Origin: an uncultured Flavobacteriaceae bacterium
Lineage (GTDB): Bacteria; Bacteroidota; Bacteroidia; Flavobacteriales; Flavobacteriaceae
Length of the DNA stretch: 53,592 nucleotides
Reading direction: 5' to 3'
Assembly: GCA_947494205.1 (NCBI GenBank)
Contig: CANLUH010000026.1
Location: forward strand, 1-53,592
Shown here: positions 1 through 53,592 of the stretch, in pieces
Position numbering within the stretch: position 1 is the first letter of the stretch
Layout of the letters: every line of letters begins with the position of its first letter
Program-made: the position numbers and the translations under genes
Notes under the pieces: generated by a model
Told to the model about the DNA's origin: nothing
Database searches by the model: none
What the model saw: only the letters and a program-made list of their open reading frames with translations

Positions 1-69
1 ATTATTCATCTTGTATTCGCACTAATTAAAAATCAAACTTTTTATAAAAATCGTTTGGTCACGTCATAG
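1..69 (+). pseudogene. possible 3' end of a gene entering the window
   Basis: Frame 1 is open from the first base to a TAG at 67-69 and would encode about 22 residues ending in LIKNQTFYKNRLVTS. The composition looks coding, and the bidirectional-looking terminator at 99-132 lies just downstream, as expected for a plus-strand gene end. The residues faintly resemble IS110-type transposase C-termini, but this is an impression only. It could equally be chance open sequence. Confidence 0.2.
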
Positions 70-98
70 AAATCGAATTGACGAAATAATTATATACC

Positions 99-132
99 AA
101 AAGCGCTCACTATAAAGTGAGCGCTTTTTTTT
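99..132 (+). terminator. rho-independent terminator
   Basis: A perfect 10-bp stem (AAGCGCTCAC / GTGAGCGCTT, 101-110 and 117-126) with a TATAAA loop is followed by eight Ts on the plus strand. On the minus strand it is followed by only four Ts. It therefore suits a plus-strand gene ending before base 100 and may also stop the minus-strand gene at 154-531. Confidence 0.8.
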
Positions 133-153
133 ACCTCGATAATTTTAAACTAA

Positions 154-531
154 CTAACTAATAAGATTAAGAGATAAAGGATATGATGGTTCTTCTCCAT
201 TATTTGCTTTTATGGCATTAATAATAGGGTAGATAACTGCTACAATACCTAAGATGATAAGTCCTAAAGCACCTAAACCGAATAATAATATTAACGGTAC
301 GCAAACTATAGCGTAAATAATTAAACTTAATTGAAAGTTAATGATGCTTTTACCGTGATCATCCATTTGGTATACACGTTCTTTCTGAGTTACCCAAAGT
401 ATTAATGGTAAAATTAAACTACCAAATCCGGTTATTAATGTTACTAATTGACTTAAATGGGTAATTACTAATAATTGTCTGTCTTCTTTCATTGCGTTTT
501 TGATTTTTTGATTGATACTTGTATGACGCAC
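154..531 (-). CDS. DUF4870 domain small membrane protein
   Basis: This 125-residue protein has a short charged N-terminus, then hydrophobic segments at about residues 28-46 and 68-105, with the charged stretch VTQKERVYQMDDHGK between them. That layout and the NFQLSLIIYAI-type helix match the DUF4870 (Tic20-like) family of small inner-membrane proteins, whose function is not established. The internal methionine at residue 14 (MKEDRQ) is a plausible alternative start. The gene stands alone, with a terminator just downstream at 99-132 and a diverged spacer upstream. The family call rests on pattern recognition. Confidence 0.75.
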   Translation of the reverse strand: MRHTSINQKIKNAMKEDRQLLVITHLSQLVTLITGFGSLILPLILWVTQKERVYQMDDHGKSIINFQLSLIIYAIVCVPLILLFGLGALGLIILGIVAVIYPIINAIKANNGEEPSYPLSLNLIS

Positions 532-610
532 AATCTTTTAAAACGTTACATGAAATTTGAAAAAAGTTTTGATTTGGTGTTTAGCGTAGTTGTTTGTTAC
601 TAATAGAGTT

Positions 611-1192
611 TTATTTCGTTATATATTTTTCAAACTCTAGTTTTTCTATTGTCTCTATTATAGTTGGTTTTTCGGATTTCAGTTTTCCAGTTTTAGTAAT
701 GGAAGTACTTTTATCATTCGGTTTCTCAATAAAATATTCAAAAGTATTATTTCCGTAATTGTATTTCGACCAAGCAAATGTTCCTTTCCTTTTTTCGTTC
801 TTATAGTAATCTGTTTCAGATTTTGCATTTAAAATCCCATATTCGATAACCTTTTTAAAATGTCCACTTGTTGGTTTAGATTTCCACCAATACGTTGTAT
901 ATTTTCCAGATTGGGTTTCATTTTTTTTCCAATCTGTTGTTAATTTAGGTATTCCAAGTTTTTCACGTTCAGAATTAAATTCAAGCCCGTGATTTGTATT
1001 TAAAGGAATAAAAAACTCTGAAATTATAATACTTAATATAATATAAAAATATGCTTTGTTTTTTTTCCAATACTTTTTAAATAAGTCTTTTAATGGCGCT
1101 TTACGCTCTTTGTTCCAATTCCAAATTAAGAAAATTGGCATTGAAATTAAAAAAATCATTAATATTCCAAAAAAGAAGTAGTGTCCGTTCAT
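611..1192 (-). CDS. hypothetical protein with two N-terminal membrane segments
   Basis: I do not recognise this 193-residue protein. Hydrophobic helices are visible at about residues 5-24 and 48-63, separated by a strongly basic loop. The remaining 125 residues are soluble, rich in Lys, Tyr and Trp, and contain an aromatic KYTTYWWKSKPTSGHF stretch. Such Trp/Tyr/Lys-rich tails are common in accessory-region hypotheticals of this phylum. Its ATG lies directly behind the stop of a short in-frame extension of the next gene upstream, so the two may be co-transcribed. No function is proposed. Confidence 0.6.
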   Translation of the reverse strand: MNGHYFFFGILMIFLISMPIFLIWNWNKERKAPLKDLFKKYWKKNKAYFYIILSIIISEFFIPLNTNHGLEFNSEREKLGIPKLTTDWKKNETQSGKYTTYWWKSKPTSGHFKKVIEYGILNAKSETDYYKNEKRKGTFAWSKYNYGNNTFEYFIEKPNDKSTSITKTGKLKSEKPTIIETIEKLEFEKYITK

Positions 1193-1255
1193 TTATATTA
1201 CTGGTTTTCTATCTAAATCGCTGTATGGATAATATCCTTTTTCTTTAAATAATTC

Positions 1256-1876
1256 TTAATTTCCAACGTAATTAGATTCTTTAATTTCTATATTTCCTAT
1301 TTTTTCATTTTCAATATTAATTGAATACCAAACCCTCCATTGATTCCCAGTATCAGGAACATTCAAGTCAGAAGTCAAGTAAATAGTATTTCTAGAAATA
1401 CTATCAATTTTGGTTGACAAAAGATTGCATTCAGTATAAAATTCAGGAATTAGTATTTTCTCAAAGTTTGTTCTGTCGATTTGCTTTTTGTCAGCAAATG
1501 AGTTAGTAAAAAGTTTAAAATCAGTTACCATTTTGTGAGAATGGTCTAAATATACTTGTTCTCTGTTTGAGGCTAAATTCCTAACAATAGAACTATCATT
1601 TAAACTATAAGTTTTTAATTCAAGTACGTGTTTTAAGTCATAAACTTTAAATTCTTTCTTACTTGAAATAGTGTCAAGAATTAAAGCCCAATAATTATTA
1701 ATTGTATCCTTTACCTTTTTTACTTGAATAGTTTCTAATTCAATTTTTGGTTTAAATTCTATTTCCGTTTTTAAGTCTGGTTTTTGGTCAAATTTAGATT
1801 TGATTTTGCTCGACTTTTTTTGGTTGCAACTTGATATAATCGAAAATATAAATATTAAAATTAGGAGTTGTCTCAT
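1256..1876 (-). CDS. hypothetical lipoprotein
   Basis: The 206-residue product begins with a lipoprotein signal (MRQLLILIFIFSIISSC, Cys17 as the acylation site), so it should be anchored in the periplasm or outer membrane. The mature part starts with a Lys-rich linker and has no family I recognise. After the TAA at 1256-1258 the same frame continues for 20 codons (ELFKEKGYYPYSDLDRKPVI) to a second TAA at 1193-1195, immediately before the ATG of the 611-1192 gene. That tail looks coding, so this copy may carry a premature stop and the ancestral product may have been about 227 residues. Confidence 0.6.
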   Translation of the reverse strand: MRQLLILIFIFSIISSCNQKKSSKIKSKFDQKPDLKTEIEFKPKIELETIQVKKVKDTINNYWALILDTISSKKEFKVYDLKHVLELKTYSLNDSSIVRNLASNREQVYLDHSHKMVTDFKLFTNSFADKKQIDRTNFEKILIPEFYTECNLLSTKIDSISRNTIYLTSDLNVPDTGNQWRVWYSINIENEKIGNIEIKESNYVGN

Positions 1877-1891
1877 TGTTCAGTTTTCAAC

Positions 1892-2029
1892 TGTTTGGTA
1901 ACGGTTTTGTATATAATTTCGTTGCATATTTCGGGAACTAAATTAACAAATAGAAATTGAATAGAAAATTCGAGAAGATTTTAGAAATAGAGGAGAAGGA
2001 ACAATTACTTTTGGCTAGTGTTACAAACA
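1892..2029. repeat. imperfect palindrome, copy A of the accessory-region repeat
   Basis: The left arm TGTTTGGTAACGGT (1892-1905) pairs with the right arm AGTGTTACAAACA (2017-2029). The left arm runs on into GGTTTTGTATATAATTTCGTTGC, matching copies C and E (AACGGTnTnGTATATG). It fills the whole spacer between two minus-strand genes. Confidence 0.6.
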
Positions 2030-2033
2030 ATAT

Positions 2034-2960
2034 TTATCCTTTAATTTTCTCCTTTTTAAAGTTAATTTGATTTTTCGGTTCTTCATCAATTTGAATTGAC
2101 TTAAAATCACCTTTTCTCATAAGCTTTTTCATTTCTTTATATACTTCAAAACTACTCCAAAAATCTCTACTTAATTTACCATCATTAATCTCTTTATTAA
2201 TTAAAGGTTTAAAATAATTCCAAACATAATTATCTTCTCCGTATGTTTCTCTTTGGTGCCATAATATTATCCAAGCTCTTTCTTGCCAACCGTGTTTTTT
2301 TGTTATTTCCATTAATCTTGCAAGATTCAATGAGTCAACTTTTCTCATAAGTTTAGAAGTTGTTGCTTTGTGTTCCTCTTTTATTTTATGAAATAAAATT
2401 TTCTTTAACTCTGTTGCTTTCGCAATATTATTTAACTTCATCGCTTTTTGATATTCTATTCCTGCATTTTGAAAGTCAACTTCGCTGTAACCATCTAAGT
2501 ATATTCCGGTTTTTCTCACAAATTGATCTCTTGCGGTCAATTCCTCTATCTTCAAGTACAAATCTATATCGTCAATGGTCGAGAAGTAATCTTGCCGAAG
2601 TTTATTATAATCTGATACTATATTTTTATAAAAATCTTTTTCCTGAATTTCTGTAAATCCTTTATAGTTTTTTAAATAACTTTTCTGTGCACCTCCAACT
2701 GAAATCCCTTTTCTTATCCATTCATCTGCAAGGGGCAAATCATTTAAAATTAAAGCACATTCTGCTAAATTAAAAAACGGAGTACTAGAATTCGGAATTA
2801 GTATTTCTAGCGCATTTTTGTATTTCAAGATAGCCTGTTCACAGTTTCCGTCTTTTCTATGGTTATTAGCTTCTGAAATTAGTTTATCGTATTTATCATA
2901 TTTTGTTTGTCCATAGCTTAGAGACGAAATGATAAATAGAAATAGGAATGTTTGTTTCAT
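2034..2960 (-). CDS. exported TPR-like hypothetical protein
   Basis: The 308-residue protein has a cleavable signal peptide (MKQTFLFLFIISSLSYGQ). Helical pairs follow at about residues 25-90 that look like tetratricopeptide repeats: a CEQAILKYKNALEI helix, then TPFFNLAECALILNDLPLADEWIRKG in shorter form. TPR arrays normally scaffold protein contacts. The C-terminal two thirds is helical and charged, without a family I recognise. It lies between repeat copies A and B and is probably transcribed alone. Confidence 0.6.
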   Translation of the reverse strand: MKQTFLFLFIISSLSYGQTKYDKYDKLISEANNHRKDGNCEQAILKYKNALEILIPNSSTPFFNLAECALILNDLPLADEWIRKGISVGGAQKSYLKNYKGFTEIQEKDFYKNIVSDYNKLRQDYFSTIDDIDLYLKIEELTARDQFVRKTGIYLDGYSEVDFQNAGIEYQKAMKLNNIAKATELKKILFHKIKEEHKATTSKLMRKVDSLNLARLMEITKKHGWQERAWIILWHQRETYGEDNYVWNYFKPLINKEINDGKLSRDFWSSFEVYKEMKKLMRKGDFKSIQIDEEPKNQINFKKEKIKG

Positions 2961-3066
2961 GTTGTATGTAACTGTTTTGTATAATCGTCAGTTACAGATT
3001 AAATTAGTGATTATTTTCGGAATAAGCACAAGCCAGACTTTTAAAATTTTATTATCTATTTGTCAT
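2961..3066. repeat. repeat copy B, truncated by an IS200-like element
   Basis: The left part reads GTAACTGTTTTGTATAATCG, like copies A and E. Further in, TTTTCGGAATAAGCACAAGCC is nearly identical to TTTTCGGATTATACACAAGCC in copy E (7611-7631). The right arm is missing because the IS200-like element begins directly after it. Confidence 0.6.
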
Positions 3067-3070
3067 TGAA

Positions 3071-3598
3071 AAACCACCGTCTTTGACGGTGGTCATGTTT
3101 TAAAGGCTCTGTACCATTATTTAGCTTTGCTGATCTAAAACTTTTTAAGATGAGTAAATATGTGTATTACAAATGTGACTATCACATTGTATTCACACCC
3201 AAGTATCGTTTTCAGATACTTGAAGGAATGATTAAATCTTTGGTAGAACACGATTTGCAATTAATCAGTTCATGGAAAGATGTTCAAATTCTTGAGTTGA
3301 ATGTTCAAAAGGACCACGTTCATTTGGTCTGTTCGATTCCTCCTAAGATTTCAATTTCTGAGTATATAGGTATATTGAAAGGGAAAATGGCAATCAAACT
3401 TTTCAAAACATACCTAAATTTAAAACAGAAGCCGTATTGGGGCAATCATTTTTGAGCAAGAGGTTATTTTGTAAGTACAGTAGGTTTAGATGAAGCTATG
3501 ATAAGGCGATATGTCAAATATCAGGAACATCATGAATCGTTATGACCCTTTGGGTCTAATCTGAAAACCAAAGCCACCGTTTTTAACGGTGGTTTTTT
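3071..3598 (+). mobile_element. IS200/IS605-family element (IS200-like, tnpA only)
   Basis: The element is bounded by two subterminal hairpins of related sequence: ACCACCGTC-TTT-GACGGTGGT at 3073-3093 on the left and CCACCGTT-TTT-AACGGTGG at 3574-3592 on the right, the latter followed by six Ts. Such hairpins are the recognition ends of single-strand IS200/IS605 transposition. A third hairpin (GACCC-TTT-GGGTC) lies at 3544-3556. Only tnpA is present, as in the IS200 group. The exact outer bases are uncertain by a few nucleotides. Confidence 0.85.
3150..3545 (+). pseudogene. tnpA: IS200-like transposase TnpA, interrupted by a premature TGA
   Basis: The frame encodes a typical Y1 HUH transposase of 131 codons. 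Residues 1-101 include the HUH motif (DHVHLV, about residues 56-61) and the family sequence PPKISISEYIGILKGK. At 3453-3455 a TGA replaces the Trp codon expected in the conserved GNHFWARGYF. The frame then continues with ARGYFVSTVGLDEAMIRRYVKYQ to a TGA at 3543-3545. The catalytic tyrosine lies in that lost tail (RRYVKYQ), so the product should be inactive unless the stop is read through or the base is a sequencing error. Confidence 0.85.
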
Positions 3599-3730
3599 AC
3601 TTTTTAGGGCATTCAAATACCTCATACTTCGGTTTCTACATAAAATTTGTTCAGTTTTATGAAGTCTTAGACTTCGATTTCAAGTTGTTGAATTTGTAGT
3701 AGATAGGATCTTTATAATCCTTTTTTGTGT

Positions 3731-3790
3731 ATGACTAAGAATATAAAATATTTTGAACTTGATGTTAGTAAAGATGTCTTTGATGTTTGA
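3731..3790 (+). pseudogene. remnant of an IS110-family transposase N-terminus
   Basis: From ATG 3731, 19 codons give MTKNIKYFELDVSKDVFDV, matching the start of IS110/IS1111 DEDD transposases (YFGLDVSKDVFDV type), including the first catalytic Asp in LDVSK. A TGA then ends the frame and no further transposase-like sequence is visible downstream on either strand. The rest of the 425-base stretch 3546-3971 holds only the IS200 right end (to 3598) and AT-rich sequence in which I see no gene. Confidence 0.5.
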
Positions 3791-3971
3791 ATAAGTTATT
3801 AAAACAAGCCTTTTCTATAGTTAAAAAATGGAATACCTTATTGTAACGATTACAGAAGTACTTTAGTTAAAAAACTTAATTTTATTTGTTTTTGCCTCTG
3901 TTCTTTGTTTCCTACTGGCTTTTTCAACCTTAATTAGTACTTACAGTAGTAGAACTAGCTGATTAAATTTT

Positions 3972-4403
3972 TTATGGGATTAGAATTACATAATCTTGAA
4001 TTACCAACCATTCATTTTTAATTTTTACTAGAGAATAAAAATTCTTTAGTGTTGGTTTTCTTGGACTTGTAAGGGTGGCTTTTATGGTAGCCATATGTTT
4101 TCCTATAAACTGAATATCTTCAAAAGAAGCAGTTCTTATATATCCTCCAAATTTTTTAGTTTCTATAAAAGAAATATAGGTTGATTTATCTAGAATAGAT
4201 GTTTTATCTTTTTTCTTATCATATAAGACTACTCTAAAATCATTATGTAGATGAGGCTTTAGTTTTTTTACATCATTTATATCTCCAGCTTGTATATATA
4301 ATTCTAAGGTTGATTTCACATCACTTGTGTCGTTATTTTGAGCATTGGATTGACAAGATAATAAGCTAAATAAGGCTAAAAAGGTAAAAATTTTTGTTTT
4401 CAT
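3972..4403 (-). CDS. NTF2-like (DUF4440/lumazine-binding type) lipoprotein
   Basis: The 143-residue product begins with a lipoprotein signal (MKTKIFTFLALFSLLSC, Cys17). The rest has the shape of an NTF2-fold protein: an N-terminal helix DVKSTLELYIQAGDINDVKKL, then alternating strands ending in NFYSLVKIKNEWLVIQDYVIL, typical of the 'putative lumazine-binding' or DUF4440 families. Such folds can bind small ligands or act as enzymes; no substrate can be inferred. It lies 58 bp downstream of a MarR regulator on the same strand, with a shared operator motif before each gene, so it is probably that regulator's target. Confidence 0.7.
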   Translation of the reverse strand: MKTKIFTFLALFSLLSCQSNAQNNDTSDVKSTLELYIQAGDINDVKKLKPHLHNDFRVVLYDKKKDKTSILDKSTYISFIETKKFGGYIRTASFEDIQFIGKHMATIKATLTSPRKPTLKNFYSLVKIKNEWLVIQDYVILIP

Positions 4404-4432
4404 GATTTTAAGTTTTATAAATTATTTAATAA

Positions 4433-4448
4433 AGTTAGCTAGACAACT
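4433..4448 (-). promoter_or_regulatory. predicted MarR operator before the NTF2-like lipoprotein gene
   Basis: AGTTAGCTAGACAACT is an imperfect palindrome (AGTT...AACT) about 30 bp upstream of the 3972-4403 start codon. It differs at one base from the site at 4908-4923. MarR-family proteins usually bind 16-20 bp palindromes of this kind. Confidence 0.6.
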
Positions 4449-4461
4449 AAATATACAAAAA

Positions 4462-4887
4462 TTAGTGGTCTAAGTTTTTTCGGATTTTTTCTAGAATAAT
4501 CCTAATGTTTTCTTTTTCGGTTTTAGATAGTTCATTTAAACCTGTTAATCGAATTTGTTCAATAATTGGATATAGGTTATTAATCAGTTTTTTTCCTTTT
4601 TTGGATATAGATAGTTCAGCTTTTCTAGAATCCTTAAAAGAGGTAGTTTTTATAATAAATTCTTTTTTCTCTAATTGATTTACCATTCTTGAGATTGTAG
4701 GTTTATCTTTTACAAGCTTTTCTCCAACATAAATTTGATTAGTATATTCGTTTTCATTTATTACATTTAATACTAGCCACTGTTCAATAGTAATGTCAAT
4801 TCCTTGAGATTTAAGAACATTTTGGCCATATTGTCTAATTCTTCTCGCGGTAAGTTCTATTTGAAAGTAAGTATTATTATTAATCAT
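4462..4887 (-). CDS. MarR family transcriptional regulator
   Basis: This 141-residue winged-helix protein has the MarR layout: an N-terminal dimer helix (residues 5-25, LTARRIRQYGQNVLK), the DNA-recognition region at about 55-75 (VKDKPTISRMVNQLEKKEFI), then the wing with its conserved Asp-Arg pair as KDSRKAELSISKKGKKL, and C-terminal dimer helices. MarR proteins typically repress themselves and a neighbouring gene and release DNA on binding phenolic ligands or on oxidation. No cysteine is visible, so thiol-based sensing is unlikely. Operator-like palindromes precede both this gene and the downstream lipoprotein gene. Confidence 0.9.
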   Translation of the reverse strand: MINNNTYFQIELTARRIRQYGQNVLKSQGIDITIEQWLVLNVINENEYTNQIYVGEKLVKDKPTISRMVNQLEKKEFIIKTTSFKDSRKAELSISKKGKKLINNLYPIIEQIRLTGLNELSKTEKENIRIILEKIRKNLDH

Positions 4888-4907
4888 AATTCAAATATAG
4901 TAAAATT

Positions 4908-4923
4908 AGTTAGCTAAACAACT
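4908..4923 (-). promoter_or_regulatory. predicted MarR operator, autoregulatory site
   Basis: AGTTAGCTAAACAACT lies 20 bp upstream of the marR start codon and matches the site at 4433-4448 in 15 of 16 positions. In context it reads TTAGTTAGCTAAACAACTA with TAGTT/AACTA half-sites, so self-repression is likely. Confidence 0.6.
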
Positions 4924-4965
4924 ATTTTTTATTATATGTTATAAACATTTTCTTTATACTTATAG

Positions 4966-5100
4966 AAAACGGTTTCGTATATGGAAAGTTACGTGTTTGT
5001 GTACGAGGGTTTTTCGAAGGAAAAAATCAGAAGCTAATAAAAGAAGCAACTCCCATTTGTTATGCACAAAACAGCAATTTTTTATATAAAATGTTGTACC
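4966..5100. repeat. imperfect palindrome, copy C of the accessory-region repeat
   Basis: The left arm AAAACGGTTTCGTATATGG (from 4967) resembles those of copies A and E. The right end TATATAAAATGTTGTACCC (to 5100) is its approximate complement. The spacer separates marR from the cytochrome c gene. Confidence 0.6.
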
Positions 5101-5106
5101 CAGTTT

Positions 5107-5544
5107 TTATTTTAAATATCCAATTAATAAATTCAATTCTTTTTCTGTAAAATTGAAATTATGTATTGTTCCATTATTTCCCCAAAATTCTTTTATTTTC
5201 AAAGCATATTCATCTTTTGCCTTTAATAACGAATCTTGTTTGGTTAAATAAATTTTTAAATAATCAGTTCCGACTTTTTCCACGATTCCAGAAAGATAGT
5301 TGTGTTTCATATTTTTTGAAACGTGACATTTTCGGCAATCTTTCATAAAAATTTCTTTTCCAAGCTCAAACTCAGGTGTTGTCTTTGCAATTTTGATAAC
5401 TGTTGGTTGGAAATCACTATTCTTTTGGTCAAATTCCGTAATTCCGTTTTTTTTAATCACAAAAATAAAAAGTCCGACGAGTAAAATCAAAATTACACTT
5501 AAGGCAATTAAAATCCGAAGTATGATTTTTTTTTGGTTATTCAT
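5107..5544 (-). CDS. membrane-anchored monohaem cytochrome c
   Basis: The 145-residue protein has one N-terminal transmembrane anchor (about residues 8-31) and a periplasmic domain with a single haem-c attachment motif CRKCH (residues 70-74) preceded by FELGKEIFMKDC, the usual helix of small class I cytochromes c. The sixth haem ligand is unclear: the Met in SKNMKHN or the His in TIHNFNF are candidates. The C-terminal FTEKELNLLIGYLK matches the closing helix of cytochrome c domains. It probably carries electrons at the periplasmic face of the inner membrane. It stands alone between repeat copies C and D, unlike respiratory cytochrome operons. Confidence 0.8.
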   Translation of the reverse strand: MNNQKKIILRILIALSVILILLVGLFIFVIKKNGITEFDQKNSDFQPTVIKIAKTTPEFELGKEIFMKDCRKCHVSKNMKHNYLSGIVEKVGTDYLKIYLTKQDSLLKAKDEYALKIKEFWGNNGTIHNFNFTEKELNLLIGYLK

Positions 5545-5565
5545 TTAGGTTTTCGTTTTCTGAAA

Positions 5566-5660
5566 TTGGTTACAATGAGAGCTGCTATGAGCTGTTTTTA
5601 TTGTGAAGATACTGAAAGTTCTTCATAATAGTAATGACTTATAGCCGTGTTGGCAACTGG
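5566..5660. repeat. short imperfect palindrome, copy D
   Basis: TTGGTTACAATGAGAGC (5566-5582) roughly pairs with GCCGTGTTGGCAACTGG (5644-5660). The GTATATG core is absent, so membership of the same family is tentative. The right end TTGGCAAC resembles the TTGCCAGT end of copy E. Confidence 0.4.
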
Positions 5661-5669
5661 TTTATTTTG

Positions 5670-6239
5670 CTACATATAAAAATATTTCCAAAGCCAAATT
5701 CCAGAATAGTTTGTAAAACACATGTCATTAATTTTAAATACTTGAATTCTATCTTCTGGTAACGGATTGATTTTTTCTCCTTTCATCATTTGTTGGAGGA
5801 GGTAGGATTTTTCTCTAAACCAATTCTTTTTTTGTCCAATAGCAGTTGCATTGATTTTTAAATAATCTTTATTTTCTTTTATTTCCGCTATAATTTCATC
5901 AAAAAAACCTTCGCCTTTATACTCGTCAGAACTCTCCTTATCAATCCATCCGTTTTCTTTTAGGATTTTAATTCCTTTATTTTCAACTGATTTATAATCT
6001 ATTTCTATTTCAAAGCTAATATCTAATAAACCGTATTTTGCAATAGTTCCTTCAATGTTGTTTCCTTTTGTAGATTTTACCTTAATGTTTAAGTTTTCTT
6101 CTATCAAGGATTTTATTTCATTTTCAATTTCTTCTCCTTTTTTCGAAATATCAATAGGAATTTCCATTCCAATGTAATTTTTGATTGAATGATATTTTAA
6201 TTCAGTATTTATTGTTCTAAATAGGCGAATTTTATTCAT
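5670..6239 (-). CDS. hypothetical protein
   Basis: The 189-residue product has no signal peptide or membrane helix, so it is probably cytoplasmic. It is rich in Lys, Glu and Ile, with a predicted helix at about residues 33-50 (KKGEEIENEIKSLIEENLN), a beta-rich middle, and an aromatic C-terminus (YSGIWLWKYFYM). I recognise no family. It sits between repeat copy D and the IS3-family element, in the same orientation as the other cassette-like genes. Confidence 0.55.
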   Translation of the reverse strand: MNKIRLFRTINTELKYHSIKNYIGMEIPIDISKKGEEIENEIKSLIEENLNIKVKSTKGNNIEGTIAKYGLLDISFEIEIDYKSVENKGIKILKENGWIDKESSDEYKGEGFFDEIIAEIKENKDYLKINATAIGQKKNWFREKSYLLQQMMKGEKINPLPEDRIQVFKINDMCFTNYSGIWLWKYFYM

Positions 6240-6294
6240 TAAGGAATGATTTTTACTGTCTAGTCCTGAAATATGGCTACAGGTTAAAATTGAA

Positions 6295-7164
6295 TTAAGC
6301 TGATAATTTATATACCATATTAGGTGTTTTATAATTTAAAGATAAGTGTAATCTTATTTCGTTGTATAAATTAATTGCATTTTTTGTAGCTCTTTTTGCG
6401 TGAGCTACGTTTGTAAAGGTTTGATCTAGATAAAATTCATCTTTTAAAATTCCATTAACTCTTTCAGCGATTGCGTTTTCGTAGCAATGATTTTCTTCAG
6501 TCATGCTGATTCCTATTTTCTTTCTTTTAAGAATTTGTGTGTATACATTACTACAATACTGTATTCCTCTATCTGAATGATGAATAAGTTGTTTAATTTC
6601 CTTTGCTTGATATATCGCTTTATTAAGGGCTCTAACACAACCTTTAAGTTCTAAACTATCACTAAGGTCGTATCCCACGATTTTACGAGAATACATGTCT
6701 GTAATTAAAGCTAGGTAACAAAACCCTTTTACTGTTCTAATGTATGTTATATCCGATACCCAAACTTGATTAGGCTTTGTAATTTCTAACCCTTTTATAA
6801 TGTTTCTGTGCTTGTAAAACCTATGGTGTGAATTTGTAGTTTTCATACTATATTTTTTTCTAAGCGTAAGCATTTTGTTTTTTCTAAGTACCTTGAATAA
6901 AGTGTCTCTACCAACGCTTAGGTTTGCTTTAGTAAATTCTTTATCTAATGATTTAACGAGTTTACGCACACCTTCTCTGGGAAGGGATTTACGTCTTTTT
7001 CTAACTATGGTTATAATGTTTTGTTCTAGTTTCAAGCGTTTATCAACTCTGCTCTTATATTTATAATAAGCATCACGTTTTAATCCAAAACAAGAAGATA
7101 TTATAGCTAAAGAAGCAAATCCCTTAGATTTTTCCTTAGCTTTTATTAAGGCTTGATATTTAGT
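6295..7164 (-). CDS. IS3-family transposase OrfB (DDE integrase core), made by -1 frameshift
   Basis: This frame carries the HTH_21 region followed by an rve integrase core. The catalytic triad is visible as VSDITYI, HHSDRGIQY and NAIAERVNGILKDEF (D, D, E). The region between the second D and the E has the usual IS3 spacing. No ATG begins it; the frame is open upstream to the A9 run at 7164-7172. A -1 slip there would fuse it to OrfA, as in IS150 and IS911. Translation through the junction gives KKKTKYQALIKAK, continuous with the family. A TTG at 7033-7035 is a possible but unlikely internal start. Confidence 0.9.
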   Translation of the reverse strand, partial: TKYQALIKAKEKSKGFASLAIISSCFGLKRDAYYKYKSRVDKRLKLEQNIITIVRKRRKSLPREGVRKLVKSLDKEFTKANLSVGRDTLFKVLRKNKMLTLRKKYSMKTTNSHHRFYKHRNIIKGLEITKPNQVWVSDITYIRTVKGFCYLALITDMYSRKIVGYDLSDSLELKGCVRALNKAIYQAKEIKQLIHHSDRGIQYCSNVYTQILKRKKIGISMTEENHCYENAIAERVNGILKDEFYLDQTFTNVAHAKRATKNAINLYNEIRLHLSLNYKTPNMVYKLSA

Positions 7165-7517
7165 TTTTTTTTAAGTTGCTGTACATTTTTATATCCTAGT
7201 TTTTCGGCAGCTACTTCCAGATACGATTCATCTACCATTGCATCGAGGTCTTTTTTAAGTAATAGTTTTTTAAGTTGAGAAATCTCTTTCTGAAGTGTTT
7301 TAATACGTGTTATTTCGTCTTTGGTTTCCACTTTTACTCTAGTATTCATTAAGTCTTTGCGTTGGTATTTTTTAATCCATTCATTAACTGTTGTTGGAGC
7401 TATGGAATAGAGCTTGCAAAGTTCGCTCTTAGTATATTTTCCAGTACTAAGTTCGGCTAAAATTTTTAATTTAAAAGGTTCGTTGTAACGTCTAATTACT
7501 TTGTCATTTCTGTACAT
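7146..7517 (-). CDS. IS3-family transposase OrfA (HTH_Tnp_1)
   Basis: The 123-residue protein begins RRYNEPFKLKILAEL and contains a helix-turn-helix (YTKSELCKLYSIAPTTVNEWIKKY, read in two halves) followed by a leucine-zipper-like helix (ITRIKTLQKEISQLKKLLLKK), the normal OrfA layout for end binding and multimerisation. Near its end CTT is followed by nine As (minus strand of 7164-7172), then CTAAATATC. This is the programmed frameshift site that yields OrfAB. The gene looks intact and the element may still be active. Confidence 0.9.
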   Translation of the reverse strand: MYRNDKVIRRYNEPFKLKILAELSTGKYTKSELCKLYSIAPTTVNEWIKKYQRKDLMNTRVKVETKDEITRIKTLQKEISQLKKLLLKKDLDAMVDESYLEVAAEKLGYKNVQQLKKKLNIKP

Positions 7518-7566
7518 AATATTTAAAATTATGTAGCCTTTATTCAGGACGGGTCATAATTATGCA

Positions 7567-7755
7567 CAACGGTCTAGTATATGAAACGTAGCGTGTAAAT
7601 AGACACTAACTTTTCGGATTATACACAAGCCGAATTTTTATGTTTTGTTTTTATCTTTTCTATTCTAAAAGCCAAATTTAAAAATTTGGCGACTTTGCAA
7701 ATACACACGAACCTGTCAGAAAGCTTGTATTAGCTATGTTTTATATACATTGTTG
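7567..7755. repeat. full-length imperfect palindrome, copy E (best preserved)
   Basis: The left arm CAACGGTCTAGTATATGAAA (7567-7586, continuing CGTAGCG) pairs with the right arm TAGCTATGTTTTATATACAT (7731-7750, continuing TGTTG). An internal perfect hairpin GCCAAATTT-AA-AAATTTGGC lies at 7671-7690, and the TTTTCGG...ACAAGCC segment is shared with copy B. The whole is 189 bp and occupies the spacer between the IS3-family element and the channel gene. Confidence 0.7.
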
Positions 7756-7766
7756 CCAGTAGTGCT

Positions 7767-9164
7767 TTAGTACTTGTTTGTCGCAAAACCTGCAACTAAA
7801 AAACCAACATTCAAAACTCCAAGTAGCGATTCCAGAGTTGCCCCAATTCTAACTATTCCAGTCGGACTGTAATCTCCATAGCCTAAAGTTGTGAAAGTTG
7901 TTGAACTAAAATAAATACAGTCCCAAATTGATAATTCCGTAACACCACCGCTATTTAATAGGATATCAGTTCTATTGAACCAATACAATGAAGCAAATAA
8001 CAAAATCATAACTAATGAAAACCAAATGATTCTCTGAGGTTTTCTCCCATAGCCCCAATAATAGGCACTCAAACTTTTTGAAAAATATGACCAACCAGAA
8101 GTTTTATTCCGTTTAAAGTCCTGTTCTTTTACAAAATATTCAATCGCTTTATCATCATCTCCTTGTTCAGCATACGTTTTCTTTAAAAGCTGATAAGCAT
8201 TGAGATTATGATTTTCAATAGCCTTGTCCTTATGGATATTAACATCTAAAAAAGTACAACCTTGTATTACAGGTGAGAAAAGTCCGCCAGTTATATCCAC
8301 ATACCTGAATTGTGAATTCGTAAAATCTCCATTTATTCGACAATCGTAAAATTGCCATTGCTGAATTTTAGAATTCTCTATGGTCAAATTATTTATAGAG
8401 CAATGGTCAAATTTAAGAAGAGCCATATCTAAATTTTTGGCCTTCATATTGTCGCAAGCACAATATGAACAGCTTAAATTACCTTCTTCTCCAAAAGAAA
8501 TACGACCTTCCAGATTTAAGCCACATAGATTAACAAATTCCAATCTTTTACCACGCATTAAAATATCAAAACCATTTACGGGAATATCAATTCCTCCCAT
8601 TTTGAGTAATTCAAATTCTCTTGAAGAAGAATAAACATCAGAATGAATTGAAACCCTTTCTGAATCAAATCCAGGTGCAGTTCGAGAGTTTATATTTAAT
8701 ATGTTTTCAGTTTTTTGTCTGCGATGCAACCAATCTAAATAGGAATAAAACTCAAGAATTGGCTCAAATTCAAAATCTTGACCTAAATACTTTTCTTTAC
8801 CATTAAGTTTTTTATAAGAAACTATTGTTTTTATATTTCCGTTGCAGGTTTGTTTGGTTAAATAAAGTTTTCTTTTTTTTGACCATTTTTTTCGTTCGAG
8901 AAATGGTGATAGCTCGCCAGAATTAATAATGATTTCATTACTTAATTTTTGGTCGTTTTTCCATTCTTTAAATAATAGTAAATTAGAATCAAAATGACTT
9001 AATAATTTGGGGAAGTCGTGAAGTTGACGCCATTTTATGAAGTGTTCTTCGTCAAGCATCCATAAATCAATGATATCAGGGTTTGAGTTACCTTTTATCT
9101 TTTCAAAAAGGGTTTCAATACTTTCCTTTCTATCGATTAAGTGCTGTCTTCTAAATTCGTTCAT
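7767..9164 (-). CDS. two-TM ion channel protein with large N-terminal domain
   Basis: The C-terminal 100 of 465 residues form an Ion_trans_2 module: TM1 (about 370-390, IIWFSLVMILLFASLYWF), a pore helix with the potassium selectivity filter TTLGYGDYS (about residues 426-434), and TM2 (LESLLGVLNVGFLVAGFA). The N-terminal 360 residues look cytoplasmic. Residues of about 200-310 read like degenerate pentapeptide repeats (CGLNLEGRISF, NLDMALLKFDHCSINNLTIENSKIQQ), which fold as a right-handed helix. Pentapeptide-channel fusions are known in bacteria; what gates them is unclear. The gene is flanked by repeat copies E and F, so it looks like a unit of the accessory array. Confidence 0.8.
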   Translation of the reverse strand: MNEFRRQHLIDRKESIETLFEKIKGNSNPDIIDLWMLDEEHFIKWRQLHDFPKLLSHFDSNLLLFKEWKNDQKLSNEIIINSGELSPFLERKKWSKKRKLYLTKQTCNGNIKTIVSYKKLNGKEKYLGQDFEFEPILEFYSYLDWLHRRQKTENILNINSRTAPGFDSERVSIHSDVYSSSREFELLKMGGIDIPVNGFDILMRGKRLEFVNLCGLNLEGRISFGEEGNLSCSYCACDNMKAKNLDMALLKFDHCSINNLTIENSKIQQWQFYDCRINGDFTNSQFRYVDITGGLFSPVIQGCTFLDVNIHKDKAIENHNLNAYQLLKKTYAEQGDDDKAIEYFVKEQDFKRNKTSGWSYFSKSLSAYYWGYGRKPQRIIWFSLVMILLFASLYWFNRTDILLNSGGVTELSIWDCIYFSSTTFTTLGYGDYSPTGIVRIGATLESLLGVLNVGFLVAGFATNKY

Positions 9165-9173
9165 TCGGTTCGT

Positions 9174-9262
9174 GCATTACTGGCAACGTTAGTATATGCC
9201 AACCTTCTCAAATACTTACTGTTTTGTAGTGTATTTAAAGCGGTATATACCAACCTTTTCGT
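9174..9262. repeat. repeat copy F with duplicated TATATnCCAACCTT block
   Basis: ACTGGCAACGTTAGTATATG (9179-9198) matches the ends of copies D and E (TTGCCAGT and AACGnTnGTATATG). AGTATATGCCAACCTTCTC (9191-9209) recurs as GGTATATACCAACCTTTTC (9242-9260). This is the last repeat copy; conserved operons follow. Confidence 0.5.
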
Positions 9263-9272
9263 TGTTTTACAA

Positions 9273-9295
9273 ATAACCAAATACTAGTTGGTTAT
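9273..9295 (-). terminator. hairpin downstream of the sulfur operon
   Basis: ATAACCAA-ATACTAG-TTGGTTAT forms a perfect 8-bp stem about 120 bp after the stop of the 9413-9829 gene. No good T-tract follows on either strand, so it may be a weak terminator, an RNA 3'-end hairpin or an operator. Confidence 0.35.
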
Positions 9296-9412
9296 GAGCA
9301 CCTTTTTAATATAGTGTAAGTTCAAATATTCCTAACAGAAAAACAATACGTATATCTACGTATATTTTTTAACCTAAAAAGTGAAGAGAAAGTCTTATTT
9401 TCTTTAAAAAAC

Positions 9413-9829
9413 TTAATGTGGTAATTTGTCTTTTAGCAAACCATACACAAAGGTACCTAAAAGCGCGCCAAAAATTAAAACAAGAATACTAACAAAGCCA
9501 GAGCCTAATAATACATACATGGGGCCAGGGCAAGCACCAGCTAATGCCCAACCTAAGCCAAACAAAATACCACCAGTAATGTAACGTACAAAGCCTTTGT
9601 CCTTTGGAGCAATAACAATGTCTTTACCATTAATATCTTTAGCTTGAGACGTTTTAAAATACTTAACGATAATAATCCCTAATACTATTGCAGAACCAAT
9701 AATACCGTACATGTGGAAGCTTTTAAATTGGAACATTTCGTAAATACGAAACCATGACGCTAATTCCGATTTAATAAATAATATACCTAAAAATAAACCG
9801 ATACTAAAAAATGAGAGTACTTGCTTCAT
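9413..9829 (-). CDS. YeeE/YedE-type sulfur transporter half (DUF6691, PmpB-like)
   Basis: This 138-residue membrane protein has about four hydrophobic helices. It contains the signature GWALAGACPGPMYVLLGSG (about 96-114), whose cysteine is conserved in the YeeE/YedE thiosulfate-transport family. It is half the length of E. coli YeeE and pairs with the preceding gene (stop-to-start gap of 3 bp), as in PmpA/PmpB systems of bigR-type operons. It probably moves thiosulfate or another sulfane-sulfur compound through the inner membrane. It is the third gene of an operon with a persulfide-dioxygenase-like fusion. Confidence 0.8.
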   Translation of the reverse strand: MKQVLSFFSIGLFLGILFIKSELASWFRIYEMFQFKSFHMYGIIGSAIVLGIIIVKYFKTSQAKDINGKDIVIAPKDKGFVRYITGGILFGLGWALAGACPGPMYVLLGSGFVSILVLIFGALLGTFVYGLLKDKLPH

Positions 9830-9832
9830 GAA

Positions 9833-10387
9833 TTAAAAAATTAAAGGGAAAATAAAATGTACCATAACTAAACCACCAATAAAAAAACCAATAACAGCTA
9901 TTAAAGATGGCAATTGTAAATTACTAAGTCCAGAAATAGCATGTCCAGAAGTACAGCCGCCTGCATAGCGCGCACCAAACCCTACTAAAAAGCCACCAAT
10001 TAATAGTATGGCAAACCCTTTTACTGTTAGCAAACTGTCTAAGCTAAAGAGTTCGGTTGGTAGAAATGCAGTGTTAGTGCTATTAATGCCTAAGTTTTGT
10101 AATTGTACTACGACATCATTATGTATTTGTGGTGCATTTGGTGTTAAAAAATTAAAGGCTATAAACCCACCAACAATAACGCCCGCAACTATCCATAAAT
10201 TCCATTTACTAGCTTTCCAATCAAACTCAAAAAAGTCTGAAAAATTACCAGCACCTCCAATAGCACACATAGTACGTAAGTTAGAGGACATTCCGAATTT
10301 TTTACCCATTTTAAGGAGTAAAAACATAATAAAAGCAATTAATGGCCCAGTAACATACCAAGGCCATGTATTGTAAATAATTTCCAT
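9833..10387 (-). CDS. YeeE/YedE-type sulfur transporter half (PmpA-like)
   Basis: The 184-residue protein has about five hydrophobic segments. Near the C-terminus, GFGARYAGGCTSGHAISGLSNL is the conserved cysteine motif of the sulfur_transp (YeeE/YedE) family. A second short GxGNFSDFF motif appears at about 46-54. It is the partner of the 138-residue half encoded directly downstream. Together they replace one full-length YeeE. The position 13 bp after the metallo-beta-lactamase/rhodanese gene ties uptake to sulfane-sulfur oxidation. The substrate is inferred from the family. Confidence 0.8.
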   Translation of the reverse strand: MEIIYNTWPWYVTGPLIAFIMFLLLKMGKKFGMSSNLRTMCAIGGAGNFSDFFEFDWKASKWNLWIVAGVIVGGFIAFNFLTPNAPQIHNDVVVQLQNLGINSTNTAFLPTELFSLDSLLTVKGFAILLIGGFLVGFGARYAGGCTSGHAISGLSNLQLPSLIAVIGFFIGGLVMVHFIFPLIF

Positions 10388-10400
10388 ATATAGTATTGGA

Positions 10401-11813
10401 TTATTTTAATGTAGAAGGACAAACAAAATCTGATACCGGAATCCCCACTTTTTTTATAGCCCCCATACCACCAGCAACATCTATAATATTATGAATGCCT
10501 CTACTTTTTAAAATAGATGCAGCAATTACAGAACGATATCCTCCAGCGCAGTGCACATAGAACGGTTCATTTTCTGGGAATTCTGCTAAATGATTATTAA
10601 TGTTTCCTAGCGGTGTAAAGTTTGCATTTTCAATGTGTCCGGCAATAAACTCACCTTCTTTTCTTACATCAAAAACAGGAATCGTGTTTGCTTCTAGTCT
10701 TTCTTTAAAAGTATCTGCACTTATAGACTCTAAAGTATCCGTTTCTTTTCCTGCTGCTTTCCATGCTTCAACACCTCCTTTTAGAAATCCTAAAGTATTA
10801 TCGAATCCTACACGAGACAGACGCGTAATAGCTTCTTCTTCGCTACCTTCATCTACCACTAAAAGTAAAGGTTGTTCTACGTCGGCAATTAAAGCACCAA
10901 CCCACGGTGCGAATCCGCCTTTTAATCCTATAAAAATAGAACGAGGAATGTGTCCTTTTATAAATTCCGATTGATGACGTACGTCTAATACTAACGCTTC
11001 CGTTTCGTTTGCTGCAGCTTCAAAAGCTTCTGGGGATAAGGCTTTAGCGCCTTGTTTTATAACCTCGTCTATGTGCGCATAACCTTCTTTATTTAATTTT
11101 ACATTTAATGGAAAATATAAAGGTGGTGGTAATAAGCCATCAGTTAGCTCTTTTACAAACTCTTCTTTAGTCATATCTGCTCTTAAAGCATAATTCATTT
11201 GTTTTTGGTTACCCAAAGTGTCTACAGTTTCTTTCATCATGTTTTTACCACAAGCTGAACCTGCACCATGACCTGGATACACAACAACATCGTCTGCCAA
11301 TGGCATGATTTTGTTTCGTAAACTATCGAAAGATAAACCAGCAAGTTCTTCCATAGTCATACTAGCTGCTTTTTGTGCTAAATCTGGTCTGCCAACATCG
11401 CCTAAAAACAAGGTATCTCCACTAAAAATAGCGTGATCTTTTCCGTTTTCATCTATTAATAGATAGGTGGTACTTTCCATAGTATGTCCAGGCGTGTGTA
11501 GCACTTTAATAGTTACTTTACCTAGTTTAAATTCTTGACCATCTTCTGCAATAGTGGCTTCAAAAGAAGGGGCTGCTGTAGGGCCGTATATAATAGGCGC
11601 TCCAGTTTCTTTAGATAATGTTAAGTGTCCGCTAACAAAATCGGCATGAAAATGAGTTTCAAAAATATATTTAATAGTTGCGTTATTATCTTTTGCTCTC
11701 GCTATATAATCTTTAACTTCTCTTAAAGGATCAATAATGGCTACTTCACCTTCGCTTTCTATGTAATATGCGCCTTGGGCAAGGCACCCTGTATATATTT
11801 GTTCTATTGTCAT
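10401..11813 (-). CDS. MBL-fold persulfide dioxygenase-like protein fused to two rhodanese domains
   Basis: The 470-residue product has three parts. Residues 1-230 are an ETHE1/Blh-type metallo-beta-lactamase domain with THFHADFVSGH (53-63), GDTLFLGDVGRPD and YPGHGAGSACG supplying metal ligands. Residues of about 265-350 form a rhodanese domain that lacks the active cysteine (its loop reads VVDEGSEE), so it is probably structural. Residues 370-465 form a second rhodanese with an intact loop HCAGGYRS. Such proteins oxidise glutathione- or thiol-persulfide to sulfite and shuttle sulfane sulfur, detoxifying sulfide. It is the first gene of the operon with both YeeE/YedE halves. No regulator is beside it. 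Confidence 0.85.
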   Translation of the reverse strand: MTIEQIYTGCLAQGAYYIESEGEVAIIDPLREVKDYIARAKDNNATIKYIFETHFHADFVSGHLTLSKETGAPIIYGPTAAPSFEATIAEDGQEFKLGKVTIKVLHTPGHTMESTTYLLIDENGKDHAIFSGDTLFLGDVGRPDLAQKAASMTMEELAGLSFDSLRNKIMPLADDVVVYPGHGAGSACGKNMMKETVDTLGNQKQMNYALRADMTKEEFVKELTDGLLPPPLYFPLNVKLNKEGYAHIDEVIKQGAKALSPEAFEAAANETEALVLDVRHQSEFIKGHIPRSIFIGLKGGFAPWVGALIADVEQPLLLVVDEGSEEEAITRLSRVGFDNTLGFLKGGVEAWKAAGKETDTLESISADTFKERLEANTIPVFDVRKEGEFIAGHIENANFTPLGNINNHLAEFPENEPFYVHCAGGYRSVIAASILKSRGIHNIIDVAGGMGAIKKVGIPVSDFVCPSTLK

Positions 11814-11842
11814 CTGTATAAAAATAGGTTATCTAAGATTTA

Positions 11843-11850
11843 CAAAATTA
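11843..11850 (-). promoter_or_regulatory. Bacteroidota -7 element for the sulfur operon
   Basis: On the minus strand TAATTTTG fits TAnnTTTG, 29 bp before the 11813 start codon. The nearest upstream TTTG (-33) is 29 bp away, longer than the usual spacing, so only the -7 box is supported. Confidence 0.4.
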
Positions 11851-11928
11851 AGAATATTTTTAGAGTTTTACTGTTAAAACAAAGGGGATAATTATGACTA
11901 TAAAAAGATTATATTTTGAATATAATAC

Positions 11929-11936
11929 TATATTTG
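11929..11936 (+). promoter_or_regulatory. Bacteroidota -7 element for the receiver/TonB receptor/kinase operon
   Basis: TATATTTG fits TAnnTTTG about 97 bp before the ATG at 12033. No TTTG at proper -33 spacing is seen. If real, the leader is about 90 nt, which argues against the upstream TTG at 11916 as a start. Confidence 0.4.
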
Positions 11937-12032
11937 TGTAGTTTAACTTATAAAATAGACTTTTGTCGATTTATAAAACCTAGTATAACCTGGGTTCTAT
12001 CTCTCGTTAAAAAAGATGTACTATTGCAATAT

Positions 12033-12440
12033 ATGAATACAAGTACAGTGAATACCATATTATTTATAGATGATGATAAGGTTACTAATTTTTACAACAG
12101 AAAAATCGTTAATAAATACAAGAAAGTAAAAAACGTAATTTCTGTTGATAGTGGTAAATCTGCCCTAGAATATTTATTAAATGCCGAAACTAACGCTTCA
12201 AGTATTCCCGATTTAATATTTCTAGATATAAATATGCCAGGCATGAGTGGTTGGGAATTTATAGAAGAGTATAAAAAAATAGACCCCAAGATTACTAAAA
12301 ATATAAAAGTGATTCTTCTCACAACATCTTCTAATAATGAAGATTACGAACGTTCTAAACAAATAGAAATTATAGATGGTTATATTAATAAACCCTTATC
12401 TGTTAATCTTTTAGAAGAGATTGTTAAAGAACATTACTAG
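12033..12440 (+). CDS. single-domain response regulator (CheY-like receiver)
   Basis: From ATG 12033 the product is 135 residues and is only a receiver domain: the acidic pair in LFIDDDK, the phospho-acceptor Asp in FLDINMPGMSGWEF, the switch Thr in ILLTTSS, and the Lys in YINKPLS are all present. There is no output domain, so it must act by protein contact or in a phosphorelay. The frame is open upstream to a TTG at 11916, but receiver homology starts at MNTSTVNTILFIDDD. It precedes a TonB-dependent receptor and a YfiR-domain histidine kinase on the same strand, its likely partner. Confidence 0.85.
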   Translation: MNTSTVNTILFIDDDKVTNFYNRKIVNKYKKVKNVISVDSGKSALEYLLNAETNASSIPDLIFLDINMPGMSGWEFIEEYKKIDPKITKNIKVILLTTSSNNEDYERSKQIEIIDGYINKPLSVNLLEEIVKEHY

Positions 12441-12516
12441 AAGTTTAATTATTAAAACTAAAATCGTGTTGCACTCCCTAATTAATCACGTAAATGGAAA
12501 TAGTAATCTAAAAAAA

Positions 12517-15231
12517 ATGTCTTTAACTATGCTTAATCTAAAAGGAGGACTTATTTATGTGTTACTATGTTTCTCCATTTTTTCTTTTGCGCAGGAAAGA
12601 GCTACTATTACTGGTCATGTATTAGATCAATTTGGTAATTTACCAGGAGCAACGGTTAGCATTGAAGGGACAGATTTTAGTACGACAACCAATGTAAATG
12701 GTGTTTTTACATTTAATTTAGAAGAAGGCGAGTATGTATTAACAACCTCGTTTGTAATGTATAAAACAGTTTCTAAAACGGTACTTTTAAAGGTTGGCGA
12801 AACGGCAACTGTAGATTTTATATTAGAAACTAATTTTACTATAGATGAACCAGTATCTTTAGGTTCTAGAGCAAAACCAAACTCCTTATTAAGTATTACC
12901 GATCCAGTAGATATTATTTCTAATGAACAATTAGAAAATGTTTCGCAATTAGAATTAGGGCAAGTACTACAGTATTTAATTCCATCTTTTCATTCTGCAC
13001 ACCAAACGGTGTCCGATGGAACAGATCATATAGATCCTGCCACTTTGAGAGGTTTAGGACCAGATCAAATATTAGTATTAATAAACGGCAAACGTAGACA
13101 TAACAGTTCGTTATTAAACGTAAATGGAACTGTTGGTAAAGGTGCTATAGGAACCGATTTTAATGCCATACCTATTGCTTCGATAAATCGTATAGAAGTA
13201 CTTAGAGATGGGGCAACGTCTCAATATGGATCCGATGCCATTGCTGGTGTTATTAATATTATTTTAAAAGAGCAAACAGATGTTATTGACATAGACAGTA
13301 GAGCCAAAATAAATAGTGAAGGTGATGGGCAGTCGTATTATTTTACAACCAATTTCGGTTTAAAAATAGGTAAGAAAGGCTTTTTAAATGTAACGGGACA
13401 GTATAGAGAAAGAGGAGCAACAAATAGAGCAGGTAGTTATACTGGACGTGTATATTCTAACGATGCTGCTGAAGATGCTATTTTAATTGCCGATAATGAT
13501 TTTTATAATACCACTGGGTATTCAGACAGACGTGTTATGGAGATTGGTAGTGGAGAGACACAAGATTTAGCATTATCATTTAATGGGAAATTTAATATTT
13601 CTGATAAAACAGAATTATACTTTCATGGCGGAAGAAATTATAGAGAAGGAAAAGGAAAAGGTTTTTTTAGATTTCCTAAAGATGAAGACCGTGTAGTATT
13701 AGATTTGTATCCTAATGGGTTCTCTCCAGAAATACTAACAGATATTCAAGATGATGCTATAACAATTGGTATCTCTGGAGAAAAGAATGGTTGGACTATA
13801 GATTTTAGCCATAGTATAGGATCTAACAGTATAGATTATACGGTAAATAACTCTAATAATGCGTCTTTAGGTATAGCATCTCCAAGAACTTTTTATTCTG
13901 GAGGTTTTGAGTACAAACAGAATACTACCAATTTTAATGCTTCCAAAGCTTTCGATTTTTTAAGCGGTATAAACATTGCTTTTGGAGGAGAAATTAGAGT
14001 AGAGAATTATTTAATTAATGCAGGTGAGGAAGCTTCTTATATAAATGGAGGTGCAACGTACATAGATACAAATGGTGTAGAACAACAAAATATTCCTGGA
14101 GCTCAGGTTTTTCCGGGGATTCAACCAGAAAACGAATTAGATAGATTTAGAACCAATAGTGCAGCATATTTAGAAGTAGAAACCAGTATAACCGAACAAT
14201 TATTATTAAAAACGGCTGGTAGATATGAGATTTATAATGATTTTGGTGGTCAAGCCATTTGGAAACTGTCTAGTAGATATAAATTAAATGAGACCTTAAG
14301 CTTAAGAGGTGGTTACTCTACAGGGTTTAGAGCGCCATCGCTGCATCAAGTCTTTTTTCAGAATATAAGTACACAGTTTATTAATGGAGAAATTGTACAA
14401 GTAGGTACATTTAATAACGAAAGCCCTATTGCCATGGAGGCCTTTAAAGTAGGTAAGTTAAAACCAGAACTTTCAAAACACTTAAGTATAGGGTTTAGCG
14501 GAAAATTAAATGATGATATTACGTTTTCTTTTGATTATTACAATATAAATATTGAAGATAGAATAGTACTTTCTGGTCGTTTTGGTGAAGGTTATGAAAC
14601 GCTTTTAGCACCTTTTGAAGTTGGAGCAGCACAGTTTTTTACTAATGCTATAGATTCTAGAACGTCTGGTTTCGATATGCTTTTTAATTACAGAAAAAAG
14701 ATACAAAAAGGGCTATTAAGTACCTCTATAGGAGCAAATTTTACAAAAACTAAAGTTGTAGGTCCTATAAAGGTATCTGAAGCTTTAGAAAACCAAGAAG
14801 ATATTCTATTTAACAGGGAGGAAATAGCTAGAGTAGAATCGGCACAACCTAATTTTAAAATAACATCATCTATAGATTACGAATTAAATAAGTTTAAAGC
14901 GCGTTTGGGAAACACCTATTTTGGAGAGGTAGAATTTATACACCCAGATGATGGAGATGCTTCAAATTGGGTAGTTAACGATATTACTGGGCGTGTAGAA
15001 ACTAGAGATCAAACATTTAAATCTAAATTGGTAACAGATTTGTCATTTTCATATCAAATTTTAGACTACCTAAACTTTACAATTGGCGGTAATAATATTT
15101 TTAATGTGTATCCAGACAAACATACACATTCGTCTAATATAGATAACGGTAATTTTGTTTATAGTAGACGTGTACAACAGTTTGGTGTAAATGGAGCTAA
15201 CTTTTATTCACGCTTGTTAATACGACTATAA
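12517..15231 (+). CDS. TonB-dependent outer-membrane receptor
   Basis: Starting at ATG 12517 gives a signal peptide (GGLIYVLLCFSIFSFAQ) and about 900 mature residues; the frame is open upstream to TTG 12421, which overlaps the receiver gene and is less likely. Domains in order: a CarboxypepD_reg-like beta sandwich (ATITGHVLDQFGNLPGATVSI), a plug with LRGLGPDQILVLINGKRRH and IEVLRDGATSQYGSDAIAGVINI, then a 22-strand barrel ending in an aromatic terminal strand (FYSRLLIRL). The plug resembles a receptor group common in marine bacteria whose substrates are mostly unknown. No SusD partner follows; instead a histidine kinase starts 2 bp after the stop, suggesting a signalling or ligand-sensing role. 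Confidence 0.9.
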   Translation: MSLTMLNLKGGLIYVLLCFSIFSFAQERATITGHVLDQFGNLPGATVSIEGTDFSTTTNVNGVFTFNLEEGEYVLTTSFVMYKTVSKTVLLKVGETATVDFILETNFTIDEPVSLGSRAKPNSLLSITDPVDIISNEQLENVSQLELGQVLQYLIPSFHSAHQTVSDGTDHIDPATLRGLGPDQILVLINGKRRHNSSLLNVNGTVGKGAIGTDFNAIPIASINRIEVLRDGATSQYGSDAIAGVINIILKEQTDVIDIDSRAKINSEGDGQSYYFTTNFGLKIGKKGFLNVTGQYRERGATNRAGSYTGRVYSNDAAEDAILIADNDFYNTTGYSDRRVMEIGSGETQDLALSFNGKFNISDKTELYFHGGRNYREGKGKGFFRFPKDEDRVVLDLYPNGFSPEILTDIQDDAITIGISGEKNGWTIDFSHSIGSNSIDYTVNNSNNASLGIASPRTFYSGGFEYKQNTTNFNASKAFDFLSGINIAFGGEIRVENYLINAGEEASYINGGATYIDTNGVEQQNIPGAQVFPGIQPENELDRFRTNSAAYLEVETSITEQLLLKTAGRYEIYNDFGGQAIWKLSSRYKLNETLSLRGGYSTGFRAPSLHQVFFQNISTQFINGEIVQVGTFNNESPIAMEAFKVGKLKPELSKHLSIGFSGKLNDDITFSFDYYNINIEDRIVLSGRFGEGYETLLAPFEVGAAQFFTNAIDSRTSGFDMLFNYRKKIQKGLLSTSIGANFTKTKVVGPIKVSEALENQEDILFNREEIARVESAQPNFKITSSIDYELNKFKARLGNTYFGEVEFIHPDDGDASNWVVNDITGRVETRDQTFKSKLVTDLSFSYQILDYLNFTIGGNNIFNVYPDKHTHSSNIDNGNFVYSRRVQQFGVNGANFYSRLLIRL

Positions 15232-15233
15232 TA

Positions 15234-17054
15234 ATGACATACAGGCGTTTAAAAAATCTAAAAATTTATAGTGTATTTTTCTTCTTACTAAGTACACTTT
15301 TATTAAGCGCCCAAAATTCAAATAATGAGCAAATTAAAAGAATACAGCGAAGTATTTTTATTTTTAATTTTGCAGAACAAGTTACTTGGGAAGATCAATC
15401 TAATTCAAACTTTACTATTGGTGTTTTAGGACCAGATAGAACATTTATAGACCTTAAAGCGTTATCCTTAAAACGTGAAATACATAATAAACCGACACAA
15501 GTTGTTCGCTTTAACGCTGTAAAAGATGTAAAGGATGTACAGTTATTGTACGTAAATAAAGATTATAATTTCGATGTTAATTATATATTGAATAAAATAG
15601 AAAACAAAGGTATTTTATTGGTTACAGAAGACTATAATTTTAATGCTTCCATGATTAATATTGTAAATATTGGTGAAACGTTTCGATATGAAATAAATAC
15701 AACTAAAATTAAATCTGAAGGTTTTAAGTACAAACAAAGCCTTAAGGATAATGCTATTTCTAGTTCTCAAAAATGGAAAAGTCTCTATAAAAAAACAGGT
15801 GAAAATTTAATTGTAGAAAAAGAAAATAATAAAGTTCAAAAAGAAATTATTGAAACTAAGGATGAAGCTTTACAATCGCAATTAGAAAAGAATAAAGCAC
15901 AAGAGCAAGCTATAGATACCATAACCAATCATTTAAAGACACAAAACATTGAAATTAAAAAATTAAGTGATTTTAACGAGTGGCAACAAAAAGAATATAA
16001 AGAAAAAATAATAATAGAAAATGAGCTTAATAATCGTATAGAAGCTCAGTTCCTAACTATTGAAGCACAAGAAAAGCGAATAGATAGTAGTACGCAAAAA
16101 ATAGCAGAACAAGAAGGGTATTTAAAAACACAAATTGAAAAAATAGAATCTAAAGAACTAGTTTTAGAATCTAAAAATCAAGAAGTAAATGCTTATCGCA
16201 GATTTAATTATTTACTTATTTTAATAGCCATACTTTTAATTATTGGCGGATTATTAATCTATAAAAATTATCTTTCTAAAAAGAAACTTAATGAAACATT
16301 AGAAACGCAAAATCTTGCCATACAAGAAAAAAGTAAAGAAGTTGCAGCTAAAAATAAGGAGATAGAACAATTTGTTTATATAGCTAGTCATGATTTAAAA
16401 GAACCTTTGGTAACGATTACAGGTTTAATAACTTTATTTACAGATGAATATGAAGAAGACTTAGACGATGAAGCAAAAGAAATATTAGGCTATATAGATG
16501 ACTCTAGTGATAGAATGAAACATTTAATAGAAGGTCTATTAGAATATTCGAAACTTGGAAAATCTAAAACATTACAGCCAGTAGATTGTAATACACTAAT
16601 ACAAAACTTAAAGCTAGATTTAGCTAACGTTATACAAAGAACAAATAGCGAATTAATAGTAGGGGACTTACCAAAAATACAAGGCTTAGAGCTGGAATTA
16701 AGATTGCTGTTTCAAAATTTAATATCTAATGGTATTAAATTTAAAAAGCCAGATACCTCACCAATAGTAGAAATTGATTGTATTAAAATACCAAATGAAA
16801 ATAACCCATTAGAGGGTGTACATCAATTTTCTATTAAAGATAATGGTATAGGAATAGAAGAGAAGCACTTTAGTAGAATATTCGCAATCTTTCAACGATT
16901 ACATTCACGCGAAGATTATGAAGGTACAGGTATAGGTCTTGCCCATTGTAAAAAAATTGTTGTAGCGCATAAGGGCGATATTTGGTTAGAATCTAAAGTA
17001 GGAGAAGGCTCTATCTTTTATTTTACTATCCCATATACGTCTCATACTGTATAA
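15234..17054 (+). CDS. YfiR (DUF4154)-domain sensor histidine kinase
   Basis: The 606-residue protein has an N-terminal signal or anchor (IYSVFFFLLSTLLLSAQ), a periplasmic YfiR-like domain (about 30-175: IFIFNFAEQVTWE, FTIGVLGPD, LLVTEDYNF), a long Gln/Glu/Lys-rich coiled coil (about 190-320), one TM helix (about 325-345), a second coiled coil, then HisKA with ASHDLKEPL (His near 386) and a HATPase domain with N box LISNGIKF, G1 DNGIGIEE and G2 GTGIGLAHC. It lacks a receiver and so should signal to the single-domain regulator encoded at 12033. The 2-bp gap to the receptor gene implies translational coupling. Confidence 0.9.
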   Translation: MTYRRLKNLKIYSVFFFLLSTLLLSAQNSNNEQIKRIQRSIFIFNFAEQVTWEDQSNSNFTIGVLGPDRTFIDLKALSLKREIHNKPTQVVRFNAVKDVKDVQLLYVNKDYNFDVNYILNKIENKGILLVTEDYNFNASMINIVNIGETFRYEINTTKIKSEGFKYKQSLKDNAISSSQKWKSLYKKTGENLIVEKENNKVQKEIIETKDEALQSQLEKNKAQEQAIDTITNHLKTQNIEIKKLSDFNEWQQKEYKEKIIIENELNNRIEAQFLTIEAQEKRIDSSTQKIAEQEGYLKTQIEKIESKELVLESKNQEVNAYRRFNYLLILIAILLIIGGLLIYKNYLSKKKLNETLETQNLAIQEKSKEVAAKNKEIEQFVYIASHDLKEPLVTITGLITLFTDEYEEDLDDEAKEILGYIDDSSDRMKHLIEGLLEYSKLGKSKTLQPVDCNTLIQNLKLDLANVIQRTNSELIVGDLPKIQGLELELRLLFQNLISNGIKFKKPDTSPIVEIDCIKIPNENNPLEGVHQFSIKDNGIGIEEKHFSRIFAIFQRLHSREDYEGTGIGLAHCKKIVVAHKGDIWLESKVGEGSIFYFTIPYTSHTV

Positions 17055-17060
17055 ACTAAA

Positions 17061-17840
17061 TTACTTTCTTTTTGCGGGGTTTTGCTGAAAGCATTGTTGT
17101 AAAATATGATATAATTCTGGGTGTTTACGTTTAAAGAGTTTTGGTCTTTCAAAAAAATACTCAGACGTTACAGCAAAAAATTCAGCTTCATTGGTTAGAG
17201 CATAATTTCTAATATCAGATTTATCTTTATTTATGGCATCCATTTCTTTATACATTAACTCTTGCCACGGTTTTATATAATCTTTGCCTAAAATATGTTC
17301 AGGTAATCCGTCTGTATTACCATCCATTTTATCTACCAAATGCACAAATTCGTGCACAGGTGTATTGTGTTTATCTGTATCATTTAAAAAAGCTTGTCGT
17401 AAGGCTTTTCTGGATAAAATCATTTGCTTTTCATAGCGTCCTGTACCTACCATGCCAAGAATACGTCTTTTCTCACTTTTATTCGAAAATTCTAAATCTT
17501 CATTAAAAGTATCAGGATATAAAATAATACCACTTAAATTATTGTAATACCATTCTTTAAATCCAAAAACAGGAATAACAGCACTTGCTGCGATTAAAAT
17601 TTTATCTAAATCTTCTATTTCAATCGAAACGCCATCAATATGAACTTCGCTTAAAAAGGCCATCATTCGTTTTTGAAAGATAGTTTGTTCTGGCAATGAT
17701 AGCTTCTTGTAAAATAAAACATGTTCTTTAAGAATAGGTTTCCAGTCTTCTGGAAAGGCGCTAATAGGTTGTCTTTTAAGTTTTGAAAATGCAACAGTTG
17801 CAATGACAACTAGGCCAATAAAAATAAGTAATATAAACAT
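17061..17840 (-). CDS. MtfA-like zinc peptidase (M90)
   Basis: The 259-residue product starts with one membrane helix (FILLIFIGLVVIATVAF). It carries the M90 signature HEFVHLVDKMDG near residue 160, an HExxH zinc motif with the downstream Asp seen in MtfA/Mlc-titration-factor proteins. The last zinc ligand is likely the Glu in LTNEAEFFAVTSEYFF. In enterobacteria MtfA binds the glucose regulator Mlc; no such link is expected here. The gene converges on the histidine kinase gene with only 6 bp between stops and has its own promoter region upstream of 17840. Confidence 0.85.
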   Translation of the reverse strand: MFILLIFIGLVVIATVAFSKLKRQPISAFPEDWKPILKEHVLFYKKLSLPEQTIFQKRMMAFLSEVHIDGVSIEIEDLDKILIAASAVIPVFGFKEWYYNNLSGIILYPDTFNEDLEFSNKSEKRRILGMVGTGRYEKQMILSRKALRQAFLNDTDKHNTPVHEFVHLVDKMDGNTDGLPEHILGKDYIKPWQELMYKEMDAINKDKSDIRNYALTNEAEFFAVTSEYFFERPKLFKRKHPELYHILQQCFQQNPAKRK

Positions 17841-17964
17841 GTAAGTTTTCTAGGTGTTTGTTTGGTTATATAACTCTGAGGTTATTTTTACATTATAAAA
17901 TTGTAACAACAGGGATTAAATATAAGAACTATAATTATATTCGCTAAACTAAAAAACTAAAACG

Positions 17965-18630
17965 ATGTTAAAAGCAGTACTTTTTGATATGGATGGTGTT
18001 ATTGTAGATACCGAACCGTTACACCATAAAGCATATTATATGATGTTTAATGCTTTTAATATTGAAGTATCTCCGGAATTGTATGAATCCTTTACTGGAC
18101 AATCTACAATTAACATTTGTAAAGGTTTATGCGATCATTTTAAATTAGATAATAACCCTGAAGAATTAGTACAAAATAAGCGTACAGCTTTTACTAACTT
18201 ATTTCATAATGATCTAAGTTTACAACTAATAAATGGAGTTTTAGAATTAATTAAAGACTACCATGCTAATGGTGTTACATTGGTGTTAGCATCTTCTGCT
18301 TCTATGTTTACAATAAATAATGTATTTACCAGATTTAATTTAGATCAATATTTTATAGCTAAATTAAGTGGAGCAGATTTAAAAGCTTCTAAACCACACC
18401 CAGAAATTTTTGAAAAAGCAGCTGAAGCTTCAGGACATAAAAGGGAACACTGTATTGTTATAGAAGATTCTACAAATGGTATTAAAGCAGCTAAAGCAGC
18501 TGGCATTTATTGTGTTGGTTTTGATAGCGTTAACTCTAAAAATCAAGATTATAGTCAAGCAGATATGGTAATTAGCGATTTTAAAGCAATTAATTATGAT
18601 AAAATAAAAGACTTCTCTACTTTTAAATAA
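17965..18630 (+). CDS. HAD-superfamily hydrolase, beta-phosphoglucomutase-like
   Basis: The 221-residue protein has the HAD subfamily IA motifs: nucleophile loop LFDMDGVIVDTEP (DxD), motif II VLASSAS, motif III Lys in ASKPHPEIF, and motif IV IEDSTNGIKAAKAAG. The cap lies between residues 15 and 80. This is the beta-phosphoglucomutase / sugar-phosphatase layout; mutases and small-molecule phosphatases are not separable by these motifs. It is a monocistronic cytoplasmic gene between mtfA and the four-gene cassette. Confidence 0.85.
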   Translation: MLKAVLFDMDGVIVDTEPLHHKAYYMMFNAFNIEVSPELYESFTGQSTINICKGLCDHFKLDNNPEELVQNKRTAFTNLFHNDLSLQLINGVLELIKDYHANGVTLVLASSASMFTINNVFTRFNLDQYFIAKLSGADLKASKPHPEIFEKAAEASGHKREHCIVIEDSTNGIKAAKAAGIYCVGFDSVNSKNQDYSQADMVISDFKAINYDKIKDFSTFK

Positions 18631-18793
18631 GCCTATTTAAAGTTTATTATTAGTTTAGTATATTTAAAAAAATATTCTAATTAGTTTAAATAGATCAATT
18701 ATAAAATAACGTATTTATACGTGGTTTTATCCTAAAGCTAATTGTTATTTTTAACAACGTTATAATCTATCTACTAACTAACACTAAAACTAA

Positions 18794-19657
18794 ATGGCAA
18801 AAACAACACCTACAGATTCTGAAGTTAATGAAACTTCAAAACTAGATGCACCTATAGAGCATGTGGCATCTGAAGTTAAATCTAAAACGGTTACAAAAAC
18901 AAGTACTGCTAAATCTACCACTATTGCAGAAACTCCTAAAAACGATTTAACCAAAGCAGGGATTTCACAGGAGGTTATTGATGAGTTAAGCAGAGAAATT
19001 AACAATATGTTGGCTTTTGCTGTATATAATGGAACAATAATAAATACAGAGGTTAATGCACTCATCCAAAATAGTAATGTAGACGATTTAATTAATGCAC
19101 ATAACTTGCTGTGTAAAAATATAGCACCAGCTACACCAAAATCTATAGAATACACTAAAAAATTACATACAAAAGGGCAAGGGAAAACTTTTTTTAGTCA
19201 ACTACCATTGGTACGAAACTTAATAATACTAGCATTATTCTTTTTAATCATTTTTATATTTACAGGACAGACAGAAGCAGTAAATAATGATTCTTTAGAT
19301 TTAGGAATGATGTCTAATCATGGCTCTAGTTTATTACTCAATTTGGGCTATTTAGCTTCAGTTTCTGGTTTAGGAGTCTTATTTTCAATATTAAAAAGAG
19401 TTAGTGGTTCGGTTATAAACGGAACTCTTGTTCCTGAGGAAACTATGGAATATGCTGCGCAAATTGTATTGGGTATTATTGCTGGATTATTAATGTCTGA
19501 AGTTATTGTGTTTTATACAAAAGACGCAGAATCCATCAATTTATTTAACAAGAGCGTTTTAGCACTTATTGGAGGGTTCTCTTCGGAAGCCATTTTTAGT
19601 ATATTACAAGGTTTAATTGACAGAATAAAAGCTATTTTCATAACTTCTAAATCTTAA
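18794..19657 (+). CDS. membrane protein of the endolysin cassette (unknown)
   Basis: This 287-residue protein begins with about 60 Thr/Ser/Lys-rich, probably disordered residues, followed by a helical soluble region (about 55-120). Hydrophobic segments then appear at about 140-157, 178-200 and 218-240, with a fourth weaker one near 255-275 (SVLALIGGFSSEAIFSILQG). I do not recognise the family. It is first in a tight plus-strand cassette, 3 bp before a GH19 endolysin-like gene. A membrane protein directly ahead of an endolysin suggests a holin- or pore-like role, but it is larger than usual holins, so this is only a contextual guess. Confidence 0.65.
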   Translation: MAKTTPTDSEVNETSKLDAPIEHVASEVKSKTVTKTSTAKSTTIAETPKNDLTKAGISQEVIDELSREINNMLAFAVYNGTIINTEVNALIQNSNVDDLINAHNLLCKNIAPATPKSIEYTKKLHTKGQGKTFFSQLPLVRNLIILALFFLIIFIFTGQTEAVNNDSLDLGMMSNHGSSLLLNLGYLASVSGLGVLFSILKRVSGSVINGTLVPEETMEYAAQIVLGIIAGLLMSEVIVFYTKDAESINLFNKSVLALIGGFSSEAIFSILQGLIDRIKAIFITSKS

Positions 19658-19660
19658 AAT

Positions 19661-20278
19661 ATGATAACAGAAGCAGAATTTAATGCCGTTGTTCCAGATG
19701 TAAATTGGAATTATGCAAAACCTTATGTGCCTTTATTTACAGAGATTGTAGATAAGTACGACATAAATACCCCACTAAGACAAGCCCATTTTTTAGCGCA
19801 GATTACGCATGAAAGTGGCGGTTTTAAGTACACTAAAGAAAATTTAAACTATTCAGGAAAAGCATTGTATAGTGTATTCCGAAAATATTTCCCAACATTA
19901 GACAGTACTAATAATTATGCTAGACAACCAGAAAAAATAGCTAATCGAGTATATGCCAATAGAATGGGGAATGGTAATGAAGGTAGTGGAGAAGGTTGGA
20001 AGTTTAGAGGACGAGGTTTAATTCAATTAACAGGGAAATCTAATTATGAAGCGTTTTCTAAAACAGCAAATCAAGATTTTATATCTAATCCAGATTTAGT
20101 AGCTACACCAGAATGGGCTTTAGCTTCTGCATGTTGGTTTTGGAAACAACGTAAAATAAATCAGTACGCGGATGCAGATGATATACATATGGTAACCAAA
20201 CGTATTAATGGTGGCTTTAACGGATTAGAACACAGGCAACATTACTTAGATGAATATAAAAAATTATTTAAAATATAA
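19661..20278 (+). CDS. GH19 family endolysin/chitinase-like enzyme
   Basis: The 205-residue enzyme is almost entirely a glycoside hydrolase 19 domain. AHFLAQITHESGGFKYTKEN carries the catalytic acid Glu (about residue 51), and GWKFRGRGLIQLTGKSNY is the second family signature with the preceding NEGSGEG loop. Its length and lack of carbohydrate-binding domains match phage and bacterial endolysins rather than plant-type chitinases. It has no signal peptide, so it would need a holin-like route or another export path to reach peptidoglycan. That fits the membrane protein encoded 3 bp upstream and the lipoprotein encoded downstream. Confidence 0.85.
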   Translation: MITEAEFNAVVPDVNWNYAKPYVPLFTEIVDKYDINTPLRQAHFLAQITHESGGFKYTKENLNYSGKALYSVFRKYFPTLDSTNNYARQPEKIANRVYANRMGNGNEGSGEGWKFRGRGLIQLTGKSNYEAFSKTANQDFISNPDLVATPEWALASACWFWKQRKINQYADADDIHMVTKRINGGFNGLEHRQHYLDEYKKLFKI

Positions 20279-20312
20279 GAAACCAAATAAGTCGACATTA
20301 AATATATAACCA

Positions 20313-20894
20313 ATGAAAAAACAAACCTTAATTATAGCCTGTATTGCAAGTATATTGTGTTTTGCTTGCGCAAGTATACCAAGTTCTACGGTAACCTTAA
20401 CACAAGAAGTGATAAAGGAAGCAGACCAAATGCACCAGCTAAATATCACTTTAGTGAATCAATTATTTGAAGAGCGTAAACAAGTTATTAATTCTTTTAT
20501 TACAAATCAATATACTCCCGAGATAATAAAAAACTATGAAAACTTATTACCAGATACTTTAGATTATAAAAAGGCACTTCCTAAGATTATGGAAAGTATT
20601 ATACCTGTTATTAATAGAAAAAAAGACTCTTTACAAAATGTATTAAGTACACAACAAGAACAGATAATAACAAGTTTAAACGATAACTATTTAAACTATA
20701 CAAAAGCGACTACATCGTTACAAAACTTAATAAATTCTGCAGTGAAAATAAAAACAGCAGAAAGCGACGCTATTTCTTCTATACAAAACTTAACTGGAGA
20801 TAAATTAGATATTAAAAAAGTAGAGAGTACAATAGATAGCCTGATTCTAAAAGTAGGAGGAGACATGAGTAAGTTACTTGAAGTAGCTAAATAA
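20313..20894 (+). CDS. lipoprotein of the endolysin cassette, helical
   Basis: The 193-residue product has a lipoprotein signal (MKKQTLIIACIASILCFAC, acylation probably at Cys19). The mature part is almost wholly alpha-helical, with long amphipathic stretches (QMHQLNITLVNQLFEERKQV, then SLQNVLSTQQEQIITSL). No family is recognised. Third in the cassette after a GH19 enzyme, a small helical lipoprotein recalls outer-membrane spanins of lysis modules, though it is long for one. Alternatively it anchors a complex at the outer membrane. Confidence 0.65.
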   Translation: MKKQTLIIACIASILCFACASIPSSTVTLTQEVIKEADQMHQLNITLVNQLFEERKQVINSFITNQYTPEIIKNYENLLPDTLDYKKALPKIMESIIPVINRKKDSLQNVLSTQQEQIITSLNDNYLNYTKATTSLQNLINSAVKIKTAESDAISSIQNLTGDKLDIKKVESTIDSLILKVGGDMSKLLEVAK

Positions 20895-20931
20895 TTTAAT
20901 AGAATATAATTAACATTAATACAATATAATT

Positions 20932-21201
20932 ATGAGCGGAATAGACTGGGATGATTTAGCGAATAAAGCAGCATCGCAAACCGATGCAGAGTTCAATACA
21001 CAAATGGCAAGTTTAACAAGTTTAAAAGTGTCTGAGATTGATGCTTTTATAGAACAAAGTAGTATTACTAATGCCAATGCAGTAAAAGTTTTAAAACAAA
21101 TAAATGATGCTACTGCATCTAATAATGCTAAAGCAGATGCTATTGCCAATGTAGACAAAGGCGTAAACTTTTTAGTAAGTTTAGTAGGGAAAATCGTTTA
21201 A
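20932..21201 (+). CDS. small helical protein closing the endolysin cassette
   Basis: The 89-residue protein starts MSGIDWDDLANKAASQTDAE and is rich in Ala, Asn, Asp and Ser, with amphipathic helices and a hydrophobic C-terminus (GVNFLVSLVGKIV). It has no signal peptide and no cysteine. I do not recognise a family. The gene lies 37 bp after the lipoprotein gene and just before a strong terminator, so it belongs to the same transcript. It could be an immunity, chaperone or structural partner; nothing in the sequence decides. Confidence 0.65.
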   Translation: MSGIDWDDLANKAASQTDAEFNTQMASLTSLKVSEIDAFIEQSSITNANAVKVLKQINDATASNNAKADAIANVDKGVNFLVSLVGKIV

Positions 21202-21225
21202 AAGATAACACCCAATAATTATTTA

Positions 21226-21262
21226 AAATCTACCTTTTTTATAAGGGTAGATTTTTTTTTTT
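21226..21262 (+). terminator. terminator of the endolysin cassette
   Basis: AAATCTACC (21226-21234) pairs with GGTAGATTT (21246-21254), followed by a run of Ts to about 21262. It ends the four-gene plus-strand unit. Confidence 0.8.
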
Positions 21263-21366
21263 GATTTTAATAGGTAACAAAAATTTAATGCGCACTCTAT
21301 TTGGTATAGTATAGGTGCAACCTGAAAAACCTTTATTGAATAGAGTAGGGATTAATTAAATTATTT

Positions 21367-22182
21367 ATGAAAAAAATTATTTATAAAATTTTAATTTTTA
21401 TACTAATTTTAATTTCATGTCAAAAAGAAGATGATAGTTCTAAACAAGAATTGCAAAATTTAGAACATAGTATTGAATCTAGATTTAATAATCAACAGTT
21501 ATTTAATAATAAAGGGACTTCAATTGATGGAAAAGTTATAGGCCTTAACAAAATAGATGCTTTAGCAGTTTGTGAAGATTGTGAAGTTACTCTTGAATTA
21601 AGCTCTACATCATCTGGGGCAACAGCTCAAGTAACTATAGTAGATTCTTCTGGAACTGTAGTCTTTTCTCAAGTTGTGTCTAGCCAGACGGCTTATACTT
21701 TTATGATTAATAGCTGTGAAAGTTATAATGTAACCACTCAACTATTAACAGGAACTAAAGGCAATATCCAAATTAGAGATGGGAAAACTAAATATAGTAT
21801 ACCAGCAGGATCAAATGCTGTAACTTATCAAAATTATAGCTTTGTTTGTCCTGTAGATGAAGTTGTTGAAGAATGTACTATTACCATTTGTGTAAGATTT
21901 TTAAGCGGAACTGCAAATGCTGTACATTTAGGTATATTTATAAATGGTAGTCTTCCAGGTGCTGGCGGTACATTCTTTAACTTACAAGATGGAGATTGCT
22001 TCGATTTCGTGATTAACGAGAATGATACTTACGAAATAAGACATATTGCAAGTAATCCTTCTTCAGATTTTGCATTTAGTCTTCAAATAGATGCACAAAA
22101 TTATAATCTAGGGTATTATATGCAAGGAAATTCAGACACAACAGGCCTTATTCCAAGTCAATATTTACAATGCGAAGAATAG
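21367..22182 (+). CDS. hypothetical cysteine-bearing lipoprotein
   Basis: The 271-residue product has a strong lipobox (IFILILISC, Cys18) followed by QKEDDSS, a charged linker usual in surface-directed Bacteroidota lipoproteins. The mature part is beta-rich, with two halves that both look like small jelly-roll domains. It carries regularly placed cysteines (CEDCEV, NSCESY, FVCPVDEV, EECTITIC, DGDCFD), probably forming disulfides. I recognise no family. It is monocistronic with terminators on both sides (21226-21262 and 22207-22238). A role at the outer membrane surface is plausible but unproven. Confidence 0.65.
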   Translation: MKKIIYKILIFILILISCQKEDDSSKQELQNLEHSIESRFNNQQLFNNKGTSIDGKVIGLNKIDALAVCEDCEVTLELSSTSSGATAQVTIVDSSGTVVFSQVVSSQTAYTFMINSCESYNVTTQLLTGTKGNIQIRDGKTKYSIPAGSNAVTYQNYSFVCPVDEVVEECTITICVRFLSGTANAVHLGIFINGSLPGAGGTFFNLQDGDCFDFVINENDTYEIRHIASNPSSDFAFSLQIDAQNYNLGYYMQGNSDTTGLIPSQYLQCEE

Positions 22183-22206
22183 ATTAAACTCTATTTATAG
22201 ATAATA

Positions 22207-22238
22207 AAAAGCTGCTAATACTAATTAGCAGCTTTTTT
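22207..22238 (+). terminator. terminator between convergent genes
   Basis: A 13-bp perfect stem AAAAGCTGCTAAT / ATTAGCAGCTTTT with an ACTA loop, T-rich on the right and A-rich on the left, can serve both the lipoprotein gene and dnaN from the other strand. Confidence 0.85.
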
Positions 22239-22294
22239 ATTTATACTTGAAGAAGACTATTTATTTTAATGTCTATCTAAATTTATAACTTTAA

Positions 22295-23413
22295 TTAGGC
22301 GTTAAGCATAACAGGCATAACTAACATAGTTACGTGTTCACCTTCATCTAAACCATCTATTGGTGTTAAAATACCAGCTCTATTTGGCATACTCATTTCT
22401 AATTGTACATCGTTTGCATTTAAATTGTTTAACATCTCTGTTAAAAAACGAGAGTTGAAACCAATTTGCATATCGTCTCCTTGGTAATCGCAAGTTAAAC
22501 GCTCTTCTGCTTTATTGCTGTAATCGATATCTTCTGCAGAAATATTTAATTCTGCTCCAGCTATCTTTAAACGAATTTGGTGTGTTGTCTTATTAGAAAA
22601 AATACTAACACGTTTTACAGAACTTAAAAACTGAGAACGCTCGATACTTAATTTATTAGGATTTTCTTTTGGTATAACCGCTTCGTAGTTAGGATATTTT
22701 CCATCTATTAAACGACAAATTAACACTGTGTTTTCGAATGTAAATTTAGCATTAGAATCGTTGTACTCAATGGTTACTTCTTCATCACTAGCCGATAAAA
22801 TTCCTTTTAACAGTGTTAAAGGTTTTTTAGGCATAATAAATTCTGCAACTTGAGACGCACTAACATCTTCGCGAGTATACTTTACTAATTTATGAGCATC
22901 TGTAGCAACAAACGTTAAGTTATCTGTAGAGAATTGAAAGAAAACACCACTCATTACAGGTCTTAAATCATCGTTACCAGCAGCAAAAATAGTTTTACTA
23001 ATGGCAGTTGCTAAAATATTTCCAGCAATAGTAGTAGAACTTGGGTCTTCTAAAGCAACAGCTTTTGGAAACTCGTTTCCATCTGCATATGCTAAAGCAT
23101 ATTTACCGTGATTAGAGCTTATTTCTACCGTATTGTTGTCTTCTATAACAAACGTTAACGGTTGCTCTGGGAATGTTTTTAAAGTGTCTAATAATAAACG
23201 TGCAGGAATGGCAACGCTACCAGTACTATCACTTTCTATATCTAAAACAGAAGACATTGTTGTTTCTAAATCGCTTGCTGAAACAGTTAATTTAGAATTA
23301 TCAATATCAAACAAAAAGTTATCTAAAATAGGTAGTGTGTTCGAACTATTAATTACGCCTCCTAAAACTTGTAATTGTTTTAGTAAATAAGTACTCGATA
23401 CTATAAATTTCAT
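22295..23413 (-). CDS. dnaN: DNA polymerase III beta subunit (sliding clamp)
   Basis: The 372-residue protein matches the usual length of bacterial beta clamps. It begins MKFIVSSTYLLKQLQVLGGV and contains three repeated clamp domains, with recognisable segments IPARLLLDTLKTFPEQPL, DDLRPVMSGVFFQF and FVATDAHKLVKY (domain 2). The C-terminus LVMPVML is the usual end. It encircles DNA and tethers polymerase III. It is monocistronic on the minus strand, with a 218-bp upstream region. A single near-match DnaA box (TTATCAACA, 23537-23545) lies there, too little to call an origin. Confidence 0.97.
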   Translation of the reverse strand: MKFIVSSTYLLKQLQVLGGVINSSNTLPILDNFLFDIDNSKLTVSASDLETTMSSVLDIESDSTGSVAIPARLLLDTLKTFPEQPLTFVIEDNNTVEISSNHGKYALAYADGNEFPKAVALEDPSSTTIAGNILATAISKTIFAAGNDDLRPVMSGVFFQFSTDNLTFVATDAHKLVKYTREDVSASQVAEFIMPKKPLTLLKGILSASDEEVTIEYNDSNAKFTFENTVLICRLIDGKYPNYEAVIPKENPNKLSIERSQFLSSVKRVSIFSNKTTHQIRLKIAGAELNISAEDIDYSNKAEERLTCDYQGDDMQIGFNSRFLTEMLNNLNANDVQLEMSMPNRAGILTPIDGLDEGEHVTMLVMPVMLNA

Positions 23414-23631
23414 TTGGTTATTTATAAGGTATTATATTATGGTTTGTTATCGTGTTTTGTAATTGTAAGTAATAGGGAAAACTCATAAAAACAACACAAT
23501 AAATAACAACATTTTATGTTTTTTACTCATAAAAAGTTATCAACACAAATATATTATTTAACTCGTTAATTGGGAAACAAACTTATTAACAAGTGTATTC
23601 TCTTAAAAATAGGAATCTCATGGTGCCTAAT

Positions 23632-26022
23632 TTATGCTTTTTTAGTATACTTTCGCTTACGGAGGTAGTTAAATAAAAACCCGAAAAGCCCTAGAATAAA
23701 GAGTGGTAGCATAATATTAATAAGTTGCCATTTGGTTTTCTCTTTAGCTATTTTTTGCTGATCTAAAAAGGCTACAGCTACTTCTTTAGATCGAATGTTT
23801 ATAAGTCCATCGTCATCTAAAAGATAATTTACAGCATTTAGTAAAAATTCTTTGTTTCCAAAGGTTTGTAAAGTACCACGATCAAAGCCTAATTCCTCTG
23901 GACCATTTCTACCAATATCGTTTTTTATAACGTCTCCATCGGAGATCACAATCATTTTAGTTTCTGTACTTTTATTTTTAATATTAGGTAAATTAAAAGG
24001 CTTAATTCTGTTATTATAAACCGATGTAAACTCACCTTCTAATAAAACTGCTAAATTTTGAGAACCCTTATTAAAAGTTTTTGGGTCTGGTGTATCATTT
24101 ACAGATTCTAAGCTTATTACTACAGGTGTGCCTTCTAATTTGCTTAAAGGCGCACTTTCTAGTAGAATAGTCTTTTTAATATCGTTTTTAAGCGTGTCTA
24201 TAGGGTTTGCAAAATCGAACTTTAAAAAGTTTAAATTATTTACAATGGGGTGTTTGCTAGAGGTTGTCGCTAAAGGCGAATACGTCCAAGGTAAGTTGTC
24301 CACACGTGAGTCACTACCGTCTCCTTGTGCCAATGTAATAGGGGCAGAGTACATGGATCTTACTAATAGCGGATTGGTACGTACACCATATTTAAAAAAG
24401 AAATCAGTTAAGTTCAAATCTCTAGTAACAGCAACATTTTTACCTTCAATATTATATAAACTATCTTTTTCCATGGCAACAGCATCTATTAACCATAAGC
24501 TTTTTCCACCGTTCATAGTATACTGATCTAAAACTAACTTTTCGTTTTCTGTAAAGGCTTCTGTTGGTTTCGCAGAAATAATTAAATCGTAAGTATTTAA
24601 AGATTTAGATGTTTTTACAGGATTAGTGGCCACACTATCTAATGTAAAAGGCGCAATAAAATAGTAGTCTCGTAAGGTTTTTGCGAAATCAAAAATGTAC
24701 TTATTTTCTAACTGTCCATTACCTTTTAAAATACCAATTTTTCTACGTTTAGGGTTCACTAATTTGCCAAAACCATCGGCAAAGGCGTACTCTAAATGTT
24801 GTACAGAATTAGATACTAATTCTTCTTGAGTAGCTCCAATTTTATTTTTTACAAGCGGAATTTTTACCGTTTGATTATTATAACTTGCTAATGCCCAAGG
24901 AAAAATAACACGTTGTGAGTTTTGTCCGTTTTCTTGTACACTTAATTGCATAGGTATTAATCCGCGATCGTTTAGCGCTTGCATACTACGCTCTCGCGTT
25001 GCCTCGTCCTCAATAGGATTTATAAACTTAAATCTAATATTACTGTTATAAGCTGAAAACTCTTCGAGGAGTTGTTTCGTTTCGGTTTGTAAGCGTCTAA
25101 ATTCTGAAGGAAAATCGTCACCTTCTAAAAACACATCGACAACAATAGGTGAATTAACGTCTTCTATAACATTTAAAGCGGCTTCATTTAATGTGTAGCG
25201 TTGATCCGAGGTTAAATCAAAACGTTTATAAGCAGAACTACCTAGTATATTAAGAGTTAAAAGTACTAGAGGAATAGCAGCAACAATGCCCCATTTTACA
25301 GGTTTAGAGCCTTCACGATTAATACGTTTAACGGTAAAGAATATAAACAGTGCTGTGATGCTTAGAAAATATAAAATATCGCGAGTGTCTAGTACACCTA
25401 AACTCATACTTTTATAATGTGCACTCATGCCTAATTGTTCTATGAAGTTACTAGAGCTTAAATCGGATAAGCCTTCGAAACCAATATAAAATAAGAAGCA
25501 TAGAAATACGCTGCTAATAAAGGCTACTATTTGGTTATCGGATAATGTAGACGCAAATACACCAATAGCAGTATAAGCCGCTACTAGAAATAACAGTCCA
25601 AAGTAAGAACCTAAAGTGCTACCGACATCTAAATTGCCAACAGGATTTCCTAATTGATTTACTGTATAAACATATAAAAGGGTTGGTAAAAGTGCGAGTA
25701 TGATTAATAAGAACGCTCCAAAGTATTTTCCTAATACAATTTGTAAATGCGAAATCGGTTTGGTTAGTAATAGCTCTAAAGTACCTTGTTTTTTCTCATC
25801 GCTAAAACTACGCATGGTAACCGCAGGAATTAAGAAAATAAGAATCCAAGGTGCTAATAAAAAGAACGATGATAAATCGGCAAAACCGTAATTAAGGATA
25901 TTAAACTCCCCTTTAAAAACCCATAAAAAGAGCCCGTTTAATATTAAAAATATAGCAATCACCAAATAACCAATAGGTGAAGCAAAAAATGAGTTTATTT
26001 CTTTTTTTAGTAATGCGAACAT
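23632..26022 (-). CDS. gldFG: GldF-GldG fusion: gliding-motility ABC transporter permease plus substrate-binding-like protein
   Basis: One uninterrupted 796-codon frame joins two proteins that are normally separate. Residues 1-240 are GldF, an ABC-2 permease with six hydrophobic segments (SPIGYLVIAIFLILNG, PAVTMRSFSDEKKQGTLELL, FASTLSDNQIVAFISSV). At about 240-250 (KRINREGSKPVKWG) the sequence passes straight into GldG: a membrane helix, then YKRFDLTSDQRYTLNEA, the ABC_transp_aux domain, and a C-terminal membrane anchor followed by RKRKYTKKA. GldA (ATPase), F and G are required for gliding in Flavobacterium. The ATPase gene is not in the window. Both domains look intact, so the fusion probably works. 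Confidence 0.9.
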   Translation of the reverse strand: MFALLKKEINSFFASPIGYLVIAIFLILNGLFLWVFKGEFNILNYGFADLSSFFLLAPWILIFLIPAVTMRSFSDEKKQGTLELLLTKPISHLQIVLGKYFGAFLLIILALLPTLLYVYTVNQLGNPVGNLDVGSTLGSYFGLLFLVAAYTAIGVFASTLSDNQIVAFISSVFLCFLFYIGFEGLSDLSSSNFIEQLGMSAHYKSMSLGVLDTRDILYFLSITALFIFFTVKRINREGSKPVKWGIVAAIPLVLLTLNILGSSAYKRFDLTSDQRYTLNEAALNVIEDVNSPIVVDVFLEGDDFPSEFRRLQTETKQLLEEFSAYNSNIRFKFINPIEDEATRERSMQALNDRGLIPMQLSVQENGQNSQRVIFPWALASYNNQTVKIPLVKNKIGATQEELVSNSVQHLEYAFADGFGKLVNPKRRKIGILKGNGQLENKYIFDFAKTLRDYYFIAPFTLDSVATNPVKTSKSLNTYDLIISAKPTEAFTENEKLVLDQYTMNGGKSLWLIDAVAMEKDSLYNIEGKNVAVTRDLNLTDFFFKYGVRTNPLLVRSMYSAPITLAQGDGSDSRVDNLPWTYSPLATTSSKHPIVNNLNFLKFDFANPIDTLKNDIKKTILLESAPLSKLEGTPVVISLESVNDTPDPKTFNKGSQNLAVLLEGEFTSVYNNRIKPFNLPNIKNKSTETKMIVISDGDVIKNDIGRNGPEELGFDRGTLQTFGNKEFLLNAVNYLLDDDGLINIRSKEVAVAFLDQQKIAKEKTKWQLINIMLPLFILGLFGFLFNYLRKRKYTKKA

Positions 26023-26088
26023 TAAATTTTGATATTTTTAGTTTCCATGTAAACGGAAATTCTTATTGATTATTTTTTGTCAAAGATA

Positions 26089-26595
26089 TTAAACAGTATT
26101 TATTAAACCATTAATTAACATTGCAACTGAATTGACATGAAACTCTAATATTTCTTTAGTATTATAATTGACAGTAATATTAAAATAACAACTCCCACCA
26201 TCTACTATATTGTAAGTTTGCGTTTTCCATCTTGGGAATTGTGGTTTAGGGGCACAAATAAAAAAAATAGTTATAATTTTTTCATTATTACTATTCAGAC
26301 GTGGAATATATTGTCTTACAAATTTGCTTTGTTTTCTAATTAATTCTTTATCACTATTTCCGTAAGTTTCATTCATTCTATATTTGTGAAACTCTAGAAT
26401 ATTATTTAATTCTGAACTTATAATACCTTCAATTTCTAGAATTTCTTTTGCACTTAATTTAGTAGGTTTTGAATCGATATCATTTGGGAAATTATTATAG
26501 GGTATAATTGTATATTCATTACCAGAAATAAATAGCCTCTCTTTATTGCATGATATAATAATTAATATAAAAAGAAGAAAAAAAATGTTTTTCAT
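26089..26595 (-). CDS. hypothetical lipoprotein
   Basis: The 168-residue product has a lipoprotein signal (MKNIFFLLFILIIISC, Cys16). The mature part carries NEYTIIPYNNFP and a predicted helix around SAKEILEIEGIISSELNN. It then has a beta-rich end, including a lone internal Cys in FFICAPKPQFP and another in GGSCYF. No family is recognised. It sits between gldFG and an SDR gene, all on the minus strand. Just upstream of it, 26634-26654 contains three degenerate copies of a 7-bp unit (AATACTG). Confidence 0.55.
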   Translation of the reverse strand: MKNIFFLLFILIIISCNKERLFISGNEYTIIPYNNFPNDIDSKPTKLSAKEILEIEGIISSELNNILEFHKYRMNETYGNSDKELIRKQSKFVRQYIPRLNSNNEKIITIFFICAPKPQFPRWKTQTYNIVDGGSCYFNITVNYNTKEILEFHVNSVAMLINGLINTV

Positions 26596-26652
26596 AAATT
26601 GATGATTTTTTGCTCATGAAAATATGAGTTTTCAATACTGAATACTAAATAT

Positions 26653-27447
26653 TTAAGTCACACTTAATTTCCGTATCATTTTCGATAATACTTTCGGAAA
26701 AAATCGTTTAGCGAAAACCGCTGATTTCTCCTTAAAACCAGCAATATATACTTCTTGTTTCTTTTTATGTATGGCTTTAGCCATTAATTTCGCAAAATGT
26801 TCTGGAGAAATGCCGTTTTGCGTGGCTTTATCCATTATATTTTGTGCTGTTCCGTTTCCAGTTAAAGCATTAATAGAAACATTGGTTTTTACATAACCTG
26901 GACATACTAAAGTTACAGTAATATTATCGTTATATACTTCGGCTCTTAAACTATCGAAAAAGCCATGTAAAGCATGTTTGCTTGCCGCATAACTAGATCG
27001 TAAGGGGGTGCCAATTTTACCAACAATACTAGTAGTTGCTACAATATGACCAGATTGTTTTTCAATAAAATGCGACAAAAGTGCTTTGGTTAAAGCAATA
27101 GTGCCTAAATAATTAATGTCTATTAAACGTTTGTCTACAGCAATAGAAGTATCTTTTGCTAAGGCTCGTTGGCTAATACCGCCATTATTTACTAAAATAT
27201 CAATAGTTTTATAACAAGATATTGCATCTTCAACTTTAGCATTTAAGTTATTATAATCTTCTAAATCTAGACTTACTAGCTGTACCTGTTCAGGATACTT
27301 ACATAATACTTTAACAGCTTCTAGGGCTTCCGTATTTCTTGAAGATAAAATAAGTTTTGCGCCTTGCTGAGACAGCTCAATGGCGAGACTTTTGCCAATG
27401 CCAGAGGAAGCACCAGTAATCCAAATCACTTTATTCGCAAGACTCAT
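26653..27447 (-). CDS. short-chain dehydrogenase/reductase
   Basis: This classical SDR has 264 residues. The cofactor motif is GASSGIGKSLA (residues 12-22), followed by NNGGIS (about 88-93), the catalytic Ser in ATTSIVG, and the YxxxK pair in SYAASKHALHG. Position 36-38 (LSSRNTEAL) carries Arg after the second strand, which tends to favour NADPH. The substrate is unknown. It lies 26 bp downstream of an ABM-type monooxygenase gene on the same strand and is probably co-transcribed with it. Confidence 0.9.
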   Translation of the reverse strand: MSLANKVIWITGASSGIGKSLAIELSQQGAKLILSSRNTEALEAVKVLCKYPEQVQLVSLDLEDYNNLNAKVEDAISCYKTIDILVNNGGISQRALAKDTSIAVDKRLIDINYLGTIALTKALLSHFIEKQSGHIVATTSIVGKIGTPLRSSYAASKHALHGFFDSLRAEVYNDNITVTLVCPGYVKTNVSINALTGNGTAQNIMDKATQNGISPEHFAKLMAKAIHKKKQEVYIAGFKEKSAVFAKRFFPKVLSKMIRKLSVT

Positions 27448-27473
27448 AAATTATTATAATTTAATTAGGTATT

Positions 27474-27770
27474 TTATTCTAAACTCACCAATTTATCTAC
27501 ACTCCATGCTTCCGGTTTACCATTAAACATCGGTTTCGTTTGTGCCCAAACACTTTTAAATAAATCGGAATGTCTATAATTTTCTAAATCGGCTTCAGTA
27601 TTCCAATAACTATACGTAAAAAAGATGTTGGTATTGTGTTTGTCTCTGTGTAATTCTAAAAACTGACAGCCTTCAAAATTACGAATGCGCTGTTTTACAG
27701 TTTCAAAATTAGCTTGAAACTCAGTAATATGCTCTTCAGCAAAACTCATTTTTACTATGCGTACAAACAT
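27474..27770 (-). CDS. antibiotic-biosynthesis-monooxygenase (ABM) domain protein
   Basis: This 98-residue protein is a single dimeric alpha-beta barrel domain of the ABM/quinol monooxygenase type. It starts MFVRIVKMSFAEEHITEF, then NFEGCQFLELHRDKHN, FFTYSYWNTEADLENYRHSD, and ends with KPEAWSVDKL. Members act as small oxygenases or haem/quinol-binding proteins; the substrate cannot be read from the sequence. Its start codon overlaps the last base of the SAM hydroxide adenosyltransferase gene, a sign of translational coupling. Confidence 0.85.
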   Translation of the reverse strand: MFVRIVKMSFAEEHITEFQANFETVKQRIRNFEGCQFLELHRDKHNTNIFFTYSYWNTEADLENYRHSDLFKSVWAQTKPMFNGKPEAWSVDKLVSLE

Positions 27771-28639
27771 TAATAGTTGTTTTGTGTTTCTGGATAGGGA
27801 GAAACTTTATTAATAAAATTAACGGTAACAGTGTCTCTTAAATTTAAACCCATAAGTGTACTAGCACTACCCACCGAGTGACTGTTACTTTTATAAATAG
27901 CAATTTCTAAGTAGTTAGACGAATTAAAAACAACCAAACCACGGCCTTCATCATTTCGTTTATCTTCTGGCGTTTCAAAGTTTACAATGTCGCTATACTT
28001 AGCGTATATTTTTTTAAACTTATAATTACGTGCCGAAATCTCGAAGCTTCTTCCTTTTTGTATACTTTCAAAAAAGGCCTGTTTTATATTAGAAATAACA
28101 TTACCGTAATTATCTATATAAATAATGCTTCCTATAATCTGCGTTTTCTCGTCATTAACATAAGGTACCAAATTTCGTATTGGTTTTATGTTCGTTATTG
28201 GTTTACCAATAACACCTAAAGCACCACCACGTGCAATATGGCAAGCCACTTTTACAAAGGCATCTAATACAGGGAAACTGGTTTCAATTCTATCGTGAAT
28301 ATTAATTTCTACAAGCTGTTCTGGCGTAATTTCAGAACAAATCATACTCATAATCCCATTATTGGCACACACAAAGTAATGGCCATTTAGTTTCATGGCT
28401 ATGTGTTGGTTCTCTTCATTAATTTCAGAATCTATACCAATAATATGTATTGTTCCTTCTGGAAAGCTACTGTAGGCATTTTGTATAATGTAGGCTGCTT
28501 CTGGAATATTAAAAGGAGAAACCGAGTGTGAGATATCAACAATTCTAACATCGGGCAATTCGCTGTAAATAGCTCCTTTTACCGCACCAGCAAAGTGATC
28601 TTTCTCACCAAAATCTGTTGTTAATGTAATAATTGCCAT
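27770..28639 (-). CDS. SAM hydroxide adenosyltransferase (DUF62 family)
   Basis: The 289-residue protein belongs to the fluorinase/chlorinase-like family. It begins with ITLTTDFGEKDHFAGAVKGA, where the Asp after TT binds the SAM ribose. It also carries VDISHSVSPFNIPEAAYII and FVCANNGIMSMI, and near the C-terminus YGNVISNI and GLVVFNSSNYLEIA. Most non-halogenating members hydrolyse SAM to adenosine and methionine. The gene is divergently oriented from phoH with 134 bp between them, and it heads the minus-strand unit with ABM and SDR genes. Confidence 0.9.
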   Translation of the reverse strand: MAIITLTTDFGEKDHFAGAVKGAIYSELPDVRIVDISHSVSPFNIPEAAYIIQNAYSSFPEGTIHIIGIDSEINEENQHIAMKLNGHYFVCANNGIMSMICSEITPEQLVEINIHDRIETSFPVLDAFVKVACHIARGGALGVIGKPITNIKPIRNLVPYVNDEKTQIIGSIIYIDNYGNVISNIKQAFFESIQKGRSFEISARNYKFKKIYAKYSDIVNFETPEDKRNDEGRGLVVFNSSNYLEIAIYKSNSHSVGSASTLMGLNLRDTVTVNFINKVSPYPETQNNY

Positions 28640-28773
28640 GGGCTAATTGTTGATATTTTTTTGAGTTATCAAACTTAAAAATGTGTAAGTTTGTTAAGTA
28701 AATTGTTGGTATAGCTTTATAGAAGCAAAACTAATAAAACTTAAGAGAAAAATTTAATTAAATCGTCTAGCTT

Positions 28774-29727
28774 TTGAACGAAATTATAATAGAACTTGAA
28801 GAAATAAGTCCAAAAGAGTTTTTTGGCACTGGAAATGAAAATATTGTACTGCTTAAAAAGTACTTCCCTAAATTAAAAATTGTTGCACGTGGTAATAAAA
28901 TAAAAGCGTTTGGTGAAGAAGAATTATTAGATGAGTTCGATAGGCGTATGACGATGCTTTTAAAGCATTTTGGAAAATATAACAAGTTAGATGAAAATGT
29001 TATAGAGCGTGTTTTAACGAGCCAGAGTAGTGATGATTACACAACTTCTAAACAAAGTGGTGAAGTTATTGTTCATGGCGCAAACGGAAAATTAATTAAA
29101 GCGCAAACGGCTAACCAACGTAGATTGGTCGAGTTAATGCGTAAAAACGATATGGTTTTTGCGATTGGTCCAGCTGGAACAGGAAAAACATATACAGGTG
29201 TCGCTTTAGCTGTACAAGCTTTAAAAAATAAAGAGGTTAAACGTATTATTTTAACGCGTCCGGCAGTTGAGGCAGGGGAGAACCTTGGGTTTTTACCTGG
29301 CGATTTAAAAGAAAAATTAGATCCATATATGCAACCGTTATACGATGCATTACGAGACATGATTCCTGCAGAGAAATTAGCACATTATATTGAAAATGGT
29401 ACCATACAAATTGCGCCTTTAGCGTTTATGCGTGGCCGTACTTTAGATAATGCTTTTGTTATTTTAGATGAAGGACAAAATACGACCCATAACCAAATGA
29501 AGATGTTTTTAACGCGTATGGGGAAAAGCGCTAAGTTTTTATTAACGGGTGATCCTGGGCAAATAGATTTACCACGACGTACTATTTCTGGGCTGAAAGA
29601 AGCACTTTTAGTACTAAAAGATGTGGAAGGTGTTGGTATGGTGTTTTTAGATGATAAGGATGTTATTAGACATAAACTGGTTAAAAAGATTATTGCTGCG
29701 TATAAGCAGATTGAGAATGCGGACTAG
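28774..29727 (+). CDS. PhoH family ATPase
   Basis: The 317-residue product matches chromosomal PhoH-like proteins: an N-terminal KH-like segment (LKKYFPKLKIVARGNKIKAFG), then a P-loop GPAGTGKTYTG near residue 131, Walker B FVILDEGQNTTHNQM, and RTISGLKEALLVLKD. The family-typical start MNEIIIELEEISPKEFFG begins at a TTG codon (28774-28776). No ATG lies nearby in frame, so TTG is very probably the real start. PhoH proteins are ATPases with suspected RNA-handling roles. It is followed by two 7-bp tandem arrays and then purC. Confidence 0.95.
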   Translation: MNEIIIELEEISPKEFFGTGNENIVLLKKYFPKLKIVARGNKIKAFGEEELLDEFDRRMTMLLKHFGKYNKLDENVIERVLTSQSSDDYTTSKQSGEVIVHGANGKLIKAQTANQRRLVELMRKNDMVFAIGPAGTGKTYTGVALAVQALKNKEVKRIILTRPAVEAGENLGFLPGDLKEKLDPYMQPLYDALRDMIPAEKLAHYIENGTIQIAPLAFMRGRTLDNAFVILDEGQNTTHNQMKMFLTRMGKSAKFLLTGDPGQIDLPRRTISGLKEALLVLKDVEGVGMVFLDDKDVIRHKLVKKIIAAYKQIENAD

Positions 29728-29733
29728 TTTTGC

Positions 29734-29806
29734 AGTAGGAAGTAGGAAGTAGGAAGTAGGAAGTAGGAAGTAGGAAGTAGGAAGTAGGAAGTAGGAAGTA
29801 GGAAGT
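29734..29806. repeat. 7-bp tandem array, unit AGTAGGA
   Basis: About 10.4 perfect copies of AGTAGGA (AAGTAGG in phase) occupy the spacer directly after phoH. No protein or hairpin is visible in it. Confidence 0.95.
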
Positions 29807-29856
29807 TTGTGATTTTTGATGTAAGAAATAGGTTTTTACAAAGGAATAAACAAATT

Positions 29857-29905
29857 AAAAGCCAAAAGCCAAAAGCCAAAAGCCAAAAGCCAAAAGCTAA
29901 AAGCT
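29857..29905. repeat. 7-bp tandem array, unit AAAAGCC
   Basis: Five perfect AAAAGCC copies are followed by two AAAAGCT copies. It lies 45-93 bp before the purC start, so it is within or beside the purC promoter/leader. It is the second 7-bp array in one 220-bp spacer. Confidence 0.95.
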
Positions 29906-29949
29906 AAAAAAAATTATATAAAATATATTCAGAACTATTTAAAGGACTA

Positions 29950-30903
29950 ATGAGTAATACAATAATTGATTCCAATTTTAATTTTCCTGGACAAAAAAGT
30001 GTTTATAAAGGAAAAGTTAGAGCTGTTTACAGTTTAGAGAACGACCGTTTAGTTATGGTTGCCACCGACAGATTAAGTGCTTTCGATGTGGTAATGCCAA
30101 AAGGTATACCGTACAAGGGACAAATTTTAAATCAGATTGCAACTAAGTTTATGGCGCAAACTGAAGATATTGTGCCAAATTGGTTAACAGCAACTCCAGA
30201 TCCTAATGTTGCAGTAGGTGAGTTGTGCGATCCTTTTAAGGTAGAAATGGTTATTCGTGGGTATATGTCTGGGCATGCAGCTAGAGAATATAAAGCGGGT
30301 AAACGTGTGCTTTGTGGTGTTGCAATGCCAGAAGGGATGAAGGAAAACGATAAATTTCCAGAGCCGATTATAACACCAGCTACTAAAGCAGAAATGGGAG
30401 ATCATGACGAAGATATTTCTCGTGAAGATATTTTGAAGAAAGGTATAGTTTCTGAAGAAGATTATATAGTTCTTGAAGATTACACACGCAAATTATTTGC
30501 TCGTGGTACCGAAATTGCTGCGTCTCGTGGTTTAATTTTAGTGGATACTAAATATGAATTCGGAAAAACTAAAGATGGCAAAATTGTTTTAATAGACGAA
30601 ATACATACGCCAGATTCTTCTCGTTATTTCTATGCTGATGGTTATGAAGAACGCCAAGCCAATAACGAAGCTCAGAAACAACTCTCTAAAGAGTTTGTGC
30701 GCCAATGGTTAATTGCGAATAATTTTCAAGGTCTTGAAGGACAAACTGTACCTGAGATGAGTGATGCCTATATAGAAAGTGTTAGTGAGCGTTATATTGA
30801 GTTATACGAGAATATTATGGGAGAGCCTTTTGTAAAAGCAGATGTTTCTAATATCCAAGAGCGTATAAAAAACAATGTGGAAACGTTTTTAGCTGAGAAT
30901 TAA
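29950..30903 (+). CDS. purC: phosphoribosylaminoimidazole-succinocarboxamide synthase
   Basis: The 317-residue enzyme shows SAICAR synthetase landmarks: [20 protein letters not shown] (phosphate loop with KGKVR), [36 protein letters not shown], and the ATP-site segment VDTKYEFG near [14 protein letters not shown]. The length suits the larger PurC form common in Bacteroidota. It catalyses the ATP-dependent addition of aspartate to CAIR in purine synthesis in the cytoplasm. It is monocistronic, with a strong terminator downstream at 30926-30963 and two 7-bp tandem arrays just upstream. Confidence 0.97.
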
Positions 30904-30925
30904 AAGAATTTAAGTTATAGATATT

Positions 30926-30963
30926 AAAAAAGACCTTGTGTGTGATAACAAGGTCTTTTTTTT
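30926..30963 (+). terminator. bidirectional terminator after purC
   Basis: AAAAAAGACCTTGT pairs with ACAAGGTCTTTTTT (14-bp stem, 9-nt loop), with A- and T-tracts on both sides. It can end purC and the convergent SIMPL gene. Confidence 0.9.
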
Positions 30964-30966
30964 GCT

Positions 30967-31689
30967 TTACAGAAGCTCAAATTTTGCAGTTATAGCACTT
31001 TCTATTTGAATTTTATCGAAATCTAATTTTATGTCTGAAGCTCTATTTATACCCAATGCTGTATTTATATATTCACCAGAATATCCTCTAAGCTTAATTC
31101 CTGATGTATGTCCTGAAAATGCTTGATTTGTATTTGGATCGAAATCTGAAATATAAATAGCCTTTCCAATAGATTGGTCTATAGATTGAGCTGAGAGCAT
31201 AGCTTGTTGTTTAGCTTTTTTTATGACTTTAGCTCTCATGTTTGTTTTTAATTCATCGAGTTTTGAATAATCAGTTTTATAGAGAAAAACATTAGAAATC
31301 CCTTTTTGTTCAAGGGATGTTAAAACGTTTCCTGCTGTTTCAGAATCATATAATAATAGGGAAAAAGATTTCGTTTTTAAGACATCTTTTTTTCTTAAAA
31401 AATATTGACGGAAATTGCTTTTTATATGAAAAAGTGAGAATTGTTTTTTTATATCTATTCCAAGACCAGTTAAAACATTTTTCATTTGATACTCGTGTTT
31501 TTCAATAGAGATTTTTCCTCTAGAATCTGCTTCATTAATAGTTATATTTAAGTAAATTCTATCTGGAACAATTAAAGTATCAATTTTAGCTGTTGTTTCT
31601 ATATATGGGATTGAATTTGTTGATATTTGGGCATTTATAGACAACTTAATTAATAATAATACAATAAGTAGCGGTAACTTAGTTTTCAT
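30967..31689 (-). CDS. SIMPL domain (DUF541) exported protein
   Basis: The 240-residue protein has a signal peptide (LLIVLLLIKLSINAQ) and a SIMPL/DUF541 domain: an N-terminal strand IPYIETTAKIDTLIVPDRIYL, central KKDVLKTKSFSLLLYD, and a helix with KAKQQAMLSAQSIDQSIGKAI, which is the family's most typical element. SIMPL proteins are periplasmic beta-barrel-like oligomers linked to kinase-associated signalling or stress; the role is unresolved. The gene ends at the shared terminator and is probably monocistronic. Confidence 0.8.
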   Translation of the reverse strand: MKTKLPLLIVLLLIKLSINAQISTNSIPYIETTAKIDTLIVPDRIYLNITINEADSRGKISIEKHEYQMKNVLTGLGIDIKKQFSLFHIKSNFRQYFLRKKDVLKTKSFSLLLYDSETAGNVLTSLEQKGISNVFLYKTDYSKLDELKTNMRAKVIKKAKQQAMLSAQSIDQSIGKAIYISDFDPNTNQAFSGHTSGIKLRGYSGEYINTALGINRASDIKLDFDKIQIESAITAKFELL

Positions 31690-31800
31690 AGATTGATTTT
31701 TTAATGTTTCAATCGAATATATATCGATTCGATAATCTATAAAAACATTAAGGAGTAAACTAAATGTTTTATTGAGTGAAGTATGCTTTTGGTTTAGTTT

Positions 31801-32127
31801 TTAATTTGAAAGTAATTCATTGGGAACAACATAAGTAGCAGAGTACATTAGGTTTTTCTTTTTTCTTCTAAATCTAGTAAATGCTCTTTTATACCATTTT
31901 GGGTCGTCAGGTTCTGTACTATATTGCTCGTATGATATCACATCGTAAAACGTACCGTTTAACCAAGGTTCTATACCATAAATGGCAATTCCTTTTTCTT
32001 GAACACGTTTAAGTACAATTTCAAAATCAGTTTCTGAAAAGTAATAGATGTTTTCTGCATCGAAACCATTATTTAGATTTTTAAGTCCGTAGAATATTTT
32101 TGTTTTTAGATAGTCTGATTTGTTCAT
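31801..32127 (-). CDS. hypothetical protein
   Basis: The 108-residue product has no signal or TM segment and is rich in Tyr and Lys (NIYYFSETDFEIVLKRVQEK, then WYKRAFTRFRRKKKN). It is probably cytoplasmic. I recognise no family. It is last of a run of four short minus-strand genes that includes a LuxR-type HTH protein. Confidence 0.55.
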   Translation of the reverse strand: MNKSDYLKTKIFYGLKNLNNGFDAENIYYFSETDFEIVLKRVQEKGIAIYGIEPWLNGTFYDVISYEQYSTEPDDPKWYKRAFTRFRRKKKNLMYSATYVVPNELLSN

Positions 32128-32141
32128 AGCATTAAAAGTAA

Positions 32142-32537
32142 TTAATCCGAATAAACTGTTAAATCTGTTTCATGATAATTTATAATGTTAATCATTCGTT
32201 TATTTGGTTTTATTTTTTGCCCTTTTATATCCCAAAATTCCCATTTATCTATATATATAGTATTATTAAAGTAACTGTATGGACAACCTCCAGAACTTTT
32301 ATCTGTTTCTAAAGTAACATTATAGTCTCCTTTTGCGATTATTACATTATTTTGAGTGACAAATTTCCATGTTCCTATTCGGTAGGTGTAGTTTACTTCT
32401 TTTGGAATGAATCCACAAAAGGTATAGGATGCTTCTTTACTGTCTCCAATTGCCTTTATATGAATACTATTTTGTTGAAACTTGTTTGTGCAACTAAATA
32501 CAATAATTAATAAAATTAAAATTTTAAACTTATTCAT
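32142..32537 (-). CDS. hypothetical lipoprotein
   Basis: The 131-residue product has a lipoprotein signal (MNKFKILILLIIVFSC, Cys16). The mature part includes YRIGTWKFVTQNNVIIAKGDYN and KWEFWDIKGQKIKPNK, strands that resemble MORN-like or 'toxin-antitoxin YwqK' style repeats (GxW.F...G), but too few to assign. It is 14 bp upstream of the 31801-32127 gene, on the same strand. Confidence 0.55.
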   Translation of the reverse strand: MNKFKILILLIIVFSCTNKFQQNSIHIKAIGDSKEASYTFCGFIPKEVNYTYRIGTWKFVTQNNVIIAKGDYNVTLETDKSSGGCPYSYFNNTIYIDKWEFWDIKGQKIKPNKRMINIINYHETDLTVYSD

Positions 32538-32595
32538 TTATAACTATTTTCTGAATATTGTTTCTATATCTTTTATTGGGATAAAATAACTTACA

Positions 32596-32934
32596 TTAAT
32601 ACAAGTATAGTAATACCATAACAGAAAGGAAGGTACACAAAACGAAATAAAAGAAAGCATTTTTACGACTTTTAATTGAAGAATATTTTTCACAAATTTC
32701 CATGGCGAATTCAAAGACAAAATTTTGATTATCAATGTAATAACAGGATAAAAAGACAAGCCCAATCAATTGTATATAAATAATTAAAAAGAGATTAATT
32801 TTATATTCTAATGAAAAATTATAAAACGTTAATAAGAGGAGTGTTGCCAAGATGCTGAGTATTAAATATCCAGTCCAGTAATAGCTTTTAGTCTTTATTT
32901 TCAAATCTTTATTCATTATGAAACATTGGTGCAT
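32596..32934 (-). CDS. small four-helix membrane protein coupled to an HTH gene
   Basis: The 112-residue protein has hydrophobic segments at about 20-38, 45-64 and 95-111, and a weaker one between. I recognise no family. The ATG at 32934 overlaps the TAA of the upstream LuxR-type gene as TAATG, which supports this start and indicates translational coupling, although MNKDLK at residue 7 is an alternative. A regulator coupled to a small membrane protein suggests a shared function. Confidence 0.6.
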   Translation of the reverse strand: MHQCFIMNKDLKIKTKSYYWTGYLILSILATLLLLTFYNFSLEYKINLFLIIYIQLIGLVFLSCYYIDNQNFVFEFAMEICEKYSSIKSRKNAFFYFVLCTFLSVMVLLYLY

Positions 32935-33281
32935 TAAAGAATATTATTTGCAAAAGCATACATAATTAATTCTTTAGTGTTTTTTGTATTAGTCTTTAAG
33001 CGTAAATTTCTTTTAATATTATCAACGGTTTTTATTGCTAATACAAGTTTTTCAGCAATATCTCTAGTAGTCTGTTTTTTAACAATTAATTTGAGAACCT
33101 CTTTTTCTTTAAAGGTCAAGTTAAGCTTACTTGCTTTGTAGTTTTTATAGAGTTCGTAAGCTTCTTGTGTGTTTTCAAACTGTAAATTTGGGAGAGTATT
33201 ATTTTCGTTTAATGTTTTTAACCAATTCAGTATTTCTTTTTCACTGATATGATTTTGTGATTTTTCTTTTTCTGGTTTCAA
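32934..33281 (-). CDS. LuxR-type helix-turn-helix protein
   Basis: The C-terminal 60 of 115 residues form a GerE/LuxR DNA-binding domain: LTFKEKEVLKLIVKKQTTRD, then IAEKLVLAIKTVDNIKRNL and KTNTKNTKELIMYAFANNI. The N-terminal half (SEKEILNWLKTLNENN, ENTQEAYELYKNYKAS) is helical and unlike receiver or PAS domains, so its signal is unknown. The stop overlaps the next ATG (TAATG). The gene heads a minus-strand unit of short genes and probably regulates locally. Confidence 0.8.
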   Translation of the reverse strand: MKPEKEKSQNHISEKEILNWLKTLNENNTLPNLQFENTQEAYELYKNYKASKLNLTFKEKEVLKLIVKKQTTRDIAEKLVLAIKTVDNIKRNLRLKTNTKNTKELIMYAFANNIL

Positions 33282-33340
33282 TTGACACTAATTTAATTAA
33301 TAACATAAATATAAAAGATATAATCCACTATGTAAAACTA

Positions 33341-33368
33341 AAAGACCTCACAATTATGCAAGGTCTTT
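33341..33368 (-). terminator. terminator of the peroxiredoxin-like gene
   Basis: On the minus strand AAAGACCT pairs with AGGTCTTT across a 12-nt loop and is followed by TAGTTTT. It lies 22 bp past the stop of the 33391-34038 gene. Confidence 0.7.
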
Positions 33369-33390
33369 AATCTGTTATGTAAAACTAGTT

Positions 33391-34038
33391 TTAATTATTC
33401 TGTAAAGCCGCTAGTATATCTGCTGGCTCAGCACGTTCTGTATAACGTTCGGTAACAAAATCGTAAATAATTTTACCGTTTTCATTTATGATATAAGTGG
33501 CTGCTAATGGTAATTCGTAATCGGTATTACCATTGTGTTTGTCTACTTGTATGTTAAACTCATTGGTGTAAAGGTCTTGCAGATCTTTTGGCATTTTAAA
33601 TGTCAAGCCAAAGTCTTTTGCGACTTTGTTATCTACATCGCTTAATACTTGAAACGATATTTCGTTTTTTTCGCTTGTAGTTAAGGATTGATCTGGTAAT
33701 TCTGGCGAAATAGCTATTAATTCTGCATTATTAGCTTCAATTTCTGGTAATATATTTTGTAATGCTTTTAGTTCCATATTGCAATACGGACACCAGCCAC
33801 CCCTATAAAAAGATAAAACGACACGTTTACTTTTTAAACTATTAGACAGGTTTACGGGATTATTGGTTACATTATTTAATGTAAAATCCTTTATAGTATC
33901 CCCTGTTTTTAAAGCATTTTTGGTAATACCAGATTGTGCTAATGCATTAGTTGCATTATTCATGATGTTATATTTTTCGCTAGCTAATACTTTTTTTGTA
34001 GCTGCAGCTTTGGTATCTAATTGTTCTTTTAAAGTCAT
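33391..34038 (-). CDS. peroxiredoxin-like (AhpC/TSA) protein
   Basis: The 215-residue protein has a thioredoxin fold of the AhpC/TSA type: DTIKDFTLNNVTNNPVNLSN, then VVLSFYRGGWCPYCNMELKALQ with a CxxC pair, and SPELPDQSLTTSEKNEISFQVLSD. The CPYC pair resembles thiol-disulfide oxidoreductases as well as peroxiredoxins, which usually have one cysteine here. No signal peptide is seen, so it is probably cytoplasmic and helps remove peroxides or reduce disulfides. It is monocistronic, with terminators on both sides. Confidence 0.85.
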   Translation of the reverse strand: MTLKEQLDTKAAATKKVLASEKYNIMNNATNALAQSGITKNALKTGDTIKDFTLNNVTNNPVNLSNSLKSKRVVLSFYRGGWCPYCNMELKALQNILPEIEANNAELIAISPELPDQSLTTSEKNEISFQVLSDVDNKVAKDFGLTFKMPKDLQDLYTNEFNIQVDKHNGNTDYELPLAATYIINENGKIIYDFVTERYTERAEPADILAALQNN

Positions 34039-34080
34039 TTTTTATGTTCTAAAATGTTTGTATTACAAACTTTGTCGTAT

Positions 34081-34116
34081 AAAAAAAGGATTCCTAATTT
34101 TAGAAATCCTTTTTTG
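34081..34116 (-). terminator. terminator of the metzincin-like gene
   Basis: AAAAAAAGGATT and AAATCCTTTTTT form an A/T-rich stem around CCTAATTTTAG, with tracts on both flanks. It lies directly after the 34140 stop on the minus strand. Confidence 0.75.
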
Positions 34117-34139
34117 TGTAAAATGTGTTTTTTGTAATA

Positions 34140-35306
34140 TTATCTACAGGATCCATTTTTTAACGTAACATCCATAGTTACTTCATTATCTGCGTCTGTA
34201 GTTTCATCTAAAACATTCCAAGCATTAACTTTAAAGACTAATTCCCAATCTCTATCAAAATCAATATTAGAGGTGTTGCTTAGTGTTAGATTAACTGAGC
34301 CTTTCCATTGATCTTGCGATAAATAGGGCATTGTTGCAACTTTCCATGTTTTTATTTCTATAGTATCTGCACTTACAGATTTTTCTCTTAAAAAGATACT
34401 ATTAGTACCACATAGTGTAGATTCTCCATCTATATTTCCTGTATTAAACCAAGCAACAAAAAACTCTGGTGCTGCATTGGTTTTACAATCTTTTAAATTG
34501 CCGTCTGCATCTATATAAAAAGAAGATGGATTTTGGTCTTCAAATTTACCCTTTTTATTATCGAATCGCGTTAATGAACTTGCTACATAATTTCTATGGT
34601 CGTTCATGCTTTCTGGATATTTATGTCTAAGGTAGGCAACATCTAAGGCGCTTAAATATTCTAAATTACCTTGCATGGTAGAAATATATTGTTTGTCGGT
34701 AGCATTCCAATTTGGTGTGTGATTCATACCAAAACCATGTGCTAATTCGTGTAATATGCCGTGCTTATAAGGGTGATTTTTAGACGATGGGTTAGAGAAG
34801 TGATTATAATTGGTAGATTTAGCCATAATTGTAAAATGGTCGGTTCCTCCATTAGATTTATCAAAACGACAGGTTCGCATTGCAAAAGTTAAATCACCGG
34901 GTAGGCTACAATTATTTGGCATAGGAGCATTAACATCTACATAATCGAAAATACTACTAGTGGCATTGCTAGGAAATAACTCGAATGCTGTTTTGTGTGG
35001 GTTTCCTGTCCAACGTCTCGTAAAATTTAACTTGCAACCTAAAACATCGCTAACTTCGTTTGTGGCTAATATAAATTCATGTCCTGCGGTTGTATTTGCC
35101 GCGAAATGCTCGTTACAAATATCGAAATCATGATTTACAGGGGTGTTTAAAAAATTACTTCCAACTTGAGAGTAGTTTACATTACGAACTGGAACTAAAT
35201 ACGTTGTACTTGGTGTTTCGTTACAAATATCGGCTACTTTGGTAATGCCACAACTAATAGTTAATAGCGCAATACAAGTAAAAAAAATAGTGTTTTTAAT
35301 AGTCAT
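34140..35306 (-). CDS. metzincin-like zinc metalloprotease lipoprotein
   Basis: The preferred start is the second methionine (MTIKNTIFFTCIALLTISC), which gives a lipoprotein signal with Cys19; the frame is open to 35336. Near residue 187 the motif HELAHGFGMNH fits HExxHxxGxxH, the zinc site of metzincins, and ISTMQGN about 20 residues later provides the Met-turn. The N-terminal 150 residues contain several cysteines (CNE, CKL, CSL, CRF). The C-terminal 120 residues look like a beta-sandwich accessory domain (TIEIKTWKVAT, SVNLTLSNTSNIDFDRDWEL). It is probably an outer-membrane or surface protease. No family name is assigned with confidence. Confidence 0.75.
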   Translation of the reverse strand: MTIKNTIFFTCIALLTISCGITKVADICNETPSTTYLVPVRNVNYSQVGSNFLNTPVNHDFDICNEHFAANTTAGHEFILATNEVSDVLGCKLNFTRRWTGNPHKTAFELFPSNATSSIFDYVDVNAPMPNNCSLPGDLTFAMRTCRFDKSNGGTDHFTIMAKSTNYNHFSNPSSKNHPYKHGILHELAHGFGMNHTPNWNATDKQYISTMQGNLEYLSALDVAYLRHKYPESMNDHRNYVASSLTRFDNKKGKFEDQNPSSFYIDADGNLKDCKTNAAPEFFVAWFNTGNIDGESTLCGTNSIFLREKSVSADTIEIKTWKVATMPYLSQDQWKGSVNLTLSNTSNIDFDRDWELVFKVNAWNVLDETTDADNEVTMDVTLKNGSCR

Positions 35307-35420
35307 TGGTTTTTGTTTTAATTGGTTAGAAAACAAAAGTAGACTAGAGGCAGTTTCATATAAAGAGGTGAAATACTGGTTTCTGTAGGGGAAATCCCCT
35401 TAAAATATATTTTTAGTTCC

Positions 35421-35428
35421 TATTTTTG
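35421..35428 (+). promoter_or_regulatory. Bacteroidota -7 element for the 48-codon gene
   Basis: TATTTTTG fits TAnnTTTG 15 bp before the ATG at 35444, implying a very short leader. No clear -33 TTTG is seen. Confidence 0.45.
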
Positions 35429-35443
35429 CACAAATATTTAGTA

Positions 35444-35590
35444 ATGGCAAAACAAGGAAGAGAAAAAAATACTAAAAATAAAGCGAAGCATACGAAGTTA
35501 ATGAACCGAAAAAAGAATAAACTTCGTACTGAAAAGGAAACGCGAGAAGAGCGTTTAAAAGCTATTATTAGAAAAGCAAAAGAAAGTTAA
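35444..35590 (+). CDS. small basic protein, 48 residues
   Basis: ATG 35444 to TAA 35590 encodes MAKQGREKNTKNKAKHTKLM and on to IIRKAKES. It is strongly basic (Lys and Arg make up well over a third) and has no hydrophobic segment, so it is probably nucleic-acid- or ribosome-associated. A -7 promoter box lies directly before it. The clean start, promoter and composition support a real gene. I recall similar tiny Lys/Arg-rich proteins in Flavobacteriia, but cannot name a function. Confidence 0.65.
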   Translation: MAKQGREKNTKNKAKHTKLMNRKKNKLRTEKETREERLKAIIRKAKES

Positions 35591-35671
35591 TCTACTCGAT
35601 AATCGAGATTAAAAAGTCCCAAGGCTTGTCTCAAAACCCTAATGTTATTTTCCTCACTAATGTCTCGTGGG

Positions 35672-36862
35672 TTAGTCTTTAGATATTTTACTACAAGAAA
35701 TAATAACCTTTTTACCAGTATTAAGTGTTGTAAAAAATAAGTAAGTATTACCACCATCTTTAATTTTTAACTTCTTCCTTATGGTTTGCACAGTGTCTGG
35801 GAAATTACGTGTTGTTACATTTGCTTTGGTTAGTTGTAATTCTCTTTTAAATTGTTTTTTATTATAATCTATTATGTTTTCAATTTTAAAGCGTCTACCA
35901 GGAAAAGACACTAAAGTCTCAGAAGTATATAAATGCGAGTGTTTTTGTAATTTATGTAATTGTAATTGATTACTAACACTATTAAAAGCACCCATTTTTA
36001 GTATGGCTGCATTGGGTTCGTATAAATAGGCGAGTGGTTCACAATAATTAGCTTCTGTTTCTGCTTCTTCGTTTAAATGAAACTGAAACGTTTGTTGTGT
36101 TGTTTTTAAAAGGTTTACAGTCTGTATATCGATATCTCCATTAAAATCACGTTCTAAAACCCATAACAACTCTTTTACTTCATTATTTACTGCTACGCTA
36201 TAAATGGTTTTAACATGTTGTAATTCGTTAATACCAATAGAAATATCTAGTAACGGAGCCGTTTTTATGAGTATGGTTTTAGAGCGTTTAAATAACAACT
36301 CTAAATGCTCTGGAACATTGGGTAAACAATCGCTAAGCATAAATACTTTACCTTTTGCATCGTTTCTACGTGAAGGATCTATGTAAATGCAATCGTATGT
36401 TTGTTCGTTTTCTGTAAGATAGTTTATACCATTAGTGTTAATACAATTAATAATATCAACTTGTAATTGTTTATAATTATGTGCTACTATTTGCGATAGC
36501 TTTGTATTAATTTCGCAATGTGTTACGTGTTTAAATACTTTAGAAAAATAGTAACAATCTACACCAAAACCACCTGTAATATCAATTATAGACTGGCCAG
36601 AAACTAAACTAGCTTTGTGTTTTGCTGTTGTTTCTGAAGAGGTTTGCTCTATATTCAGTTTATTGGGGTAGTATATTTGTTTGGCATTAAACCACGTTGG
36701 TAATTTCTTTTCACAACGTTTCTTTGCTTCAATCTGTTCTATAATAGTTTTATTATCTATTGTAGTTTCCGGAATTCCTTTAAGTAGAAGCGAAGTAATA
36801 TCTGAATTTAAATGTGCGTTTATAAATTCTTGATGTTCTGTATTTAATAAGGACGGATTCAA
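35672..36862 (-). CDS. class I SAM-dependent methyltransferase with THUMP-like domain
   Basis: The 396-residue protein has a Rossmann methyltransferase core: IIDITGGFGVDCYYFSKVF (motif I, SAM binding), HCEINTKLS (motif II acidic residue), and YDCIYIDPSRR (motif IV, DPSRR). The C-terminal part (SFPGRRFKIENIIDYNKKQF, then TTRNFPDTVQTIRKKLKIKD) matches the THUMP-like domain of an RNA-methyltransferase-type family conserved in Bacteroidota. It probably modifies RNA; the target base is unknown. The gene ends 12 bp downstream of the AI-2E family gene. Confidence 0.8.
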   Translation of the reverse strand: MNPSLLNTEHQEFINAHLNSDITSLLLKGIPETTIDNKTIIEQIEAKKRCEKKLPTWFNAKQIYYPNKLNIEQTSSETTAKHKASLVSGQSIIDITGGFGVDCYYFSKVFKHVTHCEINTKLSQIVAHNYKQLQVDIINCINTNGINYLTENEQTYDCIYIDPSRRNDAKGKVFMLSDCLPNVPEHLELLFKRSKTILIKTAPLLDISIGINELQHVKTIYSVAVNNEVKELLWVLERDFNGDIDIQTVNLLKTTQQTFQFHLNEEAETEANYCEPLAYLYEPNAAILKMGAFNSVSNQLQLHKLQKHSHLYTSETLVSFPGRRFKIENIIDYNKKQFKRELQLTKANVTTRNFPDTVQTIRKKLKIKDGGNTYLFFTTLNTGKKVIISCSKISKD

Positions 36863-36874
36863 AAGTGAAAAAAC

Positions 36875-37963
36875 TTAAAGACCTTTGGTTAATTTTTTTA
36901 CAATTTTGTTTTCAGATAAAAACTCTTTCAATACAACTTTTATGGCAGTGTATGCAGGAATAGCAACAACTAATCCAACAATACCAAATAAAACGCCTGC
37001 AATAAGAATAACTAAAAATATTTCTAAAGGATGCGATTTTACACTTTTTGAAAATATAACAGGTTGACTAAAGAAATTATCTACTAATTGAGCAATGACA
37101 AAACCAATCATTACATAAATGGTTTTTGGTAAAATAACATCGCTAAAGCTTGCACCTAAATTACTAGTCATGGTAAGGGTTAGCATTAATACAGCACTAA
37201 CCATTGGCCCAACGTAAGGAATGAGGTTTAAGAGTGCACAAAGAAAAGCGATGACTACTGCATTTTTAATTCCGAAAATGAGTAAAACAGCTGTATAAAT
37301 AACAAATAGTATGAGTATTTGAAATACTAAACCCACGAAATACCTTGAAAGTAAATCTTTAATTTTTGTAAATGATTTTTTAGAGCGTTTTTCTTTATTA
37401 TCTGGAATAATGGTCATAATACCATCTTCCATTAATTTACTGTCTTTTAAAAAGAAGAATGAAATAAATAATACAGAGAATAAACCAATACTAAAGCTTC
37501 CGAAGCCACTAACAATAGAGTTTAAAAAGTTTGGTATTACGGAGTAATCTATTTTTCCGAGAACATTAGAGTCTTTTAAGGATTGTTCTACATCTACGCT
37601 ACTAATATTAAAATAGGTTGTTATTTCCTTGTAAAGCCCTTCAATATTACTTTGTAAGCTGTCTATATTTAAAAGTGATAAATTATGACCTTGTTCAACT
37701 ATTAAAGGTATAAAAAGCATCACTAAGCCTACTAATAATCCTATTAAAAATACCATAGTAACAATAACCGAAAGTGTATTGCTAAACTTTAATTTGCGCC
37801 TTAAAAATAAAACTATAGGGCGCCCAATAAGCGATATAACACCTGCTATAGCTATATAGACAATGATAGCTTGTATTTTATATAAAAAGAAAACAAGAAT
37901 GAGCACACCTAGTATAATCCCTAAAGATTTTAATATGCCGTTAGATATGGTGTTAGAATTCAT
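36875..37963 (-). CDS. AI-2E family transporter (PerM/UPF0118)
   Basis: The 362-residue membrane protein has about eight hydrophobic segments in the PerM arrangement: an N-terminal trio, a soluble loop at about 90-150 (SLLNIDSLQSNIEGLYKEI), then the family signature region (AFLCALLNLIPYVGPMVSAV) and a C-terminal helix pair (PLEIFLVILIAGVLFGIVGL). Members export small molecules (the AI-2 link is from one E. coli member) or act as Na+/H+ antiporters. It starts just downstream of a repeat-rich spacer and probably forms an operon with the methyltransferase gene. Confidence 0.9.
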   Translation of the reverse strand: MNSNTISNGILKSLGIILGVLILVFFLYKIQAIIVYIAIAGVISLIGRPIVLFLRRKLKFSNTLSVIVTMVFLIGLLVGLVMLFIPLIVEQGHNLSLLNIDSLQSNIEGLYKEITTYFNISSVDVEQSLKDSNVLGKIDYSVIPNFLNSIVSGFGSFSIGLFSVLFISFFFLKDSKLMEDGIMTIIPDNKEKRSKKSFTKIKDLLSRYFVGLVFQILILFVIYTAVLLIFGIKNAVVIAFLCALLNLIPYVGPMVSAVLMLTLTMTSNLGASFSDVILPKTIYVMIGFVIAQLVDNFFSQPVIFSKSVKSHPLEIFLVILIAGVLFGIVGLVVAIPAYTAIKVVLKEFLSENKIVKKLTKGL

Positions 37964-38063
37964 TTAGTAAATATACATATTGCTGTTAAATTTCCGAATT
38001 GCTGATTAGAATTTATTCTACTGAATGGATTTAATGCGTTGTTTTTTATCAAATAGAGTAAAT

Positions 38064-38094
38064 AATCGTAAATCGAAATCCGTAAATCGTAATT
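38064..38094. repeat. degenerate 7-bp tandem repeat, unit AATCGTA
   Basis: The four units AATCGTA, AATCGAA, ATCCGTA, AATCGTA keep the 7-bp period. A similar four-unit block lies at 38165-38195. Confidence 0.75.
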
Positions 38095-38100
38095 AGTTAA

Positions 38101-38137
38101 ACAGATTGCCAAGTTACTTAGGTTCCTCGCCATGACG
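38101..38137. repeat. dispersed Bacteroidota intergenic repeat (GAGGAAC type)
   Basis: ACAGATTGCCAAGTTACTTA followed by GGTTCCTCGCCATGACG is a diverged copy of the dispersed repeat that reads CATTGCGAGGAACGAAGCAAT in its usual orientation. I know that repeat as widespread in intergenic regions of Bacteroidota. It lies between the AI-2E transporter and TrmH genes. Confidence 0.6.
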
Positions 38138-38164
38138 TTTCATTTTAACTTCATTTGAGTAAGC

Positions 38165-38195
38165 AATCGTAAATCAAAATTCGTAAATCGTAATT
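38165..38195. repeat. degenerate 7-bp tandem repeat, second AATCGTA block
   Basis: The units AATCGTA, AATCAAA, ATTCGTA, AATCGTA are almost the block at 38064-38094 and flank the dispersed repeat at 38101-38137. This block directly abuts the trmH-like stop. Confidence 0.75.
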
Positions 38196-38199
38196 CTTA

Positions 38200-38700
38200 C
38201 TAGCGTAACTGTTTGGTGATTTCGTACAATGCAATATTAGTGGCTTGTACAACATTCATGCTGCTGTTTTGCCCAAACATATCTATATGAATAGCGGTAT
38301 CGCTAAGTGCTAAAATAGATTCAGAAACGCCAAAATTCTCATCACCAATAACAAGTGCTATTGGTTCTTCTTTAGAAAATTGACACTTATGAATTGGGGT
38401 ACTATTATCTGTGATTTCTAAAGATGCTATTTTGTAACCTTTAGTTTTTAATTGATTTATAACTTCGGAAGTATTCTCATTAATTTCAAAATCTACAACT
38501 TTTTCGGTAGCTCTAGACGTTTTTGTCATTTTTCTACCCATAGGTATTTCTGAAGCACAGAATATAATTTTTTCAATTCCGAAGGCATCAGCAATACGAA
38601 ATAAACTACCAATGTTTGGAGCATTTGTTACATTTTCACAAACTAAAGTTATTGGAAATTTATGTTTGGTAAATTTGGTGGTATAGTGGGTTAATTGCAT
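38200..38700 (-). CDS. TrmH/SpoU family RNA methyltransferase
   Basis: The 166-residue protein has only a SPOUT catalytic core: CENVTNAPNIGSLFRIADAF (motif 1, with NxxxxxR), then IALVIGDENFGVSE (motif 2 with GxE), and IDMFGQNSSMNVVQATNIALYE (motif 3 with SxNV and trefoil knot). It is short, lacking an RNA-binding extension, as in TrmL-like proteins. It probably 2'-O-methylates tRNA or rRNA. The next gene on the same strand, upstream, is one of two short cysteine-containing proteins. Confidence 0.9.
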   Translation of the reverse strand: MQLTHYTTKFTKHKFPITLVCENVTNAPNIGSLFRIADAFGIEKIIFCASEIPMGRKMTKTSRATEKVVDFEINENTSEVINQLKTKGYKIASLEITDNSTPIHKCQFSKEEPIALVIGDENFGVSESILALSDTAIHIDMFGQNSSMNVVQATNIALYEITKQLR

Positions 38701-38709
38701 TTAAAAATA

Positions 38710-38910
38710 CTAAAAATGAAAAGGTTTGCCGCAATTATAACTTGAATGAAATACATTAGAGCTGATAATACAACATCCAAAAGATTCTGAATGAAAATTA
38801 TCAAAACCAATAGTATAAGTATGTTCATTAATATTAGATAATGACAATAAAAAAAATAACATTGCTAAACTAATGGCTGTAATTTTATGTCTGAGTTTAA
38901 ATGGTTTCAT
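38710..38910 (-). CDS. small membrane-anchored cysteine-containing protein, paralogue 1
   Basis: The 66-residue product has a hydrophobic helix at about residues 10-24 (KITAISLAMLFFLLSLS) after a basic N-terminus MKPFKLRHK, then a short exported segment with three cysteines (FGCCIISS and YNCGKPFHF) and several His and Phe. It shares the N-terminal pattern MKxFKLxHKIxAxSL with the next gene (38916-39104), separated by 5 bp, so the two are tandem duplicates. No family is recognised. Confidence 0.55.
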   Translation of the reverse strand: MKPFKLRHKITAISLAMLFFLLSLSNINEHTYTIGFDNFHSESFGCCIISSNVFHSSYNCGKPFHF

Positions 38911-38915
38911 AAAGT

Positions 38916-39104
38916 TTAGAATTTAGCATGAATACTATCACAATAATAGGTTAAATGAAGAGGTGTTGGATCGCATTGAAATGGTCCACAAAAGCTAATA
39001 CCTAGATTTGTATAACTCTGATTTATATCTTCGATAGATTTAAAAATAAAAATGATGACTAGTGAAAACGCTAATATTTTATGTGATAGTTTAAATTCCT
39101 TCAT
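38916..39104 (-). CDS. small membrane-anchored cysteine-containing protein, paralogue 2
   Basis: The 62-residue product mirrors its downstream neighbour: basic MKEFKLSHK, a helix ILAFSLVIIFIFKSI, then a tail with three cysteines (ISFCGPFQCDP and YYCDSIHAKF). The Cys spacing differs from paralogue 1, while the N-terminal halves align well, which suggests relaxed or diversifying selection on the tail. It could be a signal-anchored peptide for secretion or sensing; nothing in the context decides. Confidence 0.55.
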   Translation of the reverse strand: MKEFKLSHKILAFSLVIIFIFKSIEDINQSYTNLGISFCGPFQCDPTPLHLTYYCDSIHAKF

Positions 39105-39173
39105 TTAAAATAATTCTTCTAGTTAATATAATTTAAAAACTTGTCAATCGTTATTCTTAAATCAAAACTTGCA

Positions 39174-39830
39174 TTAGTTTTCAAATGCATATTTTACAAT
39201 ATTCGCACCCATTTGTAGAGAGCGTAATCTTACTTCTTCGGGATCATTATGTACTTCGGGATCTTCCCAACCATCTCCTAAATCACTTTCAAAAGTAAAT
39301 AATAAAACTAATCTAGTTTTATGAAATAAACCAAAGGCTTGTGGGCGTTTACCATCGTGTTCATGGATTTTTGGTAAGCCTTTTGGAAATTTATAGGCTG
39401 CATTAAAAATAGGATGGTTATTTGGTAATTCTACCAATTCCTGATTTGGGAATACTTTTTTTAACTCTTTGGTAATATAGGGTTGCATCCCATAATTATC
39501 ATCGATATGTAAAAAACCGCCAGATACTAAGTAGTTTCTTAAGTTTTCGGCATCTTCATCGCTAAAAAACACATTGCCATGCCCAGTCATGTGTAATAAT
39601 GGGTATTGAAAAATATCTGAACTTCCAACTTCTACCGTTTCGGGTTTGGCTTTCATTTTTGTATCTATATTGTCATTACAAAACGCAATAAGATTTGGTA
39701 ATGCCGTAGGGTTACTATACCAATCGCCACCACCTTTATATTTTAAAATGGCTAAATCTTGTGCTGTACTAAATTGTATAGTAAAACAGGTAATTGCAAT
39801 ACTGAATAGGAAAATTCTTTTCAATGTCAT
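39174..39830 (-). CDS. DUF4159 domain protein, exported
   Basis: The 218-residue product has a signal peptide (LFSIAITCFTIQFSTAQ) and a single DUF4159 domain: LAILKYKGGGDWYSNPTAL at the N-terminus, then LLHMTGHGNVFFSDEDAENL, GGFLHIDDNYGM, and VLLFTFESDLGDGWEDPEV. The fold resembles glutamine-amidotransferase-like flavodoxin folds, but the usual Cys is not seen. Its function is unknown and it is probably periplasmic. It is followed on the same strand upstream by rsmE. Confidence 0.85.
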   Translation of the reverse strand: MTLKRIFLFSIAITCFTIQFSTAQDLAILKYKGGGDWYSNPTALPNLIAFCNDNIDTKMKAKPETVEVGSSDIFQYPLLHMTGHGNVFFSDEDAENLRNYLVSGGFLHIDDNYGMQPYITKELKKVFPNQELVELPNNHPIFNAAYKFPKGLPKIHEHDGKRPQAFGLFHKTRLVLLFTFESDLGDGWEDPEVHNDPEEVRLRSLQMGANIVKYAFEN

Positions 39831-39897
39831 GTCTCAAAAATAACAAGATTTACAGTGTAAAACACATTTTTAACGAAATTTTGAAAAAAGACTATAG

Positions 39898-40602
39898 TTA
39901 TTCATTTACAAAGGCTACAGAATGGCAAGCTACAATAGCAGCTGTTTCTGTACGAAGTCTTGTTTCTCCAAGGGTTACAGGTTTCCAGTTACTTTGTAAT
40001 GCAAGTTCAATTTCTTTGGTACTAAAATCGCCTTCTGGACCTATAAGTATGGTTGTAGTATTAGTAGGCTGTAACAGACTTTTTAAGGATTGTTTTTGTG
40101 TTTCTTCGCAATGTGCTATAAAACAATCGCCTTCGGGAGTTGTTTTTAGATACTCTTTAAGGGATATCGCGTCTTTAAGTTCTGGCAAATAACATTGTAA
40201 GGATTGTTTCATTGCAGATTGTAAAATTTTTTCAAAGCGTTCTGCTTTAATTACTTTACGTTCGCTATGATCGCAAATAATAGGCGTAATGCTAGTAATA
40301 CCTATTTCTGTAGCTTTTTCTAAAAACCACTCGTAGCGGTCGTTCATTTTAGTTGGTGCTACGGCTAAATGCAAATTATATTTTGTGGGTGTTTGTTGTG
40401 TTTTAGAATGTATGGTTGCTATACAATTTTTAAGTCCAGCAAGTGTTATTTTTGCTTCAAACAGCCAGCCTTTACCATTGGTAATGTGCATGGTATCTCC
40501 AATTTGTTTACGTAGCACTTTTACAATATGTTTACTTTCTTCTTTAGAAAAAGAGAATTGCGTCGTGTTTTCGTTTATTTCTGGATTATAAAATAACTGC
40601 AT
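39898..40602 (-). CDS. rsmE: 16S rRNA (uracil-1498-N3)-methyltransferase
   Basis: The 234-residue protein is typical RsmE: an N-terminal PUA-like domain (SKEESKHIVKVLRKQIGDTM) and a SPOUT core with KMNDRYEWFLEKATEIGITS, CDHSERKVIKAERF, TILIGPEGDFSTKEIELA and LGETRLRTETAAIVA, which forms the knot. It methylates U1498 of 16S rRNA using SAM. The start codon overlaps the last base of the upstream peptidyl-prolyl isomerase gene, so the two are translationally coupled. Confidence 0.95.
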   Translation of the reverse strand: MQLFYNPEINENTTQFSFSKEESKHIVKVLRKQIGDTMHITNGKGWLFEAKITLAGLKNCIATIHSKTQQTPTKYNLHLAVAPTKMNDRYEWFLEKATEIGITSITPIICDHSERKVIKAERFEKILQSAMKQSLQCYLPELKDAISLKEYLKTTPEGDCFIAHCEETQKQSLKSLLQPTNTTTILIGPEGDFSTKEIELALQSNWKPVTLGETRLRTETAAIVACHSVAFVNE

Positions 40603-41240
40603 TAGGCTTTGTCTGTAACTTTTAAGACTTTTACTTCTTTAATTGTTTTAATTCTATGCGTTTTTAAAATAACGTAATAGCCATTGTCTTTTGGTGTGCG
40701 TACGGTGTAAATATCTCCTAAATTGTTATTTAAACTACTTACTTGTTCTTCTACTTCAATAGGCATATCTCCGTCTTTAAACCATCCAGAATCTCCACCT
40801 GCATAAGCATTTTTATCCATGGAGTATTTTTTAGCTAAATCTTCAAACTTAATACCGTCTTTATGTTGTTTTATAATGTCTTTAGTAATCTCATGTATTT
40901 TTTTTAGTTTCACTGTATTACCATCTAAAAACACATAACTCATTCTATAATGCGGCTCGTTTGTTCTTTCTATAACCTTATAGTGTACTTTACCGAATTC
41001 TACATCTACGGTTTTAGTAGCACCAATTGGTAAGGCTAAAATAGCTTTAGACAATTTAGTTTTATGTTTTGCTTCGTTAAAAACAATTAATTTATTATTC
41101 TTTTTAGATTTTTTAGTTTCTATATAAGCTTCTGCTTGTTCTACAGTTGCAATAGTGTCTAATGCTTTTTTTAATTTTCTGTTTTGCGCAAAAGAAGCGG
41201 TAGAGAAGCATAATACGATTAGAAGTAGGGCTTTGTTCAT
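40602..41240 (-). CDS. parvulin-type peptidyl-prolyl cis-trans isomerase
   Basis: The chosen start at MNKALLLIVLCFSTASFAQ gives a clean signal peptide; the frame is open 8 codons further upstream. A PpiC/rotamase domain follows at about 110-210: EITKDIIKQHKDGIKFEDLA, KKYSMDKNAYAGGDSGWF, and VEEQVSSLNNNLGDIYTVRT. The protein lacks the long SurA-like chaperone region. It probably assists folding in the periplasm. A 22-bp direct-repeat array lies about 100 bp upstream of this start, so it may affect expression. Confidence 0.85.
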   Translation of the reverse strand: MNKALLLIVLCFSTASFAQNRKLKKALDTIATVEQAEAYIETKKSKKNNKLIVFNEAKHKTKLSKAILALPIGATKTVDVEFGKVHYKVIERTNEPHYRMSYVFLDGNTVKLKKIHEITKDIIKQHKDGIKFEDLAKKYSMDKNAYAGGDSGWFKDGDMPIEVEEQVSSLNNNLGDIYTVRTPKDNGYYVILKTHRIKTIKEVKVLKVTDKA

Positions 41241-41337
41241 TAGGTTCAATTTTTTATCACACAAAAAAACAAAATATTATAGTGTGTTGTATTATTATTT
41301 AAAACTTTATTAACAGGGATTTAAACAATATATACCC

Positions 41338-41426
41338 ACGAAAGGGGGTATGTCATCATACGAAAGTGGGTATCTCATCATACGAAAGTGGGTATCTCAT
41401 CATCTGAAAGGTAGTAATCTCATCAT
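41338..41426. repeat. four 22-bp direct repeats
   Basis: Units start at 41338, 41360, 41382 and 41404 with consensus ACGAAAGTGGGTATCTCATC plus AT. Units 2 and 3 are identical, unit 1 differs by two bases and unit 4 (23 bp) is diverged. The period is about two helical turns. The array lies between the TfoX-like gene and the parvulin gene. Confidence 0.9.
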
Positions 41427-41459
41427 GAGGAAGATAATAATCTTCTATAAACCATAGTA

Positions 41460-41786
41460 TTACAATTTGCTCTTAGCGTGTTCTAAACCTAATTCTATGT
41501 AGTGTAATAATTCTAATTCAGTTTCTATACCATCTTCTAAGACATAGATAAACTCTTTCATGGGCTTTTTAGTAAAGTCCATAGGTGTTACGGTTGGTTT
41601 TTTTAATTCAGTTTCCATTTTTTCTGAAATAACACGTACCATTAGTTTATTTTTAATAACCCCAATAGTCATTTTTCCTTTATACAGAAAAGCAATTCCT
41701 CCAAACATTTTTTTATCAGTAAAAACCTCTTGAAAGAATTGTAATTGTTCTTTTATTCTATTGGCGAGTTGTGTGTTGTAAGCCAT
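41460..41786 (-). CDS. TfoX/Sxy N-terminal domain protein
   Basis: The 108-residue protein is a single TfoX_N domain: KEQLQFFQEVFTDKKMFGGI, then AFLYKGKMTIGVIKNKLMVR and PMDFTKKPMKEFIYVLED. In gamma-proteobacteria TfoX activates competence with CRP. Single-domain versions in Bacteroidota have no proven role and are annotated only by fold. It is short and cytoplasmic. Its start lies just beside a 7-bp tandem array (41793-41854). Confidence 0.85.
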   Translation of the reverse strand: MAYNTQLANRIKEQLQFFQEVFTDKKMFGGIAFLYKGKMTIGVIKNKLMVRVISEKMETELKKPTVTPMDFTKKPMKEFIYVLEDGIETELELLHYIELGLEHAKSKL

Positions 41787-41792
41787 ATTTTT

Positions 41793-41854
41793 GAATTACG
41801 AATTACGAATTACGAATTACGAATTACGAATTACGAATTACGAATTACGAATTT
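41793..41854. repeat. 7-bp tandem array, unit GAATTAC
   Basis: About nine perfect copies of GAATTAC fill the gap between the TfoX gene start and the next minus-strand gene. The array runs into the end of that gene, supplying its last codons (KIRNS then TAA). Confidence 0.95.
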
Positions 41855-42455
41855 TGATTATTTTCTTATCTATAAACCATGTGATACCAACTAACGCAGA
41901 GAAAATAGCAACATGTACTGCTATAGCTTTAATTAATAAAAACAATGCACTAATAGCTTGTCCTAAATTAGGTTGAGATTCCCAATTGTTCCATGTATTT
42001 GGTAAATAATCTCTATGTATTGTGGTAATGACTATTACGTAACGTTCAATATTTGGACCAGAAGCAATAGTTATAAATGAAAATAATAAAACCAATAATA
42101 GACTACGAATATTAATAGCTCTAAGAGTTTTAAACCATAATAATTGTGTAAGCATACAGTATACAATTGGTCTTAAAACCATATACCAATATGCCCATGC
42201 ATAAGGACCAGTTGCCCTATCTATATAATTACTACTATCAATTGTAGAGTAAAAATAGATCATTGTTATTAAATAATAAACTAAATAAACGATTCCAAAA
42301 ATCCGTATTATAACCGTTCCATAATTGAAATAAGATGCTAGCGTATTTTTGAAATCAGAATTTGTAAAAAATGAAAGTATAAAGACAAGTATTGAGCATA
42401 AGCCAAATCCTAGAAAAATAGCTTCAAAAATAAATCTTATAGTCTCGTTTCCCAA
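41838..42455 (-). CDS. integral membrane protein, unknown
   Basis: The 205-residue protein is mostly hydrophobic, with about five TM segments (near 7-30, 42-68, 90-112, 118-134 and 170-192). Between the last two is a polar loop with NTWNNWESQPNLGQA. I recognise no family. The stop and last few codons fall inside the GAATTAC tandem array, so the present C-terminus was probably created by array expansion or a truncation. It lies 12 bp downstream of tsaD on the same strand. Confidence 0.6.
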   Translation of the reverse strand: MGNETIRFIFEAIFLGFGLCSILVFILSFFTNSDFKNTLASYFNYGTVIIRIFGIVYLVYYLITMIYFYSTIDSSNYIDRATGPYAWAYWYMVLRPIVYCMLTQLLWFKTLRAINIRSLLLVLLFSFITIASGPNIERYVIVITTIHRDYLPNTWNNWESQPNLGQAISALFLLIKAIAVHVAIFSALVGITWFIDKKIIKIRNS

Positions 42456-42467
42456 TAATTAACGTTT

Positions 42468-43490
42468 TTAAATTTTTAATCTCGCTGAAGCCATAACATT
42501 GCTTTCAGCGAAATCATCTTCTAAGTATTTTAAATAGCCAACTATAGCAATCATAGCAGCATTATCGGTAGTGAATTCAAATTTAGGAACATAAGTAGTC
42601 CAACCAAATTTTTTCTCACCATCTTTTAAAGCTTGTCGTATTCCAGAGTTTGCCGAAACACCACCACCAATAGCAATATGTTTAATTTCGGTTTCTTTAG
42701 TTGCTAATTTTAATTTGTCTATTAAAATACCAATAATGGTATATTGAATAGAGGCGCAAATGTCGTTTAAGTTTTCGGTTATAAAATTGGGGTTTGCTTT
42801 TACTTCACGTTGTATAAAATATAACACAGCAGTTTTAAAACCAGAAAAACTAAAATTTAAACCTCCAACTTTTGGTTTGGTAAATTGGTATGCTTTTGGG
42901 TTTCCTAATTTAGCACGTTTATCTATTTCTGGTCCTGCAGGATAGCCAAGACCTAGAATTTTTCCGCTTTTATCGTAAGCTTCACCAACAGCATCATCTA
43001 TGGTTTCTCCAATCACTTCCATTTTAAAGTAATCGTCTACTCTTACAATTTGAGTGTGTCCTCCAGATATCGTCATTCCTAAGAAAGGAAAAATAGGTTT
43101 TTCATAGCCTTCTTCATCTATAAAATGCGCCAAAATATGAGCTTGCATATGGTTAACATCTATTAACGGGATATTTAAACCGTAAGCCATAGATTTAGCA
43201 AAAGAAGTTCCTACTAATAAAGAGCCCATTAAACCTGGGCCACGAGTAAAGGCAATAGCATGCAATTGCGATTGTTCTATGCCTGCTTTTTTAAGTGCTT
43301 GCGCTACAACTGGAACAATGTTTTGTTGGTGTGCTCTAGAGGCTAATTCTGGTACCACACCACCATATTCTTCATGTATTTTTTGACTAGCTATAACATT
43401 ACTTAAAATTTTTCCGTTACATATTACAGCAGCGGCTGTATCGTCGCAAGAGCTCTCAATACCAAGGATGTAAATATTTTGTGAAGACAT
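42468..43490 (-). CDS. tsaD: tRNA N6-adenosine threonylcarbamoyltransferase
   Basis: The 340-residue enzyme carries family landmarks: ILGIESSCDDTAAAV at the N-terminus, HEEYGGVVPELASRAHQQNI, and the metal-binding pair of histidines in VNHMQAHILAHF. Further on are SGGHTQIVRV, GEAYDKSGKILGLGYPAGP and GGGVSANSGIR. It transfers threonylcarbamoyl to A37 of ANN-reading tRNAs, in complex with TsaB and TsaE, which are not in the window. It is divergent from tamB. Confidence 0.97.
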   Translation of the reverse strand: MSSQNIYILGIESSCDDTAAAVICNGKILSNVIASQKIHEEYGGVVPELASRAHQQNIVPVVAQALKKAGIEQSQLHAIAFTRGPGLMGSLLVGTSFAKSMAYGLNIPLIDVNHMQAHILAHFIDEEGYEKPIFPFLGMTISGGHTQIVRVDDYFKMEVIGETIDDAVGEAYDKSGKILGLGYPAGPEIDKRAKLGNPKAYQFTKPKVGGLNFSFSGFKTAVLYFIQREVKANPNFITENLNDICASIQYTIIGILIDKLKLATKETEIKHIAIGGGVSANSGIRQALKDGEKKFGWTTYVPKFEFTTDNAAMIAIVGYLKYLEDDFAESNVMASARLKI

Positions 43491-43516
43491 TAGCGTATTT
43501 TAGGCACAATTATTGT

Positions 43517-43524
43517 TAATTTTG
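43517..43524 (+). promoter_or_regulatory. Bacteroidota -7 element for tamB
   Basis: TAATTTTG fits TAnnTTTG on the plus strand in the tsaD-tamB divergent spacer. It puts transcription start near 43531, close to an ATG at 43530 that opens a 24-codon frame. Confidence 0.35.
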
Positions 43525-43529
43525 AAATC

Positions 43530-43604
43530 ATGAAAAAACATCTAAATGTAAACGTTTTTTCGTATTGCAAATGTAGTTTATTCTTAAAGAAAGTTATAAC
43601 TTAA
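43530..43604 (+). CDS. possible 24-codon leader ORF before tamB
   Basis: ATG 43530 opens MKKHLNVNVFSYCKCSLFLK plus KVIT, stopping with TAA at 43602-43604, one base before the in-frame ATT at 43606 that could start tamB. It may be chance. If translated, its stop would allow coupled reinitiation at the non-standard tamB start. Confidence 0.25.
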   Translation: MKKHLNVNVFSYCKCSLFLKKVIT

Positions 43605-43605
43605 A

Positions 43606-46600
43606 ATTTATATCAAAAAGTTTCTAAAAATATTAGCTAAGATAGCGGCAATTATACTGCTGCTTTTTATCATTTTGGTATTGTTTCTTTCTATTCCCGC
43701 TGTACAAACTAGGCTGGGACGTTATGCTACAGAAAAAATTAATGAAGAGTATAAAACAAATATTAATATAGAAAAGGTTGGACTTCAGTTTAATGGAGAT
43801 GTAGAACTTAAACAAATATTAATAAGAGATTTTAAAAATGATACGTTAATCAGTGCTTCAGAATTAAACACTTCTATTCTAAATTTTAAAAACCTTTATA
43901 ATAATAAACTCAATTTTGGCGATATAGATTTAGAAAATTTAGTCTTCAACATTATTACTTATAAAGGCGAAACGGATACTAATTTAGATGTTTTTGTTGC
44001 TAGGTTTGATGATGATAACCCTAGAAAAGAAAAAAGTAACTTCTTATTATCGTCTAGTGATGTTTCTGTTTATGATGGCACATTTAATTTAATTGACGAA
44101 AATAAAGAAACACCTCAAATTTTAAAATTCACAGATTTAGGCATAAATGCTACCAATTTTGTAATTAATGGAAGTGATGTAGACGCTAGAATTAACACTT
44201 TAGGTTTTGTAGATAGTCGCGGGTTGGTGATGCAAAATATGTCTACTAATTTTAAGTATACATTATCGGAAATGCGATTCGATAATTTAAATATAAGAAC
44301 AAAGCAATCGACTTTAAAAGGAGATTTAAAGTTTAATTATAAAAGAGAAGATTTTAAGGATTTTGAAGATAAAGTAAAGGTCACCGCCAATTTTACAGAA
44401 GGTGATATTGCTTTAGATGAGTTAAATACGTTTTACAACGAGTTTGGTAGAAATCAACATGCTACATTAAGTACACAATTAACAGGAACTTTAAATGATT
44501 TAACAGCCAATAATTTAAAGTTAACAACTAATACTAGAACAAATATTTACGGAACATTAAACTTTAAAAACTTGTTTAATGTTGCCGACGATAACTTCGA
44601 AATGGAAGGGGAGTTTACTAATTTATCTTCTAGTTATTATGCTTTAAGAAATTTATTACCCAATGTTTTAGGAGAGTCTATACCTTCTATATTTAGTAAA
44701 TTAGGTACGTTCTCTATAACAGGTAATACACATATTACATCGCAGAATATAAAAGCAAAACTTAACATTAATACCAATTTAGGGTTTGTAAGTTCCGACT
44801 TAGAAATTTTTAATGTGGATGATATAGATACTGCGTCCTATAAAGGGAACGTTATTTTTGATGCTTTTGATATGGGAATATTTTTAGAAGACCCAAAACT
44901 TGGTGCTATATCTTCAAATTTAGATGTTGATGGTGTTGGGTTTGAAAAAGAAAATTTACGTTCTCAATTAACAGGAGACGTTTATTCTATAGTTTACAAT
45001 AACTATACTTACGAGAATATTGTAGTTAACGGAAAATATCAGCAGAATGTATTTAATGGAGAGCTAATTGCCGATGATAAGAATTTAAAATTAAGATTTA
45101 ATGGATTAGCAGATTTGTCTAAAGACGTTAATTCGTTCGATTTCGTTGCTAATGTTAATTATGCCAACTTAAAAGTACTTAATTTTTATAATAGAGATGA
45201 TACCTCAATATTTAAGGGAACTGTAAGTATGAAAATGCAAGGGACTACGGTAGATGACGCTGTGGGAAGTATTACATTTAATAAAACAAATTATAAAAAT
45301 GAAACAGACGATTATTATTTTAATGATTTTGCTGTACAATCGTCATTTAAAAATGATGAAAGAATAATAGAAGTTAATTCGCCAGATATTGTTAAAGGCC
45401 AAATAAGCGGAAACTTTAAATTCATAAATATCGCTAAGCTTTTTGAAAACTCTATAAAAGATATTTACACTAATAAGGTACCTAATGTTATTGATGAAGA
45501 TCAGTATATTGATTTTAATTTTAAAATCTATAACAAAATTGTAGAAGTCTTTTTTCCAGAAGTAAAATTAGGATCTAATACTTTTATAAAAGGCCGTGTA
45601 GAAACAGATGAGAAAGAATTTAAACTAACCTTTAAATCTCCAAAAATTGAATTACTAGATTATTTTGCTAGCGATATAGAAGTACAAGTAGATAATAGAA
45701 ACCCTTTATTTAACACCTATATAGAAATAGATAGTGTTAATACAAAATATTATAGTGCTTCTAAGTTTAATTTAATTAATGTAACGCTAAAGGATACGCT
45801 GTTTATGCGTTCGGAATTTAAAGGCGGAAAAAATAATACAGACGATTATAATCTGAGTTTTTATCACACTATTAATGAAGAGAATAAATCTGTAGTCGGT
45901 TTTAAAAAGAGTGATGTAACCTTTAAAGACAATAAGTGGTTTGTAAATAATAAACGAGACAATTTTAATAAAATAGAATTTGATAGGGATTTTAAAAATT
46001 TTAAAATAAATCGTTTTGTGATGAATCATAATAACGAAGAAATTAAACTATCTGGCGTTTTAAGAGATTCTACATACAAAGATTTAAAACTTGATTTTAA
46101 AGATGTAGATATTGCTAAAATAACGCCACGGATAGATAGTTTACTATTAGGAGGAAACGTTAATGGTAAACTTAATATTCTTCAAAAAGAGGGGAGTTAC
46201 TTACCAACTTCTTCTGTCACTATAGACGATTTAAAAATTAATAGAACACCTTTTGGTTCGTTTGATGCTAATATTAAAGGAAATGAGTCATTAACTTATT
46301 ATACTATTGATGCTAAGATAAAAGATGATAAAACAAAATCCTTTTCGGCAAAAGGATACATAAATGTGGCAGAAACGACTTCTAAAATAGCCATGAATTT
46401 AGATTTTAATAAATTCACTTTAGCACCATTAACACCTTTGTTAGACCCAGTATTAAATAAGATACGTGGAGATGTTAGTGGAACAGCAAAAGTAGTTGGT
46501 AATTTAAATAAACCAGATATAAACGGAGAGTTATATATAGACAATGGTGGATTAAATGTGCCTTATTTAAATGTAGATTTCGATTTTCAAGATAAAGCAT

Positions 46601-48060
46601 CGGTTTCGTTAAAAAATCAAAGTTTTATATTTAATACTATAAATATTACAGATACAAAAGAATCTTCTACAGGCGTATTGGATGGTACAGTAAGTCATAC
46701 CAATTTTGGGAAGTGGAATTTAGATTTAAATATAAGTACAGATCGTCTTTTAATATTAGATACAAAAGATACCGAAGATGCATTGTATTATGGCAAAGGC
46801 TTCATAGGCGGTACTGCTAATATATATGGACCAACAGAGGCATTAACCATTACTGCAGATGCGCAAACTAAAGCAGGAACAGAATTTTATATTCCATTAA
46901 ACGATTTAGAATCTTTTGGTGACAATTCTTTTATTCATTTTTTAAGCCCAGAAGAAAAACTAGCCAAGTCTGAAGGTAAAGAAGTGATTAAAAAAGATAT
47001 AACAGGTTTAGAATTAGAATTTAATTTAGATGTTACTAATGATGCGCTTATAGAAATTAAAATGGATAGAGAGTCTGGAAGTACTATTAGCGGAAGAGGA
47101 GCGGGAGAATTACTATTTAATATTAATACTAACGATAAGTTTAATATGTTTGGTGACTTTATTGTTTGGGAAGGGTATTATAACTTCTTTTTTGGAGGTA
47201 TAGTACAAAAACAATTTGTAGTAAAACCATACGAAAGTAACTTGAGGTGGGATGGAGATCCTTTAAAAGCAATAATAGACATCAAGGCATTATATTCAAC
47301 ACGAACAAATCCGTCGCCTTTGTTAGATAATCCTATTAGGCAAAACATTAGAACTGATTTAGAAATTAATCTAACGGGGCAATTAGAAAAGCCAGATTAC
47401 GATTTCCAGTTCGAGTTTCCAAATATAAGCTCTACATTAAAGTCTGAATTACAATATAGGTTAGACTCTAAAGAAGACCGAGACAAACAAGCTCTAAATC
47501 TATTAGCAACAGGAGCATTTAACAGGCAATTAAAAGATTTAAACGTAACTGGAACATTAACCGAACGTTTAAATGGATTAATAAATGGTTTGTTCTCAGA
47601 TAATGAAGGAAAGTTACAAGTCGGTGTAAATATAGAAGCAGCACAAAATACACCAGGCTTTGAAACTGATAGTCGTGTTGGTGTAACCTTACAAACTAAA
47701 ATTTCAGACCGTGTACTTATTAATGGAAAAGTAGGAGTGCCTATTGGTGGTGTTAGCGAATCTGTTATAGCAGGAGATGTACAGATAGATTTTTTATTAA
47801 ATAAGGAAGGGACACTAACAGCGAAAGTATTTAATAGAGAAAACAGTATTCGTAATTTTGGAGAAGAAATAGGCTATACACAAGGACTAGGTATAGCATA
47901 TTCTGTAGACTTTGATACGTTTGGAGAATTGCTTCAAAAAATCTTTAAAAAGAAAGATAAAAAAAGTATTGAAAAGGAAGAACCAAAAGATAATAAACAA
48001 GAAACTGATGGTAATCGATTTTCAGATAATTCCATTAGGCTTAAGAAAAAGCAAAATTAA
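43606..48060 (+). CDS. tamB: TamB-like translocation and assembly module protein
   Basis: This protein of about 1480 residues has an N-terminal signal anchor (FLKILAKIAAIILLLFIILV), a very long region of repeated beta-strand segments forming a hydrophobic groove, and a C-terminal DUF490/TamB domain (DFIVWEGYYNFFFGGIVQKQ, FEFPNISSTLKSELQYRL). It ends in a lysine-rich tail. TamB spans the periplasm and moves phospholipids or assists outer-membrane proteins. No ATG, GTG or TTG exists between the upstream stop (43597-43599) and TTG 43675, and starting there would delete most of the anchor. I therefore place the start at ATT 43606 or ATC 43612. Confidence 0.9.
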   Translation: MYIKKFLKILAKIAAIILLLFIILVLFLSIPAVQTRLGRYATEKINEEYKTNINIEKVGLQFNGDVELKQILIRDFKNDTLISASELNTSILNFKNLYNNKLNFGDIDLENLVFNIITYKGETDTNLDVFVARFDDDNPRKEKSNFLLSSSDVSVYDGTFNLIDENKETPQILKFTDLGINATNFVINGSDVDARINTLGFVDSRGLVMQNMSTNFKYTLSEMRFDNLNIRTKQSTLKGDLKFNYKREDFKDFEDKVKVTANFTEGDIALDELNTFYNEFGRNQHATLSTQLTGTLNDLTANNLKLTTNTRTNIYGTLNFKNLFNVADDNFEMEGEFTNLSSSYYALRNLLPNVLGESIPSIFSKLGTFSITGNTHITSQNIKAKLNINTNLGFVSSDLEIFNVDDIDTASYKGNVIFDAFDMGIFLEDPKLGAISSNLDVDGVGFEKENLRSQLTGDVYSIVYNNYTYENIVVNGKYQQNVFNGELIADDKNLKLRFNGLADLSKDVNSFDFVANVNYANLKVLNFYNRDDTSIFKGTVSMKMQGTTVDDAVGSITFNKTNYKNETDDYYFNDFAVQSSFKNDERIIEVNSPDIVKGQISGNFKFINIAKLFENSIKDIYTNKVPNVIDEDQYIDFNFKIYNKIVEVFFPEVKLGSNTFIKGRVETDEKEFKLTFKSPKIELLDYFASDIEVQVDNRNPLFNTYIEIDSVNTKYYSASKFNLINVTLKDTLFMRSEFKGGKNNTDDYNLSFYHTINEENKSVVGFKKSDVTFKDNKWFVNNKRDNFNKIEFDRDFKNFKINRFVMNHNNEEIKLSGVLRDSTYKDLKLDFKDVDIAKITPRIDSLLLGGNVNGKLNILQKEGSYLPTSSVTIDDLKINRTPFGSFDANIKGNESLTYYTIDAKIKDDKTKSFSAKGYINVAETTSKIAMNLDFNKFTLAPLTPLLDPVLNKIRGDVSGTAKVVGNLNKPDINGELYIDNGGLNVPYLNVDFDFQDKASVSLKNQSFIFNTINITDTKESSTGVLDGTVSHTNFGKWNLDLNISTDRLLILDTKDTEDALYYGKGFIGGTANIYGPTEALTITADAQTKAGTEFYIPLNDLESFGDNSFIHFLSPEEKLAKSEGKEVIKKDITGLELEFNLDVTNDALIEIKMDRESGSTISGRGAGELLFNINTNDKFNMFGDFIVWEGYYNFFFGGIVQKQFVVKPYESNLRWDGDPLKAIIDIKALYSTRTNPSPLLDNPIRQNIRTDLEINLTGQLEKPDYDFQFEFPNISSTLKSELQYRLDSKEDRDKQALNLLATGAFNRQLKDLNVTGTLTERLNGLINGLFSDNEGKLQVGVNIEAAQNTPGFETDSRVGVTLQTKISDRVLINGKVGVPIGGVSESVIAGDVQIDFLLNKEGTLTAKVFNRENSIRNFGEEIGYTQGLGIAYSVDFDTFGELLQKIFKKKDKKSIEKEEPKDNKQETDGNRFSDNSIRLKKKQN

Positions 48061-48228
48061 CTTCATTTTTTGCATCCCAAATTGTGCATAGTATCAATAT
48101 TTTACCCTTTTTTCAACATTTTTATCAACTAAAACGTTATAGTGAAAAATGTCTCGTTAAATTTTAACAAAACCATCGTATTATATTGATTTTCTTTTAT
48201 AGCTTTACCTAAAATAACTAGAAAATTA

Positions 48229-49215
48229 ATGTCAAAATCAATAAAAAAGATAGGTGTAATGACTTCTGGAGGAGATGCTCCAGGGATGAATGCTGCTATA
48301 CGATCTGTTGCCAGAACATGTGCATATCATGGTATAGAATGCGCAGGTATTTATCGTGGTTATGAAGGAATGATTGAAGGTGATTTTAAAGAATTAACGG
48401 CACGTAATGTAAAAGGCATTATAAATAAAGGAGGAACCGTTTTAAAATCGGCAAGGTCAAAAGAATTTAGAACACCCGAAGGACGTAAAAAGGCGTATGA
48501 AGCTTTAAAGGCTGAAAATATAGATGCACTAGTAACTATTGGCGGAGATGGTACATTTACAGGCGCTTTAATATTTAATCAAGAATATGGATTTCCTGTT
48601 ATGGGAATACCAGGAACTATAGATAACGATATCTTTGGAACTTCTCATACATTAGGGTACGATACTACGCTAAACACAGTAGTAGATGCTATAGATAAAA
48701 TTAGAGATACTGCAAGCTCACATAACCGACTATTCTTTGTAGAAGTTATGGGAAGAGATGTTGGGCACATTGCATTAAATGTAGGCGTTGGAGCAGGAGC
48801 AGAAGAGATTTTAATACCAGAAGAAGATTTAGGTTTAGATCGTTTATTAGAATCTTTAAGACGAAGTAAAAAATCTGGAAAATCATCGAGTATTGTAGTT
48901 GTTGCAGAAGGCGACAAAATAGGAAAGAATGTTTTTGAGCTAAAAGACTATGTAGAAGAAAACATGAGTGAGTATGAAGTACGTGTTTCTGTGTTGGGAC
49001 ATATGCAACGTGGAGGTTCACCTTCTTGTTTCGATCGTGTATTAGCTAGTAGAATGGGAGTAAAAGCAGTAGAAAGTTTATTAGAAGGAAAATCTAATGC
49101 TATGGTAGGTCTTATTAGCGATAAAATAGCCTTAACGCCATTAGAGAAAGCAATAAAAGGACAATCAAAAATAAATAAAGAATTAATACGTGTGTCAGAT
49201 ATCATGACCACATAA
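48229..49215 (+). CDS. pfkA: ATP-dependent 6-phosphofructokinase
   Basis: The 328-residue enzyme has the PfkA motifs: GVMTSGGDAPGMNAAIRS (ATP loop), TIGGDGTFTGA, GIPGTIDNDIFGT with the TIDND catalytic Asp, VEVMGRDVGHIAL and LGHMQRGGSPSCFDR. The Gly after GGDG fits ATP rather than pyrophosphate use. It commits fructose 6-phosphate to glycolysis in the cytoplasm. It lies 15 bp before gap, so the two are one operon. Confidence 0.97.
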   Translation: MSKSIKKIGVMTSGGDAPGMNAAIRSVARTCAYHGIECAGIYRGYEGMIEGDFKELTARNVKGIINKGGTVLKSARSKEFRTPEGRKKAYEALKAENIDALVTIGGDGTFTGALIFNQEYGFPVMGIPGTIDNDIFGTSHTLGYDTTLNTVVDAIDKIRDTASSHNRLFFVEVMGRDVGHIALNVGVGAGAEEILIPEEDLGLDRLLESLRRSKKSGKSSSIVVVAEGDKIGKNVFELKDYVEENMSEYEVRVSVLGHMQRGGSPSCFDRVLASRMGVKAVESLLEGKSNAMVGLISDKIALTPLEKAIKGQSKINKELIRVSDIMTT

Positions 49216-49221
49216 TCATAG

Positions 49222-50232
<1,011 letters not shown>

Positions 50233-50242
50233 AAACAATCTT

Positions 50243-50286
50243 AAAAACGCTATTGATATAATTTTAATTATTAATAGCGTTTTTTC
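50243..50286 (+). terminator. terminator after gap
   Basis: AAAAACGCTATT pairs with AATAGCGTTTTTT, with a further ATT/AAT pairing inside, followed by Ts. The next gene (50318) then needs its own promoter or readthrough. Confidence 0.8.
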
Positions 50287-50317
50287 ATTAAAAAAATAGC
50301 CTTAAAATACACAACTT

Positions 50318-51184
50318 ATGATTTTAATAGTTGATAGTGGATCTACAAAGTGCGATTGGATTGCTGTAGATGAAAACGGAAATCAAGTTCTAGAAAAAAT
50401 TAGAACAAAAGGATTAAATCCAGCAATTCTAACAGAGAAAAAACTTAAAAAGACCATAAAAAAAAGTAAGGAGTTAAAAGAAAATAAAGACAAAGTTACT
50501 CATGTCTTTTTCTATGGCGCTGGTTGTGGTACAGAAAAACCACGATTAATGCTTAAATTGGTATTGCAATCGTTTTTTACAGAAGCACAAGTAAGTGTTA
50601 ATGAAGATACTATGGCAGCCGTTTACGCAACTATTAATAACAATACAGAAGCTGCAGTAGTTTGTATTTTAGGTACAGGATCTAATTGTAGTTATTATGA
50701 TGGCAGTGTATTACACCAAAGAGTAGATTCTTTAGGCTATTCTATTATGGATGATGCGGCAGGTAATTATTACGGAAGACAATTATTACGTGACTATTAT
50801 TTTAATCACATGCCAGAAGATTTAAAAGTGTCTTTTGCAGATAAATATAACTTGGAAGCCGATTATATTAAGCATAACCTTTATAAGCAACCCAATCCAA
50901 ATGCCTATTTAGCAAATTTTGCTGAGTTTATGATACTTAATAAAGATTCTGAATATGTAGTAGAGCTTATAAAAGAAGGCGTTCGTGTGTTTACAAGAAA
51001 TATGATTATGCAATATAAAGAAGAACTAAAAACGGTTCCTGTACATTTTGCAGGATCTATAGCGTTCTTTTGTCAAGATGAAATTAAGACCATTGCAGAA
51101 GAATTTAATTTTAAAGTAGGTAATTTTGAACGTAGACCAATAGAAGGTTTAGTAGATTACCATATAAAAAACTTAAAAGGATAA
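50318..51184 (+). CDS. N-acetylglucosamine kinase-like protein (BadF/BadG family)
   Basis: The 288-residue protein is an ASKHA-fold kinase of the BadF/BadG/BcrA/BcrD group: ILIVDSGSTKCDWIAVDENG (phosphate 1), FYGAGCGTEKPRL, VNEDTMAAVYATINN, CILGTGSNCSYYDG, and the C-terminal FAGSIAFFCQDEI. The compact size and YGAGC element suit N-acetylglucosamine kinases rather than CoA-dehydratase activators, which carry an iron-sulfur site not seen here. It follows the glycolytic pair and probably phosphorylates an amino sugar. Confidence 0.85.
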   Translation: MILIVDSGSTKCDWIAVDENGNQVLEKIRTKGLNPAILTEKKLKKTIKKSKELKENKDKVTHVFFYGAGCGTEKPRLMLKLVLQSFFTEAQVSVNEDTMAAVYATINNNTEAAVVCILGTGSNCSYYDGSVLHQRVDSLGYSIMDDAAGNYYGRQLLRDYYFNHMPEDLKVSFADKYNLEADYIKHNLYKQPNPNAYLANFAEFMILNKDSEYVVELIKEGVRVFTRNMIMQYKEELKTVPVHFAGSIAFFCQDEIKTIAEEFNFKVGNFERRPIEGLVDYHIKNLKG

Positions 51185-51216
51185 TTAGTTTAATATATGT
51201 TAGTTAATAATGAAAT

Positions 51217-51270
51217 AAGGCAGCCTGAAAGTATCCTAATTAAACTATAGTAATTTTTCAGGCTGTCTTT
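51217..51270 (+). terminator. terminator with long loop
   Basis: AAGGCAGCCTGAAA (51217-51230) pairs with TTTCAGGCTGTCTTT (from 51256), with one G-U and a 26-nt loop, then T-rich sequence. It ends the kinase gene. Confidence 0.65.
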
Positions 51271-51369
51271 TCATTTTTTATAAGAGATAGTATTATTCAC
51301 AATTAGTTGAAAAGTTGCTGCAAAAGTTTTACATTTAAAGCATATTAAAACAACTTAAAAATTAATTTC

Positions 51370-51960
51370 ATGCTGAAAAAACACTTTTTCGCTTCCTCTA
51401 TAGCTATTATATTAACACTCTCTTTTACCAATTGTAAACCAGACACTAAAAATATAAATAAAGATTATAAGTTTTATAATTTACAGCAGCAAGGTTGGAA
51501 GTCTAAGCGTGTCAATACATTTATTGAAGATATTAATTATACAGCAACGGAAGTACCACTGCAATATTATATTTTAAAAAATAATCAAGATAATCCTCAA
51601 ATAGTAGATTCTCTTTATACTCTAAATAATAAAGAACGTGTTGTCGAAATTGAATTCGAACATAGTGAACAAAAAGATTTACTTAAACAGGAATTTACAA
51701 ACAGAAATTATGAAGATGCTGTAAAATATATGGCATTTACAATAGAACAAGATTTTACGGTAGTTACTTCTTCTAACGATACCATAAAATGTTCAGGAGT
51801 AAATTTTGAACGTAATTTTAAAGTAGCACCTTTTAAACGTGTTCTACTTTACTTCAATGATATAAATCCAGAAGACAATATCAAGTTAATTTATAAGGAT
51901 CAATTATTTGGTAATGGTACTATGGAATTTAATTTTAATGAAATTCCTATAAAATTATAA
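51370..51960 (+). CDS. hypothetical lipoprotein
   Basis: The 196-residue product has a lipoprotein signal (FFASSIAIILTLSFTNC, Cys22). The mature part includes the motif NTFIEDINYTATEVPLQYYI and the segment IEQDFTVVTSSNDTIKCSGV, followed by NFERNFKVAPFKRVLLYFND. It looks like an all-beta periplasmic domain. I recognise no family. It is monocistronic between the kinase terminator and the convergent thrC gene. Confidence 0.65.
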   Translation: MLKKHFFASSIAIILTLSFTNCKPDTKNINKDYKFYNLQQQGWKSKRVNTFIEDINYTATEVPLQYYILKNNQDNPQIVDSLYTLNNKERVVEIEFEHSEQKDLLKQEFTNRNYEDAVKYMAFTIEQDFTVVTSSNDTIKCSGVNFERNFKVAPFKRVLLYFNDINPEDNIKLIYKDQLFGNGTMEFNFNEIPIKL

Positions 51961-52044
51961 TCACAATTATTTTAGTTAAAAAAATGATACTACCGCATTA
52001 GGTATAAAATGTATTTGTGTTTTAAAAGTATAGTTATAACAGTA

Positions 52045-53337
52045 CTATTTTAATAGAAATGCTTTTAAATCGTTATAGGTGCTAATTGCAGTTGCTACTT
52101 TTGTTTTATGCATTACTGCTTGTATTTGTGGCGGTAAACTCTGTTTTTCGCCAATAGTATCTTCTACAACATCTAAAAACTTCGTTGGGTGTGCGGTTTC
52201 TAAAAACACACAATGCGCATCAGGGTTGTGTTTTAAATGCGCTTTACTGCCTAAATAACCAACAGCTCCGTGTGGATCTGCAACATAATTATAAGTGTTA
52301 TAAATGTCTTTTAAAGCAGCTTTAGTTTCTGCATCAGTAAAACTGTAAGACGATAAATGATCTTGTAGCGTTTTAAAATCGTTATTATAAATTTCTTGTA
52401 TACGTATAAAATTACTTGGGTCTCCCACATCCATCGCATTACTTATGGTTTGTACAGAGGGTTTAGGAGTGTAATCTTTAGTTTTTAAATAATTTGTTAC
52501 CACATTATTAGCATTGTTAGACGCTATAAAATGTTGTATTGGTAAGTCTAATTGTTGTGCCATCATACCTGCACATACATTACCAAAATTACCACTAGGT
52601 ACAGAAAACACAATGTTTTTATAAGTATTATGTAATTGCTTATAAGCAAACATAAAGTAGAATAGTTGTGGTAACCAGCGTGCTACATTTATAGAGTTAG
52701 CAGACGTTAATTGCATTTTAGACGTTAAAGCATCGTCTAAAAATGCACGTTTTACCATGGCTTGGCAATCGTCGAACGTACCATTAACTTCTAATGCGGT
52801 AATGTTTTTCCCTAAAGTAGTTAATTGCTTTTCTTGTATATCGCTTACTTTGCCGCTTGGATATAAAATAACAACATTTACACCTTTTACGCCTAAAAAG
52901 CCATTAGCTACAGCTCCTCCAGTATCTCCTGAGGTTGCTACTAAAACGGTTACTTCGTTAGTGTTATCTCTATTAAAATAACCTAAACAACGTGCCATAA
53001 AACGTGCGCCAACATCTTTAAATGCCATGGTTGGGCCATGAAATAACTCTAAAGTAGAAATCTGTTCACTTAATTTTACTACAGGAAAATCGAAAGACAG
53101 GGTTTCTTCTATAATGGTTTTTAAAATGGGTTCTGGGATATCTGGAGATACAAATTGTTTAATGGCTTCGAAAGCAATTTCGGAATACGATAGTTCGTCT
53201 ATGTTTTCGAAAAACGATTGAGGTAATGGTGTTATTTGCTCCGGAAAGTATAAGCCTTTGTCTGGCGCTAATCCTTTTATTACAGCATTTTTGAATGATG
53301 TATTTGGTGCTTTTCTATTTAGAGAGTAATAGTTCAT
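52045..53337 (-). CDS. thrC: threonine synthase
   Basis: The 430-residue PLP enzyme shows YYSLNRKAPNTSFKNAVIKG at the N-terminus, the PLP lysine in HGPTMAFKDVGARFMARCLG, VATSGDTGGAVANGF, and VPSGNFGNVCAGMMA. The length is normal for the bacterial class. It converts O-phosphohomoserine to threonine. thrC often follows thrA and thrB, which could lie just past the window edge upstream. The start codon is only 3 bp from a 7-bp tandem array, so the promoter or upstream gene end must lie beyond it. Confidence 0.97.
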   Translation of the reverse strand: MNYYSLNRKAPNTSFKNAVIKGLAPDKGLYFPEQITPLPQSFFENIDELSYSEIAFEAIKQFVSPDIPEPILKTIIEETLSFDFPVVKLSEQISTLELFHGPTMAFKDVGARFMARCLGYFNRDNTNEVTVLVATSGDTGGAVANGFLGVKGVNVVILYPSGKVSDIQEKQLTTLGKNITALEVNGTFDDCQAMVKRAFLDDALTSKMQLTSANSINVARWLPQLFYFMFAYKQLHNTYKNIVFSVPSGNFGNVCAGMMAQQLDLPIQHFIASNNANNVVTNYLKTKDYTPKPSVQTISNAMDVGDPSNFIRIQEIYNNDFKTLQDHLSSYSFTDAETKAALKDIYNTYNYVADPHGAVGYLGSKAHLKHNPDAHCVFLETAHPTKFLDVVEDTIGEKQSLPPQIQAVMHKTKVATAISTYNDLKAFLLK

Positions 53338-53340
53338 GTT

Positions 53341-53415
53341 AGTATTCAGTATTCAGTATTCAGTATTCAGTATTCAGTATTCAGTATTCGGTATTCAGTA
53401 TTCGGTATTCAGTAA
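53341..53415. repeat. 7-bp tandem array, unit AGTATTC
   Basis: About ten copies of AGTATTC (AATACTG on the minus strand) directly precede the thrC start on the minus strand. Two units read GGTATTC. The same unit appears three times at 26634-26654. Confidence 0.95.
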
Positions 53416-53444
53416 TTAGTGATTATATGCTTTAACTTAAAATG

Positions 53445-53489
53445 TTCTCGATACAATTCCGATAGTTATCGGAATCACTCGAACTGACG
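53445..53489. repeat. dispersed intergenic repeat with perfect hairpin
   Basis: TTCTCGATACAATTCCGATA leads into a perfect 9-bp inverted repeat ATTCCGATA-GT-TATCGGAAT (53456-53475) and then CACTCGAACTGACG. I recall such elements (GTCAGTTCGAGTGAT...) as dispersed intergenic repeats in Flavobacteriaceae. The hairpin has no T-run, so it is not a terminator by itself. Confidence 0.6.
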
Positions 53490-53513
53490 CATTTTATCTT
53501 ATAGATTTTTTAA

Positions 53514-53592
53514 CTTTCATTATTCATTATTCATTATTCATTATTCATTATTCATTATTCATTATTCATTATTCATTATTCATTATTCATTA
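53514..53592. repeat. 7-bp tandem array, unit TATTCAT, running off the window
   Basis: At least eleven perfect copies of TATTCAT run to the last base and probably beyond. It is the second array upstream of thrC. Confidence 0.95.

Follow-up and report, generated by a model that had tools for sequence, protein, structure and literature searches.

A probable integrase-less piece of an integron-like cassette system in a Flavobacteriaceae genome

Positions 541-9305 of a 53,592-nucleotide contig from an uncultured Flavobacteriaceae bacterium (the whole stretch analysed, here called the window) carry genes on one strand that are separated by imperfect palindromes, and the question raised by this locus is whether the palindromes belong to a gene-capture system. 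The first-pass annotation had read the region as a cassette-like array. Repeats of this kind look like gene-capture recombination sites and occur in many genera of a family where integrons are thought to be very rare. Integrons in Bacteroidota are rare rather than unknown, since one review names this phylum among those with integrons (PMC8618304). A literature search over the titles and abstract openings of open-licence PMC papers, excluding preprints, returned no description of flavobacterial cassette arrays. From the comparisons reported here, region 541-9305 very probably belongs to an integron-like system of Flavobacteriaceae, as a piece of it that lacks an integrase.

Copies A-F of the repeat are all found in the window sequence where the first-pass annotation placed them, with A-E lying between genes as palindromes (Table 1). 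The left arm AACGGTNTNGTATATG, allowing at most one mismatch, has 10 copies in the 5.06-Mb window genome versus 3 for the reversed pattern, and three of the 10 matches fall in the window (1900, 4968 and 7568). A covariance model, R1, was built from copy A and its own-genome relatives (seven training copies, A among them). In the window, R1 recovers its training copy A at E 4e-17 (109 bits) and copy C (4968-5097) at E 0.015, scores part of E at only E 0.48, and scores a segment outside the array region (23253-23368) at E 0.28. Across the window genome, 24 elements are found by R1 at E<=0.01; a single right-end pattern search of the same genome gave no match. E is the only window copy that passes a strict arm scanner, which marks the rest as diverged. 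Copy D, previously listed with a 'perhaps', is a genuine element, with a similar sequence at L013:7920-8030 in a by-eye comparison, and an IS200-type element interrupts B near position 3067. No intact site is seen at the end of the distal part of the array, where homology with relatives passes the native CG↓TT (543/544) and ends at about 551. PADLOC gives nothing beyond weak HTH-type matches, to the MarR protein.

Table 1. Features of the window array, listed from the attI-like site to the distal end.
Feature	Position	Strand	Remarks
attI-like platform site (F)	9187..9305	-	direct repeats AAGGTTGGYATATA, core CATATACTAACG↓TT; crossover between 9186/9187
Cassette 1, 1617 bp: ion-channel gene and attC-like site E	7570..9186	-	
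Cassette 1 gene, 465 aa	7767..9164	-	Ion_trans_2; weak Pentapeptide_4 match, below cut-off
attC-like site E	7570..7754	-	strict scanner, left arm, fold
IS3-type insertion, two ORFs, in E-D interval	6295..7517	-	rve + HTH_Tnp_1
189-aa gene without assigned function, E-D interval (IS-interrupted)	5670..6239	-	interval start/end 2/7
attC-like site D, short type; crossover core changed to CA↓TT	5576..5651	-	
Cassette 3, 606 bp: cytochrome c-like gene 5107-5544 and site C	4970..5575	-	start/end 6/7; Cytochrom_C
attC-like site C	4970..5095	-	R1 match 4968-5097
MarR-family gene, interval after C	4462..4887	-	
Lumazine_bd_2-like gene, interval after C	3972..4403	-	
IS200-type element cutting site B, outer limits approximate	3067..3600	+	Y1_Tnp; repeats D18/I3
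Y1 transposase ORF of IS200-type element	3150-3455	+	
Truncated attC-like site B	2972..3066	-	repeat family D1
Cassette 5, 1070 bp: 308-aa gene 2034-2960, no assigned function, and site A	1902..2971	-	start/end 6/7
attC-like site A, type-1 family	1902..2022	-	R1 match (training copy)
Distal part, two genes (611-1192, 1256-1876)	541..1901	-	

The unit of the array is defined by its ends. An intact unit begins at a crossover point, CG↓TT, and extends as far as the following one; its start complements its own end, not that of its neighbour. For cassette 1, the start TTGCCAGTAATGC agrees with the reverse complement of its own end TTGCCAGTAGTGC at 7/7 positions over the variable arm (F-E); the same-cassette pairs D-C and B-A each give 6/7, and the comparisons across sites E, D, C and A give 3, 3, 2 and 4 of 7. 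A start complementary to its own end is a signature of circular cassettes. Beyond the window, same-cassette ends match 6/6 in 75 of 140 intervals versus 4 of 151 across a site, and 81 intervals reach at least 5/6 where 2000 shuffles give a maximum of 18. The match is concentrated in intervals under 1.5 kb (66/84 at 6/6); those of at least 1.5 kb are mostly unmatched (9/56), probably because R1 misses other site types. Near-identical cassettes also occur in different contexts with identity stopping at the crossover, including a cassette of about 562 bp at 10 places within one genome. Of 193 duplicated stretches, only 27 are bounded by crossovers on both sides, and the duplicated units that do end there consist of a gene and a site. 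The longest ORF runs in the array direction in 186 of the 203 cassettes that have an ORF of at least 40 aa.

The sites themselves carry the features of integron-type hairpins: R and L boxes, an asymmetric unpaired spacer and, by computed folding, a favoured bottom strand. The L boxes covary (GTGTAT/ATACAC in 62, GGCTAT/ATAGCC in 16, GTATAT/ATATAC in 16 and GTATAA/TTATAC in 15 of 141), and positions 9 and 10, which played no part in site selection, are complementary in 215/237 and 226/237 sites with all four pair types. The computed bottom strand is the more stable in all 120 sites sampled from the 237, compared with 25/100 mid-cassette and 76/100 shuffled controls. As the first-pass annotation had remarked, the arms depart from the standard attC core: RYYYAAC fits in 16 and GTTRRRY in 16 of 367 sites, with both fitting in 1.

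Copy F, taken earlier for another copy of the palindrome, is by its sequence an attI-like platform rather than a cassette site. It aligns with a site on contig C20 of the window genome (L013:6440-6580) that adjoins a TypA-like gene (TypA named by eye), and with the recombinase-adjacent attI of a locus in another genus (L171). The exact pattern of F lies at 9185-9206, and the window genome has two such attI-like sites. Among 199 family genomes, their core has 2 exact occurrences, both in the window genome, and 1 with 2 mismatches (G151); attI is therefore not conserved across genera at that stringency. In relatives, a 6/6 attI start lies at most 142 nt from the recombinase in 24 of 34 loci, where control hexamers from other loci give 0.3 on average and never more than 3; the remaining 10 have no 6/6 start within 150 nt. 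In the 24 loci with such a start, the first cassette is joined to the recombinase-adjacent attI at G↓TT. In the window, no recombinase adjoins F, in agreement with the first-pass annotation, which saw no integrase there.

The recombinases at array heads resemble integron integrases without their insert of about 40 residues. The distance from the catalytic K motif to HxLRH is 64-71 residues in 44 of 45 array recombinases (the motif was not found in the remaining row, L161) versus 105-107 in three IntI. The catalytic R, K, HxxR, H and Y are kept, and many have an SPLD-like C-terminus, as in IntI. The integron integrase model TIGR02249 is matched in two stretches at 181-209 bits, below its cut-off of 265. 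Among NCBIfam models, NF040815 ('site-specific tyrosine recombinase/integron integrase') matches best or nearly so; its cut-off is exceeded by 4 of 15 array recombinases and also by the XerD of the window genome. XerA, XerC and XerD share this match and the conserved catalytic residues; unlike them, the array recombinases head cassette arrays, often have the IntI-like C-terminus, and, in the tree, branch separately from the XerC and XerD proteins of the window genome (100/99, subject to a long-branch warning).

The covariance-model search and the look for a nearby recombinase, both proposed in the first-pass annotation, show how far the system extends. R1 matches occur in 157 of 199 family genomes, and the fetched arrays have up to 30 detected sites, all on one strand within each array. 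Over 730,732 bases from 40 recombinase loci, the strict scanner accepts 185 sites, compared with 3 when the sequence is reversed. The first 20 recombinase loci come from 18 genomes taken nearly in list order, with two listed ones skipped and two loci from a discovery genome included; in 19 of them sites lie downstream on the recombinase's strand, and the 20th is interrupted by a contig end. A recombinase was inside the stretch taken in only 4 of 10 fetched arrays, and L166, a recombinase locus of low score with no contig end close by, has no sites. No element is found at the orthologous locus in 2/2 congeners, and in an empty-site comparison at L011 one flank alone is orthologous. Two plasmids were also considered: a Pontibacter plasmid has no R1 match and a Chryseobacterium plasmid no strict-scanner site, though complementary-end pairs are present in both. 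On an Acinetobacter plasmid, the region upstream of tet(X3) encodes a recombinase with 52% identity to P0003; this lead is unsupported because no complementary cassette ends were found in the part tested.

These results place the arrays close to integrons and sedentary chromosomal integrons, which likewise have one-stranded cassette arrays with attI at the head, complementary cassette ends, R and L boxes, an unpaired asymmetric spacer, a variable top, a bottom-strand folding bias and crossover at G↓TT. The flavobacterial system differs in that its recombinase lacks the IntI-specific insert, its cores are not RYYYAAC/GTTRRRY, its higher-scoring recombinases are, relative to the direction of the cassettes, upstream of attI, and it is common in Flavobacteriaceae. 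In the Treponema chromosomal integrons, a published account has intI likewise transcribed toward attI in the cassette direction; the R' given there for one site, GTTAGGT (PMC3607928), fits the standard core, unlike nearly all the flavobacterial sites. A classical integron remnant (CALIN), in which standard attC sites were once served by a canonical IntI, would have the same cassette logic, attI and folding bias, and the window array resembles a CALIN in having sites without a recombinase beside them. However, the window sites lack standard attC cores and are accompanied by an attI-like site, and the near absence of sites fitting both cores, the short K motif-HxLRH distance and the split, sub-threshold TIGR02249 match leave this reading very improbable.

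MITE- or REP-like repeats standing between genes by chance, for example moved by a Y1/RAYT transposase, would account for palindromic, multicopy sites and for the IS200-type element inside the array. This alternative, raised by the first-pass annotation in its MITE-like form, is less probable still: the two arms of a cassette covary although an entire gene lies between them, a gene together with its site can be the duplicated unit, sites keep to one strand in each fetched array and a tyrosine recombinase heads many loci. Least probable of all are co-directional, operon-like genes with transcription terminators or RNA-processing hairpins between them. Such hairpins would come after genes and fold strongly, as the sites do, but the stabler strand is opposite to the genes in 100/100 sampled sites, the complementarity spans the gene rather than the hairpin flanks, and congeners have the orthologous locus without the site. 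The gene-capture reading is supported by the complementary same-cassette ends, L-box covariation, repeated cassettes ending at the crossover, recombinase and attI at array heads in relatives, and two congeners with no element at the locus.

A separate matter is whether the window array remains active, with XerC/XerD, a 344-aa recombinase on contig C3 or an unassembled integron integrase acting on it in trans. The genome's 24 elements and its two attI-like sites are spread over several loci, and congener G195 has a recombinase adjoining an array; the arrays on contigs C23 and C2 end at contig edges, so an assembly gap could hide a recombinase. We nevertheless regard present activity as unlikely, given the diverged window sites (B truncated, D altered in its core, E alone passing the strict scanner), the two insertion sequences in the array and a profile search (E<=1e-70) that finds no array-type recombinase in the window genome. 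Because of that last result, we regard the window array as a probable stranded remnant, its recombinase either having been lost or never having lain beside it.

In the mechanism that we propose, A-E would be attC-like cassette sites (B truncated, D altered) and each cassette a gene followed by its own site. A free cassette would be circular, and its site, as a single strand, would fold into an R stem containing about 10 pairs and one fixed mismatch, a 3-versus-6-nt unpaired spacer, a 6-bp L box and a variable top. The folded bottom strand is the likely recombination substrate, and the tyrosine recombinase encoded beside attI in relatives, as the presumed catalyst, would act at CG↓TT to link one cassette to another or a cassette to attI.

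It is more likely than not that Bacteroidota have a major integron branch not described before, in which an insert-less recombinase (often with an extra N-terminal region) recognises folded single-stranded sites whose cores are relaxed. This branch would have built up large reservoirs of cassettes in most genera of the Flavobacteriaceae and on some plasmids, overlooked by tools that need an IntI domain and standard attC cores. If the system is active, the rarity of integrons in Bacteroidota would be partly a detection effect, because the integron detection method demands an IntI-specific domain (PMC9668308). Activity would also mean that there is an alternative to the IntI insert, which is described as necessary for activity, and that a widespread family has a cassette reservoir of genes mostly without known function.

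The palindrome copies A–F proposed in the first-pass annotation are all present in the window. Read in the direction of the genes (minus strand), a cassette site starts with xxxYAAC-N3-L box and finishes with L'-N6-G|TT. The array genes include an ion-channel protein, a cytochrome c-like protein, a MarR regulator and a lumazine-binding-like protein, and the remaining proteins belong to no clear families. Two insertion sequences lie within the array: B is cut by an IS200-type element, and interval E-D contains one of IS3 type. Sites were detected with covariance model R1, trained on seven copies from the window genome (G000) including A, and with a strict scanner for the arm pattern. The scanner accepts only E in the window, and the window copies are therefore diverged.

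In an integron, the opening bases of a cassette must pair, over the full length of the gene, with the bases that precede the R'' box of that cassette; a match between the two flanks of one and the same site is not required. Start and end pair within an inserted cassette because the free circle carries a single palindromic site. Among 164 R1 matches (E ≤ 0.1) from 25 sources, all six variable bases are complementary in 75 of 140 same-cassette intervals, including 66 of the 84 shorter than 1.5 kb, versus 4 of 151 pairs of flanks across one site. Relaxing the requirement to five or more of the six bases gives 81 intervals; 2000 shuffles average 8.2 and never exceed 18. Longer intervals (≥1.5 kb) mostly mismatch (9/56 reach 6/6), probably because undetected sites lie within them. 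The window follows the same rule and bears out the earlier reading as a cassette array: intervals F-E, D-C and B-A match at 7/7, 6/7 and 6/7 positions, versus 3, 3, 2 and 4 of 7 between the two flanks of site E, D, C and A, respectively. The IS-interrupted interval E-D and interval C-A match at 2/7 each.

In the 141 different R1 sites that have both cores, the L boxes form complementary sets (GTGTAT/ATACAC, 62; GGCTAT/ATAGCC, 16; GTATAT/ATATAC, 16; GTATAA/TTATAC, 15), and 88.7% of L cells pair versus 11-55% after sliding by 1-4. In the 237 cassettes selected for matching ends (≥5/6 over positions 1-6), positions 9 and 10, which played no part in the selection, are complementary in 215 and 226, and position 8 is C-A in 210, equivalent to a G-T wobble in the other strand. 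When both strands are folded in circular form with DNA parameters, the fold is more stable for the strand that lies opposite the genes in 120/120 sites sampled from this set and in 100/100 of a second sample from it, counts that, like those for pairing, are not independent because many sites are related. The same strand is favoured in 25/100 mid-cassette stretches and 76/100 dinucleotide shuffles, so composition accounts for part of the bias, not all. The mean strand gap is 4.6 kcal/mol for sites versus -1.0 mid-cassette and 1.2 in shuffles.

A tyrosine recombinase lies upstream of 4 of 10 arrays within the stretch taken (genomes G113, G121, G159 and G084), and a fifth comes from locus L034 of G076. 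A profile of these five (E ≤ 1e-70) matches in 125 of 199 genomes, with one match in the congener G195 and none in G000. Forty further loci were hand-picked from the match list in two sets of 20. The first set was taken near list order with room for flanks required and independently of known sites; two listed loci were skipped, and the 20 loci represent 18 genomes. Two of them are further copies in the discovery genome G159, one of which has a recombinase identical to array recombinase P0003. Nineteen of these loci carry scanner sites, every one downstream and on the strand of the recombinase, and the tyrosine recombinase that the first-pass annotation suggested seeking near such arrays is present in relatives. 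At the twentieth (L150) the contig stops 206 bp past the recombinase gene; leaving out the G159 loci, the count is 17/18. The second set gives a biased count because several loci were chosen with R1 matches already known nearby. Its eight higher-scoring loci show the same downstream, same-strand pattern. Among the 12 lower-scoring ones, six have a divergent array on the opposite side (L173 by R1 only), as in classical integrons, two are co-directional (L165, and L175 of G195) and four lack sites, a contig end lying within ~1 kb in three of these. Across all 40 loci the strict scanner finds 185 sites versus 3 in the reversed control. Many array recombinases, for example P0001, P0002 and P0004 (~residues 1-110), have an N-terminal region of ~100 residues that contains a conserved WS...Y motif and matches nothing in Pfam in the members tested; others, including P0003, lack it.

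In 24 of 34 loci tested, an attI start, TT plus six bases all matching the R'' of the first site, lies 27-142 nt from the recombinase; hexamers of other loci give a mean of 0.3 and a maximum of 3 (1000 shuffles). The start lies at 170 nt in L153, is 6/6 only at greater distance in L146, L158, L161, L164 and L168, and is 5/6 near the recombinase in L143, L149 and L155. Several attI downstream of the recombinase (L137-L164) have a near-perfect dyad immediately before the crossover, for example in L141 ATAAACGCACCGGTGCGTTTAT followed by CCATATG|TT.

A left-arm pattern search of G000 locates further arrays at the ends of contigs C23, C2 and C20, and on C3. The attI of L171 (genome G029) can be aligned over ~120 bp with both window copy F and the corresponding C20 site, and they share ATATACTAACGTT; F is thus a real site, as first proposed, of attI-like rather than palindromic cassette type. 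The earlier remark that no integrase is visible also holds, with no recombinase ORF found beside F or the C20 site. The likeliest status of the window array is a stranded remnant that retains an attI-like site. Contigs C23 and C2 (ends of stretches L009 and L010) have identical terminal sequence adjoining a site, as expected if an assembly breaks at repeats. The assembly thus breaks at cassette arrays, and extra cassettes or a recombinase may be unassembled. At E ≤ 0.01, R1 finds 24 elements in G000, 19 in G195 and 4 in a second congener, G199.

Signs of cassette movement are seen in genome G014, where a ~562-bp cassette is found at 10 positions, behind nine distinct site ends; identity between copies usually begins 2 nt ahead of one crossover and extends 2 nt beyond the next. 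Both ends fall within 5 nt of crossovers in 27 of 193 long duplicated stretches, although 0.3% of positions lie that close to one; the rest are not bounded at both ends by detected sites. Both congeners retain the genes flanking the window locus (76-83% DNA identity), with no element between them by R1 (E ≤ 1) or scanner. G195 has a PhoD-like gene there and G199 an ORF of the same length; the PhoD-like gene is missing from this locus in the window. Congener homology at the distal array end crosses a native CG|TT and ends ~7 nt past it, and this CG|TT is possibly a secondary insertion site.

Coordinates of features at the congener locus, the distal array end and a plasmid relative
Feature	Sequence	Positions
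PhoD-like phosphatase gene, G195 orthologous locus	L077	16891-18630
End of congener homology, with native CG|TT, at distal array end	window	540-551
Stretch with recombinase upstream of tet(X3), Acinetobacter indicus plasmid	L308	5052-7073

R1 matches are widespread: at E ≤ 0.001 they occur in 157 of the 199 family genomes, which represent 198 genera, no more than 17 candidates being scored in any one genome. A sample across the phylum, searched at E ≤ 1e-5, has matches in 24 of 198 genomes, of which 11 belong to the same family, 4 to other families within the class and 9 to other classes. A pattern scan of named genomes gives at least 118 stretches; among the matches listed, the majority are Flavobacteriaceae (Winogradskyella, Psychroserpens, Polaribacter, Tenacibaculum, Maribacter, Aquimarina), with some Bacteroidales, Saprospiraceae, Melioribacteraceae and MAGs labelled WOR-3, Atribacteria and Caldisericales, single exact matches being weak evidence. 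From these named relatives the window genome is inferred to belong to the Flavobacteriaceae. On one Chryseobacterium and one Pontibacter plasmid, a related recombinase gene precedes small genes that are mostly co-directional; complementary-end pairs number 7 and 2 (overlapping candidates counted) versus 0 in reversed controls. R1 detects no site in the Pontibacter stretch, nor does the strict scanner in the Chryseobacterium stretch. The latter (L309) also holds an IS110-family transposase and a group II intron, and relatives of both target attC sites. The A. indicus recombinase is 52% identical to P0003 and lies immediately upstream of tet(X3), in line with it; the stretch tested gave no sign of complementary cassette ends.

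Catalytic residues are kept in 5 and 13 aligned array recombinases (two alignments). From the catalytic K motif to HxLRH there are 64-71 residues in 44 of 45 array rows (motif not found in L161), versus 105-107 in IntI1 and two phage-record integrases (motif not found in a fourth IntI-type row). IntI4 (PDB 2a3v) aligns with P0003 as two pieces either side of the same gap. TIGR02249 scores 181-209 bits in two stretches against 15 array recombinases, below its cut-off of 265. NF040815, named by NCBI 'site-specific tyrosine recombinase/integron integrase', exceeds its cut-off in 4 of 15 and also in the G000 XerD, and so does not discriminate. A tree in which Xer is represented by two rows only, and for which the program warns of long branches, separates the array recombinases and four IntI-type rows from the G000 XerC/XerD (100/99); the IntI rows are monophyletic (100/99), their placement among array recombinases being left unsettled. 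Nearly all site cores lie outside the standard attC form, as noted at first reading. The system departs from two tested integron definitions (IntI insert and standard cores) and is therefore called integron-like; it very probably works like an integron.
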